Positions 1-64,000 of a DNA stretch of 64,000 nt are shown here, piece after piece. Every line of letters begins with the position of its first letter. Positions within the stretch are counted from its first letter, which is position 1. The notes beneath the pieces were generated by a model. It saw only the letters and a program-made list of their open reading frames with translations. It searched no databases and was not told the DNA's origin. Origin of the DNA: Gemmatimonadaceae bacterium (GTDB lineage Bacteria > Gemmatimonadota > Gemmatimonadetes > Gemmatimonadales > Gemmatimonadaceae); contig JACDCY010000002.1 in assembly GCA_013817305.1 (NCBI GenBank), positions 1 through 64,000 on the forward strand. Reading direction: 5' to 3'. A program made the translations under genes and the position numbers.

Positions 1-85
1 CCGCGTCGAATACGCCGAGGATGTTCAGCTTGCCTTCCTGCGACAGGTTGGCGGCGTCGGCGAAAACAGCAAACGAAATGTGCAT
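1..85 (-). CDS. DUF6941-like protein, N-terminal fragment
   Basis: Only the first 28 codons are inside the window; the gene runs off the left edge. Read on the minus strand from the ATG at 85, the peptide begins MHISFAVFADAANLSQEGKL and continues with an I-L-G-V-F-D stretch. This resembles the start of the small uncharacterised DUF6941 family as I remember it. The gene diverges from the EamA transporter, so the 47 bases between them must hold both promoters. No function is known for the family. The reading frame itself is convincing; the family name rests on a short stretch. Confidence 0.55.
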   Translation of the reverse strand, partial: MHISFAVFADAANLSQEGKLNILGVFDA

Positions 86-132
86 GCCGGCAAAGTAGCT
101 GCCCCTCCACGCGGGCGGCTAGCTTACGTCTC

Positions 133-1014
133 ATGCACAGCCCCGGGCGCGGCTTCACCGCCACGGACACGATGTTGTTTCTGATGGCGACGATCTGGGC
201 CGTGAACTTCAGCGTCGTGAAGTTCGCCACTCAAATATTCACGCCGCTCGCGTTCACCGGGCTGCGCGTCGCCATGGCCAGCGTCGTGCTCATTGCGATC
301 GCGATCGTGTCGAAGAGTCCGTGGCCCGGCCGCCGGGACATCCTGATCCTGCTCGGTATCGGCGTACTCGGGCACGGCGTGTACCAGCTTCTCTTCGTGG
401 AGGGATTGTCACGCACGCGGGCGGGGCACGCGGCGCTGATCGTGGCCGCGGCGCCCGCGTTCATCGTGGTCGCGAGCCGTATCCGCGGAATCGAGCGGGT
501 CAAGCGGAAGATGCTCATCGGGATCGCGCTGTCCGTCGTGGGAGTCGGGCTCATACTCTCGGACAGCGCGCACGGCGCCGCGGGAGAAGCGACGCTCACC
601 GGCTCGCTGCTGATGGTTGCCGCGGTGCTCACGTGGACGACATTCACCGTTCTGCTGCAGCCATATACCCTGCTGTTCAGCCCGCTCAAGCTGTCCGCGA
701 TAACGATGGTGGGGGGGCTCGTGCCACTGCTAGTCGTCAGCGGACCGGCGTTGGCGGCGACCGAATGGGCCGCCGTCCCCATGTCGGCGTGGGCCGCCGT
801 GTTTTACGCCAGCATACTGTCGATGGTGGTCGCGTATCTGTTCTGGTACCGCGGCATCAAGTTGCTCGGGCCGACGCGCACGTCGGTGTATTCCAACATT
901 CAGCCGGTGATCGCGCTCGGCATAGCCTGGATATTCCTGAGTGAGATCCCGACGCCATGGCAGGCGATAGGAGCCGGCACGATCATCACGGGCGTCCTGT
1001 TCACGCGCGCATGA
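133..1014 (+). CDS. EamA/DMT-superfamily drug/metabolite transporter
   Basis: The 293-residue protein has about ten hydrophobic helices arranged as two EamA repeats, the usual size and layout of the drug/metabolite transporter superfamily. The first repeat opens with a helix containing the motif WAVNFSVVKF, and the second repeat ends in GLAWIF-like and ITGVLF helices. Such inner-membrane carriers export amino acids, nucleotides or other small metabolites; the substrate cannot be told from sequence. The ATG at 133 is the first in-frame start. Its stop overlaps the start of the HAD phosphatase gene (ATGA), so the two are translationally coupled. Confidence 0.85.
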   Translation: MHSPGRGFTATDTMLFLMATIWAVNFSVVKFATQIFTPLAFTGLRVAMASVVLIAIAIVSKSPWPGRRDILILLGIGVLGHGVYQLLFVEGLSRTRAGHAALIVAAAPAFIVVASRIRGIERVKRKMLIGIALSVVGVGLILSDSAHGAAGEATLTGSLLMVAAVLTWTTFTVLLQPYTLLFSPLKLSAITMVGGLVPLLVVSGPALAATEWAAVPMSAWAAVFYASILSMVVAYLFWYRGIKLLGPTRTSVYSNIQPVIALGIAWIFLSEIPTPWQAIGAGTIITGVLFTRA

Positions 1015-1703
1015 AGCTCGTCCTTTTCGACATCGACGGCACGCTCCTCTCCAGCGAGGGGGCGGGAAAGCGCGCCATGCAGGGCGCGCTCTCTCACTTT
1101 TTCGGATCGTCGGGGGACCCGGCCTATCGGTACGATGGAAAGACCGATCGCCAGATCGTGCGGGACTTGATGCGCGCGAACGGGCACGACGATGCATACA
1201 TCGACGAGCGAATGGGCGCGCTCCTGGATCTGTACCTCGAGGGCCTCTCCCGCGAGGTAGCGTCCGGCGAGCGCATTCCGCGCACGCTGCCGGGGATTCC
1301 GGCGTTGCTCGACGAGCTCGAGTCCCGCGAGCAGCTCACGCTCGGACTGCTAACCGGCAACATCGAGCCGGGCGCGAAGGTGAAGCTCGCCGCGGCCGGC
1401 GTGGACGTCTCTCGCTTTCGTGTCAACGCATTCGGCTCCGACCACGAGCACCGTCCGGAGCTGCCGGGAGTCGCGCAACGGAGGGCCGCCGAGCTTCTGG
1501 GACGCGAGCTCAACGGCGATGCGATTTATGTGATCGGCGACACTCCGGCGGACATCAGGTGCGGTGAAGCGATCGGTGCCCGCGCGATAGGCGTGGCTAC
1601 CGGCCACTATTCCGTCGAAGACCTGCGCCAGCACGATCCATTCGCCGTGTTCCAGGATCTCTCCGACACCAGCGCGGTAGTGCGCGTGATTCTCGATGCT
1701 TGA
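1011..1703 (+). CDS. HAD-superfamily phosphohydrolase
   Basis: The protein of 230 residues starts MKLVLFDIDGTLLSSEG, the HAD motif I (DxDGT) with both catalytic aspartates. Motif II is the threonine in LGLLTGN, and motif III/IV is the IGDTPADIRCGEA stretch near residue 175, with its acidic metal ligands. The cap is the alpha-helical type seen in phosphoglycolate phosphatase-like enzymes. The frame is open further upstream to 957, but the ATG at 1011 overlaps the EamA stop and puts the DxD motif at the normal distance from the N-terminus. The substrate is probably a small phosphate ester. Confidence 0.88.
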   Translation: MKLVLFDIDGTLLSSEGAGKRAMQGALSHFFGSSGDPAYRYDGKTDRQIVRDLMRANGHDDAYIDERMGALLDLYLEGLSREVASGERIPRTLPGIPALLDELESREQLTLGLLTGNIEPGAKVKLAAAGVDVSRFRVNAFGSDHEHRPELPGVAQRRAAELLGRELNGDAIYVIGDTPADIRCGEAIGARAIGVATGHYSVEDLRQHDPFAVFQDLSDTSAVVRVILDA

Positions 1704-2289
1704 AGTCGAAGTAAAGGCGGTCGTCGACGACGTCGCCGCGAGAGAAAAGAGACTGGTAGCAGCGGGAGCGGAAGAATTGTTCTCGGGCGCGATGCGCGAC
1801 TTGCGGTACGACACCCCCGACCGGGCGCTCGCGGCCGTCGACCACGTTCTTCGCTTGCGGGTTTACGTGACTTCCGCGGGCGAGGCCGTGCATCTCGACT
1901 GGAAGGGTCCCACGCGGATCGATTCGGGGCTGAAAGCCCGCGAAGAGGAGACATCGGGCGTCGCGGATCTGGCGGGTGTCACCGCGATTCTTGAGGCGCT
2001 CGGCTACGTCGTAACGCGGGAGATCGAGCGTGAAGTGTCTGTGTATCGCGTATCCGGCGCGACGGTGCGCTTCGAGCGTTATCCACGCATGGACGACCTC
2101 GTCGAGGTCGAAGGCTCCCCGGCGGCAATCGAACGCGCGATCGGGATCCTCGGGATCGACAGGGGAGCTTTTACCGCCGACCGCCTCCCCGATTTCGCGC
2201 GCAGGTACGAGGCGCGGACCGGCGAACGGGCGGCGCTTTGCGCTAGCGAGGTCCGCGGGGATTACCGATTCGATCTGGACCAGGCGTAG
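1696..2289 (+). CDS. CYTH-domain protein (triphosphatase / class IV adenylyl cyclase type)
   Basis: The 197-residue protein begins MLEVEVKAVVDD; the ExExK signature near the N-terminus is diagnostic of the CYTH (CyaB/thiamine triphosphatase) tunnel fold. Later basic and acidic strands, such as HLDWKGPT and VEVEG, fit the tunnel walls that hold a triphosphate and divalent metals. Family members hydrolyse thiamine triphosphate or tripolyphosphate, or make cAMP; the choice cannot be made here. The start overlaps the HAD stop by eight bases, so EamA, HAD and CYTH form one operon. Confidence 0.85.
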   Translation: MLEVEVKAVVDDVAAREKRLVAAGAEELFSGAMRDLRYDTPDRALAAVDHVLRLRVYVTSAGEAVHLDWKGPTRIDSGLKAREEETSGVADLAGVTAILEALGYVVTREIEREVSVYRVSGATVRFERYPRMDDLVEVEGSPAAIERAIGILGIDRGAFTADRLPDFARRYEARTGERAALCASEVRGDYRFDLDQA

Positions 2290-2359
2290 TCGTTGACGCT
2301 TCGGGGTAATCCGATAAATTCACTCGGATATTCTTTGAGAACCCTTCTCAATCGTCGAA

Positions 2360-3157
2360 ATGACCCCCGCGATCCAATCGTTTCTTGTAATCGTCCGCGA
2401 AGGCTTCGAAGCCATACTCATCGTGGGCGCGGTCGTCACCCTTCTCATCAAAACCGGCAACCGCGAGCGCCTCAAGCCGATTTGGCTCGGCGTCGTCGCC
2501 GCGCTCGTTGCCAGTTTGGCGCTCGCGCTGGTGTTCAGCGCGACGATCAAGGCAACACCGGCTGCCGCCGAGATCACCGAAGGCGTTACCATGCTGCTCG
2601 CCGCAGTGGTGCTCTTTTTCGTGAGCTACTGGCTCATATCGAAGGTCGAATCCGCGAGGTGGCAGCAGTTCATTCAGTCGCAAGTGTCGCGTGCCATGGA
2701 GAAGGGAGGCGGATCGGCCCTGGCGCTGGTCGCATTTCTCGCTGTGTTCCGGGAAGGCGCGGAGACTGTGCTGTTCTACCAGGCGATGATTCTCGATGCG
2801 CCGGGCTCGGGGGCACAACTCGCCGCCGGCTTCGTCGCGGGCGTCGCTGTGCTCGCATTGATTTTCGCGGCGTTCTACAAGTTCGGTGTTCGCATACCGT
2901 TGCGGCCTTTCTTCGCGGTGACGAGCATCCTGCTGTACTACATGGCCTTCGTCTTTACCGGGAAGGGCATTCATGAGCTGCAGGAAGGGCACGCGATTTC
3001 GGAGACGGCGCTCGCGATTCCAAAGATTGGGTTCCTCGGCATTTATCCGACCGTGGAGACCACCCTCGCGCAGGTCGTGCTGCTGGCGCTGTTCGCGTTT
3101 GCGATCGCGAAGACCTACGTATTCAACAAGTCAGCTGCGGAGCCGATGGCTGGGTAA
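2360..3157 (+). CDS. FTR1-family iron permease
   Basis: The 265-residue protein is an integral membrane permease with about seven helices. It carries two copies of the REGxE motif that binds ferric iron in FTR1/EfeU permeases: VREGFEAIL near residue 12 and FREGAETVLF near residue 130. No periplasmic cupredoxin or peroxidase partner (EfeO/EfeB type) lies beside it, so the oxidation partner, if one is needed, is elsewhere. A 70-base gap after CYTH gives room for its own promoter. It converges on mpl. Confidence 0.88.
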   Translation: MTPAIQSFLVIVREGFEAILIVGAVVTLLIKTGNRERLKPIWLGVVAALVASLALALVFSATIKATPAAAEITEGVTMLLAAVVLFFVSYWLISKVESARWQQFIQSQVSRAMEKGGGSALALVAFLAVFREGAETVLFYQAMILDAPGSGAQLAAGFVAGVAVLALIFAAFYKFGVRIPLRPFFAVTSILLYYMAFVFTGKGIHELQEGHAISETALAIPKIGFLGIYPTVETTLAQVVLLALFAFAIAKTYVFNKSAAEPMAG

Positions 3158-3219
3158 GGTGCCCGGGGTTTCTCTCACAACTCCCGACTCACGGCTCGCC
3201 ACTCGCAGCTTGCGTCCCG

Positions 3220-4650
3220 TCAGCTCTTACCAGGAGGTGCTTCCAGCGCCGATAGCAGCTTCTCGTGCAGTCCCCCGAACCCGCCGTTCGACATGACCAG
3301 CACGACGTCGCCGGCGCCCAGCGTCTCAGTCAGCTCCGCCACGATGTCCGGAACGGCCGGGATGTAATGGGCCCGCTTGCCGGCTTTCTTCCACCGCTCC
3401 ACCAACGCCGCCGGATCCAGCGCGGAGTCGGCGTACCGCTCGGGATGAAACAGTCCCGCCAGGACGATTTCGTCGGCTTCGGCGAACGCGGCTTGGTACG
3501 CTCCCTCGAACTCCCGTAGCTGCGCCGTGTAGCTGCGCGGCTCGTACACGGCCACGAGGCGCCTGCCCGCGTATTTCTGGCGCGCCGCGGAAATCGTCTC
3601 GCGAATCGCCGTCGGATGATGCGCGAAGTCATCGATGACGGTCACGCCGCCGGCTTCGCCGCGCACTTCCATGCGGCGCTTCACGCTCTTGTAAGTGCGG
3701 AGGCCGTCGCGAACGCGATCGGGTTCGGCGCCGACGGACTCCGCCGCGGCGATCACCGAGAGGATGTTGCGAACGCTGAAGGCGCCAGCGAGCGGCGATT
3801 CCACCGCGCCCCACTCCTTACCGTTGTGGAGCACCGTGAATTTCGTGCCGTCGGGCCCGAAGCGCACCTTCTCGGCGTGCCACATCGGATGGGCGCCGTC
3901 CGTCGCCGAAGCATCGCCGCCCGAGTACCCGAACGACTCGACCGGGGCCAGCGATTTCGCCGACAGCTCGCGGACGATCGGCGAATCCCACCCGGCTACG
4001 AGGGTGCCGTTGCCGGGGATGAGATTTATGAAGCGGGAGAAGGCGAAGTTGTAGGCGATCGCATCGCGGTAGATGTCCGCGTGATCGAACTCGATGTTGG
4101 CGACTATCGCCGTGTCGGGCAGGTAGTGCCACATCTTGGGGCCCTTGTCGAAGTATGCCGTGTCGTACTCGTCCGCCTCGATCACGAAGTATTTCGAATC
4201 CGTGAGCCTGAACGACCGCCCGAAGTTCTCCGCGACTCCGCCGATGAGAAACGCCGGATTGAGCCCCGCGACTTCGAGAACCCAGGCGAGGAGCGAGCTC
4301 GTGCTCGTCTTGCCGTGCGTGCCGGCTACGGCGAGGGAGTGCCGCCCCCTGATGAATTCATCCTGAATGACCGCGGCGGCCGAGGTATACCGAAGCTTCC
4401 GGTTGAGAACGGATTCCAGCTCGACGTTACCGCGCGAGATGGCGTTGCCCACGATCACGATGTCAGGGTGCGGCTCAAGATTCGCAGAGGCAAACCCCGA
4501 CTGGTAGGGAATTCCCAGCGCCTCGAGCTCGTGCGACATTGGCGGGTAGACGTTCTCGTCGGAGCCCGTGACGGTATGGCCGGCCGCTTTGAGAAGGCCG
4601 GCCAGAGAGGCCATGGCGGTGCCGGCGATTCCGATCAGGTGGTAATGCAG
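3220..4650 (-). CDS. mpl: UDP-N-acetylmuramate:L-alanyl-gamma-D-glutamyl-meso-diaminopimelate ligase (Mpl)
   Basis: Mpl ligates recycled murein tripeptide to UDP-MurNAc in the cytoplasm. The Mur-ligase ATP loop VAGTHGKTSTSSLLAW is present, as are the IEADEYDTAYFDKGPK stretch and the C-terminal DFAHHPTAIRET motif. The first ATG (4614) lies inside the N-terminal Rossmann loop: upstream in-frame codons still encode HYHLIGIAGTA, the conserved Mpl opening. Between the in-frame TAG at 4705-4707 and that ATG there is no ATG, GTG or TTG. The CTG at 4650 is preceded by GGAG eight bases upstream and gives the family's normal N-terminus of 476 residues, so I take CTG as the start. MurC is the alternative, but length and motifs favour Mpl. 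Confidence 0.85.
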   Translation of the reverse strand: MHYHLIGIAGTAMASLAGLLKAAGHTVTGSDENVYPPMSHELEALGIPYQSGFASANLEPHPDIVIVGNAISRGNVELESVLNRKLRYTSAAAVIQDEFIRGRHSLAVAGTHGKTSTSSLLAWVLEVAGLNPAFLIGGVAENFGRSFRLTDSKYFVIEADEYDTAYFDKGPKMWHYLPDTAIVANIEFDHADIYRDAIAYNFAFSRFINLIPGNGTLVAGWDSPIVRELSAKSLAPVESFGYSGGDASATDGAHPMWHAEKVRFGPDGTKFTVLHNGKEWGAVESPLAGAFSVRNILSVIAAAESVGAEPDRVRDGLRTYKSVKRRMEVRGEAGGVTVIDDFAHHPTAIRETISAARQKYAGRRLVAVYEPRSYTAQLREFEGAYQAAFAEADEIVLAGLFHPERYADSALDPAALVERWKKAGKRAHYIPAVPDIVAELTETLGAGDVVLVMSNGGFGGLHEKLLSALEAPPGKS

Positions 4651-4725
4651 TTGGCGGGCTCCGCGGATCCGGGTGGGGCGCTTCAGTCGGTCGTTAAGTA
4701 TATCCTACCGTTTCAGCGAAATCGC

Positions 4726-5607
4726 ATGGGAAAAGACTCCACACAAAAGCCGTCACGCGACACCGCCAGGCTCCGCGAGCGCATCGACGAGATCAAGCGC
4801 GATGCGGGAGCAGAAGCGATAGCCGTTGCCGTCCGCGACGTCGAGACATCGGTCGAGTTTGATTTCGAATCGGATCGGTGGTTTCACGCCGCGAGCACCA
4901 TCAAGGTGCCGATTCTCGTCGGCGTATTCGGCGCCGTCCATGCCGGCGAGCTCCTACCGCAGTCGCGCTTGCACGTCCGCAACAGATTCAGAAGCGCCGC
5001 GGACGGCTCCATCTTCCGCGTCGAGCCTGACCGGGACGCCAATGCGGCGGTGCACGCCGCGCTCGGGAAGACGATGCAGGTTCGCGAGCTCGCGTTCCAC
5101 ATGATCGCTACGAGCAGCAACCTCGCTACGAACCTTTTGCTGGATTACGTCGGCCTGGAGAGCATGCAGCGCACGTTTGGCGAGCTCGGCCTGGACGAGG
5201 GAATCGACCTTCATCGAGGCGTGGAGGATCATCGCGCGTTCGACGACGGGGTCTCGAATCGTGTCACCGCGGCCGGCCTGGCAAGGCTGCTCAAGCTGAT
5301 CGCGGAAGAGCGCGCGTTCTCTCGTACGCTGTCGAGGGAGATGCTCGACATTCTTCACGCCCAGGAGTTCAACAGCGGCATTCCGGCGCCGTTGCCCAAG
5401 CGAACGCGTGTCGCCCACAAGACGGGCGAGATCTCGACGATCGCTCACGACGCCGGGGTCGTGTATCTCCACGGTCGTAATCCGTACGTTCTGGTCGTCC
5501 TGACCGAATGGGACACTGGCACCTCGGGGAGGCAGCAGGCCGTGGCCAAGGTGTCCCTGGCGGTCTATGAGTTCCTCACCAGCGATGCGAGGTCCACGGA
5601 TGGGTGA
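4726..5607 (+). CDS. class A beta-lactamase-like serine hydrolase
   Basis: The protein of 293 residues has the three active-site elements of class A serine hydrolases: SxxK in HAASTIKVPIL (about residue 50), an S-S-N triad standing for SDN in MIATSSNLATN (about 130), and the KTG box in RVAHKTGEI (about 230). The frame is open far upstream, but that part is a shadow of mpl; the ATG at 4726 begins MGKDSTQK. No signal peptide is evident, which is unusual for a beta-lactamase, so the protein may act on a cytoplasmic peptide or ester. It diverges from mpl and overlaps the next gene by eight bases. Confidence 0.8.
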   Translation: MGKDSTQKPSRDTARLRERIDEIKRDAGAEAIAVAVRDVETSVEFDFESDRWFHAASTIKVPILVGVFGAVHAGELLPQSRLHVRNRFRSAADGSIFRVEPDRDANAAVHAALGKTMQVRELAFHMIATSSNLATNLLLDYVGLESMQRTFGELGLDEGIDLHRGVEDHRAFDDGVSNRVTAAGLARLLKLIAEERAFSRTLSREMLDILHAQEFNSGIPAPLPKRTRVAHKTGEISTIAHDAGVVYLHGRNPYVLVVLTEWDTGTSGRQQAVAKVSLAVYEFLTSDARSTDG

Positions 5608-6217
5608 GGACCGCTCTTTCCCGCTGCAGGTGATCGACGGGATGGCGCTGGACCGGAAGTACCGCGAGGCACTGCGCCCCGCGGAGCCGATGCTCGACGC
5701 TTCCGGCCGCGAACGGCTGCTCCCCCGTTACTTTTATGAGATCCCCTCGTGGGACGTGGCGCGTAAGCTCGAGCTCTCGCCCCACTTTTACCTCTGGGAG
5801 TTCATCCAGACCGACGTTCGGGAAACCAACGTATTCAGGCGGTTTCCGCGGTACGTCCCCTGCGCTATCACGCTGCTGGCCTTGTGCTTGGAGCGATTTC
5901 GCGAGGCGGTTGGAACGTTCGTGCACATATCGGCGAACGGCGGGTACCGGTCTCCGGCACACTGTTTGACTAGAAATGCCTCGCCCCACTGTTGGGGCAC
6001 CGCGGCGAACATCTATCGGATCGGGTCGACCTACCTGAACGACGAGAAATCGATAGAGCGCTACAGCATGGTCGCCCGGGAGACGCTTCCGGCAGTCTGG
6101 ACGCGCCCGACGGGAGAAGCCGCGGGATTTGCGGACGACCATCTGCATCTGGACTTCGGGTACGTGGTTTCCATGCCGCGCGACGTGCCCGGCGAGGCGG
6201 ACAAAGCGCGGAGCTAG
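5600..6217 (+). CDS. M15-like (D-Ala-D-Ala carboxypeptidase fold) protein with altered metal site
   Basis: The 205-residue product resembles peptidase M15A domains: an N-terminal helical part (LSPHFYLWEFIQTDV), a GGYRSPAH strand-loop, then SPHCWGTAANI where the family has SxHxxGxAxD, and a C-terminal DDHLHLDFG. M15 enzymes use the histidine and aspartate of the first motif and a histidine of the last to bind zinc. Here the aspartate position reads asparagine (AAN), so catalysis is doubtful or the metal site is changed. No signal peptide is seen. The ATG at 5600 overlaps the serine hydrolase stop and has GAGG upstream. An upstream in-frame start at 5567 is less likely. Confidence 0.6.
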   Translation: MGEDRSFPLQVIDGMALDRKYREALRPAEPMLDASGRERLLPRYFYEIPSWDVARKLELSPHFYLWEFIQTDVRETNVFRRFPRYVPCAITLLALCLERFREAVGTFVHISANGGYRSPAHCLTRNASPHCWGTAANIYRIGSTYLNDEKSIERYSMVARETLPAVWTRPTGEAAGFADDHLHLDFGYVVSMPRDVPGEADKARS

Positions 6218-6279
6218 CGTCGCTCACCCCGGGGTGGACGCGAGAAATCTCCGGGGCAAAGGACTCGAGGTCGTAGTAG

Positions 6280-7572
6280 ATGTCGCAGACCGTAACACGA
6301 AGTCGGAAGAAGTCGGACGGCGGCGACAAGCGCGCCGCATTGGACCGCATCGCGCTCGCCGCGATCGGGCTCGAGGCCGAATTCGCCGTGGTCATGAATG
6401 GCGAGCAGGTCCGCCCCGAGGCCGTGTTCGGCAGTCCCCGCAACATCATCCGCGGCCCGCTCATGCATCGGACGGGACGATCGTACCACCTGCCCACCGG
6501 CGGCGCGGTGTACTTCGACACCGGCGTGATCGAAGTCGCCACACCCGTCATCGAGATCGAGCGCGGGTGCGCGGCGCGCGCGGGAAGATCGCTCTGGGAG
6601 AGCATCCTCTTCCTCCGCGACGAGCTGGACGAATGGGAGAAGGTTCACGGGAGCGACGTCAAGCTCACCGGGTTCAGCGCCCATTACAACATCTCGTTCG
6701 ACCTCCCCGCGCACGAGCGCGACAGCAGCAGGAGCGTCGAGAAGCTGGCACTGCTCCTGTCGTACGTCCTGCCCATGCCCGTCATGTTGCTTGCCGCCAA
6801 CCGCGAATCCACGGGCATCGGCGTGCGGCCCCGCGGGAATCGCATCGAGGTGACCGCGGACTTCACGCCCAGCGCGTCGCTCATGATCGCGACTGCGACG
6901 CTGATCGTCGGGATCGTGCGCTCGGTCATGCGGTGGGAGAGCTTCGAGCTGGAGATGCTCGAGAAGAAGCGACTGCCCGTACTCGAGAACTTCCGCCCGA
7001 TGCGCCACACCTCGCGCAAAGGATGGCTCGCCCGCTTCTCCTGCTTCGCGGAGAATCCATTCCAATGCGACATCGATGAGACGATGTGGCCGACGCGCGA
7101 CGGGCGGACGCTCGCGCTGCGAGAGATCGCGGGGCTTACCGCGCGTCACTTCTGGCCGTCGATCCGCCGGATATCCGATCCCTTCAGCCTCCGGCTGATA
7201 GGCTCCGTTCTCCGCGGGCGCGCTCCGTCGCTGCTGGATCTCCACGAGCGCCCGGAATGCTACGAAGACATCGGACGACTATGCAGGTGGGACAATCTTT
7301 TTCCGGAACGCGTCCTCCCACGCTCGCGCTACGAGCGCGTGCTGATTCGTGCGATCACGGGCGAAGAGCTGCACATGAACGGCTTCTGGTACAAACCGAC
7401 GGGGATGAAGGGATGGTCGCGCGTGGTTTTCAGGCGGCGCGGGGACGGGACGAGGCACGTGTTCTCGCTGGACTACCTGCTCGACCATCTGTCCGCGTGG
7501 GAGCGGCACAAATCCCGGAAGGCGGGCTCCTGGCGGGCCCAGACGGAATCCAAGTTCGGAGTGCGCCGGTAG
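6280..7572 (+). CDS. putative carboxylate-amine ligase (Pup-ligase/GCS2-like amidoligase fold)
   Basis: This 430-residue protein is not one I can name. Its N-terminal AAIGLEAEFAV matches the GxExE metal-binding opening of glutamine-synthetase-like amidoligases (PafA/Dop, GCS2). A later GGAVYFDTGVIEVATP stretch parallels the PafA/Dop strand that ends in a glutamate before a TP pair, and LTGFSAHYNISFD and RGNRIEVTADFTP would fit the nucleotide and metal part. The C-terminal third is basic, tryptophan-rich and unfamiliar. If the fold is right, the enzyme joins a carboxylate to an amine using ATP in the cytoplasm. It lies 62 bases after the M15-like gene on the same strand. The fold is inferred from motifs only. 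Confidence 0.5.
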   Translation: MSQTVTRSRKKSDGGDKRAALDRIALAAIGLEAEFAVVMNGEQVRPEAVFGSPRNIIRGPLMHRTGRSYHLPTGGAVYFDTGVIEVATPVIEIERGCAARAGRSLWESILFLRDELDEWEKVHGSDVKLTGFSAHYNISFDLPAHERDSSRSVEKLALLLSYVLPMPVMLLAANRESTGIGVRPRGNRIEVTADFTPSASLMIATATLIVGIVRSVMRWESFELEMLEKKRLPVLENFRPMRHTSRKGWLARFSCFAENPFQCDIDETMWPTRDGRTLALREIAGLTARHFWPSIRRISDPFSLRLIGSVLRGRAPSLLDLHERPECYEDIGRLCRWDNLFPERVLPRSRYERVLIRAITGEELHMNGFWYKPTGMKGWSRVVFRRRGDGTRHVFSLDYLLDHLSAWERHKSRKAGSWRAQTESKFGVRR

Positions 7573-7642
7573 CGAGTGTGCCAGTAGGAAGTGCACTCGG
7601 AACTGATCAGCTCGAAACTGGCGCACTCCAAACTTGGATTCC
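7545..7642. repeat. 23-bp inverted repeat spanning the end of the amidoligase gene
   Basis: The arms at 7545-7567 and 7620-7642 are inverted copies with a single mismatch, separated by 52 bases. The left arm includes the last coding bases of the amidoligase gene (stop at 7570-7572). The right arm is 29 bases from the lgt stop. Between convergent genes it could form a long RNA hairpin and act as a two-way transcription barrier, although neither side has a clear T-run. It could also be a trace of duplication and inversion of the gene end. Confidence 0.7.
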
Positions 7643-7670
7643 CCGTCGGAATCTCCGGAGCTAAAGAGCC

Positions 7671-8510
7671 CTACGAGGCGTAGATCCCAGGTCTGTTGGG
7701 CCCGATCTCGCGGCGCGAGTACATCCACGCCACGCCCGCGGCGACGAACCCGAGCGCGATGACCTGCGCGAGTGTCAATCCGCCGAAGAACCGGTCGTCC
7801 TTGGCGCGCACGAACTCGATTATGAACCGCTCGATCCCTGCCAGCACCGCGTACACTCCAAACAGCCACCCCGCAGCGTGCTTGTGGTCGCGGTAGCGCC
7901 AGACGATCAGGAACATCACGAAGCCCAGGATGACTTCGTAGACCTGCGTCGGATGCACGGCGATAACCGCCGACGGATCCGTGCCCGCCGGAAAGCTCAC
8001 GCCGAACAGCTGCGACATGTTCGCGGCGGTGGACGGCGGCGCGCCTTCAGGAAATTGCACCGCGAGCGGTGAGTCCCAGGGACGGCCATAGTCGTCGCCC
8101 ACCGCCCAGCAGCCGGTTCGGCCGACGGCATACGCCGCCGCGAGGCTCATCGCGCTCGCGTCGCTGATCGTGCTCCAGCGCAGCTTCTTGAAGCGCACCA
8201 CCAGGCTCGTGGCGATGATCCCGCCGATCAGTCCGCCCCAGAAAACGAATCCCGCGCGGCTGAACAACGCGCCGGCGTCCTGAGTCAGGATAGCGTAATA
8301 GATCTTTGCCCCGAGCAGTCCGCCGATCACCGCGGCGAAAACCAGATCGCCTACCGGCGCTGGATCGTGCCCGCGCCTGAGCAGCTCCCGGTGCAGGAGG
8401 ATCTGGCCGGTGACAAAACACATCAGCATCGCCAGACCGAAGCCGCCGATCTCCATCGGGCCGAGGTGGTAGACGAAGGGCTGGTGAACGATGTATCCGG
8501 GGTCAGGCAT
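7671..8510 (-). CDS. lgt: prolipoprotein diacylglyceryl transferase (Lgt)
   Basis: Lgt moves diacylglycerol from phosphatidylglycerol to the lipobox cysteine of prelipoproteins in the inner membrane. The 279-residue protein has about seven hydrophobic helices, an N-terminal VHQPFVYHLGPMEI segment, and the Lgt signature as GRTGCWAVGDDYGRPW, with the arginine and glycine of the GRxGN box kept and cysteine in place of asparagine. HPTQVYE follows in the C-terminal half, the usual Lgt motif. It is the last gene of the long minus-strand operon. Several predicted lipoproteins in this window would be substrates. Confidence 0.93.
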   Translation of the reverse strand: MPDPGYIVHQPFVYHLGPMEIGGFGLAMLMCFVTGQILLHRELLRRGHDPAPVGDLVFAAVIGGLLGAKIYYAILTQDAGALFSRAGFVFWGGLIGGIIATSLVVRFKKLRWSTISDASAMSLAAAYAVGRTGCWAVGDDYGRPWDSPLAVQFPEGAPPSTAANMSQLFGVSFPAGTDPSAVIAVHPTQVYEVILGFVMFLIVWRYRDHKHAAGWLFGVYAVLAGIERFIIEFVRAKDDRFFGGLTLAQVIALGFVAAGVAWMYSRREIGPNRPGIYAS

Positions 8511-8603
8511 CAGGGCGGATTATGGTTGCTGGTTCTTGGATCGAGCAATGATAGATGAACGCGGGTGCCGCTGTAACCACATCCCCCAAACCAGGCACAG
8601 GAA

Positions 8604-9653
<1,050 letters not shown>

Positions 9654-9654
9654 T

Positions 9655-10200
9655 TCAGCTCGCCGGCTTGGCGAGCAGCTGCTCAACCAGCGCGCGATTG
9701 GCCGGGGAATCCCAGTGCACCGCGCCCACGACGCGCTTCCGGATCACGCCGTCACGTCCGATGATCACCGTCTCCGGCACCCCGGTCGTGCGATATGCCT
9801 GCTTGATCGCTCCCAGAGAATCGTGCAGAATCTCGAAGGTCAGGCCGAGGGAGTCGGCAAAATCGCTGATCTGCTGGCCGGTGCCTCCGGCGTCGATGCT
9901 CACCGCGACGACCTTGAGTCCGCGCGAAGCGTAGGCCTCGTGCAGCGCCTGAATGCTGGGCATCTCTACTCGGCAGGGCGCGCACCAGGTCGCCCAGATG
10001 TTGAGCAGTACGACATCACCGGCGTAATTGGCCAGAGTCTTCGCCTGCGAAGACGGCCCAAGAGTTACGGCGCTGAACTGTGGCGCCCGCGAAGCGACGC
10101 CAACCGTGTCGAGATCGTAGCGCAGCGCGCGCACGCCGAAGTAGCCGGCGATCAGGACGGCCGGCAGGAGCACGAGCAGCGCAGCCCGCTTCCCTGGCAT
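9655..10200 (-). CDS. TlpA-family thioredoxin-like protein
   Basis: The 181-residue protein has one N-terminal membrane anchor (ALLVLLPAVLIAGYFGV) followed by a periplasmic thioredoxin fold. The redox motif is WATWCAPCRVEMPS, the CxPC form used by TlpA/ResA reductases, and a cis-proline loop appears as TTGVPETVII. Such proteins reduce disulfides in periplasmic partners, for example apocytochromes; the partner is not in this window. The ATG at 10200 lies two bases after the rpe stop. The open frame further upstream is an rpe shadow. Confidence 0.9.
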   Translation of the reverse strand: MPGKRAALLVLLPAVLIAGYFGVRALRYDLDTVGVASRAPQFSAVTLGPSSQAKTLANYAGDVVLLNIWATWCAPCRVEMPSIQALHEAYASRGLKVVAVSIDAGGTGQQISDFADSLGLTFEILHDSLGAIKQAYRTTGVPETVIIGRDGVIRKRVVGAVHWDSPANRALVEQLLAKPAS

Positions 10201-10202
10201 GC

Positions 10203-10868
10203 TTACACGGTCTCCTGGCAGAGCTTCCGTAGCACGGCTATCTCGCTCCGCGGGTCCTTCGCGCCGAAAATCGCGTTTCCAGCGACAAACGTATCCGCGC
10301 CAGCGCGCCACACGTCGCGGATGGTCTCTCTCCCGACGCCGCCATCCACTTCCAGATACGCGCCGCTGCGAGCCGCGTCCAGCATCTCCCGCGCGCGCGC
10401 GATCTTGACGAGCGACGCAGAAATAAAGCTCTGCGCGGAGAAGCCCGGATTCACGGACATGATCAGGAGCAGATCGAGATCGAGTATCACGTCGGATAGT
10501 GCCTCGACCGGAGTCGCGGGATTCACAACGGCGCCGGCGCGGCAGCCGAGCTCCTTGATGCGCATGAGCTGTCTGTGCAAATGCGGGGAGGTCTCGACAT
10601 GAATCGTCATGGTCGTGGCGCCCGCCTTGGAGAAGGCGTCGAAATACTTCTCCGGCTGGAGCACCATGAGATGAACGTCCAGCGGGAGCTCTGTGAGCTT
10701 GCGCACAGTCTCGATGACCTTCGCGCCGAAGGTGAGGTTCGGCACGAAGTGACCGTCCATCACGTCGATGTGTATCCAATCGGCGCCGCCGGCCTCGCAC
10801 ATGGCGATCTCGTCCGCGAGCCGGGCGAAGTCCGCGCTGAGTATCGAAGGAGCTATCCGAACCGTCAT
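10203..10868 (-). CDS. rpe: ribulose-phosphate 3-epimerase
   Basis: Rpe interconverts ribulose 5-phosphate and xylulose 5-phosphate in the pentose phosphate pathway. The 221-residue TIM barrel starts MTVRIAPSILSADFARL, then shows the metal-binding HIDVMDGHFVPNLTFG and DVHLMV motifs, and VNPGFSAQSFI with the EVDGGVG strand near the phosphate site. Length and all catalytic motifs are standard. It overlaps the PASTA gene by four bases and abuts the thioredoxin-like gene. Confidence 0.96.
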   Translation of the reverse strand: MTVRIAPSILSADFARLADEIAMCEAGGADWIHIDVMDGHFVPNLTFGAKVIETVRKLTELPLDVHLMVLQPEKYFDAFSKAGATTMTIHVETSPHLHRQLMRIKELGCRAGAVVNPATPVEALSDVILDLDLLLIMSVNPGFSAQSFISASLVKIARAREMLDAARSGAYLEVDGGVGRETIRDVWRAGADTFVAGNAIFGAKDPRSEIAVLRKLCQETV

Positions 10869-11641
10869 CGCTGTGGGAAAGAGTCGCGCGGAGGGACGTA
10901 CAGCGGAGCGACCGGAGGAAATCTCGAGACGGTCACGTTGATGCGGCCGCCCGCGGACACTGCCTGCCCCGCCGGCGGAGATTGCGACAGTATGGTGTTC
11001 TCGGCCTGGAACGAGCTCGTGTCTCTCCCCACGCCTCCGACCCTCAACCCGATCTGCTCCAGCATCGAGCGCGCATCGGGCAGTGTGCGGCCAACCAGAT
11101 CCGGCGCAACAACGATCGCGGGACCGTCGCTTATCACGATGTTCACCATGGCCGGGAGCTGCAGGACCTCTCCAGACGGTGGAGTGCTGCCGATGATCGA
11201 GCCGCGCGGCTGGTCGCTCGCTTCGCGCCGCACAGTGCCGAGCTCGAAGCCAGCGTTCGCGATGGAGACGCGCGCCTGCTGCTCGCTCAACCCGGTTACC
11301 TGCGGCACCGGTGCGCTCCGCTGGCCCGCGCTCACGGCAAGCCTCACGTCGATTCCGCGCTTCTGGCTGCTCCCGGCCGGCGGGTCCTGCTGCAGCACGG
11401 TGCCTTCTGGCGCGCGCGGGTGAAAGCGGGATTCACCCTGGACGGCCTGAAACCCGGCCTTCTCGATGCGCTGAGCCGCGTCCGAATACATGAGCCCGAC
11501 CACGTTCGGCATCTTTGCGTCGTCCGGGATCACTTCCGCGGGAAAGGCGAACAGGAAGATCAACAGGTACGCGATCAAAAAACCGCCGCCGGCGGTCAGA
11601 AGATATGGAAAGGCGCTGCGTGGAGCAGCGCGCCAACTCAC
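10865..11641 (-). CDS. membrane-anchored protein with three PASTA domains
   Basis: The 258-residue protein has an N-terminal transmembrane helix (FPYLLTAGGGFLIAYLLIFL) and then three PASTA repeats of about 65 residues each. They are recognisable by MPNVVGLMYSDAAQ, VPQVTGLSEQQAR and APDLVGRTLPDAR, each followed by a PPAG or PPSG turn. PASTA domains bind muropeptides or beta-lactams in PknB kinases and PBPs; here there is no kinase or transpeptidase domain, so it may be a periplasmic cell-wall sensor or scaffold. The start is GTG at 11641, directly abutting the rsmB stop. Confidence 0.88.
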   Translation of the reverse strand: MSWRAAPRSAFPYLLTAGGGFLIAYLLIFLFAFPAEVIPDDAKMPNVVGLMYSDAAQRIEKAGFQAVQGESRFHPRAPEGTVLQQDPPAGSSQKRGIDVRLAVSAGQRSAPVPQVTGLSEQQARVSIANAGFELGTVRREASDQPRGSIIGSTPPSGEVLQLPAMVNIVISDGPAIVVAPDLVGRTLPDARSMLEQIGLRVGGVGRDTSSFQAENTILSQSPPAGQAVSAGGRINVTVSRFPPVAPLYVPPRDSFPQR

Positions 11642-12985
11642 TTAGCGGACCCTTCGAAGTCGCGCCGCGAACGCGCCGTCGGCGCCATGTCGCTGTGGCA
11701 GCACGCGTAGGAATCCGTCGCTCGAGACTTCGTTCGGGATCTCGCCGTCTGGCGGCGGCTCCAGAACGAAGTCCGGGTGCTCTTTTAGAAATGTCGCGAC
11801 CTGCTCCTCGTTCTCTTCGGGCTCGAGTGAGCAGGTGCTGTAGATGAGCAAGCCGCCGGGAGCCACGACTCGCGCGGCGCCGCGGCAGATCGCGCGCTGC
11901 AGGTTTGTCATCACCGCTAGATCTGACGGCCTGAGTCGCCAGCGGGCATCGGGGTGCCTGCGAAACGTTCCAGTTCCCGTGCAGGGCACGTCTATCAGAA
12001 CCACGTCGACCGGCCGGATTGCCGGGTGCCGCGCATCGCCGACGAACGCGAGCAGGTCACGCGCATCGAGCCGCTTCACATTCGCGATCACCCGCTGCAG
12101 CCGCCCGTGCGAACGGTCGCTCGCTACAACCGATCCCGCGACGCGCGTCATCTCCAGCGACTTTCCGCCGGGTGCGGCGCAAAGATCTGCGACCGTAACG
12201 CCGGCTGAGATCGCCGCGTAGCGCGACACGAGCGTGGACGCCGGATCCTGGATGAAGAACAACCCCTGCTTGTAAGCTCCCAACTCGGTCAGCGCGGCCG
12301 CGCCTTGCAGCTCGAGGCTGTCCGCAACGAGCGGAGCGTCTGCGACTTTCACTCCGGCCGCTTCCAGCGTTGCCTCGAGCTGCTCGCGCACGATCCCATA
12401 CGGACGCGCGATCAGCGGCGGCTCGGTGTTGTTGGCCTCGAGCAGTTGCACTGTCTCGCTTCGGCCGAACCGCTCGAGCCAACGAGCGACGATCCACCGC
12501 GGGTGCGAATACTCGAGCGCGAGCTGATCGACTTCGTCTCCGTCCACAATCACGGAGAGGTCCTCTCGCTCCCGGTCCACGCGCCTCAGCACGGCGTTGG
12601 CGAGCTTGCTCGCTCCGATTCCGTGCCGCCGCTTCGCCAGCTCGACCGTCTGCGCGATGGCCGCGTACGCCGGGACGCTGCGCATGTACAGCAGCTGGTC
12701 CACGCCGAGCCGGAGCAGATCGACCAGGTCCGGATCCAGCCGTGCGAGCCCGCCCCGCACGCGTGACGACAGGATTGCGTCGAGCCGGGCGCGGCGCCTC
12801 AGCATCCCGTACACCAGTTCCTGCATCCACCGCCGATCACGCGAATCCAGAGCGATGGCGCGCCGCTCGAATGACGAGTCGAGCATCTCGCCATTGCGCA
12901 GGTCGCCGCAGACCTCGGCGGCGAGCACCCGGGCTTCGGTGACGCCACCCTGAGCGGCGAACTGGACGCTGCCCTTGGTCCCCAT
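11642..12985 (-). CDS. rsmB: 16S rRNA (cytosine(967)-C(5))-methyltransferase RsmB
   Basis: RsmB methylates C967 of 16S rRNA using SAM. The first 140 residues are the NusB-like RNA-binding domain, and the C-terminal half is the methyltransferase. The SAM motif is VADLCAAPGGKSLEM; the proline-cysteine motif is VLIDVPCTGTGTFRRHPD, with one catalytic cysteine, and the second cysteine is in LIYSTCSLEPEENE. The start is the ATG at 12985, overlapping the thiG stop by one base and giving 447 residues. The longer open frame upstream is a thiG shadow. Confidence 0.95.
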   Translation of the reverse strand: MGTKGSVQFAAQGGVTEARVLAAEVCGDLRNGEMLDSSFERRAIALDSRDRRWMQELVYGMLRRRARLDAILSSRVRGGLARLDPDLVDLLRLGVDQLLYMRSVPAYAAIAQTVELAKRRHGIGASKLANAVLRRVDREREDLSVIVDGDEVDQLALEYSHPRWIVARWLERFGRSETVQLLEANNTEPPLIARPYGIVREQLEATLEAAGVKVADAPLVADSLELQGAAALTELGAYKQGLFFIQDPASTLVSRYAAISAGVTVADLCAAPGGKSLEMTRVAGSVVASDRSHGRLQRVIANVKRLDARDLLAFVGDARHPAIRPVDVVLIDVPCTGTGTFRRHPDARWRLRPSDLAVMTNLQRAICRGAARVVAPGGLLIYSTCSLEPEENEEQVATFLKEHPDFVLEPPPDGEIPNEVSSDGFLRVLPQRHGADGAFAARLRRVR

Positions 12986-13782
12986 CACCCGAGCATCCCG
13001 TCGAGCGGGGAAGACGGCATGGCCGTCTCGCGTTTCGGCATCCTGCCCGCGAGGAACGAAGCCCGTCCGGCTTCGACGGCCAGCTTCATCGCGTGCGCCA
13101 TCCGCACCGGATCGGTAGCCGCGGCAATTCCGGTGTTCATCAGTATTCCGTCCACGCCCTGCTCCATCGCCGCGCACGCGTCGGTCGCGCAGCCGACCCC
13201 GGCATCGACGATGACGGGCACGGACAGTCTCCGCTTGATCGTGCGGATCGCCTGCGGGTTCAGGAGACCGAGGCCAGAGCCGATCGGCGAGGCAAGGGGC
13301 ATGACTGCGACTGCGCCTGCATCCTCGAGCCGGAGCGCGACGATCAGATCTTCGTTTGTGTACGCCATCACCTTGAACCCTTCATCGACCAGCACCTTGG
13401 TTGCTTCGAGCAGTCCAGCCACGTCGGGCAGCAGCGTTTCTTCGTCGCCGAGCACTTCGAGCTTGATCCACTCGTTGAACCCGGCCGCGCGCGCGAGGCG
13501 GGCGTATCGCACGGCTTCCTCAGCGGAATAGCATCCCGCCGTGTTGGCGAGCAGGAAATGCTGGTCGGGATTGAGATGGCGCAGCATCCCCTCGTCGTTG
13601 GCGCGGTTCAGGTCCACGCGGCGCACGGCGACGGTCACGACCTCGGCGCCCGACGCTTCGATGGCGGCCGACATCTCTTCGTTCGAGCGATACTTGCCGG
13701 TCCCCACCATCAGGCGCGAGCGAAATTCGCGCCCGGCGATCTCGAAGGGCACGTCATTCACCGGTAGTGTCGCGGTGGTCAT
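12985..13782 (-). CDS. thiG: thiazole synthase ThiG
   Basis: ThiG builds the thiazole phosphate ring of thiamine from deoxyxylulose phosphate, dehydroglycine and ThiS thiocarboxylate. The 265-residue barrel shows RLMVGTGKYRS near residue 25, the Schiff-base lysine in NEWIKLEV, and the phosphate-binding MPLASPIGSGLGL and VPVIVDAGVG motifs. It overlaps thiS by four bases and rsmB by one. ThiG partners ThiS directly, as the gene order suggests. No thiF or thiH/thiO lies in the window. Confidence 0.96.
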   Translation of the reverse strand: MTTATLPVNDVPFEIAGREFRSRLMVGTGKYRSNEEMSAAIEASGAEVVTVAVRRVDLNRANDEGMLRHLNPDQHFLLANTAGCYSAEEAVRYARLARAAGFNEWIKLEVLGDEETLLPDVAGLLEATKVLVDEGFKVMAYTNEDLIVALRLEDAGAVAVMPLASPIGSGLGLLNPQAIRTIKRRLSVPVIVDAGVGCATDACAAMEQGVDGILMNTGIAAATDPVRMAHAMKLAVEAGRASFLAGRMPKRETAMPSSPLDGMLG

Positions 13783-14012
13783 CCGCCCCCCACGAAATGC
13801 ACGATCTCGACGACGTCGCCGGTGGCGAGCGCGATCGTGGCGTACGCGTCACGGTCCCGGAGCACGGACCTGTTGTGCTCGACCACTACTAGCCGGGGGT
13901 CGAGCTTGTGCGACTCGAGGAGGTCCGCGACGCTCGATCCGGCTGGGAAATCTCGATCTTCGCCGTTGACGGTCAGGGTGACCGTTTCATCCGCGATGCT
14001 CTGCTGCGACAT
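13779..14012 (-). CDS. thiS: sulfur carrier protein ThiS
   Basis: ThiS is the ubiquitin-fold sulfur carrier for thiazole synthesis. The 77-residue protein contains LTVNGEDRDFPAG at the start of the fold, RLVVVEHNRSVL in the middle, and ends VEIVHFVGGG, keeping the C-terminal di-glycine that is adenylated and thiocarboxylated. I start it at the ATG at 14012 (MSQQSIADETV); this overlaps the end of the thiE-like gene by 26 bases. The upstream open frame has no relation to the family. Confidence 0.93.
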   Translation of the reverse strand: MSQQSIADETVTLTVNGEDRDFPAGSSVADLLESHKLDPRLVVVEHNRSVLRDRDAYATIALATGDVVEIVHFVGGG

Positions 14013-14616
14013 ACTCCGAAAGATAGCGGGCGGCTGCCTCACCGGGATTCGGCTCGCCCCAGATTCCGCTGATGCTGGCCACCCCACGCGCGCCCGCCTC
14101 GACCAGCTCGCCGACTCGGCCCGGTGTGACTCCTCCAATGGCGATCACGGGGATTTCCGTGGCTTCGGCGCACGAGCGCACAAAGCCGAGGCCGCGCCCG
14201 GGCTCGCCCTCGTGCGATCCGCTGTCGAACACATGGCCTGCCACGCACCAGTCAGCGCCGAACAGCGCCGCGTCCCTGGCCTCGGCCGCCGAGTGGACGC
14301 TGCTTCCGATCCGGAGTGCCGGAGCCATCGCCCGCACGGCGGTCACGCCCGCGGAGCGCGAGGTCAACTGAACTCCGTGCGCCGCGCCCGCAAGCGCGAT
14401 GTCGGCGCGGTCGTTTATCACTATCGTGCAGCCGGTCTCGCCCGAGGCCTCCACCAGCGATTGAGTGATCACGAGCAGTCGGCGGTCGGAAAGCCAGCGA
14501 GCGCGTACATGAATGGTCCCGCGCTGGCCAAGTGCGGCCATGACATCTGTCGCGCGGCGCAGGAAATCCGCGTGCAACAGCTTGTCGTCGTTTGTTATCG
14601 CGTGGACGACGGGCAC
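13987..14616 (-). CDS. thiamine phosphate synthase-like protein (ThiE/TenI family)
   Basis: The 209-residue product is a ThiE/TenI-type barrel. It has the VNDRADIAL-like INDRADIALAG, followed by HGVQLTS, and ends with the phosphate loop IPVIAIGGVTPGRV. The catalytic loop that reads GxGPxFxTxTK in ThiE is changed to WCVAGHVFDSGSHEG, so it may be a TenI-like or divergent ThiE protein. A second, canonical ThiE is at 61107. The best start is the GTG at 14616, giving MPVVHAITNDDKL, 16 bases after the fmt stop. The context with thiS and thiG supports a thiamine role. Confidence 0.8.
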   Translation of the reverse strand: MPVVHAITNDDKLLHADFLRRATDVMAALGQRGTIHVRARWLSDRRLLVITQSLVEASGETGCTIVINDRADIALAGAAHGVQLTSRSAGVTAVRAMAPALRIGSSVHSAAEARDAALFGADWCVAGHVFDSGSHEGEPGRGLGFVRSCAEATEIPVIAIGGVTPGRVGELVEAGARGVASISGIWGEPNPGEAAARYLSEYVAAEHRG

Positions 14617-14632
14617 GCTCCAGGCGATGGGC

Positions 14633-15559
14633 TCAGCCGAGGATGTCACCGACGGCGACTGCTCGCCCGCGCGTCCAGTCGCCAGCGGCCATGCGCCGCC
14701 GGCCGGCTGGCTGGACCTCGGAGATTCTGACCGCGCCGGTGCCGCATGCCACCACGAGGTCCTCGCCGGCTTCGAGCACCTGGCCGGGATTACCGGAGAG
14801 CCCCTCAGCGAGCGACGGATGAAAGAGCTTGACCGCTTCTCCGCCGGCGCTCGTGAACGCAGCGGGGCGTGGATCGTACGCGCGAATTCCACGTGACACC
14901 TGCTGTGAATCGTTTGTCCAATCGATGCGCGCCGACTCGCGCGCGACCTTCGGCGCAAGCGTGACGAGCGAGGCATCCTGCTCTTTCGGCGTGGCTGCGC
15001 CGGCCGACATCAGAGCAAGTGCTTCCACGATCGCGAGCGCGCCCAGCTCGGAGAGTCGCATCGCGAGCTCCCCGTACGTCTCTTCGGGACCGATCGGCGT
15101 TTTGACCTGGTGCAGCACCGGTCCCGCATCGAGCGCGGGCACCATCTGCATTATCGAGATACCGGTCTCGGCGAATCCTGCGAGAATCGCGCCCTGTATG
15201 GGCGCAGCGCCGCGCAGCGCCGGCAGCAGCGAGGCGTGGATGTTGAGTGTGCCCAGGCGTGGAAGATCGATGACTTCTCTGGAAAGGATCTGGCCGTAAG
15301 CCACGACCACTGAAATGTCTGGCTCCAGCTTACTGATGTCGTCGACGAAAGCCGGATCACGCGCTTTGACCGGCTGTAGCACCGGGATCTCTTCGCGGAC
15401 CGCGAGGGTTTTCACCGGCGAGGCGATCACGCTCGAACGCGACCGGCCCTGCGGCTTGTCGGGCTGAGTTACGACTCCGACGACGTCGAGACCTTCGCCG
15501 AGCAGCGCCGCGAGGGGAGTGACCGCGAAATCGGGCGTTCCCCAGAAGAGAACCCGCAC
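14633..15559 (-). CDS. fmt: methionyl-tRNA formyltransferase
   Basis: Fmt formylates initiator Met-tRNA using 10-formyltetrahydrofolate. The 308-residue protein opens VRVLFWGTPDFAV, holds the catalytic NIHASLLPALRGAAPIQ (asparagine, histidine and SLLP loop), and has a C-terminal OB-fold-like domain from about residue 205. The start is the GTG at 15559, which shares one base with the def stop (TAGTG). Fmt and Def adjacent is the classical arrangement. The open frame upstream is a def shadow. Confidence 0.96.
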   Translation of the reverse strand: MRVLFWGTPDFAVTPLAALLGEGLDVVGVVTQPDKPQGRSRSSVIASPVKTLAVREEIPVLQPVKARDPAFVDDISKLEPDISVVVAYGQILSREVIDLPRLGTLNIHASLLPALRGAAPIQGAILAGFAETGISIMQMVPALDAGPVLHQVKTPIGPEETYGELAMRLSELGALAIVEALALMSAGAATPKEQDASLVTLAPKVARESARIDWTNDSQQVSRGIRAYDPRPAAFTSAGGEAVKLFHPSLAEGLSGNPGQVLEAGEDLVVACGTGAVRISEVQPAGRRRMAAGDWTRGRAVAVGDILG

Positions 15560-16140
15560 TAGACCTCGCCGGCCGCTGTCGCGTTGTGCTCCGCGCTTCG
15601 GGACTTCGACTTTTTCTCCATGCCCGCGACCACTTTTCGGATCAATCCCGGATAATCTCCCTTCAGCTTGTCCCACTGGCTCAAAGCTGACCGCCGCTTG
15701 AACACGCTGAGGTAGTCCACAAAGAGTTTGCCGTGCAGGTGATCGACTTCGTGCTGAATGCACCGCGCCAACAGCTCGTCCGCCGCCAGCTCGAACGGCT
15801 TGCCGTCGGCATCGAGCGCGCGCACCACGATTCGTTGCGGCCGCTCCACCTCTCCGAACACTTCGGGAATGGAGAGGCAGCCTTCCTCGGCGCGTGCCGA
15901 GCCCTCGCGTGTGACGATCTCAGGATTGATCAGCGCGTAGCGAGCGCCCTCGACATCGACCACCGCGAGCCGCTCCGTGCGACCGACCTGCGGAGCGGCG
16001 AGCCCAATTCCCTCGGCGGCGTACATCGTGGTGAACATGTCGGCGATCAGCTGCCTGAGCTCGGGGGTGACTTCCGCTACCGGCTGCGTATCCGTTCGAA
16101 GGATAGGATCGCCGAGCACGCGGATGTCGAGCGCCTTCAC
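15559..16140 (-). CDS. def: peptide deformylase
   Basis: Def removes the N-formyl group from nascent proteins. All three family motifs are intact: GIGLAAPQVG (about residue 45), EGCLSIP with the metal-binding cysteine (about 87), and QHEVDHLHG, the HExxH helix (about 129). The 193 residues include a C-terminal extension rich in lysine and serine (MEKKSKSRSAEH). It sits five bases after yajC and overlaps fmt. Confidence 0.96.
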   Translation of the reverse strand: MKALDIRVLGDPILRTDTQPVAEVTPELRQLIADMFTTMYAAEGIGLAAPQVGRTERLAVVDVEGARYALINPEIVTREGSARAEEGCLSIPEVFGEVERPQRIVVRALDADGKPFELAADELLARCIQHEVDHLHGKLFVDYLSVFKRRSALSQWDKLKGDYPGLIRKVVAGMEKKSKSRSAEHNATAAGEV

Positions 16141-16145
16141 CGCTG

Positions 16146-16505
16146 TCAGGCTCCGGTTACGGTGGGACGAATGACCCTGGTGATGCGACCGCGCTCGATG
16201 ATCAGCTTGGATTCACCGGAGCGGATTGTGACGCGGTCTTCCATCGTCGGCGCCGCCGTCCCCTCGTTCATCGTTTCCTTGATGTGCAGCACCTCGCCGA
16301 CGACTCCGCCTGCGGTCACTACTTCGTCACCCTTCTTGAGCCCTTTTATGAGGGCTTCGTGCACTTTTCGCTGCTTCTGTCCCGGGCGGATGAGAACGAA
16401 GTAGAAGATGATGAAGATCGCGCCGTACATGAACAACGGGCCCACCAGCGGATTGGCGCCTGCGGGGGCGAATATGGCCAGTGCGGCATAGGTCGTAGCT
16501 GTCAT
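16146..16505 (-). CDS. yajC: preprotein translocase subunit YajC
   Basis: YajC is an accessory subunit of the Sec holotranslocon with SecDF. The 119-residue protein has one transmembrane helix (GPLFMYGAIFIIFYFVLIRP), followed at once by the family motif RPGQKQRKVHEALIKGLKKG and a small soluble domain with GDEVVTAGGVVG. The downstream neighbour is def rather than secD, but tgt upstream is the usual partner. The start ATG is at 16505. Confidence 0.95.
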   Translation of the reverse strand: MTATTYAALAIFAPAGANPLVGPLFMYGAIFIIFYFVLIRPGQKQRKVHEALIKGLKKGDEVVTAGGVVGEVLHIKETMNEGTAAPTMEDRVTIRSGESKLIIERGRITRVIRPTVTGA

Positions 16506-16529
16506 TGGTCGTCGGTGCCGGTTCGGGAA

Positions 16530-17681
16530 TTAGAGAGCGGTTGGGGCAGAGGCTTTCAGCGTGTTGTGCCGCTCGAGCCAGTCGCTGCTCCAGGCGGAGA
16601 ACGTACCGTCCTGAATGGTCTCGCGGACTTTGCGCATGAGCTGCACCAGAAAATGTACATTGTGCAGCGAGAGGAGCCGGGGCCCGAGCATCTCGTCCGC
16701 GGTGAACAGGTGCCGCAGGTACGCGCGGCTGAAGCGGGAGCAGGTCGGACAGGAGCAGGACTCGTCCAGTGGGCGGGTGTCCGCGCGGAGCTCTGCGTTA
16801 CGAACATTGATGCGCCCTTCCGGGACGAACGCTGTTCCGTTTCGGCCCATCCGCGTGGGCGCGACGCAGTCGAACATATCCACGCCGCGGCGCACCCCCT
16901 CCATCAGGTCCGCAGGGAAGCCGACACCCATGAGGTAGCGAGGGCGGTCCTGCGGCAGCGCTTCGTCGACCACGTCGAGCATCTGGTACATCGCGGGCTT
17001 CGCCTCGCCCACAGAGAGCCCGCCGATTCCGAAGCCGAGCCAGTCGCCCATGCCGGTGATTGCGGTGGCGGCTTCGCGTCGCAGGTCGGAGTGGATTCCT
17101 CCTTGGACGATCGGGAAGAGCGCTTGCTCCTGTTCCGGGTTTTGTTGGGCGAGTCTCTCGTGCTCCTTGCGGCAGCGCGCGAGCCAGCGAAGGCTGCGCT
17201 CGCTCGCGTCGCGCGAGGTTGCAGAGTCGGATTGGCCGGGTATGACGTGGTCGAATTGCATTATCACGTCGGCCCCAAGGTTGCGCTCGATTTGCATGAC
17301 CGACTCGGGAGTGAACCGCCGGGTGGAGCCGTCGATGTGGCTGCGGAACCCGACGCCGTCCTCGGTGACGGTGCACAGCTTCGCGAGGGAAAAGACCTGG
17401 AATCCGCCGGAGTCGGTAAGGATCGGGCCGTCCCAGCGCATGAATTCGTGCAGCCCGCCCATGTCGCGCACGAGCTCGTCGCCGGGACGGAGGTGGAGGT
17501 GGTACGCGTTGGCGAGCAGCATGCCGACGCCCGCCGTTTTGAGTTCCGTGGGGTCGAGCGATTTGACCGTTGCCAGCGTGCCTACTGGCATGAAGGCAGG
17601 GGTTTCGACGGGGCCGTGGGGGGTAGAGAAAACCGCGGCTCGTCCTCGACCCGAAGTTGCGGTTAGATCGAAGCGGAACAT
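16530..17681 (-). CDS. tgt: tRNA-guanine transglycosylase
   Basis: Tgt exchanges guanine-34 for preQ1 in tRNAs with GUN anticodons. The 383-residue barrel has the PVGTLATVKSL strand, the catalytic LTDSGGFQVFSL, GGLSVGEAKP, and the zinc site of three cysteines and a histidine in SCSCPTCSRFSRAYLRHL near residue 310. It would normally be next to queA; here an inserted repeat/four-helix-bundle unit separates them. YajC follows 24 bases downstream. Confidence 0.96.
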   Translation of the reverse strand: MFRFDLTATSGRGRAAVFSTPHGPVETPAFMPVGTLATVKSLDPTELKTAGVGMLLANAYHLHLRPGDELVRDMGGLHEFMRWDGPILTDSGGFQVFSLAKLCTVTEDGVGFRSHIDGSTRRFTPESVMQIERNLGADVIMQFDHVIPGQSDSATSRDASERSLRWLARCRKEHERLAQQNPEQEQALFPIVQGGIHSDLRREAATAITGMGDWLGFGIGGLSVGEAKPAMYQMLDVVDEALPQDRPRYLMGVGFPADLMEGVRRGVDMFDCVAPTRMGRNGTAFVPEGRINVRNAELRADTRPLDESCSCPTCSRFSRAYLRHLFTADEMLGPRLLSLHNVHFLVQLMRKVRETIQDGTFSAWSSDWLERHNTLKASAPTAL

Positions 17682-17722
17682 CAGGGGAATCTATTGATCT
17701 CGCCGCGCGCCATTGGTGTGTT

Positions 17723-17834
17723 GTGGCTCGCGTGGTGCGTTGCCCGTTATTGCGCCGTCCGTACGGACGTTGACCGGGTCAGCAAACGGGAAAACGTAAC
17801 GACGGAACAACGGGCAACGCACTACGCTAGCCAC
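17723..17834. repeat. hairpin repeat copy A, left of the four-helix-bundle gene
   Basis: The ends at 17723-17748 and 17809-17834 form an inverted repeat of 26 bases with two mismatches, so the element folds on itself. Its reverse complement aligns across its whole length with copy B at 18312-18437, including the internal part (GTTTTCCCGT followed by GTCAACGTCC). A shared GCTTTGTC-type flank extends the likeness outward on the four-helix-bundle side. The two copies therefore lie in inverted orientation around one gene. No transposase is present. Confidence 0.85.
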
Positions 17835-17905
17835 AGCAAGACAAAGCTTTGGCAGCGAGCGCTTGGATGTTACGACCCGGCATCGAGTCGTTTTGCATTT
17901 GCGGC

Positions 17906-18265
17906 ATGCAGGACTACCGCAAGCTCCGCGTCTGGCGCAAAGCTCACGAGTTGGCCCTTGCCGTCAGGCGAACGGCGAATCGCCTTCCTCGCACCGGTTA
18001 CGCCTCGCTTCGAAAGCAGATCACGACGAGCGCCGAGTCGATTCCGTTCAACATCGTCGAGGGCTGCGGGGCGAGCAGTCCGAAAGAGCTGGGGCGGTTT
18101 CTGGACATAAGCATCAAATCCACCATGGAGCTCGAATATCAATTGAAGCTTGCGCTGGACTACGGGGTTCTGGACGAGGCGGAGGGGAAAGCGTTGAGCG
18201 GTGAAGTGGTTGACACCCGGCGGATGCTGTGCGGGTTGCGGGCGAAGGTATTGGCTTCTGCGTAG
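17906..18265 (+). CDS. four-helix-bundle protein (23S rRNA intervening-sequence type)
   Basis: The 119-residue protein is the small all-helical family often called four helix bundle or 23S rRNA intervening-sequence protein, a fold also used by the Avd subunit of diversity-generating retroelements. It begins MQDYRKLRVWRKAHELAL and contains the typical ITTSAESIPFNIVEGCG loop and LGRFLDISIKSTMELEYQL helix. The RNA-binding or retroelement role is known only for some relatives. It is on the strand opposite to queA and tgt and is flanked by inverted hairpin repeats, which suggests a self-contained mobile unit. The ATG at 17906 is chosen because family members start just before the DYRKL motif. Confidence 0.9.
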   Translation: MQDYRKLRVWRKAHELALAVRRTANRLPRTGYASLRKQITTSAESIPFNIVEGCGASSPKELGRFLDISIKSTMELEYQLKLALDYGVLDEAEGKALSGEVVDTRRMLCGLRAKVLASA

Positions 18266-18311
18266 GCAGTTGTCAGTTCGTGTCCGCTAGGCTCGTTTCC
18301 CCCGGGCTTTG

Positions 18312-18437
18312 TCGCGGGGTGGCTCGCGTAGTGCGTCACCCGTCTATCCGTCGTTTTGTTTTCCCGTCTTTTAACCCAGTCAACGTCCTTACGGGTAACT
18401 CAACGACGGGCAACGCTCTACGCGAGCCACCCCGCGA
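18312..18437. repeat. hairpin repeat copy B, right of the four-helix-bundle gene
   Basis: The ends at 18312-18344 and 18405-18437 are a 33-base inverted repeat with three mismatches; weaker pairing continues outward to about 18299 and 18450. It is an inverted relative of copy A at 17723-17834, matching in both arms and in the loop region. Its right flank (GAGCGCCTAGA) reaches the queA stop codon at 18460-18462, so the end of queA may have been rebuilt by the insertion. Confidence 0.85.
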
Positions 18438-18459
18438 GAAAGTCTGGGGCAACGAGCGC

Positions 18460-19494
18460 CTAGACTATCAACATCGCATCCCCGTACGAAAAAAATCTGT
18501 ATCGCTCACCAATGGCCGTCCGGTACGCCTCCATCGCCAAGTCGTACTCTGCGAACGCCGCAACAAGCATTAGCAGCGTAGACCGTGGCAGATGGAAGTT
18601 GGTCAGCAGGCGATCTACCGCCTTGAATTCGTAACCCGGCCGGATGAACATCGCGGTCTCTCCGGCTGCGGCAGCGAACATCCCGCCCGAGATTGCGCTT
18701 TCTAGCGTTCGAACCGCGGTCGTCCCTACTGCCGTGACCTTTCCGCCTCGCCTACGCACCGCGTTGAGCTGCTGCGCAGTCTCTGCGGAAACCGAAAAAC
18801 ATTCCTCGTGCATTACGTGATCGGCGGGGTCGTCCACGTCCACGGGCTTGAACGTTCCAGCCCCTACGTGCAACACCACTTCCGCGATACTCACATCCCG
18901 GTGGCGGATCGCGTCGAGCACCTGCTCGGTGAAGTGCAAGCCGGCTGTCGGTGCGGCGACCGAGCCCGGCTCGCGCGCGTACACTGTCTGATATCGTGTC
19001 GCGTCTTCGCTTTCGTCGGCTCGGCGGATGTAAGGCGGCAACGGAATGTGGCCGAACCGCTCAATGGCTTCGTCGAACGGCAGGTCGCTGTGCAGCTGCA
19101 CGATTCGCGTCCCGCGTTCGGTGATCTCGAGAATTTCTACCTCGAGCTGCGATGACACAGAGATTTTGCGGCCAGGCTTGAGCTTCCCCCCCGGGTGCAC
19201 CATGGCCTCGTATCGTCCGTCAGCGAGCGACTTGATCAGCATCACCTCGGCGGGCGCGCCGCTGTCCCGGGTACCGAGCAGCCGCGCGCGGATGACTTTG
19301 CTGGTGTTGAGGACGAGGGCGTCACCGGCGGAGAAAAATCCGGGGAGGTCGGCGAACTTCCGGTGGGTGATCGTCCCGGCCGCGCGGTCCAGCACCATCA
19401 GCCTGCTCTCGTCTCGTTTTTGCGCGGGAGTCTGCGCTATGAGCTCGGGCGGAAGCTCGAAGTCGTAGTCCGACGTCCGGCTGCCGGCCGGCAT
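18460..19494 (-). CDS. queA: S-adenosylmethionine:tRNA ribosyltransferase-isomerase
   Basis: QueA adds the epoxycyclopentane moiety from SAM to preQ1 in tRNA. The 344-residue protein has the opening SDYDFELPPELIAQTPA, the VLNTSKVIRARL strand, the APTAGLHFTE motif, the VGAGTFKPV stretch, and the C-terminal TNFHLPRSTLLMLV and YRFFSYGDAM. The ATG at 19494 lies seven bases after the ruvB stop. The last codons and stop lie against repeat copy B, but the C-terminal motif is intact. Confidence 0.96.
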   Translation of the reverse strand: MPAGSRTSDYDFELPPELIAQTPAQKRDESRLMVLDRAAGTITHRKFADLPGFFSAGDALVLNTSKVIRARLLGTRDSGAPAEVMLIKSLADGRYEAMVHPGGKLKPGRKISVSSQLEVEILEITERGTRIVQLHSDLPFDEAIERFGHIPLPPYIRRADESEDATRYQTVYAREPGSVAAPTAGLHFTEQVLDAIRHRDVSIAEVVLHVGAGTFKPVDVDDPADHVMHEECFSVSAETAQQLNAVRRRGGKVTAVGTTAVRTLESAISGGMFAAAAGETAMFIRPGYEFKAVDRLLTNFHLPRSTLLMLVAAFAEYDLAMEAYRTAIGERYRFFSYGDAMLIV

Positions 19495-19501
19495 CCCGCT
19501 T

Positions 19502-20545
19502 TCAGCGCTGAAAGAGACTGGGCTGGCTCCCGCCACCGCTCGCTCCCGCGGGCGGAGTGTAGCCGAAGTGGCGGTACGCCTGCGCAGTCGCAACGCGTCC
19601 GCGCGGCGTGCGGTGGAGGAATCCGTTCTGCACGAGGAAAGGCTCGTACACCTCTTCGATGGTGTCCGCGTCTTCGCCGACGGCCGCAGCGATGGAGCCG
19701 ATCCCCACCGGCCCGCCGTCGAACTTCTCGATCACCGCCTTCAAAAGCCGCGTGTCCATCTCGTCGAGCCCGAACTGATCTACCTCCAGAAGCTGGAGCG
19801 CATCGTGCGCGACGCCGCGCGTGATCCGTCCGTCCGCTTTTACCTGGGCGAAGTCCCGAATTCGCCGGAGCAATCGGTTAGCGACTCGCGGCGTGCCGCG
19901 TGAGCGGCTCGCAATTTCCAGCGCCCCCTCGGCGTCCACGTACACGCCGAGCACGTCTGCGGTTCGGCGGACGATCTGCTCGAGGTCCGCCGTCGGATAG
20001 TAGTTCAGCCGCTGCTCGATGCCGAATCGCGCGCGCAGCGGCGGCGTAAGCAGGCCGAGTCGCGTAGTCGCGCCGATCAGCGTGAACTTCTCCACGGGCA
20101 TCGTGATAGTCTGCGCTTTGGGTCCCTCCGACAGACGGATGTCGATCCGGTAATCCTCCATCGCGGGATACAGGAACTCCTCGATGATCGGCCGGAGGCG
20201 GTGGATCTCGTCGATGAACAGGATGTCGCGCTCGCGCAGATTCGTCAGGGTGCCGACGAGATCGCCCGGCTTCTCGAGCGCGGGTCCTGAAGTCTGGCGC
20301 ACGTTCACGCCCAGCTCTCGTCCGATCAGCTCGGCGAGGGTCGTCTTCCCGAGCCCGGGCGGCCCGAAGAACAGCGTATGGTCCAATGCTTCGCGCCGGG
20401 CGAGCGCCGCTTCTATATAGATGCGCAGGCTCTCCTTCACGCGGTCCTGCCCGATGAATTCGTTCAGCGCCTGGGGACGGAGCGAGAGTTCCACCACCGA
20501 TTCCTCGGTTAGTGCCTCGGGCGTAGTGATCTCCGTCCGGCTCAT
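19502..20545 (-). CDS. ruvB: Holliday junction branch-migration helicase RuvB
   Basis: RuvB is the AAA+ motor that migrates Holliday junctions with RuvA. The protein of 347 residues shows Walker [14 protein letters not shown], Walker [11 protein letters not shown], sensor 1 [19 protein letters not shown], and the C-terminal winged helix ([10 protein letters not shown]). The ATG at 20545 starts one base after the aminotransferase stop. RuvA and RuvC lie 2.5 kb upstream, separated by an aminotransferase and a Fic gene. Confidence 0.97.
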
Positions 20546-20546
20546 T

Positions 20547-21704
20547 CTAGACCCGCGCCGCCAGCTTCGACAAACGCTCGGCTGCGCGCTCCAGCGTCTC
20601 GAGCTTCTTGCAGAAGGCAAAGCGCGTGTAGTTCTTCGCGGTGCCGGCGTCGTGATAGAACGTCGATCCGGGGACAGTCGCGACGCCGATCTCCTCGGCC
20701 AGCCACATGGCGAACGGAACGTCGGCCAGGTCGCTCAGCCCCGAGAAATCCGCGAGCACGTAGTACGCGCCCTCGGGTGCCGTGCACTTGAAACCCGCCT
20801 CGTGCAGCGCAGGCATGATGAGATCGCGTCGCGCGCGGTAATCCAGCGCCATGCGGTTGTAGTAGTCGCGATCGAATGCCATCCCGATCGCACCGGCCGC
20901 CTGCAGCGGAGCGGGCGCGCCAACGGTCAGAAAGTCGTGGACTTTTCTGATCGCCGTGGATGCGAGCTGCGGGGCGATCGCGTAACCCAGCCGCCACCCC
21001 GTGCAGCTGAACGTCTTGGACAGGCCGGAGATCGTGACAGTCCGGTCCTTCATTCCTGGAAACGTCGCGAGCACGTGGTGGTTTCCCGCGTAGATGATGT
21101 GCTCGTAGATCTCGTCGGTTATTGCGATCGCGTCGTACTCGATGCACAGCTCGGCGATCAGCGACATCTCGTCGCGCGTAAACACGCGCCCGCTCGGATT
21201 GTGCGGAGAGTTCACGACTATCGCGCGCGTCTTCTTCGAGAACGCCTTGCGCAGACGGTCGCCGTCGAGCGTCCAGTTGGGCGGCTCGAGCGGGACGTAC
21301 ACGGGCTTGGCCGCCGAGAGGATCGCGTCGGGCCCGTAGTTCTCGTAGTACGGCTCGATGACGACTACCTCGTCGCCGGGATCGACGAGCGCCAGAAAGG
21401 TCGCCGCCATCGCTTCGGTTCCGCCACAGCAGACCGTCACGTCCGTTTCAGGATCAACTTCCATCCCGTACCATCGGCGGTACTTCTCCGCGATGGCGAG
21501 CCGCAGCGCCGGCGAACCCCAGGTGATCGCGTACTGGTTGACGTCGCCATGGATCGCCGCGCACGCGGCGTCTTTCATCGGCGCGGGCATCGGGAAGTCG
21601 GGAAATCCCTGCGCGAGATTCACGGCGCCGGTGCGATTGGCGACGCGGGTCATCTCGCGGATCATGGATTCGGCGAACGTGGCGGTGCGGGCGGCGGTAT
21701 GCAC
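20547..21704 (-). CDS. class I/II pyridoxal-phosphate aminotransferase
   Basis: The 385-residue enzyme is a fold-type I aminotransferase. It has [10 protein letters not shown] near the N-terminus, the [10 protein letters not shown] strand, [11 protein letters not shown] with the PLP-contacting aspartate and tyrosine, and [15 protein letters not shown]-type [16 protein letters not shown] with the PLP lysine. It most resembles kynurenine/methionine aminotransferases (YbdL type), which act on 2-oxo acids such as 4-methylthio-2-oxobutanoate. It lies directly before ruvB. Confidence 0.9.
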
Positions 21705-21772
21705 GATTGGGCGGTTTTGTCCGGGTTGCGGTTAAGGTAACTCGGGAAATGACCCGCGGCGTGCATGTGTCA

Positions 21773-22966
21773 TCACCCCGGAAAACGGCCGGCTTCCAGG
21801 CCGGCGAGCAGGCTCAACAGCCCGGCCGCTTCCCACGACTGTCTCCGGCTCGATTGCGCCAACGGAATGAGGACGCCGGCATCCGTGAGCTCGGCGAGCG
21901 CCTGGTAAACCGCTGCCTTCGCGCGGCCCGTTACGGCCGCGGCGATCGAGGCGGTGATTATCGGATGCGCCGGCAGCTCATTGATTAGCGCCCACGCCGT
22001 CGCGTCCGCGCGCGGGCCCGCGCCGGCCGTGAGCTGTGCCCGCCACCCCTCGCTCAGCTCCGCGACAGCCTTCAGGTATGCTCTCGCAAGGTCCGCCGCA
22101 CGCGCCGTCGACTCGGCGAACTGCCGAATCCAGTTTCCGACGTCTTCTCCCCGGAATCCCACCAGGCCATTGATGTAGCGGTCGCGGCCGGCGGCGAGCA
22201 CCACACTGATGGGCGGGACATATCCATGAGCGATCCCGCGGCGCCGCAGGACGACGTGAATCAGTGCGCGTCCGACCCGCCCGTTGCCGTCGTCGAAAGG
22301 GTGGATCGTCTCGAATTGCGCGTGGACCAGCGCAGCCTGCACGATGGGCGGAAGCTCCTCCTGATTCATCGCGTCGCACAGATCTGAAAGCAGTCTGTGA
22401 ATTGCCTCCGGCGGAGGCGGTACGAAATCCGCAGCGCACGGATTGTAATCGTTCCCGCCAATCCAGTTTTGCTCAGAGCGAATTCGGCCGGCTATTCCAG
22501 GGTTCGCGAACTTCTCTGCGAGTCGGGCATGAATGGATAGGAGATCGCTGATACCGAACGTTGCGGCGTTGGCTGCTTCTTCGACGGAAAGCGTCATCGC
22601 GTCAATGTTCGCGAGAATCTCCAGCGCCGTTGCGCTGGTCCTCTCGCCCATTTCAGCCCTGGCTTCCGCGCGGGCAAGCTCGCGCGGTCCGAGCTGCATG
22701 CCCTCGACCTTCGACGATGCGATGGATTCGGTTCGTAACAGGAGTCGCGCGAGCGGGGCGAGGGCGGGATATGCGCCGGCATTCAGGGATTGGATGGCGC
22801 GTTCCGCGTACGAGACCAGGCCTGCGGTATCGGCACCCAGACTCAACTCGAGATTCTGGATCGGGTCGGGCACGAAGGCGCTGTACCGGCATGCCTTCCG
22901 GTACCTTGATGGCCCGTACGCTCGTGGCTGATGGTGCCATGTCCGATCCAGATATCGTCCTGGCAT
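21773..22966 (-). CDS. Fic-domain protein (AMPylase type, with inhibitory helix)
   Basis: Fic proteins transfer AMP or other phosphate-containing groups to hydroxyls of target proteins. The 397-residue protein has the catalytic loop TIHPFDDGNGRVGRALI (HxFxxGNGRxGR) near residue 210. The N-terminal SSKVEGMQ fits the [S/T]xxxE[G/N] inhibitory helix, so the enzyme is probably self-inhibited. The last 70 residues look like a winged-helix domain (TASIAAAVTGRAKAAVYQAL) that could bind the palindrome just upstream. The ATG at 22966 has GGAG four bases before it. The gene interrupts the ruvCA-ruvB order. Confidence 0.92.
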   Translation of the reverse strand: MPGRYLDRTWHHQPRAYGPSRYRKACRYSAFVPDPIQNLELSLGADTAGLVSYAERAIQSLNAGAYPALAPLARLLLRTESIASSKVEGMQLGPRELARAEARAEMGERTSATALEILANIDAMTLSVEEAANAATFGISDLLSIHARLAEKFANPGIAGRIRSEQNWIGGNDYNPCAADFVPPPPEAIHRLLSDLCDAMNQEELPPIVQAALVHAQFETIHPFDDGNGRVGRALIHVVLRRRGIAHGYVPPISVVLAAGRDRYINGLVGFRGEDVGNWIRQFAESTARAADLARAYLKAVAELSEGWRAQLTAGAGPRADATAWALINELPAHPIITASIAAAVTGRAKAAVYQALAELTDAGVLIPLAQSSRRQSWEAAGLLSLLAGLEAGRFPG

Positions 22967-22988
22967 CCTGCTCCGTGATACCCGGGTT

Positions 22989-23015
22989 AGTTCAGTTTAA
23001 CATGTATTCTGAACT
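22989..23015. promoter_or_regulatory. palindrome upstream of fic, likely operator
   Basis: The arms AGTTCAG (22989-22995) and CTGAACT (23009-23015) are perfect inverted copies around a 13-base AT-rich spacer centred on ACATGT. A third partial copy (GAGTTCTGAA) lies at about 23028-23037. The site begins 23 bases before the fic start, in the only AT-rich stretch of the neighbourhood, and overlaps plausible -10 sequences (TATTATAG on the minus strand). Autoregulation by the Fic C-terminal domain is an inference. Confidence 0.6.
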
Positions 23016-23127
23016 ATAATATAGGTTGAGTTCTGAAAACACGAGCTAATGGCATGAGAGGAGCCTAACTTGCCGTCGGCTAAACTTCGGGATATATTCG
23101 GGGTAAGCGTCTTACCGGAGCCACCCG

Positions 23128-23724
23128 CTACCGCCTTCCCAGCTCCGCGAGCGCTCCCCGGATAACCTCGGACACGCTCTGCCCGCCGCCGTCGAGCGCG
23201 GCCCTTACCGCTCGCTCCGCATCGTTCTGCGAATAGCCCAGCGACACCAGCGCCCGGAGCGCGTCTTCGCTTCCACCCCCGCGCACGGGTTCGCCGGTGA
23301 AATCCTCGCCCTCGAGCACATCGTCCAGCTTGTCACCCAGATCAAGAACCATCCGCTCGGCGGTCTTGCGCCCCACGCGCGGCACGCCTTGGAGCGTGGC
23401 AATGTCCTTTTCCCGCAGAGCACGAATCAACCGGCGCGCGGACAGCGCGGACAGCATGCCGAGCGCGAGCGCCGGTCCCACTCCATTCGCGGTGAGCAGC
23501 TTCCGAAACAGCCGACGCTCCATCTCGCTGCTGAACGCGAACAGTTGCCAGCCGTCATCCTTCACTACGACGTGCGTCGGAAGCGAAATCTCCTCGCCCA
23601 CCTTCGGCAGAATCTCGACCACGCTCAGCGGGATATGCGCTTCGTACGCGACCCCCCCGGCGGTCATGATCTCGACTCGATCGATCGAACGCGCAGCGAC
23701 CTTACCAGCCACACGCGAGATCAT
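23128..23724 (-). CDS. ruvA: Holliday junction branch-migration protein RuvA
   Basis: RuvA is the tetrameric DNA-binding partner of RuvB. The 198-residue protein begins MISRVAGKVAARS, has the HVVVKDDGWQLFAF strand, two helix-hairpin-helix motifs (LLTANGVGPALAL and LQGVPRVGRKTAER), and the C-terminal RuvB-binding domain (ALRALVSLGYSQNDA). The ATG at 23724 overlaps the ruvC stop by four bases. Confidence 0.96.
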   Translation of the reverse strand: MISRVAGKVAARSIDRVEIMTAGGVAYEAHIPLSVVEILPKVGEEISLPTHVVVKDDGWQLFAFSSEMERRLFRKLLTANGVGPALALGMLSALSARRLIRALREKDIATLQGVPRVGRKTAERMVLDLGDKLDDVLEGEDFTGEPVRGGGSEDALRALVSLGYSQNDAERAVRAALDGGGQSVSEVIRGALAELGRR

Positions 23725-24272
23725 CGCGCGAGAGCCGCGGCCAGGGCGCCCACCGTATCGGACTCCCGTTGGATTACAGCGGCGGCGGCGATCTTGCGCC
23801 CGGTCACCGCGCACAGCGCGTGAGCGAGCGCAGCGGCAACACCATCGGCGGCGTCCGCCGGGCGCGGGGGCGCCTTCAATCGGAGCAAGCTCCCCACCAT
23901 GTACTGCACTTGCTCCTTCGTCGCGCTGCCCCTCCCGCACACAGCCTTCTTGATCTCCGCCGGCGCGTACTCGGAAATCTCGAGGCCCGCCTTCGCGCCG
24001 CACAACAGCACGACCCCCCGCGCATGACCGAGCACGATCGTCGTGCGGACGTTGCGCGCGTAGAACACGTCTTCGATGGCCATCGAGTCGGGCTTGTGCC
24101 GCTCGATCAGCTCCGCGATTCCGTCGTGGATGGCGCACAGCCGGTCGGGCAGGGGATCCTTCGGCCGCGTCCTGATGATCCCGCACTCGACCAGCGACGG
24201 CGCGCCCTCGTCGCGACGCACGACTCCGTAGCCGGTTACCGCGGTGCCGGGATCGATCCCGAGGATGATCAC
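23721..24272 (-). CDS. ruvC: crossover junction endodeoxyribonuclease RuvC
   Basis: RuvC cuts Holliday junctions. The 183-residue protein has the RNase H-fold opening ILGIDPGTAVTGYGVV with the first catalytic aspartate, the MAIEDVFYARN strand with the catalytic glutamate, and the C-terminal VAAALAHA helix that holds the remaining acidic position (DAADGVAAA). It begins ten bases after yebC, in the usual yebC-ruvC-ruvA order. Confidence 0.96.
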   Translation of the reverse strand: MIILGIDPGTAVTGYGVVRRDEGAPSLVECGIIRTRPKDPLPDRLCAIHDGIAELIERHKPDSMAIEDVFYARNVRTTIVLGHARGVVLLCGAKAGLEISEYAPAEIKKAVCGRGSATKEQVQYMVGSLLRLKAPPRPADAADGVAAALAHALCAVTGRKIAAAAVIQRESDTVGALAAALAR

Positions 24273-24282
24273 TTTCCGGGCG

Positions 24283-25026
24283 TCATGATTGCGCCATCTC
24301 TTCGACGTCCATGTCGAAGTTCGCGTCCACCTTTTGCACGTCGTCGAGATCCTCGAGCTCCTCCACGAGCTTGAGAACTTCCTCCGCGACTTCGCCCTCG
24401 ACCTTCACGGTGTTCTTCGGGATCCAGGCGATCTCGGCTTCGGCGATCGTCAGCTTCTTTTCTTCAAGCGCAGACTTTACCGCGTGCATCTCCGCAGGGT
24501 CGGTGCTAACTACGAACTGGTCGCCTTCGCGCACAAAGTCCGAAGCGCCAGCATCGAGCGCGATCTCCAGCACCTTGTCTTCATCGAGCTTGTCGGTGCC
24601 GAGGTAGATCTGCCCCCTCCGATCGAACATCCACGCAACGGAGTTGGTGGCGCCGAGGTTGCCGCCGCCACGTGAGAGCTTGAGCCGAACATCGGCGACC
24701 GTGCGGGTGGGATTGTCGGTGACCGCCGAGATCATGAGAGCGACACCGCCGGGCGCGTATCCCTCGTAGGTGACTTCCGTGTACTCCACGCCCTCCAGCT
24801 CGCCCGTCCCTTTCTTGACCGCGCGCTCGATGTTTTCCTTCGGCATCGACGCCGCCTTCGCGGTGTCGATCGCGGTGCGCAGGCGCGGATTACCGGCCGG
24901 GTCGCCCCCACCCAGCTTCGCGGCCATCGTGATCTCGCGAATCAGCTTGGTGAAATGAGCGGCGCGCTTGTTGTCCGTGATGGCTTTGTAGCGCTTGATC
25001 TGCTTCCACTTGCTGTGACCAGCCAT
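24283..25026 (-). CDS. yebC: YebC/PmpR-family transcriptional regulator
   Basis: The 247-residue protein begins MAGHSKWKQIKRYKAITDNK, the invariant YebC opening, and continues with AAKLGGGDPAGNPRLRTAI and YEGYAPGGVALMISAVTDNP. Family members are described as DNA-binding regulators and, more recently, as translation factors that help ribosomes at proline-rich stretches. The length is normal. It is the first gene of the minus-strand block. Confidence 0.95.
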   Translation of the reverse strand: MAGHSKWKQIKRYKAITDNKRAAHFTKLIREITMAAKLGGGDPAGNPRLRTAIDTAKAASMPKENIERAVKKGTGELEGVEYTEVTYEGYAPGGVALMISAVTDNPTRTVADVRLKLSRGGGNLGATNSVAWMFDRRGQIYLGTDKLDEDKVLEIALDAGASDFVREGDQFVVSTDPAEMHAVKSALEEKKLTIAEAEIAWIPKNTVKVEGEVAEEVLKLVEELEDLDDVQKVDANFDMDVEEMAQS

Positions 25027-25091
25027 GGGACCTCAAAGGGCGCTGTTGGCTATCTGTTTCCGTAGCGCTCAATATACGATTCAGACGGCGA

Positions 25092-25487
25092 TCAACCGCC
25101 TAGTCTCAAGGCCAGCGAATCCAGCTCCTGCCCTGAGGCGCCGTCGAGGTACTTGGCGGCTTGGCGCCGAAGTGCGTGTATGGCGGCGGAGATCACCGAG
25201 CGCTCGGCGGACGCGGTGGATTCCGCTGCCGCGAGTAGCGGGGCCCGGATCGTTGTCGGCAGCGCCTGGGATGTCAGCCATGCGCGACAAGCTTCCGCGC
25301 GCTTCTCGCGTAGCTCGGTCGGAAGAGCGTACGGGGGCAGGAGGCCAGCGGCCAGCCGCGCGACCACGAAGCACGCGTTCGCAACTTCCCGGTCACCACC
25401 CAGCGCCGCCCTGCCTACGTGTGCGGCCAGCCCCGGGAGGGGGAAAGGGTTGGACGCGAGAGCGTAGGGGGGAGCGTTCACAGTCAC
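25092..25487 (-). CDS. hypothetical protein, alanine-rich
   Basis: I do not recognise this 131-residue protein. It starts at a GTG (MTVNAPPYALAS), is rich in alanine, leucine and arginine, and is predicted to be mostly helical and soluble. A central basic stretch (LREKRAEACRAWL) is followed by an alanine/serine-rich helix. It lies 65 bases before yebC on the same strand and diverges from the PorX-like gene, so its promoter must lie in the 73 bases at 25488-25560. Coding is supported by context and codon texture only. Confidence 0.55.
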   Translation of the reverse strand: MTVNAPPYALASNPFPLPGLAAHVGRAALGGDREVANACFVVARLAAGLLPPYALPTELREKRAEACRAWLTSQALPTTIRAPLLAAAESTASAERSVISAAIHALRRQAAKYLDGASGQELDSLALRLGG

Positions 25488-25560
25488 ACGACAGAATCTA
25501 GGCCCGCTGGCTCACGCCGGGAACAGCTTTCTCCCGCGCCGGACTTAGATTGAGCCCACA

Positions 25561-27129
25561 ATGTCGCATGCTCCGAAATCGGTGCTTTGGGTCGACGATG
25601 AGAGCGAGCTGCTCGAATCGCACCGCATTTTCCTGCGCTCCAAAGGCTACGAGGTCGAGTGGGCGAGCAACGCCGACGACGCCGTCGAGCTGCTCCGCCG
25701 CCGGCCCTTCGACATCCTGCTCCTCGACGAGCAGATGCCAGGCAAGCGCGGGCTCGAAGCGTACCGCGAGGTGCGCGAGCTGGCGCCCAATCTCCCGGTC
25801 GTCATGGTCACCAAGAGCGAGGAGGATTCCACGCTCCGCGAAGCGATCGGCGTCAACATCCTCGACTATTTGATCAAGCCGATCAATCCGCGTCAGGTCC
25901 TTTCGGTCATCACCCGAATTCTCGACGGACCCAAGATCAGGCAGCAGGCCGTGAGCCGCTCATTCGTGGACCGGTTCCGGCACCTCGAGGCCGAGCGCGA
26001 GCGCGACCTCGACTGGCGCGGCTGGATCGAGCGGTTCGATGAGTTCATGCGCTGGGACGTGGACCTCGCGGCCTCGGGCGAGATGGGGTTGTACGACTCG
26101 CTCCGCGGACTGTATCCCAACATGCACCGCGAGTTCGCGCACTACATGAAGGACGCGTACCCCGCCTGGCTCGCGGACCTCGGCGGGAACAGGCCGCCGC
26201 TCTCCGTCGACATCGTGTCCGAGTTTCTCGTCCCGATCCTGCAGCGGGAGAAAGCGGCGGTGTTCATCGTCGTGGACTGCCTTCGGTTGGACCAGTGGCG
26301 CGTGCTCGAGCCGCTGCTCGCTCCGCACTTCGACGTCGAGACGACGCACTACTACGCGGTGCTGCCGACTGCGACGCCGTACTCCCGCAACTCGCTGTTC
26401 AGCGGGCTGTTCCCGGGAGAGATCGCGAGCCGCTTTCCGGACTGGTGGGGCAGCCCGGAGCGCGAGGACGAATCGCTCAACGCGCACGAGCGCCAGCTTC
26501 TGGAAAAGCACCTGGCCGACCTTGGCGGCGGCGGCGGGGTTCGTTATACCAAGGTTTCCACTGCTTCCAACTCGGACGATCTCGAGCGCCACATGGGACA
26601 GGCGATCTCGCCTACAGGCATCAGCGCGTTCGTGTTCAACTTCGTGGACCTGCTCACGCACGGCCGCAGCGAATCGCAGATCCTGTACGAGGTCGCGCGC
26701 GACGAGATCGCGCTCAGGCAGATAACGCGGCAGTGGTTCCAGCGATCCGCCCTGTTCAGCCTGCTCAAGGAAGCGTCGCGTCGCAAGGTCTCGGTGATCC
26801 TCACGACCGACCACGGCTCCATACACTGCAACACGCCCGCGACCGTTTTCGCCAAGCGGGATGCTACGCTGAATCTCCGGTACAAGTTCGGCGAAGACCT
26901 CCGCGCCGAGCGACCGGAGCAGGCTTTGCTTTACCCCAATGAGGAAGCGGTAAAGCTTCCGAGAAAGGGAAATGGCGCAAACACTCTGCTCGCCACCGGC
27001 GACTGCTTCTTCGTCTATCCCACGAAGCTGCGCGAGTACCAGAGCCGGTACCGGGGATCCTTTCTGCACGGCGGCGTGACGCCGGAAGAAGTCATACTCC
27101 CGCTCGCGCTGCTCACGCCGCGGCCCTGA
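25561..27129 (+). CDS. porX: PorX-type response regulator with PglZ domain
   Basis: Residues 1-125 are a receiver domain: the acidic pair is in LWVDDESELL, the phospho-acceptor is the aspartate in ILLLDEQMPG, and the lysine is in YLIKPINP. Residues from about 200 form a PglZ (alkaline-phosphatase superfamily) domain with VIVDCLRLDQW and LTTDHGSIHCN metal-binding stretches. This REC-helical-PglZ architecture is that of PorX, which controls the type IX secretion system and gliding in Bacteroidota and acts on cyclic oligonucleotides. No porY kinase or T9SS gene is in the window. It heads a run of envelope genes, five bases before the exporter. Confidence 0.9.
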   Translation: MSHAPKSVLWVDDESELLESHRIFLRSKGYEVEWASNADDAVELLRRRPFDILLLDEQMPGKRGLEAYREVRELAPNLPVVMVTKSEEDSTLREAIGVNILDYLIKPINPRQVLSVITRILDGPKIRQQAVSRSFVDRFRHLEAERERDLDWRGWIERFDEFMRWDVDLAASGEMGLYDSLRGLYPNMHREFAHYMKDAYPAWLADLGGNRPPLSVDIVSEFLVPILQREKAAVFIVVDCLRLDQWRVLEPLLAPHFDVETTHYYAVLPTATPYSRNSLFSGLFPGEIASRFPDWWGSPEREDESLNAHERQLLEKHLADLGGGGGVRYTKVSTASNSDDLERHMGQAISPTGISAFVFNFVDLLTHGRSESQILYEVARDEIALRQITRQWFQRSALFSLLKEASRRKVSVILTTDHGSIHCNTPATVFAKRDATLNLRYKFGEDLRAERPEQALLYPNEEAVKLPRKGNGANTLLATGDCFFVYPTKLREYQSRYRGSFLHGGVTPEEVILPLALLTPRP

Positions 27130-27134
27130 CGCCA

Positions 27135-28964
27135 GTGTATCGCCGGCTGCTGCCGTATCTGCGTCCGCATGCCTGGCGGATGGGCGCCACGATGTTCTGC
27201 AATATCGCGGCGGCGCTGCTCGACGCGTTTTCGCTCGCGCTCCTGATCCCTTTCCTCAATATCCTGTTCGACCAGTCGCCTCTGTCGCTCAAAGCGGGCT
27301 GGGTGAGCGACCTCCTAAACGCCACGGTCGGCGCGCTCCTCGACCCCGCCGACAAGATGGGCTCCCTGCGGCAGGTGATCCTGCTCGTGGTCGGCGCGAT
27401 GCTCGCGAAGAACATGCTCGTCTGGGTCAGCGCGTCGCTCGGCGCCAGCCTGCAGGAGTTTGTCACGCGCGACCTCCGCAACGCGCTCTACCGTCACCTG
27501 GTGAAGCTGCCCCTCGGCTACTTCACCCGGATGAAGAGCGGGCAGATCCTGTCGCGGGTCATCAACGACACCGCCGAGACCCGGCTGGTGCTGACACACC
27601 TGATGACGCATTCGCTGCAGAGCATTGCGATGATCGTCGCCTATGTCGCGTTCCTGGTAGGCATCTCCTGGAAGCTCACGCTAATCGCGCTGTTCGTGGC
27701 GCCGGTGCTCATCGGCGCGATGCAACCCATGCTGAGGAAGCTTCGAAAGGGTGCGCGCCGCCGCGGGAACGTGCATGGCGAGATGACGAGCGTGGTGCAG
27801 GAGACGGTCGGCGGGATCCGGCTCGTGAAATCGTTCGGCGCTGAAGGGTACGAGGAGGGCCGGTTCTACGAGGCCAGCGGGAAGTACGCGGCCAGCACGA
27901 TCAAGCTAACACGGCTGGCCTACCTGGCCCCGCCGCTAGCGGAGGTCGTAGGGACGATCATGGCGCTGTTCCTGCTATGGATCGGTGCCCAGGAAGTACT
28001 CCTGCACCGTACGATGTCCGGTGCCGACCTGATCGCCTTTCTAATGTACGTACTTCGGCTGCTGCATCCGTTGAAGCAGCTCTCCCAGGCCCCGACAATC
28101 GCGCAATCTTCGCTGGCATCCGCCGAGCGGCTGTTCGACGTGCTCGACGCGCCCGCCGAAACTCAGCTCGATAAGGGAACGGTCACGAGCGCGCGGTTCG
28201 AGCGGGAGGTCGCGTTCGAGGGCGTTTCGTTCGCTTACGACGGCGACCCGGTGTTGCAGAACGTCAGCTTTACCGCTTCCAAGGGCTCGGTCGTCGCGCT
28301 GGTCGGCCCGAGCGGCGCGGGTAAGACCACGACGGTTGACCTGATTCCGCGGTTCTATCAACCCGATCGCGGGCGGATAACGATCGACGGCGTGGATACC
28401 CGGGAGATCCGGCTCGATGCCTTGCGGAGCCTGATGGGGATCGTCGGGCAGGACACCGTTCTGTTCAACGACACGGTCAGGAGCAACATCGCATACGGCG
28501 CTCCGGGCAGGTTTGCCGACGAGCGGATCGAGGAGGCCGCGCGAGCCGCGAACGCGCACGAGTTCATACGGGAGCTGCCCGAAGGTTACGATACTCTTCT
28601 GGGCGAGCGCGGAACTCGCTTGTCCGGGGGGCAGAGGCAGCGGATCGCGATTGCGCGTGCGCTCCTGCATGACCCGCCGATTCTGATCCTGGATGAGGCG
28701 ACGTCCGCCCTGGATACCGAGTCGGAACGCCTGGTGCAGGAGGCAATCGAGCGGCTGCTGGAGGGTCGCACTGTCTTTGTCATTGCGCACAGATTATCCA
28801 CCATCGTGCACGCGGATATCATCCTTGTGATGGACCGCGGAGTCGTAGTCGAGCGAGGCACCCACACCGAGCTAATGGACAACAAGGGCGTATACAACAG
28901 GTTGTACTCGCTGCAGTTCCGCGAGCCTGACGCATTGCCTGCGGGCATCGGGGCAGGCGCCTGA
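27135..28964 (+). CDS. ABC exporter, fused permease and ATPase (MsbA-like)
   Basis: The 609-residue half-transporter has six N-terminal transmembrane helices (to about residue 320) and a C-terminal ATPase with Walker A GPSGAGKTTTVDL, signature LSGGQRQRIAIARAL, Walker B ILILDEATSALD and the H-loop in FVIAHRLST. MsbA-type exporters flip lipid A or lipid-linked glycans. The two glycosyltransferases and the acyltransferase that follow in the same operon support a lipopolysaccharide substrate. The start is GTG at 27135 (MYRRLLPYLRPHAW). Confidence 0.9.
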   Translation: MYRRLLPYLRPHAWRMGATMFCNIAAALLDAFSLALLIPFLNILFDQSPLSLKAGWVSDLLNATVGALLDPADKMGSLRQVILLVVGAMLAKNMLVWVSASLGASLQEFVTRDLRNALYRHLVKLPLGYFTRMKSGQILSRVINDTAETRLVLTHLMTHSLQSIAMIVAYVAFLVGISWKLTLIALFVAPVLIGAMQPMLRKLRKGARRRGNVHGEMTSVVQETVGGIRLVKSFGAEGYEEGRFYEASGKYAASTIKLTRLAYLAPPLAEVVGTIMALFLLWIGAQEVLLHRTMSGADLIAFLMYVLRLLHPLKQLSQAPTIAQSSLASAERLFDVLDAPAETQLDKGTVTSARFEREVAFEGVSFAYDGDPVLQNVSFTASKGSVVALVGPSGAGKTTTVDLIPRFYQPDRGRITIDGVDTREIRLDALRSLMGIVGQDTVLFNDTVRSNIAYGAPGRFADERIEEAARAANAHEFIRELPEGYDTLLGERGTRLSGGQRQRIAIARALLHDPPILILDEATSALDTESERLVQEAIERLLEGRTVFVIAHRLSTIVHADIILVMDRGVVVERGTHTELMDNKGVYNRLYSLQFREPDALPAGIGAGA

Positions 28965-30079
28965 TGCGCGCCGTCTTCCTGTACACCGGAATCGACTGGT
29001 CGGGATCGGCGCGAGCGTTCTCGGTCGCCGCCCGGGCGTTCGCCGAAGCGGGCGATCCCGTGACGTTCGTCGTGGATCCCCAGGCGCACGTCAAGGAGCA
29101 CGTGCCTAACGCGAATTTCGAGATCGCGGAGCTGGATGCTAGCGGCGGGTGGTTGAATGCTGCGCTGGGACTGAGAAAGGTCCTGCGGCAGAAAAATCCG
29201 GATGTCGTGTTCGTGCACACGGATCGTGAGCACTTGATCGCCGCCTTTGCGTGCTGGCTGGGTCGTCGCGCGGCCGTGGTGCGACGGACGCCTGCGGGAA
29301 CCCGGCTGTACCTCGGCAGCGGCGCCCGGTTCGCGGCCCGGCTGAGGCGCACCGTCTTTCTTTTCACCCACGAAGCGGATGTGCGCGCCGCTGTGCTGCC
29401 TCGCGGCGCGTCTACGGTGGTCGCGGAGCTGGGCGTCGATCCGGCGCGATATCGCGTCGAGGCCGAAGGCGAAGGTCGTGCCCAGGCCGACGCGGAGACT
29501 GCGGAGCGGGACAAGGGCTCGCATTTCCTCTGCGTGTACGATCTGCACGCTCGCGGGCGCGCGGCGATGGCGATCCGCACGCTGGCGCTTCTGGCCGCGC
29601 GGCATCCGTCGGTCCATCTCTTCGTGGTCGGGCCCGGATCCGATTACGAAGACGTGAGGATGCACATCGCCGCGGTCAACCTGCTCACCCGCGTCAGCCT
29701 CCTTGGCGAGCGGGACGACGTCGCGTCGCTGATAGCCGTGGCCGATCTCGGCTGGGTTGCATGCGAGGGAGACGAGGCCGCGTTCGCCATGCTCGACATG
29801 ATGGCGCTCGGCGTGCCGGTGGTGACGGCGGAGGATGCCATTGCGCGGCGATATGTTGCCGACGGCATCAGCGGTCTCGTGGTTCCGTGGGGCGACGCTG
29901 CGCTGGCCGCCGGGATGGTCGCGGGTTTGCTCGCCAGCCCGGACCGCATCGATGCCATGGGCGAAGCGGGCCGCGCCCGCGTAGCTCGCGATTTCGGAGA
30001 GCGCGGCATGCTGGAAGGCTTCGATCGCGCGGCGTCGCTGGCGCGCGCGGGCAAGCGGGGAAAACCGCCGCAGAAGTGA
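28964..30079 (+). CDS. glycosyltransferase, GT-B fold
   Basis: The 371-residue protein has two Rossmann-like halves. The C-terminal half holds the usual GT4-type features: LFVVGPGSDYEDV, a VSLLGERDDVASLIAVADLG stretch, and ISGLVVPWGD near the end. The acidic donor-binding motif is less typical than in its neighbour (EGDEAAFAMLDMMALGVPVV). It probably adds a sugar to a lipid-linked glycan on the cytoplasmic face. The ATG shares one base with the exporter stop (TGATG). Confidence 0.82.
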   Translation: MRAVFLYTGIDWSGSARAFSVAARAFAEAGDPVTFVVDPQAHVKEHVPNANFEIAELDASGGWLNAALGLRKVLRQKNPDVVFVHTDREHLIAAFACWLGRRAAVVRRTPAGTRLYLGSGARFAARLRRTVFLFTHEADVRAAVLPRGASTVVAELGVDPARYRVEAEGEGRAQADAETAERDKGSHFLCVYDLHARGRAAMAIRTLALLAARHPSVHLFVVGPGSDYEDVRMHIAAVNLLTRVSLLGERDDVASLIAVADLGWVACEGDEAAFAMLDMMALGVPVVTAEDAIARRYVADGISGLVVPWGDAALAAGMVAGLLASPDRIDAMGEAGRARVARDFGERGMLEGFDRAASLARAGKRGKPPQK

Positions 30080-30095
30080 GGAACCCGCCTTCTCC

Positions 30096-31259
30096 GTGAG
30101 GCATCTTTTTGTAACCCAGGACTACGGGCCGGATCTCGGAGGCATGGCCAGGCGTCATGTCGAGATCTGCCGCAGGCTGGCTCCTGATTCAGTCACGGTC
30201 TCGACGGTGGCCGCGGGCGATGGGGGCAAGTTCGACAGGGGCGAGCCATATCGGATCGAGCGACAGCGGTTCCGCTTTTCGCAGGCGAATCGCCTGGGGA
30301 ACAGGATTCGGTGGGCACGTGACCTGGCAGCCGAAGCGCCCACCTTCGACATCATCCATGCCGGCAACATCCGCGCGTCGGGCTACGCGGCGTGGTGGGC
30401 CGCACGGCGCGCCGGAATACCGTATCTCGTGTACGTGAACGGGGGCGATCTGCTGCGGGAGAAGCGGAAGGCTAAAAGCCTCACGCGCCGGCTGGGCGCG
30501 CGCCGGATATTTTCCGCGGCGGCCGGCATCGTGGCGACATCGCGCTGGGTGGCGGACCTGTCGGCCGAACTTATGGGCGTCGTGGGGGTGCGTAAGCCGC
30601 CGCCGATCAAGGCGTTCGATCTGGGGACGGATCCCGCGTGTTTTCATCCGGGCGCCGGGAGCGGATCGCTGCGATCCCGCTGGAAGATCGGTGTGGCGCC
30701 GCTGATCATCACAGTCGCGCGGCTGGTGCCGCACAAAGGCCAGGATGTGGGGATCCGCGCGCTGGCAAAGTTGCAGCCTGAGTTTCCGGAGATTCGATAT
30801 GTGCTGGTCGGTGAGGGGCCGGAGGGCCGTCGCCTGCGTGATCTCGCCGTGAGTCTCGGAGTATCGGATCGCGTCGTCTTTGCGGGTGTGCTGGGGGACG
30901 AAGAACTGCCGGAGGCGTACTCTACGGCGACTGTTTACCTCGGCGCGTCGCGCGTCGAGCGCGATCTGGACGTCGAGGGATTCGGCATCTCGTTCATCGA
31001 GGCCGCGGCGTGCGCCCTGCCGGTTGTCGCTGGTGATTCAGGGGGAATTCGCTCCGCAGTTCGCGACGGTGAGACGGGGATCCTCGTGCCGCCGTCCGAC
31101 GTGGATGCGATTGCAGCTGCGCTCGCGGCGCTCCTCCGCGACGAGGGCCTGCGCCTTCGGATGGGAGGGGCGGGACGTCTCGCCGTCGAGCAGCACTACA
31201 ACTGGGAGCGCGTCGCGCGCGACACGCGCGAATTCGCGCGCGAGGTGGTGCAAGCGTGA
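30096..31259 (+). CDS. glycosyltransferase family 4 protein
   Basis: The 387-residue protein begins FVTQDYGPDLGGMARRHVE, the GT4 acceptor-domain opening with its glycine-rich loop, and contains ITVARLVPHKGQDV, VLVGEGPEGRRL, and the donor-site EGFGISFIEAAACALPVV with the E-x7-E spacing. The GDGETGILVPPSD-like RDGETGILVPPSD follows. Start is GTG at 30096, and the end overlaps the acyltransferase start (GTGA). It is likely part of lipopolysaccharide or exopolysaccharide assembly. Confidence 0.9.
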   Translation: MRHLFVTQDYGPDLGGMARRHVEICRRLAPDSVTVSTVAAGDGGKFDRGEPYRIERQRFRFSQANRLGNRIRWARDLAAEAPTFDIIHAGNIRASGYAAWWAARRAGIPYLVYVNGGDLLREKRKAKSLTRRLGARRIFSAAAGIVATSRWVADLSAELMGVVGVRKPPPIKAFDLGTDPACFHPGAGSGSLRSRWKIGVAPLIITVARLVPHKGQDVGIRALAKLQPEFPEIRYVLVGEGPEGRRLRDLAVSLGVSDRVVFAGVLGDEELPEAYSTATVYLGASRVERDLDVEGFGISFIEAAACALPVVAGDSGGIRSAVRDGETGILVPPSDVDAIAAALAALLRDEGLRLRMGGAGRLAVEQHYNWERVARDTREFAREVVQA

Positions 31260-32185
31260 AGTCGGTGCAACATCGCGCCGAGTACGGAGCGTTGCGTGCG
31301 CTCGTGCGCGCGCTCGGAGCCGTTCCATGGGACCGCGCCGGGCGGATCGGCGCCCGGGTCGGAGCCGCAGGGTTCCAGCCACTGGGCATCCGGCGGCGAG
31401 TGGTGGAACGGCAGATTGCGGGCGCTTTCCCCGAGCTGTCGCCCGGGGAGGTGGCCGCCATGGCGAGGCGGTCGTACGAGCACCTCGGGCGGGCATCGAT
31501 CGAGACGGCGCTGCTCCCGGGGCTCGGTCAGGCAGGTGTTTTGCGACTGGTCACCGAAGTCGAGAACTGGGACGTCGTCGAGCGCGCAGTTGCGGGCGGA
31601 AAGGGGATAATCATCGTCGCGGGCCACCTGGGCAACTGGGAGCTGGCGGGCGCGTATCTGGCGGCACGGGGAGTTCCGCTCGACGTGATCGTACGTAAGA
31701 TGGGAAATCCATTCTTCGAGAGTTATTTGAACCAGACGCGCGAACAGATCGGGATGAACGTCGTGCACGACGCGCAGGCGGTTCGGCATACGCCGCGCGC
31801 GCTCAGAGAAGGTCGCGCCGTCGCGTTCGTGGCCGATCAGGGAGTCCGCGGTCTCGCGTCCACCTTCGTTCCGTTCTTCGGACGGCCGGCGAAGACGCCG
31901 CGCGGCGCGGGGGTGTTCGCGCTCCGCATCGAGGCACCGGTTGTTTTCATCGCCGCTCTGCGGAAGCCCGACGGCAGCTATCTCGTCGGGTTTGAGGAGA
32001 TCCCGGTGGAAAGAACGGGTGATCGCGAGCACGATGTGGACGGGGTAGTGCTGCGGTTTACCCAGGTCCTGGAGAGGTGGGTGCGGCGAGCGCCGGAGCA
32101 GTATTTCTGGCAGCACCGGAGGTGGCGCCGGCAGCCGCCCGATACACCACCGGAGCTGCGCGACCCCGCAGCGGAGGGCGCGTGA
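31256..32185 (+). CDS. late lipid A acyltransferase (LpxL/HtrB-like)
   Basis: The 309-residue protein has the LpxL/HtrB family catalytic motif HLGNWELAGA (HX4E) near residue 122, a later FVADQGVRG where the family has D-Q-x-x, and PEQYFWQHRRWRRQP near the C-terminus. These enzymes add secondary acyl chains to lipid A from acyl-ACP at the inner membrane. The start is the GTG at 31256. It directly follows the two glycosyltransferases. Confidence 0.88.
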   Translation: MKSVQHRAEYGALRALVRALGAVPWDRAGRIGARVGAAGFQPLGIRRRVVERQIAGAFPELSPGEVAAMARRSYEHLGRASIETALLPGLGQAGVLRLVTEVENWDVVERAVAGGKGIIIVAGHLGNWELAGAYLAARGVPLDVIVRKMGNPFFESYLNQTREQIGMNVVHDAQAVRHTPRALREGRAVAFVADQGVRGLASTFVPFFGRPAKTPRGAGVFALRIEAPVVFIAALRKPDGSYLVGFEEIPVERTGDREHDVDGVVLRFTQVLERWVRRAPEQYFWQHRRWRRQPPDTPPELRDPAAEGA

Positions 32186-32189
32186 TTTC

Positions 32190-33131
32190 ATGCTAGATCC
32201 AAAACAGAGACGACGTCTCATGCGCGACCGCCGCGCTCAGATAGGGCTGGCGATCGTCGCATTAATCATCGGCGCAGCGATCTTTGCGCCCCTGCTCGCG
32301 GTGCATGACCCTATCGGGATCGATCTCGCGGGGATGCTTCAGGGCCCGTCCGGCGATCACTGGATGGGCACGGACATCCAGGGGCGCGACGTCTGGGCGC
32401 GGCTGGTGTACGGCGCGCGCGTGTCGATCGCGGTGGGCGTAATCTCCCAGGGCATAGCGCTCTTCCTGGGAGTTCTGCTCGGCCTGATCGCAGGATACTA
32501 CGGCGGGTGGATCGACGAGCTCGTGATGCGCCTCGCCGACGTCACGCTGGCGTTCCCGACTCTGCTGCTGCTGATCGCGATGGTAGCGGCGCTGCAGCCG
32601 TCGATGGTAGTGGTTTTCGCAACCATCGGAGTCGTTGGGTGGGCTGGAATGGCGCGGCTGGTGCGCGGCCAGGTGCTGGTCGTGAGGCAGCTCGAGTACG
32701 TGCAGGCGATTCGCGCGCTCGGCGCGAAGGATCGCACGATCATCGCGAAGCACGTCTTGCCGAACGTGATCGCCCCCGTGGTCATCGCCGCCACGCTCGG
32801 CGTCGCGGGCGCAATCATGGCTGAGGCGGCGCTGTCCTTTCTCGGCCTCGGCGTGCAGCCGCCGACGCCAAGCTGGGGCTCCATGATCGCCGACGGCCGT
32901 GACCTGGATCAGCTGCGCAACGCACCGTGGACGTCGGTATTCCCCGGTGTCGCCATCGGCGCGTCCGTGCTCGGCTTCAACCTGCTCGGCGACGCGTTGC
33001 GCGACGCGCTCGACCCGCGGTTCGTCGAGACCAGGATGCCGAGCGCTTCTCAGATGGCCGGGGCGTCGGACGTGCCGAACGAGGCGGAGCTGGCGACGGC
33101 TGCCACGCCTCAATCGGGTACTCTGCCCTGA
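32190..33131 (+). CDS. ABC transporter permease, DppC/OppC type (orphan)
   Basis: The 313-residue permease shows the OppC pattern: an N-terminal helix followed by a periplasmic HWMGTDIQGRDVWARLVYG motif, then five helices, with the EAA loop ALGAKDRTIIAKHVLPN contacting the ATPase and FLGLGVQPPTPSWGSMI near the end. A partner DppB permease, the ATPases and the binding protein would be expected beside it but are not here. The tail (residues 285-313) is polar and alanine-rich. It starts four bases after the acyltransferase gene. Confidence 0.9.
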   Translation: MLDPKQRRRLMRDRRAQIGLAIVALIIGAAIFAPLLAVHDPIGIDLAGMLQGPSGDHWMGTDIQGRDVWARLVYGARVSIAVGVISQGIALFLGVLLGLIAGYYGGWIDELVMRLADVTLAFPTLLLLIAMVAALQPSMVVVFATIGVVGWAGMARLVRGQVLVVRQLEYVQAIRALGAKDRTIIAKHVLPNVIAPVVIAATLGVAGAIMAEAALSFLGLGVQPPTPSWGSMIADGRDLDQLRNAPWTSVFPGVAIGASVLGFNLLGDALRDALDPRFVETRMPSASQMAGASDVPNEAELATAATPQSGTLP

Positions 33132-33142
33132 GGAGGTCGTTC

Positions 33143-34297
33143 ATGAAGATCGCCGCGTTGTTGTTGGCTTTGAGCTGTTCCGGAAATGGCGGTCCGGGCG
33201 ATCCGGCCATCGTTACCCCATCGAACGTGGATCTCGCGCTGCAACCCATTGCCACCGGGCTCAGCTCGCCGGTTCACCTCGCGTCGCCGCCGAACGATTC
33301 GCGGCTGTTCATCGTAGAGCAGCCCGGGCGGATCCGCGTCGTACAAAACGGGCAGCTGTTGGCTACGCCTTTTCTCGACATCACCGCGAAGGTGCTGGAC
33401 GGTGGTGAGCAGGGTCTGCTGAGCGTCGCTTTCCATCCGCAGTACGCGACCAACCGGCATTTCTACGTCTATTACACGGACAACAACGGCGATATCCTGA
33501 TCGAGCGGTACACCGCGACGAGCGCCTCTTCGAACACCGCCGACCCCGCTTCCGCGAGCCCGATCATCGGCATTCCACACCCGGGCAACTCGAATCACAA
33601 CGGAGGCCAGCTCGCCTTTGGGCCGGACGGGTTTCTTTACATCGGAACCGGAGACGGCGGCTCGGGGAACGATCCGCCGAACAATGCGCAGAATCGAAAC
33701 GTGCTACTCGGCAAGATTCTGCGGCTGGACGTGAATCCCGCCAGCCAGGCGGCGTACTCCATTCCGCAGACGAACCCGTTCGTCGATCAGCCGGGCACGC
33801 GCGGGGAGATATGGGCATACGGCCTTCGTAATCCATGGCGATTTTCGTTCGATCGTGGAAGCAGCACGATTTTCATCGGCGACGTGGGTCAGAACAGCCG
33901 GGAAGAAATTGACGCGGTCGCGTTGACGCCGAGTGGACGCAATTTCGGCTGGAAGATCATGGAGGGCTCTCAGTGCAGAGGCCTTCTTCCATGCAACCAG
34001 AGCGGCCTGACGCTCCCAGTGCACGAGTACCCGACGAGCGACGGAAACTGCGCCGTCACGGGTGGATTCGTATATCGCGGAACGGCGGTCCCCCAGATAG
34101 CCGGAGTCTACTTCTTTTCTGATTACTGCAAGGGTGAGTTGCGGAGCTTCCGCCTGGTCAGCGGCGACGCGACCGAATTGAAGGTCTGGCCGATCAGCAC
34201 CGGCGCCACGATCACCTCGTTCGGTGAAGACGCGAGCGGAGAGCTGTACCTGATCTCGCACGGCGGAGCCGTCTCGAAGATCGTGCGCGCACCATGA
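33143..34297 (+). CDS. PQQ-dependent sugar dehydrogenase-type beta-propeller lipoprotein
   Basis: The mature protein is a six-bladed beta-propeller of the glucose/sorbosone dehydrogenase (GSDH) family: HLASPPNDSRLFIVEQPG, GLLSVAFHPQYATNRHFYVY, GGQLAFGPDGFLYIGTGDGG and WAYGLRNPWRFSFD are the classic motifs, including PQQ- and calcium-binding positions. The N-terminus MKIAALLLALSCSGNGG is a short export signal with a possible lipidated cysteine. The ATG at 33143 has a perfect AGGAGG six bases upstream. Residues upstream of it in the open frame are dppC shadows. Enzyme activity needs PQQ, whose synthesis genes are not here. Confidence 0.88.
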   Translation: MKIAALLLALSCSGNGGPGDPAIVTPSNVDLALQPIATGLSSPVHLASPPNDSRLFIVEQPGRIRVVQNGQLLATPFLDITAKVLDGGEQGLLSVAFHPQYATNRHFYVYYTDNNGDILIERYTATSASSNTADPASASPIIGIPHPGNSNHNGGQLAFGPDGFLYIGTGDGGSGNDPPNNAQNRNVLLGKILRLDVNPASQAAYSIPQTNPFVDQPGTRGEIWAYGLRNPWRFSFDRGSSTIFIGDVGQNSREEIDAVALTPSGRNFGWKIMEGSQCRGLLPCNQSGLTLPVHEYPTSDGNCAVTGGFVYRGTAVPQIAGVYFFSDYCKGELRSFRLVSGDATELKVWPISTGATITSFGEDASGELYLISHGGAVSKIVRAP

Positions 34298-34776
34298 GCG
34301 CTGCCGCGCGACTCAGGCCGGCGACGCAGGACGACGTTCCGCTGATCACGCAGCTCATTCGGGAACTGGCCGAGTACGAGAGGCTGGCTCACACGTGCGT
34401 GGCAGACGATGAATCGGTCGCGGAGAATCTTTTTGGCGCGAATCCGGCCGCGGAAGTGGTGCTCGCGTTCTTGGGCGAGGAGCTCGCCGGGTTCGCGCTG
34501 TTCTTCGAGAACTATTCGACGCACCTGAGCCGCCGCGGGATGCACCTCGAGGACCTGTTCGTGCGGGAGCATCTGCGCGGGAAGGGAGTCGGGAAGCTGC
34601 TGCTCTCGCATCTGGCTTCCCTCGCTGTGGCGCGTGGGTACGGTCGGATGGAGTGGGCGGTATTGCGCTGGAACGAGCCGGCGATCCGAGTTTACGACGC
34701 GATCGGAGCCGAGCCGCTGAGCGGGTGGCTCACATACAGATTGACCGGGGACGGCCTGAAGCGAGTAGCGGTTTGA
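34294..34776 (+). CDS. GNAT-family N-acetyltransferase
   Basis: The 160-residue protein is a complete GNAT domain: RPATQDDVPLITQLIRELAE at the N-terminus, a LEDLFVREHLRGKGVGKLLL stretch with the acetyl-CoA loop (RxxGxG), and RMEWAVLRWNEPAIRVYDA. That pattern is closest to diamine N-acetyltransferase-like members. The start overlaps the dehydrogenase stop (ATGA). The substrate is unknown. Confidence 0.9.
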   Translation: MSAAARLRPATQDDVPLITQLIRELAEYERLAHTCVADDESVAENLFGANPAAEVVLAFLGEELAGFALFFENYSTHLSRRGMHLEDLFVREHLRGKGVGKLLLSHLASLAVARGYGRMEWAVLRWNEPAIRVYDAIGAEPLSGWLTYRLTGDGLKRVAV

Positions 34777-35347
34777 CGGGCTCGGTGTCGACCTGAACGA
34801 CATGTGACGCCGTGAACAAAGAAGTAACGCTCGACCGCCCAGATGTGACGCTTTCGGTGCCGCCATGGCTTGCCACGGCGGCCGTGAAGCGCAGTATTGT
34901 GACGGACCGCTGACACCGCGACGTAGACTGCCTACCGCGAATCGTCCGCCATGGTCAATTCCCCGCACCAGAGGGTGTCAGATATCAACCGCCAAGGTAC
35001 CGCCAGCGCTCCAGGGCGACTTCTCCACCGAAGCCTCGTGTTGCGTCCCGTGACGGTGCGTCCGCATCCGGTTCCGGTGCGCCGGCCAACCGCAAAGTCG
35101 GGTTGCGGTGGACCCTTCATACGACACACGGCATTAGCGTCTCAAACAGCAGCCTAGATGCATCACAAGTTAACGCCCAACTACTACCACTAGTAGTTGT
35201 GCCTACGGGTTCACTGGGTACCATCAACAAGTCCGGCTGCGTTTGGAAAAATGAAGGCAGCGTGACACCGCAGTATTTCTGAGGGGTTCGAACGATCGAG
35301 TCTCAAGTCCCGTCGTCGTGTCACCGACTTCGCACCGGAGAAGAACC
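34777..35347. other. gene-free stretch at the left side of the island
   Basis: No convincing gene is seen in these 571 bases, which are visibly less GC-rich than the neighbours. Two hairpins stand out: 34859-34882 (11-bp stem with one mismatch, two-base loop), possibly the end of the GNAT transcript, and 35178-35199 (perfect 9-bp stem around CCAC). A TGTGACG word recurs three times between 34803 and 34902. The promoter of the next gene should lie near the right end. Confidence 0.5.
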
Positions 35348-36676
35348 GTGACCGTAATTAGCATAAGCCTGTTACTAGCCATTCAGGCCGCTTTGCTGGG
35401 TCCGACAAGTAAGCATGATGCGTGGAACGCGCATCGTTCTGTCCCCGCGCGGCTCGAGGCGTTTCACGCATGCACTGCCACCGTTGAAGCGACACACCCG
35501 ATCATGCTCCGCGATGGATCCACGGTAACCATTGATCCGTCAAGTGCGGCACAAAGCGGTGACAGAATTTTCATCGCGGGTACTCCCACAATTGTCTGGC
35601 CAGCCCGCGCGGCGCGCACCGATGGCCCGATCAGTAGTCGTTCTTCGTTGGGAATAATCAGGCAGTCCACAGGCAGGGTCTCCCTTGTGCCTCCGCCGTT
35701 GGCCGGCCTCGATGCGCAACATCCGCGAGTTGCAACAGCAGGTGCGGGCGGTTGGCACGTGATTTTTGTGACCGGTACGCAGGAAAAGTATGGTCTCGAC
35801 TTCCCACATGCCGATCTTTGGTACGGACTATTCGACGGGCGCACCTGGCGCGAGGTGACAAAAATTGGATCCGCGACGTCCGCCAGTCTGCTTCCATCAA
35901 TGAGCTCCGATCTCGTGGCGACGGCGCAAGGGCTGCGCTTCGCGTACGCCTTTGATCTGCCGATGTCGCCCGGACCGATTAAGCGCGGGAATCAAGGCGT
36001 GGTGCTGCTGCATAGGAAGGCTTCGAAATGGGATTCCGACACGCTTTTTACCTCGGAAGGCCCACGCTCTGTCCAGCTCGTATCGAACGTCGATGGAAGC
36101 GTTACAGCAATGCTGACGCAGGATTATTTCGAAGAGGGCCGCTATTGGCCTCCGTCGCTGTTCATTGCACAGCACACTGCCGGCTGGAACGTGCCCCGCC
36201 TCGGCCTGACTGAGCTTTCTCCGCGCTACATCAAGGAGCCTCACCATGCGACTATGATCGGCAGCCGTGAGACGATCATTTCCTGGCATTCCGCGACCGC
36301 TGGCGGCGGCCGCGAAGATCTCGATTGGGGGCTCTTTTTGGCGAGCGGTGACGTGCGTCGCATGGGTCACGTCGCAGGTGTGGAATTGGCCGGCGACCGA
36401 CCGCCAATGTACCGCCTCCGCGCAGGGAGAATTTTGTGGCTCGTTCGGGAAGGCCAGTCACGGGACCAGTTGCGTGCGTTCGTCGGCTCGTCGTCCGGCG
36501 TGCAAAGTGTCGGAGTGTTCAAGGTGCCGCTCGACAATTCCAAGCTTGTCGGCGTATCGCTCCCTGACGACCGGGTGATTTTCGTCTCCGGACGTCTTGG
36601 AACCCTACCCACGGAAGCATTTGGCACGAGCTTCCTGACGACGATCGCAGTGCGCTGCCGCGCATCACGTGGGTAA
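35348..36676 (+). CDS. secreted hypothetical protein, probable beta-propeller
   Basis: The 442-residue protein begins MTVISISLLLAIQAALLG, a signal peptide, and continues as a strand-rich protein with repeated W, G and aspartate turns (WHVIFVTGTQEKYG, LWYGLFDGRTWREV, GREDLDWGLFLASGD). Its texture resembles sialidase-like or exo-alpha beta-propellers, but I recognise no family. The GTG at 35348 is preferred to the GTG at 35318 because it begins the hydrophobic core and has GGAG upstream. Codon and base use look different from the core genes, which suggests transfer. Confidence 0.6.
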   Translation: MTVISISLLLAIQAALLGPTSKHDAWNAHRSVPARLEAFHACTATVEATHPIMLRDGSTVTIDPSSAAQSGDRIFIAGTPTIVWPARAARTDGPISSRSSLGIIRQSTGRVSLVPPPLAGLDAQHPRVATAGAGGWHVIFVTGTQEKYGLDFPHADLWYGLFDGRTWREVTKIGSATSASLLPSMSSDLVATAQGLRFAYAFDLPMSPGPIKRGNQGVVLLHRKASKWDSDTLFTSEGPRSVQLVSNVDGSVTAMLTQDYFEEGRYWPPSLFIAQHTAGWNVPRLGLTELSPRYIKEPHHATMIGSRETIISWHSATAGGGREDLDWGLFLASGDVRRMGHVAGVELAGDRPPMYRLRAGRILWLVREGQSRDQLRAFVGSSSGVQSVGVFKVPLDNSKLVGVSLPDDRVIFVSGRLGTLPTEAFGTSFLTTIAVRCRASRG

Positions 36677-36718
36677 CGCAAAGGCCGTTTCATCAGTCCA
36701 CTCAATCGAGGAGGGTAA

Positions 36719-37494
36719 ATGAGAGGAAGCCGGAAACTTTTGGTGGCAGCGATCCTTACGGTCGCAGCATGTGGCGACGGAACCGGGGTTGCGGAGCCGC
36801 CGGTACCTGCTCGCCTCGCTCCCGATGGGCCGAGTCTATGGGTTGACGGGCGATACCCGACCGAGGAGGAGTATTACGCTGAACTCGGAGACGCACGCCA
36901 ACGATATCGGGCGACAATCCCACCGGCTCGTTCTCCAGTGATCTAGCAGCGTGGAATGCGAATGGACGGTTGGGGTGGCAGTACGCGAACGTCGGATGGG
37001 GGAAGCTCGGAGCGGAAGTGCGTTACAAGGACGGTTCGGTGATTAACAGCGGCGAAGATCCGTGGTCATTTGACCAATTTCTTCCGAAAATCACGGCAGA
37101 ATGGCGTTCGTTCCACGTTTCCGTCAGCACGGTTAACCACACATGCGATATCGTGGGTAAAGCGCGGCTTCAAGGCTCGGGTTCGATGAAGCTGTTCAGC
37201 TGGGGCGGAGGTAGTCTCGTAACCCTGTGGACAGTACCTTTCGATAACTGGGCTCCCGACGTCACGCTTCCTCCGTGTAATACGAGTGAATGCGATGATC
37301 TCTCCACTCCCGAGGTGGAAGAATGTGGGACTAGGCAAGGCGAGGAGGCTTACGTTGACCCGGCCGGAGGGGGCGGGGGTGACTGCCCGACGTGTATCGA
37401 GGAGCCACCAGGATACACAAAGTGCTGGGTCCAGTACTTCTTCAAGAGAGCAACGGGCGAGGTTATCAGCGCCTACCTCCTTTATTGCACGTGA
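36719..37494 (+). pseudogene. lipoprotein gene, apparently broken by a frameshift
   Basis: The first part (36719-36946, 75 codons) has GGAGGG upstream and encodes a lipoprotein signal, LLVAAILTVAACGDG, with the lipobox cysteine at residue 18. The frame then ends at 36946. In the next frame (codons in phase with 36970) an open stretch from 36883 encodes GDNPTGSFSSDLAAWNANG and continues to 37494 without a proper start. Its second half has many cysteines (CNTSECDDL, CPTCIEEPPG, KCWVQYF). A one-base deletion between about 36890 and 36925 would explain both pieces. A sequencing error is the other explanation. No family is recognised. Confidence 0.6.
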
Positions 37495-37571
37495 GGCGGC
37501 ACTGCATGAACGTGCCCAATCAGTCGCAAATTTCGAATGCATCTGCTTATCCCCTAGAAGCCGAGGCTGCT

Positions 37572-38087
37572 ATGTACAGTTTGACTGCTCGCACTTTTAT
37601 CGTCATTTGCGCTTTGGTGCTTTGCGGGACTCTTCTTAAACCGTTGCCCGCGCAAACCGACGCCACGAAGACGGTGATCGTTGCCATGTTCGAAGACTAT
37701 CCGGCGTTTAACCCGCGGCCCCCCGCAGGCGTTCCTGCGAAAGCGACGCTGCGCGCGATTGTCATTCGGCGCGACTTTGCGGACGAGGAACGAAGTGTGG
37801 TAATTCTGAATCCGAGTCACGCGACGCCCGAGGTCTTGTACGCGGCCTTGGTCCGTTTGAGATTCGGGTCGATGCAGCACGTCAGACTTACTGGCGTCAC
37901 TGAGCGAGGAACGCCGCCGGCCAGTACGCTTTCCGAGCCTGTACGATCCGTACTCAGCGCGACTATCTCCAGGCTTTTGGCAAGTCAACCGGCGGAGGTA
38001 CGAGGACACCGACGCGGAAAGCAGGTAGTAATACCGGATGAAGTCCAGCGGATGGTGAGCGAGACATCTGCACGTTCACTTCCGTAA
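37572..38087 (+). CDS. secreted hypothetical protein
   Basis: The 171-residue protein begins MYSLTARTFIVICALVLC and a stretch up to LPAQTDA, a signal peptide with an AQT-like cleavage site. The rest is soluble (MFEDYPAFNPRPPAG, FADEERSVVILNPSH, VLSATISRLLASQ) and matches no family I know. The ATG at 37572 has GAGG five bases upstream; an in-frame ATG at 37506 would give a longer polar N-terminus. Downstream bases remain coding-like in other frames, so its C-terminus may itself be a frameshift product. Confidence 0.5.
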   Translation: MYSLTARTFIVICALVLCGTLLKPLPAQTDATKTVIVAMFEDYPAFNPRPPAGVPAKATLRAIVIRRDFADEERSVVILNPSHATPEVLYAALVRLRFGSMQHVRLTGVTERGTPPASTLSEPVRSVLSATISRLLASQPAEVRGHRRGKQVVIPDEVQRMVSETSARSLP

Positions 38088-38331
38088 CTGGCGAAGTTCT
38101 TTGGGGTGGAACGTTGGGCGCATGGCCGTCGAGAATGGTGCGCGGCGATGATGGCGCACTTACGAGTGGTTGCTCGGCCTCGACGGCCATTCTCCGCCGA
38201 TTCCTTATACCGTCCAGGGCCTCCGCGGTGATCCACGAGGACAAGACATCCGCCTCGGGCTGCGCGAGCAGCGCGAGGACATCGTCCTGCTGGTGCGGCG
38301 CCTGTTCGGGAGGAGTCCTCGCCCTATTTGA
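38042..38331 (+). pseudogene. possible coding remnant in two frames
   Basis: After the stop at 38087 the sequence still reads like protein. In the frame of 38084 it gives SVTGEVLWGGTLGAWPSRMV up to about 38155; in the frame of 38161 it gives TYEWLLGLDGHSPPIPYTVQ and ends at a TGA at 38329-38331. Neither piece has a good start. Together with the preceding gene they would form one protein if two single-base losses were restored. The evidence is texture only. Confidence 0.3.
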
Positions 38332-38364
38332 GACAGAGGCACGCGATATATCAAGCGCTGGCGG

Positions 38365-39627
38365 TCACGAGAGCTTGAGTAACGCATACTGCCTGGCCCC
38401 TTTCCGGAGCAGAAGGTGCTTGCCGGGTAACGGATTCACCGACGCAACGTCCAGATCCACCGTTGCTCGCGCTTCATTGATATAGATCCCACCCTGCTCG
38501 AGCAGCCTGCGTGCAGCACCCCTGGATGGCGCCAAGCCGGCGGTAGTCAACAAGTCCGCGATCGAGGGCGTTTCGCCCGCACCGATTTCCGAGAACGGAA
38601 TCTCCCTCGCTAACGCTTCAATCACGGGCAGCGAAAGCTCCGTCACATCGCGCTTGCCGAACAGCACCGACGAAACCTCCTCGGCGATCGACGCGGCGTC
38701 CGCGCCGTGCACCCGGGTCGTCACGTCCACCGCGAGCGCTCGCTGCGCTTCACGCTTTTCGGGATGCTGCTTCAGGCTGGATTCGAGCTCCTCGATCTCC
38801 GCGCGCGGCATCAGCGTGAACATCCTCAGGTACGAGCCCGCATCCCGGTCCTCGGCGTTTATCCAGAACTGATATAACTGGTATGGACTGGTTCGCGCCG
38901 CGTCGAGCCAGACCGTTCCCGCTTCGGTCTTACCGAACTTCGTTCCCGCCGCCGAGGCGATGAGCGGCAGCGTGATCCCGTGCGCCTCCTGTCCGTCGGA
39001 CCGCCGGATCAGCTCGATCCCCGCGGTGATGTTTCCCCACTGGTCGCTTCCGCCCAGCTGCAGCGTTACGCCCCGTCTGCGGTTGAGCTCCAGAAAGTCA
39101 TATGCCTGCAGGAGCATGTACGCGAACTCTGTGAATGAAATGCCGGTCTCGATCCGGGACTTCACCGATTCCTTGGCGAGCATGTAATTCACGGTGAAGT
39201 GCTTGCCCGTATCTCTCAGGAAGGGCAGCAGATCCAACCCCGTCAGCCACTCGGCGTTGTCGGCCATCACCGCAGCGTTTGCGCCCGAAAAATCGACGAA
39301 CCGCTCGAGCTGGCTCCGGATCGCCGCGCTGTTCGCCCGCACCGCCTCCGCGTCCAGCAGCTGCCGCTCGCTGGGCTTGCCGCTCGGATCGCCGATCAGC
39401 GCCGTGCCGCCGCCTACGAGCGCGACCGGCGTGTGCCCGGCTCGCTGGAGGTGCACGAGCCCCATGATGGGAACGAGACTACCCACATGCAGGCTTTCCG
39501 CTGTCGGGTCGAAGCCGGCATAGCCCGAGACGCTGCCGGCGTCGAGCGCGGCCGACGCACCCTCCGTCTGCTGATACAGCAGTCCGCGCCACGTTAATTC
39601 GCCAATCAGATCCGACCGTTGAGCCAT
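38365..39627 (-). CDS. tyrS: tyrosyl-tRNA synthetase
   Basis: TyrS charges tRNA-Tyr. The 420-residue protein has the class I HIGH motif as SLHVGSLVPIMGLVHLQ, tyrosine-binding YMLLQAYDFLELN and LGGSDQWGNITAG, the KMSKS loop as GTKFGKTEAG, and a C-terminal S4 RNA-binding domain (GLAPSRGAARRLLEQGGIYI). Length and motif spacing are normal for bacterial TyrS. The gene stands alone with promoters in the 133 bases shared with the divergent PBP gene. Confidence 0.96.
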   Translation of the reverse strand: MAQRSDLIGELTWRGLLYQQTEGASAALDAGSVSGYAGFDPTAESLHVGSLVPIMGLVHLQRAGHTPVALVGGGTALIGDPSGKPSERQLLDAEAVRANSAAIRSQLERFVDFSGANAAVMADNAEWLTGLDLLPFLRDTGKHFTVNYMLAKESVKSRIETGISFTEFAYMLLQAYDFLELNRRRGVTLQLGGSDQWGNITAGIELIRRSDGQEAHGITLPLIASAAGTKFGKTEAGTVWLDAARTSPYQLYQFWINAEDRDAGSYLRMFTLMPRAEIEELESSLKQHPEKREAQRALAVDVTTRVHGADAASIAEEVSSVLFGKRDVTELSLPVIEALAREIPFSEIGAGETPSIADLLTTAGLAPSRGAARRLLEQGGIYINEARATVDLDVASVNPLPGKHLLLRKGARQYALLKLS

Positions 39628-39760
39628 GCGGACAAAGGTAGGAAGCGCGCTGGCCGCTGTTAAGGTTTCCCTTCCTTCATTTACGGAAATCCGGATGAGT
39701 GAATGTCGGGCTACTCATAACGCGCGTACCCCTGCATCGGCCTACCTGTAGATTTCTGCC

Positions 39761-42082
39761 ATGTCATCTCCTGCCCCCCGCGGCCAGTCGCGGGGAAGGT
39801 CGCGCGGACGGTTTGCGTCGTTCAGGAAGCGCCATCCCGTCCTGATTCGGGGGATAGCGCTAGTCACCACTTTGGTCGTCGCTTTCTGCATTGGCCTGCT
39901 GTACGCCTCGTGGGCCCTCGTCTGCCGCGGCGGACAGTGCCCCGCGATCGAAGAGCTCGACGACTACACTCCCAACCAGACGTCCAAGCTGTACGCCATC
40001 GACGGGCGGTTCATCGCCGAGATCGGATTGGAGCGTCGCACGCTCGTCAAGCTGGACGAGATTCCGCAGGTGGTGAAGGACGCTTTCGTCGTCACGGAAG
40101 ACAAGCGCTTCTATGCGCACGCCGGGATCGACTGGCGCAGAGTCTTCGGCGCCGCCTTCTACAACGTGATCGGAGGCGGCTGGAGGCAGGGGTTCTCCAC
40201 CATCACCATGCAGCTGGCCCGCAACATCTTCCCGGAATCGATCTCGCGGGAGAAGACGCTTGTAAGGAAGATCAAGGAAGGGAAGGTCGCGCGCGGCATC
40301 GAACACAGGTTCAGCAAGGAAAAAATTCTCGAGCTGTACCTGAATCAAATCGATCTCGGCAGCGGCTCTTACGGAGTCGAGACCGCCTCGCAGCGGTACT
40401 TCGGCAAATCTGTCCGCGACCTGATCCTCGCCGAAGCGGCGATGCTCGCGGCTCTGCCGAAGGCGCCCTCCAGATATAACCCGCGGCGTTATCCGGAGCG
40501 CGCGATTCAGCGCCGCAACACGGTCATCGAGCTGATGCGCCGCGAAGCCGTCATCAGCGACGCGGACGCGAGCCTCGCGAAGGCGTATCCGCTCCGGCTC
40601 GCGGAGCGCACCGAGTCCGGCGACATCGCGCCGTACTACGTGGAGTGGGTCCGGCAGCAGCTCGACGATCAGTTCGGGCGGCAGCTTTACGAGCAGGGCC
40701 TGAAGGTCTACACGACGCTCGATCTCGACATGCAGTCGGCGGCCGAGCGCGCGCTGGAGCAGCAGCTCCGCGCGATCGAGAGCGGCAGGTACGGCGCGTT
40801 CGGGAAGGAGAGCTACGAGCGGTACATCGCGAGAAAGATCTCGGGTGACGAGACCACGCCGGGTACCTCGCCGTACTTGCAGGGAGCTTTCCTTGCGCTC
40901 GAGCCGCAGAGCGGCGCCGTGCGAGCGATGGTCGGAGGCCGCGACTTCGACGATTCGAAGTTCAATCGCGCGGTGCAGGCCATGCGGCAGCCAGGGTCGA
41001 CATTCAAGCCGTTCGTGTACGCGACGGCCGTCAAGAATGGTCGCCCGCCGTCGTATGTGGTCATGGATACCTCCATAAATCTGGCGAACATGGGGGGCGC
41101 GAACTGGTCACCGCGCAACTTCGATGGACGCTTCGAGGGGCCGATCCCGATGCGCCGCGGACTGTACATGTCGCGCAACCTCGCGGCGATCAACCTGGGG
41201 ATGGAACTGGGCGAGGAGCGCGTGATAGGGGAAGCCAGGAACTTCGGTCTTACCACGCCGATTCCGCCCTTTCCTTCGATACACATCGGCGCGGCGGAGG
41301 TGTTTCCGATCGAGATCATCTCCGCGTACTCCGCGTTTGCCAACCTCGGGATTCGCGCCACCCCGCATGCGATCGTACGCGTCGAGAACGCGAGGGGCGA
41401 AATTCTCTGGCAGCCGACGCCAGCGCACTCGCAGGTGATGACCGCAGAAGAAGCGTGGCTGATGGTCGACATGATGAAGGACGTGGTGCGCCGTGGGACG
41501 GGCGCCGGAATCTGGGGATCCGGATTCCGCCATCCCGCCGGTGGAAAGACGGGGACGACGAACGATGGCACCGACGTATGGTTTATCGGCTATACCGCGG
41601 ATCTCGTAGCTGGCGTGTGGATGGGGTACGACCGGCCGCGCAAGATCAAGGCGAACGCGCAGGGCGGAACGCTCGCCGCGCCCGCGTGGACGGCGTTCAT
41701 GCAGGAAGTCTATCGCCGCAAGCCGGCTCCGCCCGACTGGCCGCGACCGCCAGGTATCGTCGTGCGCGAAGTCGATCTCCGCTCCGGCCTGCTCGTCTCG
41801 CCGTACTGCGGCGGGGGGCCGGTCGTCACCGAGTTCTTCATCTCGGGCACCGAGCCCACACGCGAGTGCATGCCTGCTGTATACACGCCGTACTACGACA
41901 CCACCGGCGGAGTCCAGGGCTATCCGAATCCGCAGCCGATGGCACAGCCTGCGCGCCCGATCGATCCGGGCACGCGCATTCAACAGGGTGCGACGCCGGC
42001 TCCGCGGCCAGGACAATCGCGTGACACGATCGGCTCGGCGAGACGCCCCGTCATTCCCGAAATTCCCCCGCCGCAGCCGTGA
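39761..42082 (+). CDS. class A penicillin-binding protein (PBP1A type)
   Basis: The 773-residue bifunctional peptidoglycan synthase has an N-terminal cytoplasmic basic stretch and a membrane anchor (residues 30-55). A GT51 glycosyltransferase domain follows (EDKRFYAHAGID, GFSTITMQLARNIFPE, YLNQIDLGSGSYGVE). The transpeptidase domain has PGSTFKPFVY (SxxK), MSRNLAAI (SxN) and AGGKTGTTND (KTG). The C-terminal 100 residues are proline-rich and probably disordered in the periplasm. It acts in cell elongation or repair. It overlaps the amidohydrolase by four bases (GTGA). Confidence 0.95.
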   Translation: MSSPAPRGQSRGRSRGRFASFRKRHPVLIRGIALVTTLVVAFCIGLLYASWALVCRGGQCPAIEELDDYTPNQTSKLYAIDGRFIAEIGLERRTLVKLDEIPQVVKDAFVVTEDKRFYAHAGIDWRRVFGAAFYNVIGGGWRQGFSTITMQLARNIFPESISREKTLVRKIKEGKVARGIEHRFSKEKILELYLNQIDLGSGSYGVETASQRYFGKSVRDLILAEAAMLAALPKAPSRYNPRRYPERAIQRRNTVIELMRREAVISDADASLAKAYPLRLAERTESGDIAPYYVEWVRQQLDDQFGRQLYEQGLKVYTTLDLDMQSAAERALEQQLRAIESGRYGAFGKESYERYIARKISGDETTPGTSPYLQGAFLALEPQSGAVRAMVGGRDFDDSKFNRAVQAMRQPGSTFKPFVYATAVKNGRPPSYVVMDTSINLANMGGANWSPRNFDGRFEGPIPMRRGLYMSRNLAAINLGMELGEERVIGEARNFGLTTPIPPFPSIHIGAAEVFPIEIISAYSAFANLGIRATPHAIVRVENARGEILWQPTPAHSQVMTAEEAWLMVDMMKDVVRRGTGAGIWGSGFRHPAGGKTGTTNDGTDVWFIGYTADLVAGVWMGYDRPRKIKANAQGGTLAAPAWTAFMQEVYRRKPAPPDWPRPPGIVVREVDLRSGLLVSPYCGGGPVVTEFFISGTEPTRECMPAVYTPYYDTTGGVQGYPNPQPMAQPARPIDPGTRIQQGATPAPRPGQSRDTIGSARRPVIPEIPPPQP

Positions 42083-43428
42083 TCCGGTACCGAGCGCGCT
42101 GGCTGATTCCCGTCAGCGGCGCGCCCATTGAAAACGGTGTGCTTGGCGTCTCCGGTCGTAGCATCGAGTATGTGGGATCTGCGACGGACGCCCCTCAGGG
42201 CGACGAGGTGGATTTTGGGGAAGCCATCCTGATGCCCGGCCTCGTGAACACCCACACGCACCTCGAGCTGACAGCCATGCGCGGGCTGTTGGAGGATCTC
42301 GAATTCCCCGAGTGGATCGACAGGCTGCGAGCGAGCCGGAACAACGTCCTCTCGGACGACATGCTGCTCGATTCTGCGCGCCACGGAATCGCTGAAGGAC
42401 TACTCGCCGGGATCACGACATACGCCGACACATGCTCGAGCGGAGTCGCGCTCCAGGCGATGATCGAAATGGGAGTGCGAGGCATCATGTATCAGGAAGT
42501 ATTCGGGCCGGCGCCGGACAGTCGGGCGGCCTCGATGGCCGATCTGCGCGCGAGGGTCGAGGCGTGCCGAGTTCCGGCCGGGGACCGGCCGCTGGTCAGA
42601 TTGGGCGTGTCTCCCCACGCGCCGTACACGGTGTCCGATGAGCTGTTCGCCGACGTAGCGGCGTACGCGCGCGAGAGCGGACTGCCCCTCGCGGTGCATA
42701 TCGCCGAGAGCAAGGCCGAGTGCGACCTCGTCTGTCGCGGGACTGGCCCGCTCGCGATGCGCCTTGCGGCGCGCAGTATCGCGACGCCGGTGCGCGCCAG
42801 ATCACCGATTGCTCTGCTCGAATCGCTTGGCGCGCTCGGCCGCGATACGCTGTTGATCCACTGCGTCCACGTTGACGAGGCCGACATTGCCTTGATGCGC
42901 GACAGGCATTGCGGCGTGGCGCACTGCCCGGTGTCCAACGCCAAGCTCGGACACGGCATCGCGCCGCTCGTCGAGATGCTGGCGGCCGGGATCGCGGTCG
43001 GCCTCGGTTCGGATTCCGTCGCCAGCAACAATCGCATGCATCTTCTGGAAGAGGCGCGCGCGGCGGTCCTGCATCAACGCGCGCTACTCCGCTCGCCTGA
43101 CGCCTTGCCGGCTGTTCAGGCAATGGAGCTCGCGACGCTCGGCGGCGCGCGCGCGTTGCGCATCGACGCCGAGGCCGGCACGCTGGAGAGGGGGAAGGAC
43201 GCGGACTTCGCCGTGTTCGATCTGGGCGCCGCTGCGCTTCCGGCTGGAGACCCGGTCGCGGCGGCTATATTCTCGCTGGGTGGAGCCGCGGCGCGGTTCG
43301 TCGCGGTTGCGGGCGAGCCTCTGGTTCGCGACGGCTGTTTGGTGCGCGGGGACGAGAGAGTACAGGAGCGCGTCGCGTCTGCAGGACGAGCGCTCCGGGT
43401 TTGGCACGATGCGGCAGCCACTAACTGA
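42079..43428 (+). CDS. amidohydrolase (SAH/MTA- or aminofutalosine-deaminase-like)
   Basis: The 449-residue protein has the amidohydrolase metal site: PGLVNTHTHLELTAMRG (HxH), the histidine in LAVHIAESKAE, a further histidine in LLIHCVHVDEAD, and the aspartate in VGLGSDSVASNN. The pattern is that of the subgroup that deaminates S-adenosylhomocysteine, methylthioadenosine, aminofutalosine or guanine. Start is GTG at 42079 overlapping the PBP stop. The neighbours do not decide the substrate. Confidence 0.88.
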   Translation: MIRYRARWLIPVSGAPIENGVLGVSGRSIEYVGSATDAPQGDEVDFGEAILMPGLVNTHTHLELTAMRGLLEDLEFPEWIDRLRASRNNVLSDDMLLDSARHGIAEGLLAGITTYADTCSSGVALQAMIEMGVRGIMYQEVFGPAPDSRAASMADLRARVEACRVPAGDRPLVRLGVSPHAPYTVSDELFADVAAYARESGLPLAVHIAESKAECDLVCRGTGPLAMRLAARSIATPVRARSPIALLESLGALGRDTLLIHCVHVDEADIALMRDRHCGVAHCPVSNAKLGHGIAPLVEMLAAGIAVGLGSDSVASNNRMHLLEEARAAVLHQRALLRSPDALPAVQAMELATLGGARALRIDAEAGTLERGKDADFAVFDLGAAALPAGDPVAAAIFSLGGAAARFVAVAGEPLVRDGCLVRGDERVQERVASAGRALRVWHDAAATN

Positions 43429-43446
43429 CGAGCACGGACGGCACAA

Positions 43447-44427
<981 letters not shown>

Positions 44428-44458
44428 CGTATATTGAGCCCACGAACTCCCGGAGGGA

Positions 44459-45061
44459 ATGTTGGTGCTGGGTTGTCTGGCACTTAACGCGTCGTTCGAG
44501 CCCTTGACCATGGTGCCGCTCAGGCGAGCACTGCGGCTCGTCATTGACGGCAAGGCGGAAATCGTCGAGGCCGATCCGGATCGCCAGGTGCGATCCGAGC
44601 GGCTGAGCCTGCCGCGCCCGGTCGTGATTCGCTTGCGCAAGTTTGTACACGTCCCGCGCAAGTTCCGCCGCCAGGTTACCAACACCTTCCTGTTCGCCCG
44701 CGACCGCTACCGCTGCCAGTACTGCGGCAAGATGCAGCTGGAGCTGAAGCCGCGTGAGTCGCTCACCCGGGATCATCTCGTTCCGATCTCGCGCGGCGGA
44801 TCCAACGACTGGACCAACGTTGTGACCGCGTGCAGCCCATGCAACACTCGCAAGGCGAACCATCTTCCAAGCGAGATCGGCATGCACCCGCTGCACGCGC
44901 CGGTCGAGCCGCACTTCGTGCACCTGAGCTGGGCGGTGCGCCGTCTGACTCCGACGCAGGCGCGGTACATCAAGCTGTTCTATGGCGAGGAGACGCTCCA
45001 CCATCTCGAGGATCTGGAGCACCGGCACCCACGGCACGAGCCGGTAACGCTGCTCAGCTGA
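44459..45061 (+). CDS. HNH endonuclease family protein
   Basis: The 200-residue protein opens LALNASFEPLTMVPLRRAL, typical of the small stand-alone HNH family seen in many bacteria. The nuclease has zinc cysteines in YRCQYCGKM and CSPCNTRK, with the HNH core RDHLVPISRGGSNDWTNVV. The cellular role is not established. GGAGG lies only two bases before the ATG at 44459; the in-frame GTG at 44465 has better spacing and may be the true start. Confidence 0.88.
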   Translation: MLVLGCLALNASFEPLTMVPLRRALRLVIDGKAEIVEADPDRQVRSERLSLPRPVVIRLRKFVHVPRKFRRQVTNTFLFARDRYRCQYCGKMQLELKPRESLTRDHLVPISRGGSNDWTNVVTACSPCNTRKANHLPSEIGMHPLHAPVEPHFVHLSWAVRRLTPTQARYIKLFYGEETLHHLEDLEHRHPRHEPVTLLS

Positions 45062-45169
45062 GAACGGTTTTGGATTATGGATTACGGCTTGCGTGACCGC
45101 CGGCCCAAGAGCCCCGCAAACCATCATCCACAAACATGAGCCACAAACCATAAACCCCAAACCGGCCGG
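45062..45169. repeat. intergenic CAAACC-type repeats
   Basis: Between two convergent genes the sequence has several copies of a CAAACC/CACAAACC word (around 45117, 45130, 45142 and 45157). An imperfect inverted relation of its ends also exists (CGGTTTTGG near 45065 against CCAAACCG near 45157-45164). The same word is clustered, in the other orientation, before the tdh start (about 55283-55312). It may be a short dispersed repeat and may end both transcripts. Confidence 0.45.
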
Positions 45170-45814
45170 TCAGGGCGTAAACACCGGCGAGCGTGCTTCG
45201 TAGCGGCGCTTCTCGCCCCCGAGCAGTCTCACAACCAGCGTTCGAATGCCCCGTGTGACCGCTGTTCCGGGATTTTTCTCGCCGCGCACCGCAGGGCGAA
45301 ACTCGCCGCGCAGCCAGTTCTCCAGCTCGTCCAGATCACCCATCGAGAGCATCTCGAGCTCGACCGACAGCGTGTAGTACGAGCGCTCGCCCCGCCGCGG
45401 GGGCGGCATCGGCGTGCGGGTCAGGCGCGCAACGATCGAGTCCGCACCCATGATGCTACCCGTTTCACCCAGCGTCGTGGCGGTACCGCGAAACACGCGA
45501 ACGACCGTGAACACACCGGCGAGCTGATCGTAGCGAACGATGACGTTCCATTCTCTGGTCGCGCGGAGGTCGTCCGCCCATCCTCCGACTGCCCATCTCT
45601 CGATCTTGTAGCGGATTCTCGCGGGAAATCCGTTGCGCATCAGGTCGTTCATCGGGGGCGAGCGGAGCAGCCCCGCCGTCCGCGTGAACGGCGCCTCCGT
45701 CGCGCGGGAGGCCGCGACTGGCAAGCGCACCTCGATGTCCGGCGCCTGAGCAGCGGCCAACGCAGGCGTGGCCGCCAGCGTGGCCGCGAGCGCGGCGCGC
45801 GAGAGGACGTTCAC
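45170..45814 (-). CDS. DUF4390-like secreted protein
   Basis: The 214-residue protein has a signal peptide (RAALAATLAATPALAAAQA). It then carries a domain that I assign to DUF4390 from its pattern: an IRYKIERWAVGG strand, YDQLAGVFTVVRVFRG, and YYTLSVELEMLSMGDLDELE followed by a WLRGE helix. In Proteobacteria this family is found next to ntrY-like kinases, as it is here in the same operon. The function is unknown; a periplasmic or outer-membrane role is likely. Confidence 0.7.
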   Translation of the reverse strand: MNVLSRAALAATLAATPALAAAQAPDIEVRLPVAASRATEAPFTRTAGLLRSPPMNDLMRNGFPARIRYKIERWAVGGWADDLRATREWNVIVRYDQLAGVFTVVRVFRGTATTLGETGSIMGADSIVARLTRTPMPPPRRGERSYYTLSVELEMLSMGDLDELENWLRGEFRPAVRGEKNPGTAVTRGIRTLVVRLLGGEKRRYEARSPVFTP

Positions 45815-45819
45815 TCTTG

Positions 45820-47238
45820 TCAGAACCTGCGTCGCGCGCGCAGGAAAAAGTTCATCGGCTCACCCGCCTCCGACAGCGACTTCGCCGCGTAAATACCGAA
45901 CAGTCCAAGATCCACACCGACGCCGACGTCCGTGCGGAATGTGCCCGGCGGCGGGACGGTCCATGCGCCGTAGATGAGATCACGCGGGGCGGCGGCCGGC
46001 GGCGCGATCACCGCGGTCGCCGGGAGGTCATTTCCGCGCGGGCTCAGCAGCCATCCGCGGCCGGCGTCAGCGAACACAACGAGCGATGGACTCACGGTGA
46101 ATGCCCGGCTTCGAATGCGAATCGTCTTGCCGATGATCGTGCCCGGGCGCGACCGAAGCGCGACGCGGTATTCGACCTGCACGAGAGCAGCCCGCTCGCA
46201 TTGCGCGGGATCCCCGGCTGGAGCTGCCGCCACGCTGCATTGCCCGACGTCAGGGCCGAGCGAAAGCTCGCGAAAATCGATTCCGGGCACCGCACCGACG
46301 CCGCTCACCGAGAGCCTGCGCTGGAGCGGAAGCTCGTCGCCGTGGACCCACCCGCCGAGGAGCATCCGCCCGTTCAGCTGAGTGGTAGGTGAAAGCCGGA
46401 AATAGCGCCGCGCATCCACGAGCATCCGGCCGTATCTCGTGTCAGGCTCCGCCAGGCCGCTGCGCGCGATCGAGCTCGCCGCGCCGAACCTGTCGATGCG
46501 GCCGGATCCGACCTCGTAATCGGTACTCACGAACCAACCGGTAGAGGGTCGGCGCGGGTCATTCCTGTTGTCGTAAACGAGTCCCGCTTTTGCCAATCGA
46601 AAGACGCCTTCGTCCAACGACGGATTAGGGCGCCATGCCTTTCCGTTCCGGAGCACGGTCAGAACGTCACGCACTTCTCTCGAAGCCCACCGCTCGCGCG
46701 CGACGGACGCCGACAGCGTGGCGCGCCGCGACGCGGCGTATGTCCCGGACAGCGACGCGCCGTGGCGGCCGTAGTGATCGCGGAAATCGCTGCGGAAGAA
46801 AAAAGCCGCCAACCCCGACTCGTCCCGCGGGATCTGCCAGTCCTCGACAGCGTCCACGACATCGTACACGCGAGCCTGCAACGATGTCCGTCGAGCCGGG
46901 TCGAACAGGGCGGCGACCCTTACGTCGTGACCGACGTTGTCGCTGTCGATGCGAAACGTTTCCGCGCTTCGGATGATGCCGAGCGCCGAGATCTGCAGCC
47001 TCGCCGCGCGAAACTGCGTCTCGAGCGTCGGGCCAAACAAGACGGGGAGTCCTTCGACGCGATTGTAGCCCCCACCCGAGGTTACGGTGAAAGAAGCCGT
47101 GTTCCGCGGCGCGACCGCCGGCACCGGAGCGTCGGGAATCGAATCGGTGGCGAGCGTGTCCGTAGTCTGAGACTGCGCAGGAATCGCCAGACCGGGGATC
47201 GCCACGGCCGCCGCTAGCAGGAGCTTTCGGTATCGCAT
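45820..47238 (-). CDS. Omp85/BamA-type outer-membrane barrel without POTRA domains
   Basis: The 472-residue protein has a signal peptide (LLLAAAVAIPGLAIPAQSQ) and then a beta-barrel that resembles the bacterial surface-antigen (Omp85) C-terminal domain. Signs are VYDNRNDPRRPSTGWFVS (the RND..P..G motif), RYFRLSPTTQLNGR, and a final strand ending FFLRARRRF with a terminal phenylalanine. There is no room for POTRA repeats. The ATG at 47238 is chosen over the upstream one at 47253, which overlaps the regulator stop. It may insert or export substrates, under the control of the adjacent two-component system. Confidence 0.78.
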   Translation of the reverse strand: MRYRKLLLAAAVAIPGLAIPAQSQTTDTLATDSIPDAPVPAVAPRNTASFTVTSGGGYNRVEGLPVLFGPTLETQFRAARLQISALGIIRSAETFRIDSDNVGHDVRVAALFDPARRTSLQARVYDVVDAVEDWQIPRDESGLAAFFFRSDFRDHYGRHGASLSGTYAASRRATLSASVARERWASREVRDVLTVLRNGKAWRPNPSLDEGVFRLAKAGLVYDNRNDPRRPSTGWFVSTDYEVGSGRIDRFGAASSIARSGLAEPDTRYGRMLVDARRYFRLSPTTQLNGRMLLGGWVHGDELPLQRRLSVSGVGAVPGIDFRELSLGPDVGQCSVAAAPAGDPAQCERAALVQVEYRVALRSRPGTIIGKTIRIRSRAFTVSPSLVVFADAGRGWLLSPRGNDLPATAVIAPPAAAPRDLIYGAWTVPPPGTFRTDVGVGVDLGLFGIYAAKSLSEAGEPMNFFLRARRRF

Positions 47239-47245
47239 GATGGCG

Positions 47246-48613
<1,368 letters not shown>

Positions 48614-48626
48614 GCTGACCCGGAAA

Positions 48627-48926
48627 TCAGCGGGAAGCGGCGGACCTGTCGGCGCCGGCGGGCAGCGCGCCCGCCTGGTGCCTTCCTTCCGATAGAAGCT
48701 GGGTCGTAAATCGCTGCCCTTCGGAGATGCGCTCGACTTCGATCGAGATCGCGTCCACGGCCTGCTCGATGCGCTCGAGCCGGCCGAGCACTTCCGGTGG
48801 AATCGCCGAGCGGATCGGCTGCTTGTCCATGCGTCTGGCCAGCGCTCTGGCGATCGGGTGGAATACGAATGTGAATCCGATCACGACGAACAGGACTATC
48901 GGGATCAGCTCGCCTGGAATGTTCAT
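48627..48926 (-). CDS. small membrane protein with coiled-coil tail
   Basis: The 99-residue protein has one N-terminal transmembrane helix (IPIVLFVVIGFTFVFHPIA) followed by a basic loop and a heptad-like helix (LGRLERIEQAVDAISIEVER). I do not recognise it. It is encoded between the histidine kinase and the response regulator with gaps of 7 and 13 bases, so it is in the same operon and may modulate signalling at the membrane. The ATG at 48926 is preferred over the preceding TTG. Confidence 0.7.
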   Translation of the reverse strand: MNIPGELIPIVLFVVIGFTFVFHPIARALARRMDKQPIRSAIPPEVLGRLERIEQAVDAISIEVERISEGQRFTTQLLSEGRHQAGALPAGADRSAASR

Positions 48927-48933
48927 CAATGAT

Positions 48934-50193
48934 TCATCCTGTCGCGTATGGGGCGGACCCGGCCGCCGGCGTCATCCGGGCGACGGGCAGCGTGATGTCG
49001 ATCGTGGTTCCCTCGCTCACGCGGCTCGACCCGGAAACGCTCCCGCCGTGCGCGAGCACGGTCTGCCGCGCGATGGCGAGTCCGAGGCCGGTTCCGCCCG
49101 GCTTGTTCGTAATATACGGCTCCCAGATGGTGTCGAGTTTCTCGGGAGATATTCCGCAGCCGTTGTCGACCACCGAGATCCGGACGAGCTTCTCGCCACC
49201 TGCGTGCTCCGTGGTCACACGAACCGAGATTCGCCCCGTTCCGGCACACGCTTCTACCGCATTGATGAGAACGTTCGACAGCGCGCCGGCGAGCGCATCG
49301 TGGTGACCGTGCACGCGCGGGATGTCGGGCGCGATGTCGAGGTCGAGCGCGAACTCGCGCGGCACGCTCGCGCTCGCGGAGTACCGCACGAGTTCGCCTA
49401 CGTCTATTTCCGCGCTCGTTCCAGCTGGAAGCCGCCCAAACTCGGCGAAGCTCCGCGCCATGCGCTCCAGCCGGCGCGTTTCTGTCTTCAGAACGTCGAG
49501 GCTTTCGGACATCCCGGGCGGCGCGTCGGCGGTGATCCGGTCGAGCGCGAACCGGATCGGCGTAAGTGGATTCTTGAGCTCATGCGCGAACTGCCGGGCG
49601 CTCTCCCGAAGGGTCTGCAACCGCTCCTGCTCGACGGCCTGCCGCCGGCCTTCGGCGATCTCGACTGCCATTCTCCGCATTCGCAGGCGGAGCGTCTCGA
49701 ATTCCGGCGCCCCCTTGCTGCTGGCGGTCTCCGGGAGGGGTTGCCCGCGCGAGATGAGCTCGGCCCACCGGATGAGCTCGTCCAGCGGCCGGCTGAGCTG
49801 CCGGCTGAGGTGCCCCGCGACCTTCGATCCAATCAACGTGAACAGCAACAGCATGACGAGCGCGAGCAATCCGATCACCTGCGCCGCGCGCTCCGTGACG
49901 TACCGCTGACGGAGGGATTGCTCAAGCGACGCACCAAGCTCGCTCTCATGCCTGTCCACGATCCGTCGATCAGAGGCGGACAACGGCCGCTTCCGCGCCA
50001 CCGCTATGACCGCGCGGCCGCTTCTGGTGACGTTATCCCACCCGCCCGAGCCGGTAATCAGCGGCACCGCCGTGCTGACCGTCCCGCTCCACACGAGGGT
50101 AAGGAGCACTGCGGGCGCGAGCGCGAAGGCCAGGAGGATGGCCAGGAGCCGCGTACGGAAACGGGGAGGGCGAGGGGTCAATTTGGGCGCCAA
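48934..50193 (-). CDS. sensor histidine kinase (NtrY-like)
   Basis: The 419-residue kinase has two membrane helices (about residues 15-38 and 105-125), a HAMP-like linker (SRPLDELIRWAELISRG), the phospho-acceptor histidine in ARQFAHELKNPLTPIRFALD, and the HATPase boxes LSNVLINAVEAC, VVDNGCGIS and GTGLGLAIARQTVLAHGG. This is the NtrY-type HisKA arrangement. It begins with a TTG at 50193. It pairs with the NtrC-type regulator downstream in the operon; the signal is unknown, probably periplasmic or membrane-related. Confidence 0.92.
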   Translation of the reverse strand: MAPKLTPRPPRFRTRLLAILLAFALAPAVLLTLVWSGTVSTAVPLITGSGGWDNVTRSGRAVIAVARKRPLSASDRRIVDRHESELGASLEQSLRQRYVTERAAQVIGLLALVMLLLFTLIGSKVAGHLSRQLSRPLDELIRWAELISRGQPLPETASSKGAPEFETLRLRMRRMAVEIAEGRRQAVEQERLQTLRESARQFAHELKNPLTPIRFALDRITADAPPGMSESLDVLKTETRRLERMARSFAEFGRLPAGTSAEIDVGELVRYSASASVPREFALDLDIAPDIPRVHGHHDALAGALSNVLINAVEACAGTGRISVRVTTEHAGGEKLVRISVVDNGCGISPEKLDTIWEPYITNKPGGTGLGLAIARQTVLAHGGSVSGSSRVSEGTTIDITLPVARMTPAAGSAPYATG

Positions 50194-50264
50194 AGTTACC
50201 TATTCACAGTGACTTGGCTAAGTTATAGAAGTTTGCGGCAAGACGTATTTCTCCTCAGGAAGGT

Positions 50265-51725
50265 ATGAGTCCAAGCTCCATGCGGACGAGCGTGAATCCA
50301 TCGCGCCCTCCGGTAAAACCCGTTTATCGTGGGCCCCAGGCCCTTTCACATCCCGTCGGCTCGCCCGTTCATCACGCTCCGAACGCGGCGCTGCTCATCG
50401 ATTTCGACAATGTCACGATGGGCATCCGCTCGGATCTTCAGAGCGAGCTGAAGAACCTCCTCTCCTCCGAGATAGTCAAGGGAAAGGTCTCGGTTCAGCG
50501 GGCCTACGCCGATTGGCGGCGGTACCCCCAGTACATCGTTCCGCTGGCTGAAGCGTCGATCGATCTCATCTTCGCGCCCGCGTACGGGTCGTCCAAGAAG
50601 AACGCGACCGACATCCGTCTCGCGATCGACGCGCTCGAGCTGGTGTTTACGCGTCCAGAAATCGGGACGTTCATCCTCCTCTCCGGCGACTCCGATTTCT
50701 CGAGCCTCGTGATAAAGCTCAAGGAATACGGCAAGTACGTCATCGGCGTCGGAATCAGGGAATCGTCCAGCGATCTGCTCGTGCAGAACTGCGACGAGTA
50801 CTACAGCTACAACGCGCTCGCCGGGCTGGTGAAGAGCGGCGAAGAAGACGTAGTGCCGAAGGATCCGTGGGAGCTCGTCACCGCGGCGGTCGCGCACATG
50901 AAGAAGAACGGCGACGTGATGCGCGCTGACCGGCTCAAGCAGGTGATGCAGCAGATGGACAGCTCGTTCGATGAGAAGAATCTCGGCATGTCCAAGTTCT
51001 CGCGCTTCGTGACCGAAGCGTCGCAGCGGAAGCTGCTCACGCTAAAGAAGATGGAGAACGGCCAGATCGAGATCGATGCGCCCAGCGCAGGGATCCACGC
51101 CAAGGCGGACGCCGGTCCGACGAGCCAGCCGGCACGCGCGGGCGAGCCCGCTCGCGAGCGCGGTGGCCGGGGCAGTCGCTCCCGCGGAGGCCGCGGCAGA
51201 GGGAGAGGTGCGCCGGCGGGTGATGACTCGACTCCCGCGGGCACAACGAGCGCGCCTCCGGAAGTCGCGGCGGCGAGCGCCCCGCAGGAATTCACCGTCG
51301 GCGATCAGCTGGGTCTCGCTGCCGCGTCGCGTGCTGCTCCGGCGGAAAATTCGACGCCGGCGCGCGCACTCGCGCGCGGCAGGGCCCCGGTGCGCGGTCG
51401 CCGCGGCGCGCCACCCACGAATCTGCTCTCGGTCGGTGTCGTGGAAATGAACGAGGCGCCGCCGTCCAGCCATGCCGCGGAGAATGGAGACGCGCCGGCA
51501 TCGAGCGACAGCGACGCGCCCGCTACTGGCCGTCCCCGCCGGCGCGGAAGAACACGAGGCGGATCAGCCAAGGCGACTTCCGCCAAGGCGGCTTCCGCAG
51601 AGGCGAAAAGCGATGCCGACGCACCGGCGCCACGGTCCGCCGCGGCCAAGAAGCCTCGCGCGCCGAGGCGAAAGCCGAAGAAGGATGCGGGTTCTTCTCC
51701 GGCTTCCTCGGAGAGCGAAGGTTGA
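50265..51725 (+). CDS. NYN-domain putative RNase with OST-HTH domain and disordered RG/AK-rich tail
   Basis: Residues 40-185 form a NYN (PIN-like, LabA/DUF88) domain: ALLIDFDNVTMGI, the ATDIRLAIDALEL stretch and LLSGDSDFSSLVIKLKEYGK carry the acidic active-site residues. Residues 200-275 are an OST-HTH/LOTUS-type domain (WELVTAAVAHMKKNGDVMRA, LGMSKFSRFVTEASQRK). The remaining 200 residues are low complexity: an RG-rich block (RGGRGSRSRGGRGRGRG), alanine/proline stretches, and a lysine/alanine-rich end. Such tails bind nucleic acid. The combination suggests RNA processing or decay. A hairpin terminator follows at once. Confidence 0.85.
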   Translation: MSPSSMRTSVNPSRPPVKPVYRGPQALSHPVGSPVHHAPNAALLIDFDNVTMGIRSDLQSELKNLLSSEIVKGKVSVQRAYADWRRYPQYIVPLAEASIDLIFAPAYGSSKKNATDIRLAIDALELVFTRPEIGTFILLSGDSDFSSLVIKLKEYGKYVIGVGIRESSSDLLVQNCDEYYSYNALAGLVKSGEEDVVPKDPWELVTAAVAHMKKNGDVMRADRLKQVMQQMDSSFDEKNLGMSKFSRFVTEASQRKLLTLKKMENGQIEIDAPSAGIHAKADAGPTSQPARAGEPARERGGRGSRSRGGRGRGRGAPAGDDSTPAGTTSAPPEVAAASAPQEFTVGDQLGLAAASRAAPAENSTPARALARGRAPVRGRRGAPPTNLLSVGVVEMNEAPPSSHAAENGDAPASSDSDAPATGRPRRRGRTRGGSAKATSAKAASAEAKSDADAPAPRSAAAKKPRAPRRKPKKDAGSSPASSESEG

Positions 51726-51729
51726 AAAA

Positions 51730-51756
51730 GAACGCCGCGCTCACCGCGCGGCGTTC
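51730..51756 (+). terminator. rho-independent-type hairpin after the NYN gene
   Basis: A perfect 11-bp GC-rich stem (51730-51740 with 51746-51756) around a five-base loop follows the NYN stop codon by four bases. It has an A-run before it and TCTCGTTT after it. It is probably the terminator of the NYN transcript, and it argues that the next gene starts downstream of the hairpin. Confidence 0.75.
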
Positions 51757-51760
51757 TCGT

Positions 51761-52345
51761 TTGGGGAAGATTCTTCCTGCGGATTTCTACAGCCGTGAGA
51801 CAGAGGTTGTATCGCGCGAGCTGCTGGGCTGCGTGTTGGAGTGCACTACACCCGAAGGAAAGGCGTCAGGGATCATTGTCGAGACGGAAGCGTATATCGG
51901 CGAGCACGATCCCGCATGCCACGCCGCGGTCGGCAGGACGAAGCGGACCGACCTGCTGTACGGACGTCCCGGCATCGCTTACGTGTACTTCATCTACGGG
52001 ATGTACTGGTGCGTCAACGCGGTGACGCGCGCGAAAGGTTTACCGAGCGCGGTACTGATAAGGGCGCTCGAGCCATTGAGCGGGATCGACCTGATGCGCC
52101 AGCGCCGCGGTCGTGCGCGATCCGACCGCGAGCTCACGAATGGCCCTGGCAAGCTCTGCATTGCCTTGGGAATTGGGGCGGCCCACCACGGCGCGAGCCT
52201 GCAGCGCGGCGGGCTGGTGATCCGTAAAGGGGAGCACGTCGCCGAGCGGGATGTGGTCGTCGCTCCGCGCATAGGGATAAAAAAAGCGGCTGATTGGCCG
52301 CTTAGATGGTTTGTGAGGGGAAACGAATTCGTGTCGAGAGCCTAG
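51761..52345 (+). CDS. mpg: 3-methyladenine DNA glycosylase (AAG/Mpg family)
   Basis: The enzyme removes alkylated purines from DNA. The family motifs are LPADFYSRETEVVSRELLGC at the start, IIVETEAYIGEHDPACHA with the catalytic glutamate, RPGIAYVYFIYGMYWCVNAV, and LTNGPGKLCIALGI. The C-terminal WPLRWFVRGNEFVS is also typical. The frame is open from a TTG at 51722 that overlaps the NYN stop, but those residues lie in the terminator hairpin; the TTG at 51761 begins directly at the family's N-terminus and gives 194 residues. Confidence 0.9.
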   Translation: MGKILPADFYSRETEVVSRELLGCVLECTTPEGKASGIIVETEAYIGEHDPACHAAVGRTKRTDLLYGRPGIAYVYFIYGMYWCVNAVTRAKGLPSAVLIRALEPLSGIDLMRQRRGRARSDRELTNGPGKLCIALGIGAAHHGASLQRGGLVIRKGEHVAERDVVVAPRIGIKKAADWPLRWFVRGNEFVSRA

Positions 52346-52384
52346 CTTCCCAAATATTTCAGTTTGGGATATTCTTCGAGGCGC

Positions 52385-53029
52385 TTAACGGGCGACGGAG
52401 CTGCCGAAGTTGTACCGCACGCCCAGCTCGAGGCCGACCATCGGCCCGTCGTTGAGCAGGAACCTGGTGCTCGCTGGCGTCACGGTGAGCTGGGTAAACA
52501 GGGCGGCCTTGGAGAACTGGGCCTGGACCCCGCCCATCCCGATCACCGCAGCCCGGCTCCGGCGATCCTCGATCTCGGTGCGCACGGACGTGCCCGCATC
52601 ATTGCCGGCGCTGTCGGCTGCGGCTGCCGCGCGTCCGAGCACGTTGAGCGACATCCCCAGCCCCGCGTAAGGCCGGATCATTCCGAAGGTGCGCGGCGCG
52701 ACGACGGCCGCGAATCCGAACCGGCGAAGATTGCGGACATCGACTTCGCGCTGCCCACCCGACGCGGCGGCATCGTCAACCGACGTGCGAATGTCGAAGC
52801 TCGAATGATCCGCGAACACCCAGAGTCCGCCAGCGCTCCGCGTGATCAACCACTCGGCGCCGATGCTCGGGGCCCATGTGCGGGACGTCGTATTCGTGCC
52901 GACCGCGAGCGTCCCAACCTTCGCGCCCCAGAACCAGGAATCGCGGAAGGGCCGGGAGTTCTGCGCCTGTACGGTCGTCGCAAACAACGCAGTGATGCCG
53001 AGCACGCGGATGATGGAGGCCAAAGGCAT
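52385..53029 (-). CDS. outer-membrane beta-barrel protein, hypothetical
   Basis: The protein of 214 residues has a signal peptide (MPLASIIRVLGITALFATTV then QAQ) and alternating strands typical of a small outer-membrane barrel (WAPSIGAEWLITRSAGGLWV, FGAAVVAPRTF-like FAAVVAPRTFGMIRPYAGLG). It ends with a strand GLELGVRYNFGSSVAR. The ATG at 53029 has GAGG six bases upstream; an ATG at 53041, overlapping the kbl stop, is the alternative. No specific family is recognised. Confidence 0.65.
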   Translation of the reverse strand: MPLASIIRVLGITALFATTVQAQNSRPFRDSWFWGAKVGTLAVGTNTTSRTWAPSIGAEWLITRSAGGLWVFADHSSFDIRTSVDDAAASGGQREVDVRNLRRFGFAAVVAPRTFGMIRPYAGLGMSLNVLGRAAAAADSAGNDAGTSVRTEIEDRRSRAAVIGMGGVQAQFSKAALFTQLTVTPASTRFLLNDGPMVGLELGVRYNFGSSVAR

Positions 53030-53037
53030 GACGATCC

Positions 53038-54246
53038 TCATTTGAGTAGTCCGACTCTCTTTCCCACTACCTTGAACGCGGCGATCGCTTCGTCCAGATC
53101 CGCGCGGCTATGCGCGGCGCTCACCTGGCACCGAATGCGCGCTTCGCCCTGGGCTACGACCGGGAAGCCGAAGCCCGTCACAAAGACGCCTTCCTCCAGC
53201 AACATGTCACTCATTTTCATGGCGGTCGCCGTCTCGCCTACGATTATGGGCACTATCGGGGTCTCACCGGCGAGCGGGGTGAAGCCCGCTTCGGTGATCG
53301 CAGCGCGAAAGTAGCTCGCGTTCTCACGTAGCGCGGTCACGCGCTCCGGATGGGAGCGCAGAAACTGCACGGACGCCAGAGCGCTGGCGGCCACGGTCGG
53401 TGGGAGTGCGTTTGAAAACAGCTGCGGTCGGGAGCGCTGCGTGAGGATGTCACACAAAGCCGCGGACCCGGCAACAAAGCCGCCGGCCGCGCCGCCGAGC
53501 GCTTTGCCGAGCGTAGAGGTGATCACGTCGACCTCGCCGAGGACTCCGAAATGCTCCGGCGTGCCACGGCCCGTGGCGCCCAGCACTCCGGTCCCGTGTG
53601 AATCGTCCACGACCACGATGGCGTCGTGCGTGCGCGCGATGTCGAGAATTTCCGGAAGTCGGGCAATGCTGCCTTCCATCGAGAAAACGCCGTCGGTCCA
53701 GATGACCCTCCGGCGCGCGTCCTTTGCGCCGATAAGCTTCTGGCGGAGATCGTCCATGTCGGAATGCTTGTACACACCCGTTTCGCATTTTCCGATCGCT
53801 TTCGCCAGCCGCATCGAGTCGATGATCGAGGCATGGTTGAGGGCGTCGGATACGACGAAGTCGCCCTGCTCGACGATCGTGGCCGTCAGTCCCTCGTTCG
53901 CGTTCCACGCGGACACATAGGAAAGCGATGCTTCCGTCCCGACAAGCTCCGCCAGCGCGGCTTCAAGGTCACGATGGATCGTGAACGTCCCGCAGATGAA
54001 GCGCACGCTTCCCGTGCCCGCGCCGAACTTGTCCAGCGCGAGCTTGCCGGCGTTGACCACTTCACCATGGTCGGCCAGTCCGAGGTAGTTGTTCGATGAG
54101 AGAATTAGTACCTCGCCCCGGCCCTCCATAATCACTCGCGCGCCTTGCGGCGAATCGAGATAGTTGAGCCGCTTGTACACTCCCTCGGAGCGGAGCTGGT
54201 CCAGGCGCTCGTCGATCTGCGCAGTGAAGTTGTTGTTCAGCGTCAT
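53038..54246 (-). CDS. kbl: glycine C-acetyltransferase (2-amino-3-ketobutyrate CoA ligase)
   Basis: Kbl cleaves 2-amino-3-ketobutyrate with CoA to glycine and acetyl-CoA, the step after threonine dehydrogenase. The 402-residue PLP enzyme of the alpha-oxoamine synthase family shows LILSSNNYLGLADH, GTGSVRFICGTFTIHRDLE, VVVDDSHGTGVLG and the PLP lysine in TSTLGKALGG. The ATG at 54246 lies eight bases after tdh. The pair forms the classical threonine-degradation operon. Confidence 0.95.
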   Translation of the reverse strand: MTLNNNFTAQIDERLDQLRSEGVYKRLNYLDSPQGARVIMEGRGEVLILSSNNYLGLADHGEVVNAGKLALDKFGAGTGSVRFICGTFTIHRDLEAALAELVGTEASLSYVSAWNANEGLTATIVEQGDFVVSDALNHASIIDSMRLAKAIGKCETGVYKHSDMDDLRQKLIGAKDARRRVIWTDGVFSMEGSIARLPEILDIARTHDAIVVVDDSHGTGVLGATGRGTPEHFGVLGEVDVITSTLGKALGGAAGGFVAGSAALCDILTQRSRPQLFSNALPPTVAASALASVQFLRSHPERVTALRENASYFRAAITEAGFTPLAGETPIVPIIVGETATAMKMSDMLLEEGVFVTGFGFPVVAQGEARIRCQVSAAHSRADLDEAIAAFKVVGKRVGLLK

Positions 54247-54254
54247 GCGAGAGC

Positions 54255-55280
54255 TCAGGTGATCTCGAAGATGACTTTTCCCGCGTCGCCGGATTTGATC
54301 GCGGCGATTGCGGCGTCGGCCTCTTCGAGAGGGAAGCGATGCGTGATGACCGGAGCGGGGTCGAACTCCCCCGAGCGCAGCAGGCGAGTGACCTGGTGCC
54401 AGGTGTCGTACATCTTGCGGCCCACTACTCCGTAGATGGTGATGCCCTTGAAGATCACCTCGGTCGCGAAGTCCACCTCGATCGGAGCTGAAGGTATGCC
54501 GAGCATCTGCACCCGTCCACCGACTCGGACGAGCGCGAACGCCTGATGCACAGCCTGATCGACCCCGGACATTTCCAGGACCACATCGGCACCGAGCCCG
54601 CCGGTGGCGTTCATCACTTCGGCCCGCAGCTCGGACGGATGGACCGCCGCGTGCGCCCCCATGACGCGCGCGAGCGCCAGACGTTTGTCGTTCACGTCGG
54701 AGGCGATGACCCGCGCCGCGCCCGCGGCCCGACACACGCCCACCGCGAACAGTCCGATGGGGCCACAGCCGGTTACGAGGACTATCGCACCCGGAATCTC
54801 GGCGGTAAGCGCGGTGTGAACCGCGTTCCCTATCGGGTCATGGATCCCGCCGATGTCGAACGATGTGGCGTCGTCCAGCGGCCACACATTGCTCGCGGGC
54901 ATCGCGATGTATTCGGCGAAACAACCGTCGCGATCGACGCCGATGATCTTCGTGTGCGGACACACGTGCGCGTTGCCGGTGCGGCACAACAGGCACCGGC
55001 CGTCGACGATGTGCCCTTCGGCGGTGACGCGGTCACCCTCATGCACATCCGTCACGAGCTTGCCGACGCTCGCGACTTCGCCGGCGAACTCGTGGCCCAC
55101 CACGAACGGCGGCCTGCAACGCCCGCTCGCCCAGCTGTCCCAGTCGTAGATGTGCACATCGGTGCCGCACACGCCGGCCCGCAGCACGCGGATCAGCACT
55201 TCGTCGTCGCGAATTTCCGGCACGGGAACGTCGCGCAGCGCGAAGCCGGGCGCAGCCTTTTCCTTCACGAGAGCCTTCAC
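54255..55280 (-). CDS. tdh: L-threonine 3-dehydrogenase
   Basis: Tdh oxidises L-threonine to 2-amino-3-ketobutyrate using NAD. The 341-residue medium-chain dehydrogenase has the catalytic-zinc cysteine in LRAGVCGTDVHIYDWD, GHEFAGEVASVGK, the structural-zinc cysteines in RCLLCRTGNAHVC, and the nucleotide loop VTGCGPIGLFAVGV. The start is GTG at 55280. CACAAACC-type repeats lie in the leader just upstream. Confidence 0.95.
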   Translation of the reverse strand: MKALVKEKAAPGFALRDVPVPEIRDDEVLIRVLRAGVCGTDVHIYDWDSWASGRCRPPFVVGHEFAGEVASVGKLVTDVHEGDRVTAEGHIVDGRCLLCRTGNAHVCPHTKIIGVDRDGCFAEYIAMPASNVWPLDDATSFDIGGIHDPIGNAVHTALTAEIPGAIVLVTGCGPIGLFAVGVCRAAGAARVIASDVNDKRLALARVMGAHAAVHPSELRAEVMNATGGLGADVVLEMSGVDQAVHQAFALVRVGGRVQMLGIPSAPIEVDFATEVIFKGITIYGVVGRKMYDTWHQVTRLLRSGEFDPAPVITHRFPLEEADAAIAAIKSGDAGKVIFEIT

Positions 55281-55475
55281 GACGGTTTGTGTATTGTGGT
55301 TTGTGGTTCGTGTAACGCAAGCGCTACTGCGAATGAAGAAAGCATCAAGACGCTGATCTCACAAGCAACAAACGAAGAAGAATAATTGCTCGCATCTCGC
55401 GCAAAAAACCATTGAACAGCACGAATCAAAATCGAAAATCCAACAACAGCAAATATCCGCTGTGCAGATTCGCTA

Positions 55476-55505
55476 TTGCGTTATCGACATGGCAATTCCT
55501 ATATT
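55476..55505 (+). promoter_or_regulatory. candidate sigma-70-type promoter of the histone-like gene
   Basis: TTGCGT at 55476-55481 and TATATT at 55500-55505 are separated by 18 bases, in an AT-rich part of the 357-base gap before the histone-like gene. The leader that follows contains two palindromes: arms CTGCAAC/GTTGCAG at 55554-55574 and a perfect 14-base palindrome at 55590-55603, possible operator sites. Assignment rests on resemblance only. Confidence 0.4.
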
Positions 55506-55589
55506 CGCGTCGATTGCGAACGCAAGCACGCTGTTCGTGCGAGCGACGTGATCCTGCAACGTTCGATGTTGCAGTCGCTGTACTCGCCG

Positions 55590-55603
55590 GTCCACCGGTG
55601 GAC
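55590..55603. promoter_or_regulatory. perfect 14-base palindrome in the histone-like gene leader
   Basis: GTCCACCGGTGGAC reads the same on both strands and ends 35 bases before the start codon. A second inverted repeat (55554-55574, 7-bp arms) lies just upstream. Either could be a protein-binding site or an RNA hairpin near the ribosome binding site. Confidence 0.45.
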
Positions 55604-55637
55604 AGGTGAGCAATTCACTCCTGAATGGAGCGAGACG

Positions 55638-55799
55638 ATGGCAGCCAGAAAGAAGAGCTCGGGCAAGAAGAAGTCCGCGGGCCGCAAGACGGCGCGCAAG
55701 AGCACGGGCCGCAAGACGGCGCGGAAGAAGAGCACCGCCCGCAAGAGCACCGGCCGCAAGACGGCGCGGAAGAGCGCGGCGAAGAAGCGCAAGCGCTAG
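55638..55799 (+). CDS. histone H1-like lysine/arginine-rich DNA-binding protein
   Basis: The 53-residue protein is composed almost only of lysine, arginine, alanine, serine, threonine and glycine, with repeats of TGRKTARK and SAARK-like units. It begins MAARKKSSGKKKSAGRK and ends AAKKRKR. Such proteins resemble histone H1 tails and bacterial Hc1-type nucleoid proteins and should coat DNA or RNA. The ATG at 55638 has GGAG seven bases upstream; the open frame before it is not conserved in character. Two hairpins follow the stop. Confidence 0.8.
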   Translation: MAARKKSSGKKKSAGRKTARKSTGRKTARKKSTARKSTGRKTARKSAAKKRKR

Positions 55800-55839
55800 T
55801 CGCGCTGCCGCCGACTCGTCGGCGGAATAGATGAAGAAG

Positions 55840-55865
55840 AAAGCCGGCCTGTCGCCGGCTTTTTT
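55840..55865. terminator. bidirectional hairpin terminator
   Basis: A nine-base stem (55840-55848 with 55854-55862) around a CTGTC loop is followed by a T-run on the plus strand and, on the minus strand, by a pyrimidine-rich TTTCTTCTTC stretch. It can therefore end both the histone-like transcript and the ATP-grasp transcript that converges on it. A second hairpin (8-bp stem) lies at 55808-55825. Confidence 0.85.
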
Positions 55866-55867
55866 CA

Positions 55868-56851
55868 TTAGCGGGAGTATCTCGCGGTGGACAGCTCGAT
55901 GATCTTCTCGATGAGCTGGTCGTACTGCAGGCCCGACTCGGCCGCAGCTCGCGCGAACTCGCTGGCCGCCTCCAGATAACAGTTCGGGTTGACCTCGATG
56001 ACGAAGATCTCGCCGGCGTCCGTGACCCGCAGGTCCACGCGCGCGTAGTCCCGCAGACGCAGCGCGTTGAACGAGTCGATCGCGACCTTTTGCATGGCCT
56101 CGGCCTGCTCTTCAGACAGGTCGGTGGGGAAGACGGATTTCGTCCCGGCGAACTCCGCACCCGATTCGTCACCATCGTCGCCCCACTTCGCGGCCCAGCT
56201 CGCGATGCGCGGCTTGTCGGCCGGAAAGCCGGTGAAGTCGAGCTCGATCACCGGCAGAGCTTCGGGGCTCGAATTCCCGAGCACGCCCACGTAGAACTCG
56301 CGCCCTTCGATGAATTGCTCGACCAGCACGGCCGACTTGTACTCGGTCTGGAGAGAGCTCATTGTATCGAGCAGCTCCTTGACGTCGCGCACCACGGACT
56401 TGCCCGTGATCCCGAGCGACGCGTCCTCCTGCGGCGGCTTCACTATCAGCGGAAACTCGATATCGCCCGCCCAGTCCACGGTGCCGCGGAACACGGTCGC
56501 AAACTTGGGCGTGCCGATTCCATGAAAGGACAGGACTTTTTTGGTGAGCGTCTTGTCGCCCGCGACGATCAGCCCCGCCGGGCTCGAGCCAGTGTAACGC
56601 ATGTCCAGGAGATTGAGCAGCGCGGCGACGTTCGATTCGAGCGCGCTCCTGCCGCCGAACGACTCGCAGAGGTTGAAGAGCAGGTCCGGGGGCGACTGTG
56701 CCAGCGCGGTGACCACCGGCTGCACTTTGTCGTCCACCACGATCGTCGACGGCTCGTGCCCCAGGCGTGCGAGCGATTCCTGGATCTGGGCGAGCACGGG
56801 ATCGAGGGGATCTTCCAGCGCGTCCTGCGTGTGCAGCAGCGTGATCTTCAT
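55868..56851 (-). CDS. ATP-grasp ligase, D-alanine-D-alanine ligase-like
   Basis: The 327-residue protein has an N-terminal Rossmann-like part (LLFNLCESFGGRS, as in Ddl enzymes) and an ATP-grasp domain: the ATP-binding lysine in EFPLIVKPPQEDASLGI, VLVEQFIEGREFYVGVLG, and metal-binding ARVDLRVTDAG and IFVIEVNPNCYLE. In true Ddl the last motif is EVNTxPG, so this is a divergent relative. It should form an amide or ester bond between a carboxylate and a nucleophile using ATP. It overlaps the metallopeptidase gene by four bases and may act on the small peptide encoded upstream. Confidence 0.85.
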   Translation of the reverse strand: MKITLLHTQDALEDPLDPVLAQIQESLARLGHEPSTIVVDDKVQPVVTALAQSPPDLLFNLCESFGGRSALESNVAALLNLLDMRYTGSSPAGLIVAGDKTLTKKVLSFHGIGTPKFATVFRGTVDWAGDIEFPLIVKPPQEDASLGITGKSVVRDVKELLDTMSSLQTEYKSAVLVEQFIEGREFYVGVLGNSSPEALPVIELDFTGFPADKPRIASWAAKWGDDGDESGAEFAGTKSVFPTDLSEEQAEAMQKVAIDSFNALRLRDYARVDLRVTDAGEIFVIEVNPNCYLEAASEFARAAAESGLQYDQLIEKIIELSTARYSR

Positions 56852-57894
56852 TCGGCCGGACGCTCCCCGGTGAAATCGTTAGTGTAGCGGTAGTTCATCA
56901 CGACGGCGGTTCCGAACGCGGTCAGCTCGATCAGAGTGGAAGCCTCGCGCCCCCGTACGGCGAGCTCCAGCGTCTCGGCCCGCTCGGCTACGAGGTCAAC
57001 GAACTTGCGCACGACAGCCGCGGGCTCGCCCGTCCAGTACGCGATGCGTCCCACGATCTCGCGTCGGTGCAGCCTGATGAATTCGCCCGCGTGATCCCTG
57101 TCCGGCATCTCCGAAAGCTTTCCGAACAGCGTCCGCAGGTCCCCGTCGAAGATGCGCGGATCGCTGACCGGCAGTGCGTCATCGATGTCGCGGTAATGCT
57201 CGGCGACCGTGTATTGCATCGCCGTGACCGGGAGGTCGTCGTCGGTCAGCTCCGGCGTGTCCGGCTGAACATCGCCGACTTCGCCCATCACCCTGTCGAT
57301 GTACTCGATTTTCCTGAGCGCGCCCCATCCCTCGTATTCCACGCGCCAGTCAATGCCGGGCGTGAGCCACACGGCGAAAGTCTCGGCGAAATCCTCGTCA
57401 GGATGCTTTTGCGCGTACCAGCCCAGTATGTGCCGCACGTACTGGTGCGTGAAGGGATCGCTCCGGTAACGGTCCTGGTACGGTCGCGAGTACGGTCCGA
57501 ACAGCTCGTGCCAGTCGGCGCGATCGTGCAGCCTGTACGCGTAGTTGAATGCGTGTCCCGCTTCGTGCCGCAGAAACCGCATCACGTCGTTTTCGTTCTC
57601 GATCTCGAACGCGAAGTCTTCCTCGATCCGCGCGAGGCGGGCATCCGCGAGGTAGAAGGGAACACCGATAAGCGGCGTGCCGTCGGGGCAGCCCCATTGA
57701 TCACTCAGGTATACCGGCGGGCGGAAGGTCAGGCCCCGCTGATCGAGCTCGACGTAGAGCTGCGTCACGAGCTTCTCGAGCACGGTGCCCTCGAGAGAGA
57801 GCCCGATATCCGAGATCCGCTGCGAAAGAAGCCGCTCCCGCTCGACTTCCCAGTCGCTGTCAGTGGTCACACGGTCAATATGGGCAATGGTCAT
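56848..57894 (-). CDS. putative zinc-binding metallopeptidase
   Basis: The 348-residue protein has an HExxH zinc helix, FLRHEAGHAFNYAYR, near residue 110, and a downstream acidic helix, DEDFAETFAVWLTPG, about 65 residues later that would supply the third ligand. This is the pattern of a gluzincin-like family annotated as putative zinc-binding metallopeptidase; no signal peptide is present. The C-terminal 130 residues hold no motif I recognise. The ATG at 57894 is preferred to a GTG at 57903. It is translationally coupled to the ATP-grasp gene. Its substrate may be the small peptide encoded just upstream. Confidence 0.78.
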   Translation of the reverse strand: MTIAHIDRVTTDSDWEVERERLLSQRISDIGLSLEGTVLEKLVTQLYVELDQRGLTFRPPVYLSDQWGCPDGTPLIGVPFYLADARLARIEEDFAFEIENENDVMRFLRHEAGHAFNYAYRLHDRADWHELFGPYSRPYQDRYRSDPFTHQYVRHILGWYAQKHPDEDFAETFAVWLTPGIDWRVEYEGWGALRKIEYIDRVMGEVGDVQPDTPELTDDDLPVTAMQYTVAEHYRDIDDALPVSDPRIFDGDLRTLFGKLSEMPDRDHAGEFIRLHRREIVGRIAYWTGEPAAVVRKFVDLVAERAETLELAVRGREASTLIELTAFGTAVVMNYRYTNDFTGERPAE

Positions 57895-57910
57895 ACCGCC
57901 CACGGATGCG

Positions 57911-57937
57911 AAAAACCCCGTCGCTCAGGCGACGGGG
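57911..57937 (-). terminator. rho-independent terminator after the 50-codon ORF
   Basis: A perfect nine-base stem (57916-57924 with 57929-57937) around a TCAG loop is followed on the minus strand by five T residues (57915-57911). It lies 52 bases after the small-ORF stop and only 17 bases before the metallopeptidase start, so readthrough would be needed for the downstream genes. This arrangement keeps a small upstream product in excess. Confidence 0.85.
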
Positions 57938-57988
57938 CTCGGTCAAGACGGGGACGGATGGACACCCCTTCCTAATAATAGTAGCGGC

Positions 57989-58141
57989 TCAGGCGGCCCG
58001 GACTTTGGCTGTGGACGTAGCGATGGGCGCGGGCCCCCAAACATACTGGAGGACGACCGGAACCGGCTCGGATCGCTCACCCCGGGAGATAACTATCCCC
58101 ATGGGCTCAAGCGCGTCAGGCTTCAAACTGGTCTTCTTCAT
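57989..58141 (-). CDS. 50-residue peptide, candidate substrate of the adjacent ATP-grasp/metallopeptidase pair
   Basis: An ATG at 58141 preceded by GAGGG opens a 50-codon frame ending in TGA at 57991-57989. The peptide starts MKKTSLKPDALEPMG and continues with a hydrophobic-charged stretch (IVISRGERSEP), then an aromatic segment VLQYVWGPAP, and ends in an alanine/threonine/basic tail. The two-part look (basic start, compact middle with Y, W and prolines) is reminiscent of RiPP precursors or small regulatory peptides. It has its own candidate promoter (58246-58274), a leader with two hairpins and its own terminator. No homologue can be checked here. Confidence 0.6.
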   Translation of the reverse strand: MKKTSLKPDALEPMGIVISRGERSEPVPVVLQYVWGPAPIATSTAKVRAA

Positions 58142-58245
58142 ATGCCCTCATGGGTGCGTTGTTCACACCCCCTAAAGGCACGCCTGGTGCCAGGATGAAT
58201 CCTTTGGCTAACTCCTTGTCACACAGCGTGTTAGGACTTTTACGA

Positions 58246-58274
58246 ACTCTAGCGGGAGACCAAAAATGTTGCAA
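58246..58274 (-). promoter_or_regulatory. candidate promoter of the 50-codon ORF
   Basis: On the minus strand TTGCAA (58274-58269) and TAGAGT (58251-58246) are separated by 17 bases, a standard sigma-70 spacing with four of six matches each. The leader that follows has two compact hairpins: GGCAC/GTGCC at about 58180-58195, and GGGTGTG/CGCACCC just before the ribosome binding site at about 58152-58171. The leader could regulate translation of the peptide. Confidence 0.45.
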
Positions 58275-58310
58275 AACGACACAGTTCTGCTGACTTCCCG
58301 TGTCAAAACG

Positions 58311-59081
58311 TTACGCTGCTGCCTTGCGAGCGAGGAAGCTTCGGGCAGTTCCACTTTCCCGCTCGACGGCGATGGTCCAACCGGTGTACCGGGCGCGCAG
58401 CTCGTCTACCGTGAGCGAGCCCGTCCCGTTCAGGATGGTCTCGAACAGATGCACGCCCCCGGCTTTCGTCGCGTCCTGCAGCAGCCCGATGATGCGGGTT
58501 CTGTCGTGCGGCGTTAGCGACGCGAGACTTTCGCTGGGGCACACAACCGCGGTCAGCGGCTTGGGCGACCAGGTGCCGAGGTCGGCGACGGAAGCGTCGA
58601 TACGCGAGTTGAGGCCCGCGGCCGCCGCCGCGGCGATGACTCGCTCGACGCAGTCTTCTTCCTCATTGATGGCGGTAACCGCGCAGCCGTGCGCGGCGAG
58701 GTAGATCCCGGCGCGCTCGCACTCCGCTCCGGTCACGAGCACGTGCGTGTCGGAGCCGGCCCTGATCTCGCGAACGATGGGTCCGTCCGGCGCGATTCCC
58801 CATGTCTCCGGCTTCCGATACTCGGCGAGGCGCTTGAGTCGCTTGCGCTGCCATGTGCTGAACTTGGGAAGCTTTATCCTGCGCGCGATGAGACGATCGA
58901 CTTCGGCCCAGAGCGACAGCTCTTCAGGCTCGTATTGCGCCTGCGCGCCAAGAACGGCGACGGCTTCGTCCGCGATGCCGAGCAGCGAATTCCGCGAGAC
59001 CGAGTCCTTGTAGCGCTCGATCTCCGATTCGACGTACACCTGGTACTCGTGCTTTAGGGAGCGAAGCATCTGATGCGGCAT
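58311..59081 (-). CDS. hypothetical protein with degenerate methyltransferase-like domain
   Basis: The 256-residue protein has an N-terminal helical, charged part (EYQVYVESEIERYKDSVSRN, then RIKLPKFSTWQRKRLKRLAE). A Rossmann-like second half follows in which THVLVTGAECERAGIYLAAHG stands where SAM methyltransferases have the GxGxG loop, AINEEED stands for the acidic motif, and ASVADLGTW for motif II. The glycine loop is imperfect, so activity is uncertain. The ATG at 59081 has GGAAG upstream; a preceding GTG at 59084 is possible. The stop is 37 bases from the promoter of the 50-codon ORF. Confidence 0.6.
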   Translation of the reverse strand: MPHQMLRSLKHEYQVYVESEIERYKDSVSRNSLLGIADEAVAVLGAQAQYEPEELSLWAEVDRLIARRIKLPKFSTWQRKRLKRLAEYRKPETWGIAPDGPIVREIRAGSDTHVLVTGAECERAGIYLAAHGCAVTAINEEEDCVERVIAAAAAAGLNSRIDASVADLGTWSPKPLTAVVCPSESLASLTPHDRTRIIGLLQDATKAGGVHLFETILNGTGSLTVDELRARYTGWTIAVERESGTARSFLARKAAA

Positions 59082-59147
59082 CACGCTTCCGGAAAATCCA
59101 AAGGTAGGACGGCCGGCGACCTGCGCAAGTAAAATAATCTCACGCGC

Positions 59148-60311
59148 TCAGTCGACGGCCTGGAGTAATGCGCCCTTGATGTAGCCCGTCTCGGGGATGG
59201 TGATGATCTCAGGATGATCGTGCGGCTGCCCTGTAATCGCGCGGAGCGACAGCGTGCGACCGGAGTCAGCCGCTGCATCCGCGAGCATCTCGAAAAACAG
59301 CCCGCGGCTGAGATGGAAGCTGCAGCTGGCGGTGAAGAGATATCCGCCCTCGGCAAGCAAGCGCATACCGCGCAGATTGATCTCCTTGTAGCCGCGCACC
59401 GCTCCGGTGAGGGATTGCCGGTTCTTGGCGAACGCCGGAGGATCCAGCACGATCGTGTCGTACCTGGAGCCGTCGGCTTCGCGGGCGCGCAGAAACTCGA
59501 ACGCGTCAGCTTCCACAAACTCGATGTTCGCCGAGCCGTTGAGCGCCGCGTTCGCGCGCGCCCGCTCGAGCGCGGGGCCGGACGAGTCCAGCGCGGTCAC
59601 GGTATCGGATCCGCGCGCGAGATGCAGCGCGAACGACCCGTGATAGCTGAAGCAGTCGAGCGCTCGACCGCGCGAGACAGCGCCCACCAGCGCGCGGTTC
59701 TCGCGCTGGTCGAGGAACGCGCCGGTTTTCTGTCCGTCCCACGGTGCCGCCAGATAACGCACGCCGTTCTCCTCGACCTCGATCTCGCGCGGAACCTGGC
59801 CGTGCACCGCTTCGACGGTGCGCGGCAGACCTTCCCTGGTGCGCACCGGCACGTCGTTGCGGGCCAGAATTCCGACGGGATCCAGCACATCGACCAGGGC
59901 GGCAATGATCTCGGCGCGGTACTGCTCGATTCCCGCGCTCAGCAGCTGCACCACGAGGTATTCGCCGTACCGGTCGCACACGAGGGATGGGCAACCGTCA
60001 GCCTCGCCGTGGACGACGCGGTACGCGGTGGCAGCCTTCGCGACGACGGTCCGGCGCCGGACAGCGGCGGCGATCCGCCTTCGCCACCAGGTCCGGTCGA
60101 GCTCTGCCCGGGAGTCGCCGTCGAGCATGCGTAGCGAGATTTCCGATTTCGGGCTCCAGAGGGCGACCCCCAGCGGCAGCCCCCGGGCAGTCTCCACACG
60201 CACCGCGCCGGCCGGCGAGGTCGGGCGCTGAACCACGTCGCTGCGGAAGATCCACGGGTGGCCTGCCGCCCAGCGCTGCTCGGCCCGGCGGTTGACGATT
60301 ACCGTATCCAC
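59148..60311 (-). CDS. rlmI: 23S rRNA (cytosine(1962)-C(5))-methyltransferase RlmI-like
   Basis: The 387-residue protein has an N-terminal PUA domain (GHPWIFRSDVVQ, ARGLPLGVALWSP), a central EEHL-type domain, and a C-terminal SAM domain. That domain has DQRENRAL, RALDCFSYHGSFALHLARG, and the catalytic region IVLDPPAFAKNRQSL with SCSFHLSRGLFFEML carrying the cysteine. This is the YccW/RlmI order and length. It methylates 23S rRNA in relatives; the exact base here is inferred. Confidence 0.9.
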   Translation of the reverse strand: MDTVIVNRRAEQRWAAGHPWIFRSDVVQRPTSPAGAVRVETARGLPLGVALWSPKSEISLRMLDGDSRAELDRTWWRRRIAAAVRRRTVVAKAATAYRVVHGEADGCPSLVCDRYGEYLVVQLLSAGIEQYRAEIIAALVDVLDPVGILARNDVPVRTREGLPRTVEAVHGQVPREIEVEENGVRYLAAPWDGQKTGAFLDQRENRALVGAVSRGRALDCFSYHGSFALHLARGSDTVTALDSSGPALERARANAALNGSANIEFVEADAFEFLRAREADGSRYDTIVLDPPAFAKNRQSLTGAVRGYKEINLRGMRLLAEGGYLFTASCSFHLSRGLFFEMLADAAADSGRTLSLRAITGQPHDHPEIITIPETGYIKGALLQAVD

Positions 60312-60376
60312 CAGCGGAACTTAGCGCCGTCGGGCTCCGAGCTGTGCCCCACTTCTTGCAAGGAGGCAGGTATCCG

Positions 60377-61177
60377 ATGATCCCGATCTTTCAATTCGCT
60401 TTTGGCGCGGCCGCCGCCCTCGTCTTCATGCGTCAGCGGCGCGCTTACAGGCGGGCGCTCAGGCTCGGGGCCGCGACGCTCGAGACACTCCTCAACGCGA
60501 TCGACGCGAACGATGAGGACACAGGGCGTCACGTTCGTCGCGTGGCGCAGTACGCGCTGGAGCTGGCGGACGCGGCCGGTCTTTCCGAACACGAAAAGCG
60601 GTGCGTAGAGCGGGTCTCGCTGTTCCACGACATAGGAAAGATTCACGAGGCGCTTTTCGACATCCTCCACGATCAAACCAAGCTCACGCCCGAAGCATGG
60701 AAGGCCGTCAGGACGCACCCCAAGCGCGGCGCGGAAGTGCTCGATCCGCTGTGCGCGTTCTATCCGGATCTGTACGTGGGTGTTCTGTCTCATCACGAGC
60801 GGTGGGACGGTACGGGGTATCCGCGCGGTACCAAGGGACTACGCATCCCGCAGTGCGCGCGAATAGTGTCGATCGCCGATGCGTTCGATGCGATCACGCA
60901 CAGCCGTCTCTACAGTCGCGCGCGCAGCCTGCGCGCGGCACGGGAAGCGCTCCTGGCTGGACGAGGCACGCAGTTCGACCCCGACCTGGTAGACCTGTTT
61001 CTCTCGCCGCTGGTGCAGGAAGCCGTGGCCGGCATAAGGATCGCGCCAGGCGGGCGGGGCAAGAAGCTCAACCGGCGCGGCGACCGCGTTCAGTCCGCGC
61101 CCGACCTCATCTTCCGATGGCGTCCCGCAAAAGCCGCGCGGCGCTCTCCACGTCGTCAGCCCCGAACAGCGAGCTGA
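60377..61177 (+). CDS. HD-GYP domain protein (cyclic-di-GMP phosphodiesterase type)
   Basis: The 266-residue protein has one N-terminal membrane segment (FQFAFGAAAALVFM) and then an HD-GYP domain: VSLFHDIGKIH (HD metal site), HPKRGAEVLDPL, and HHERWDGTGYPRG (the GYP signature), followed by IVSIADAFDAITHSR. Related enzymes hydrolyse cyclic-di-GMP. The ATG at 60377 has AGGAGG upstream at ten-base spacing; a GTG at 60344 is the alternative. The last 24 codons run antisense over the end of the second thiE gene, and that arginine-rich tail looks accidental. Confidence 0.88.
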   Translation: MIPIFQFAFGAAAALVFMRQRRAYRRALRLGAATLETLLNAIDANDEDTGRHVRRVAQYALELADAAGLSEHEKRCVERVSLFHDIGKIHEALFDILHDQTKLTPEAWKAVRTHPKRGAEVLDPLCAFYPDLYVGVLSHHERWDGTGYPRGTKGLRIPQCARIVSIADAFDAITHSRLYSRARSLRAAREALLAGRGTQFDPDLVDLFLSPLVQEAVAGIRIAPGGRGKKLNRRGDRVQSAPDLIFRWRPAKAARRSPRRQPRTAS

Positions 61178-61712
61178 CCACAGCGACGCCGGCTACTCCC
61201 GGGCACGCTTTCAGCAGCTCTGGAACGTTGGCGGGGGTGATACCGCCGATGGCCACGGCCGGGAGTCCGGCCAGCGCCTGAAGATCGGCGATTTCCGCGA
61301 ACGACAGCGGAGCGCCGGCATCGCCCTTTGACGACGTGGCGAATGCGGGTCCGATCCCGATGTAATCGGCCCCGCGAGCCTGCTCCACTTCGACGCGCGA
61401 GCCAATCGAGGCGCCAATGATGAAGCCGGGCGGCGCGAACGAGCGGATGGACGCGACAGGAACGTCGTCCACGCCGACGTGCACGCCGGCGGCGCCGGCC
61501 ATGATCGCGATGTCGGCGCGATCGTTCATCACCACAGGCACCGGCAGTGCCGAGACGAGCCGCTTGACGATATCCAGCGAAGTGCGCGGGTCAGCCTTCT
61601 TGGATCTGACCTGAACCATGGTCGCGCCGCCGCGTACGGCAGACGACACTCGGGCGATCCAGGCGTCGAGGTCGGTTGCGGGCTCGTCGGTGACGGCGAC
61701 GAGCCGCAGCAG
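61107..61712 (-). CDS. thiE: thiamine phosphate synthase ThiE
   Basis: ThiE couples hydroxymethylpyrimidine diphosphate with thiazole phosphate. The protein keeps the whole active site: MVQVRSKKADPRTS, VVMNDRADIAIMAGAAG, ADYIGIGPAFATSSKGD and LPAVAIGGITPANV. It is the canonical copy, whereas the one at 13987 is altered. The start is unclear: no ATG, GTG or TTG lies at the family's N-terminus. A CTG at 61712, one base after the mltG stop, would give the normal start; in-frame ATGs at 61826 and 61886 would add a long arginine- and proline-rich leader inside mltG. Confidence 0.88.
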   Translation of the reverse strand: MLRLVAVTDEPATDLDAWIARVSSAVRGGATMVQVRSKKADPRTSLDIVKRLVSALPVPVVMNDRADIAIMAGAAGVHVGVDDVPVASIRSFAPPGFIIGASIGSRVEVEQARGADYIGIGPAFATSSKGDAGAPLSFAEIADLQALAGLPAVAIGGITPANVPELLKACPGVAGVAVVSSLFGADDVESAARLLRDAIGR

Positions 61713-61713
61713 G

Positions 61714-62727
61714 TCAGGGTTTACGCGGCGCAGGCGCGCGGGGCGCAGTCTGCGCGCCGGCCGGGGTCGCGGGGCGCGCGGCAGCCGCGGCGCGTATCCG
61801 CGCCCGTACCGCGTTGTGCTCATCGAAAGTGCGCCTGAATTCGTGGTGCCCGTCAGGGTAGGCGACGAAGTACAGGTAATCGGCATTCGCCGGAAACAAC
61901 GCGGCTTTCAAGCTCTCGCCGCCGGGCGAGGAGATGGGCCCGATCGGCAGCCCGGGGTACTTGTAGGTGTTGTACGGCGAGTCGATCTCGAGATCCTTGA
62001 AGGTCACGCGCTCCGCGTGCGTCCCCCGGGCGTACTGCACGGTGGGGTCGGCCTGCAGTGGCATGCCGATCTTCAGCCGGTTGTGATACACCGCCGAGAT
62101 GATCGGCCGCTCCTGCGGGAGCCTGGCTTCTTCCTCGATGATGGACGCGAGAGTCACGATGTCGTGCCGGTTCATCGCGAGCTCGGCCAGTCGCGCGTTC
62201 CATTTTGGATCCCACTCCCGCTCGAACCGGCGTATCATCTCGCTCACGGCGCGCGCCGGATCAGTGCCTTCAGGGAACGCGTACGTGTCGGGGAAGAGGT
62301 ATCCCTCGAGCGTGGACGTGGGAACGCTGAGCCGGCGGCGGGTTGCGGTGTCGCTCGCGGCGGCGACCACCGAGGCAGCCGGAACGTCCAGCGCCTTGCC
62401 CACGATCTCCGCAATTTGCGCCAGGGCGAGTCCCTCGGGAATCGTGACGCTGCGCACGAGTCCGCGTCCTCCGATCAACGCCTTCATTATTTCAGGCCAC
62501 GGCGTGCCGCGCTTCATCAGGTACGTACCCGGCTTGAGCGAGCGGTCGTTTCCCGCGATGCGACCGTAGATGCGAAAGCCCGTTGAAGTCGAAATGAGTC
62601 CAGCCGCGTTCAGCGATTCGGCGGCGACCCGCATCGATGCACCCTCGGGGACGACGACTCGGATCGGCGGGCCCTCCGGACGGCTGCAGCCCATCGCGAA
62701 GACGAGCGCGAGGAGGGCCCGAATCAC
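61714..62727 (-). CDS. mltG: endolytic murein transglycosylase MltG
   Basis: MltG (YceG) cuts nascent glycan strands and sets their length. The 337-residue protein starts at GTG (62727) with a lipoprotein-like signal ending FAMGC, then a LysM-like part (PIRVVVPEGASMRVAAESLN) and the catalytic YceG domain: EGYLFPDTYAFP, the catalytic glutamate in LASIIEEEARLP, and SPYNTYKYPGLPIGPI. The C-terminus is alanine/proline-rich. It overlaps ruvX by four bases (GTGA). Confidence 0.93.
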   Translation of the reverse strand: MIRALLALVFAMGCSRPEGPPIRVVVPEGASMRVAAESLNAAGLISTSTGFRIYGRIAGNDRSLKPGTYLMKRGTPWPEIMKALIGGRGLVRSVTIPEGLALAQIAEIVGKALDVPAASVVAAASDTATRRRLSVPTSTLEGYLFPDTYAFPEGTDPARAVSEMIRRFEREWDPKWNARLAELAMNRHDIVTLASIIEEEARLPQERPIISAVYHNRLKIGMPLQADPTVQYARGTHAERVTFKDLEIDSPYNTYKYPGLPIGPISSPGGESLKAALFPANADYLYFVAYPDGHHEFRRTFDEHNAVRARIRAAAAARPATPAGAQTAPRAPAPRKP

Positions 62728-63143
62728 GGCTGGCTCCCGCGGCGCGCGGAGTCGAGCGCGTATTGCAGCAGCACAGCCGCGGCGAGCGAATCCACGTCGC
62801 CCTTGCGGCCGCGCGTCGTGCCCCCCATCTCGCGCACCGCGCGCAGCGCGGTAGCGGTCGTGAAGCGCTCGTCCACCAGTCGCGTCGGCAGACCGGTCCG
62901 TTTCTCGAGCTCCTGAGCCAGCATCCGCACCTCCCCCGTGCGCTCGGTTTCGTTTCCCTCCCCATCGAGCGGCAGCCCCAGCACGAACTCTCGCACGCCG
63001 AGCTCGCGCGCCCGAACGACGATCTCGTTCACGGGCACGCGCTTGCCGCGGCGACGCGCGATGAACCCGGATGGCGCCGCTATCATCGCCGATGGATCGC
63101 TCACAGCGATCCCGATTCTCTTCTCGCCATAGTCAAGCCCCAT
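62724..63143 (-). CDS. ruvX: YqgF/RuvX-type Holliday junction resolvase-like protein
   Basis: The RNase H-fold protein of 139 residues begins MGLDYGEKRIGIAVSDP with the first catalytic aspartate and continues EFVLGLPLDGEGNETERT and LVDERFTTATALR, the three YqgF motifs. Members process 16S rRNA ends or act as an anti-termination nuclease. The ATG at 63143 matches the family N-terminus and has GGGGAGG eleven bases upstream. A GTG at 63173 that overlaps the rho stop is possible. It is in the usual mltG-ruvX order. Confidence 0.92.
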   Translation of the reverse strand: MGLDYGEKRIGIAVSDPSAMIAAPSGFIARRRGKRVPVNEIVVRARELGVREFVLGLPLDGEGNETERTGEVRMLAQELEKRTGLPTRLVDERFTTATALRAVREMGGTTRGRKGDVDSLAAAVLLQYALDSARRGSQP

Positions 63144-63165
63144 GACGCGCCGGTCCTCCCCTGCG

Positions 63166-64000
63166 TCAACCACCCTGGGCCATCTGCACGAAGAATTCCT
63201 TGTTGTCGGCGGTTCGCTTCATCTGCTTGAGCAGGAACTCGATCTGCTCTGCCTCGGGCATGTCCGAGAGAAAATTCCGCAGCAGGAAGACGCGGTTGAT
63301 CTCGGCCTGGGTCAGAAGCAGCTCCTCCTTTCTCGTTCCCGACTTCAGAATGTCCACCGCCGGAAAAATTCTCCGGTCGGCGATCTTCCTGTCGAGCACG
63401 AGCTCCATGTTGCCCGTGCCCTTGAACTCTTCGAAGATCACGTCGTCCATTCGCGATCCCGTCTCCACGAGGGCGCTGGCGATGATCGTGAGCGAGCCAC
63501 CCCCGTCGATGTTGCGCGCCATTCCAAAGAACCGCTTCGGCTTGTGCAGCGCAGTTGCCTCGACGCCGCCGGAAAGAATCTTGCCCGAGTGCGGTGCCAC
63601 GGCGTTGTGCGCTCGCGCCAGACGCGTGATGGAATCCAGCAGCACCACGACGTCGCGGCCGTGCTCGACCAGCCGCTTGGCTTTCTCCAGCACCATGTCC
63701 GCAACCTGCACGTGGCGGTCTGCCGGCTCGTCGAAGGTCGAGCTGATCACCTCGGCGCGGATGGCCGTCGCGATCATCTCGGTCACTTCTTCGGGGCGCT
63801 CGTCGATCAACAGCACGATGATGGTGACTTCCGGGTGATTTTCCGCGATCGCGTTGGCGATCTTCTCGATGAGAATCGTCTTGCCGGCGCGCGGGGGAGC
63901 GACGATCAGGCCCCGCTGGCCCTTTCCGATCGGCGCGATGATGTCCACCACGCGCATGCTGAGGTCGCCGTCGCTGGTCTCCAGGCGCAGTCGCTCGTCG
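63166..64000 (-). CDS. rho: transcription termination factor Rho (C-terminal part)
   Basis: Rho is the hexameric RNA helicase that ends transcription. About 278 codons are visible; the gene continues beyond the right edge, where the sequence still reads [19 protein letters not shown]. The ATPase has the Walker A loop [15 protein letters not shown], the [12 protein letters not shown]-loop region, [16 protein letters not shown] (Walker B), and [20 protein letters not shown] with the secondary RNA-binding site. The C-terminus [19 protein letters not shown] is typical. Confidence 0.97.

Follow-up and report, generated by a model that had tools for sequence, protein, structure and literature searches.

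A conserved small-protein gene of Gemmatimonadota, apparently under sigma-54 control, and its helical upstream neighbour

The locus described here lies on the minus strand of a stretch of 64,000 nucleotides from a Gemmatimonadaceae bacterium (GenBank assembly GCA_013817305.1, contig JACDCY010000002.1, positions 1 to 64,000), hereafter the window. Along this strand, a gene for a 257-aa protein is followed by a gap of 170 nt, a 50-codon ORF, a terminator, a Peptidase_Mx gene, an ATP-grasp gene, tdh and kbl. In the comparisons below, f1 is the window's own family, Gemmatimonadaceae, and f2-f6 and f9 are other family labels in the genome set. The main features, each with the evidence on which it was assigned, are:

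58311..59084, minus strand: upstream gene, putative partner, 257 aa, with an N-terminal helical domain and a TehB-like methyltransferase domain of altered motif I
about 58845-59066, minus strand: N-terminal helical domain of the upstream gene (AlphaFold; standalone homologues in f4 and f6)
about 58365-58814, minus strand: TehB-like methyltransferase domain of the upstream gene (weak Pfam TehB match; Foldseek)
58266..58304, minus strand: putative enhancer (activator-binding) region (repeat offsets shared with congeners; dyad enrichment)
58178..58192, minus strand: predicted sigma-54 type -24/-12 promoter, TGGCAC-CAGGCG-TGC (GG-N10-GC) (leader scores against controls; rpoN presence)
57989..58141, minus strand: small protein gene, 50 aa, core EPMGIVISRG...P....YVWGPAP, C-terminal Ala-Ala (homology; selection)
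57910..57940, minus strand: intrinsic terminator of the small protein gene (folding energy; kept in congeners)
56848..57903, minus strand: HExxH metallopeptidase-like gene (Peptidase_Mx), optional neighbour (PF15887)
55868..56851, minus strand: Ddl-like ATP-grasp ligase gene, paired with the peptidase gene, optional neighbour (PF07478)

The 50-codon ATG ORF at 57989-58141(-), proposed in the initial annotation together with its SD sequence GAGGGC, was confirmed and is a genuine conserved small-protein gene under selection. A tBLASTn-type search of related genomes, suggested at the time, returned matches in 30 of 60 genomes, far beyond chance, and a profile of the peptide matched 185 of the 395 genomes of the phylum Gemmatimonadota and, within f1, 130 of 140 sampled genomes (counted from the table). 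When named bacterial and archaeal genomes were scanned with a narrow alignment as query, homologues were found exclusively in Gemmatimonadota, mostly under the labels Gemmatimonadaceae or Gemmatimonadetes. In the alignment, a nearly invariant core (EPxGIVISxG...P....YVWGPAPE) lies between a variable N-terminus and variable tails that share no motif; the expected conservation of the middle segment YVWGPAP is borne out, this segment being part of the core. The proposed comparison of synonymous and nonsynonymous changes supports translation, with purifying selection acting at the protein level: pN was below pS in 244 of 244 related peptide pairs, with a median pN/pS of 0.22 that is biased downward by the choice of pairs with at least 75% identity, and the window peptide's own five comparisons gave pS of 0.44-0.65 and pN of 0.09-0.11. 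The peptide has no significant match in Pfam, NCBIfam or PDB, and belongs to a family of tiny proteins that a large part of Gemmatimonadota retains and that is uncatalogued in the libraries searched. The structure model of the 50-mer is of low confidence (pLDDT 68.7, pTM 0.16), and DSSP assigned no secondary structure to it. A second copy of the peptide gene was seen in genome G024 (locus L083, 9461-9682), far from the upstream gene, where it follows another gene directly and lacks a comparable sigma-54 site.

A promoter-like pair previously read at 58246-58274 was not confirmed, as no sigma-70 site was found in 57800-58400. The window carries a -24/-12 element, TGGCACCAGGCGTGC, which meets GG-N10-GC in a TGGCAC/TGC context and which a stringent sigma-54 pattern misses by one base. 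Most loci have such an element ahead of the peptide gene; it is weak in some f4 and f6 loci. Scores of at least 13 were obtained for 28 of 60 peptide leaders and for 0 of 289 control regions, taken upstream of other genes in the same loci, and a rank test of leaders against controls gave p of about 7e-29, which is only indicative because the sequences are related. All 31 genomes checked carry the sigma-54 gene rpoN. Strict sigma-54 matches elsewhere (L252, L256, L260 and L268) precede, by reading, putative flagellar fliL- and flgB-like genes.

Upstream of the -24/-12 promoter, between the upstream gene and the peptide gene, are inverted repeats of the form GTGTC-N5-GACAC, which are putative upstream activator sites. 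They occur at offsets of -122/-112 and -88/-78 in f1 and are mostly single in f2, f3 and f6, and six of seven f4 genomes have the exact dyad at -116 to -98. The hexamer CGTGTC/GACACG is present in 49 of 56 leaders (7.5 expected), and the dyad is enriched at the levels of family, order and class. Searched together as one composite pattern, the repeat and promoter were hit nine times in 60 genomes, and eight of these hits are the peptide promoter. Within the window the repeats are partly degenerate (GACAC at 58300-58304, GTGTC at 58278-58282 and a degenerate second half-site to about 58266), and their offsets of -112 and -90 equal those of congeners. Judged from these motifs, the peptide gene appears to be under sigma-54, enhancer-dependent control.

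A histidine kinase and an NtrC-type sigma-54 activator, the latter a candidate for this control, are encoded at 47246-50193(-), about 8-10 kb downstream of the peptide, and similar kinase/NtrC-type genes occupy the same region in several other genomes. In two f6 loci (L170 and L171), the helical-protein/peptide pair is directly preceded by genes for a PilSR-like kinase and sigma-54 activator. The NtrC-type regulator of the window (47246-48568) was rejected as orthologue of this f6 regulator, with 42% identity against 65% for another copy; in one f1 genome, the orthologue of the f6 activator sits in the type IV pilus locus pilM-Q/pilA (L297). The Pseudomonas PilR site contains GTGTC. This consensus and the PilSR-like genes adjoining the pair in f6 were the reasons for considering PilR, which is not supported as activator because the five local pilA upstream regions inspected are without the GTGTC-N5-GACAC dyad. 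The locus resembles pilA under PilS/PilR in having a -24/-12 promoter, putative activator sites located around -80 to -120 and PilSR-like neighbours in f6, and differs from it both in this lack of the dyad at the local pilA genes and in its product, which is not a pilin.

Behind the peptide gene, the strong terminator noted earlier was recovered as a hairpin with a T-run at about 57910-57940(-) (MFE -22.7 kcal/mol, z -5.1), and the hairpin is conserved in three congeneric genomes. The initial annotation added that a terminator between precursor and enzymes is common in peptide clusters. Here, terminator-like hairpins lie 3' of the peptide in 14 of 28 loci lacking the peptidase/ATP-grasp pair, as against 15 of 560 random windows, and because they are found behind the peptide with and without the pair they are not a cluster feature. 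The claim of a leader with two hairpins fared no better, since the first (GGCACCAGGCGTGCC) is the -24/-12 element, which would lie upstream of the transcript, and the second is not conserved in congeners. A structured leader RNA was rejected on these grounds, and no Rfam match was found in the window.

The 257-aa protein encoded upstream was modelled by AlphaFold (pLDDT 89.9) as four N-terminal helices followed by a Rossmann domain, with TehB (2i6g, E 1.4e-10) as best Foldseek hit and a weak Pfam TehB match. Its C-terminal domain has the fold of TehB-like SAM methyltransferases, from which the protein differs by a degenerate motif I and by the extra N-terminal helical domain, which also exists alone. 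The glycine-rich motif I reads, by eye, VTGAECERAGIYLA in the window and VVGAA... in f2/f3, with the fold retained in the model; the methyltransferase domain is probably degenerate or inactive. Like the small-protein family, the family of the upstream protein appears uncatalogued in the libraries searched.

The upstream gene directly precedes the peptide gene in 29 of the 30 f1 genomes of the first survey, the exception being the second-copy locus of G024, and the same gene order recurs in most f2/f3 genomes examined. In f1-f3 the helical N-domain is fused to the TehB-like Rossmann domain, the arrangement of the window's order, Gemmatimonadales, and the linkage in f1-f3 may in part be ordinary synteny (rlmI-MT-peptide-tdh-kbl). 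In f4 and f6, two distant families, the upstream gene encodes a standalone short protein that matches only the first ~75 residues of the 257-aa protein, and a peptide of the same family follows it in 10 of 10 loci, the core starting 149-375 nt past the stop. Neighbours identified by sequence reading are a putative DNA polymerase III delta gene and a FAD-binding protein in f4, and PilSR-like regulators and a FAD-binding protein in f6. What travels with the peptide across unrelated neighbourhoods of the class is the helical N-terminal domain of ~75 residues. In several f2 genomes the upstream helical protein is retained and no peptide was detected, and the helical domain is absent from the f5 genomes with weak peptide hits. 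A FAD-binding, amine-oxidase-like gene was also seen after the peptide in L328-L332 (f4, f6).

An Ala-Ala end was found in 33 of 48 f1 peptides (about 70%) as compared with 10 of 325 other genes (3%), and in 8 of 10 f4/f6 peptides, the tails of which are otherwise different; none of the f2/f3 peptides seen has it. These genomes encode a tmRNA tag with the end ...ALAA, and in E. coli such an -AA ending marks proteins for ClpXP. By analogy, the small protein is probably short-lived.

The reading that we consider best, with a probability of roughly 0.55, is that of a sigma-54/enhancer-controlled, probably short-lived small protein acting with the upstream helical protein; both this partner role and a dedicated activator are what we infer from the arrangement of the locus. 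Such an enhancer-binding activator would recognise the GTGTC-N5-GACAC repeats that lie just past the end of the upstream gene and would open the -24/-12 promoter, with the conserved motifs and positions reported above, and a short terminated mRNA would then give rise to the peptide. The peptide core (GIVIS-turn-P...AYVWG), which by eye may form a two-strand hairpin, would dock on the helical domain encoded immediately upstream, as suggested by the linkage of the two genes across unrelated neighbourhoods. Its Ala-Ala end, shared with the tmRNA tag of the cell, points to rapid ClpXP-type turnover, and the peptide would act as a transient, signal-dependent modulator of the helical protein. Small regulatory proteins with conditional promoters and ClpXP-type turnover are a known general kind. 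The predicted conditional promoter, the short protein and the -AA C-terminus are in line with it, whereas no sequence relation to a described member was found and the partner is here a presumed one. More tentatively, and with the odds against it, the two genes might form an undescribed regulatory system present in much of Gemmatimonadota, in which the helical protein, fused in one order to an inactivated methyltransferase, would be the receptor, the sigma-54-induced, degron-ended hairpin peptide its ligand, and the activator would be devoted almost wholly to this promoter. If true, an external signal would be converted into a burst of short-lived peptide controlling the receptor. No described system of the kind proposed here was found in the open-access literature. 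Gemmatimonadota are abundant soil bacteria whose regulation is little known. A tiny protein that several families of the class retain, that the Pfam and NCBIfam models searched miss, and whose gene has an exceptionally clear sigma-54 enhancer block beside a constant partner gene offers a specific, testable entry to a signalling circuit of the phylum.

Among the rival explanations, a stand-alone sigma-54-dependent small protein with its target elsewhere, next to the helical gene only through conserved gene order or shared regulatory DNA, survives best and is nonetheless doubtful. The peptide gene's own promoter and terminator would suit it, as would the genomes that keep one gene without the other and the G024 paralogue away from the upstream gene; what argues against it is that the peptide and the helical gene stay adjacent in f4 and f6 though all other surroundings differ.

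Maturation by other enzymes, namely a convergent TldD/TldE protease and/or the upstream methyltransferase-like protein, is unlikely. By reading, both TldE and TldD are encoded near the peptide in 13 Gemmatimonadaceae loci (L054, L056, L057, L072, L074, L079, L081, L086, L178, L180, L183, L189 and L190) and in one f9 locus (L172), with TldE alone in L160 (f3), and E. coli TldD/E cleaves the MccB17 leader (PMC5810440). However, these genes lie on the opposite strand and are absent beside the peptide in most loci, and methylation cannot be a shared step because f4/f6 lack the methyltransferase domain, which also has no canonical glycine-rich motif I. The TldE-/TldD-like genes convergently downstream of the peptide sometimes occur together with the peptidase/ATP-grasp pair.

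This pair was at the centre of the initial annotation, which saw in the locus a modified-peptide cassette, the 50-mer being a precursor trimmed by the HExxH peptidase and ligated by the ATP-grasp enzyme. The two genes were confirmed as described. The product of the HExxH gene at 56848-57903(-), for which an alternative start is possible at the ATG at 57894, has the motif HEAGH and matches PF15887 (Peptidase_Mx, E 4e-7) just over the cut-off, with 30.1 bits for a Pfam gathering score of 27. The overlapping ATP-grasp gene at 55868-56851(-) is Ddl-like (PF07478, E 1e-31, 110 bits), with a marginal RimK match, and fails every curated NCBIfam Ddl cut-off (best 138.8 bits vs 243). In three families the two genes are kept together as a conserved pair in its own right (window 55868-57903, L061-L070), with at least two subfamilies.

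As to the claim that the peptide lies beside both enzymes, it held for 11 and failed for 19 of the 30 peptide-bearing genomes in the 60-genome survey; in those 19 the ATP-grasp of the window's subfamily is absent beside the peptide. Wherever the window-subfamily pair and the peptide share an assembly (11 genomes of the set of 60, and G339), the pair is directly behind the peptide, at a distance of 13-236 nt where adjacent; G034, the exception, has this pair and neither peptide nor upstream gene. A homologue of the window's peptidase is absent genome-wide from 12 of the 30 peptide-bearing genomes, 10 of which are at least 90% complete. The pair also occurs without an adjoining peptide in f1, f2 and f3. 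Two sister families and another two families of the class have the peptide with no adjoining pair, so the peptide is older than its association with the pair. No alignment column separates peptides with the pair from those without (maximum MI 0.57, permutation 95% 0.64).

The cassette is the least probable of the explanations: although the close adjacency in 11 genomes would favour it, and zincin peptidases are known beside some graspetide ATP-grasp loci (PMC8939145), the same peptide, indistinguishable in sequence, is kept without the adjoining pair in 19 genomes and without any peptidase homologue in 12, a terminator separates it from the pair, the ATP-grasp enzyme is Ddl-like, and the conserved part is the middle of the peptide, the window's tail, IATSTAKVRAA, containing no Asp or Glu for a graspetide-type side-chain linkage. 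The pair is a separate module of optional neighbours behind the peptide gene in a subset of Gemmatimonadaceae, and these are probably not the peptide's modifying enzymes. A general role of the peptide as attenuator leader peptide of the pair was rejected because the peptide persists without it.

What the locus shares with graspetide (microviridin-type) clusters is a short ORF with ATP-grasp and metallopeptidase-like genes nearby; the differences are the Ddl-like ATP-grasp, a window tail without acidic acceptors, a conserved segment in the middle and a peptide widespread without the enzymes. In pheganomycin-type systems an ATP-grasp peptide ligase is likewise encoded near the peptide gene, whereas here there is one small conserved protein for which the ligase is optional, the peptide being kept without it. 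The analysis corrects a natural-product reading of the locus that was tempting yet unsupported. Convergent to the ATP-grasp gene, a short Lys/Arg-rich histone H1-like ORF with a weak HC2 match was seen at 55476-55799 (+), and it is found in congeners too.
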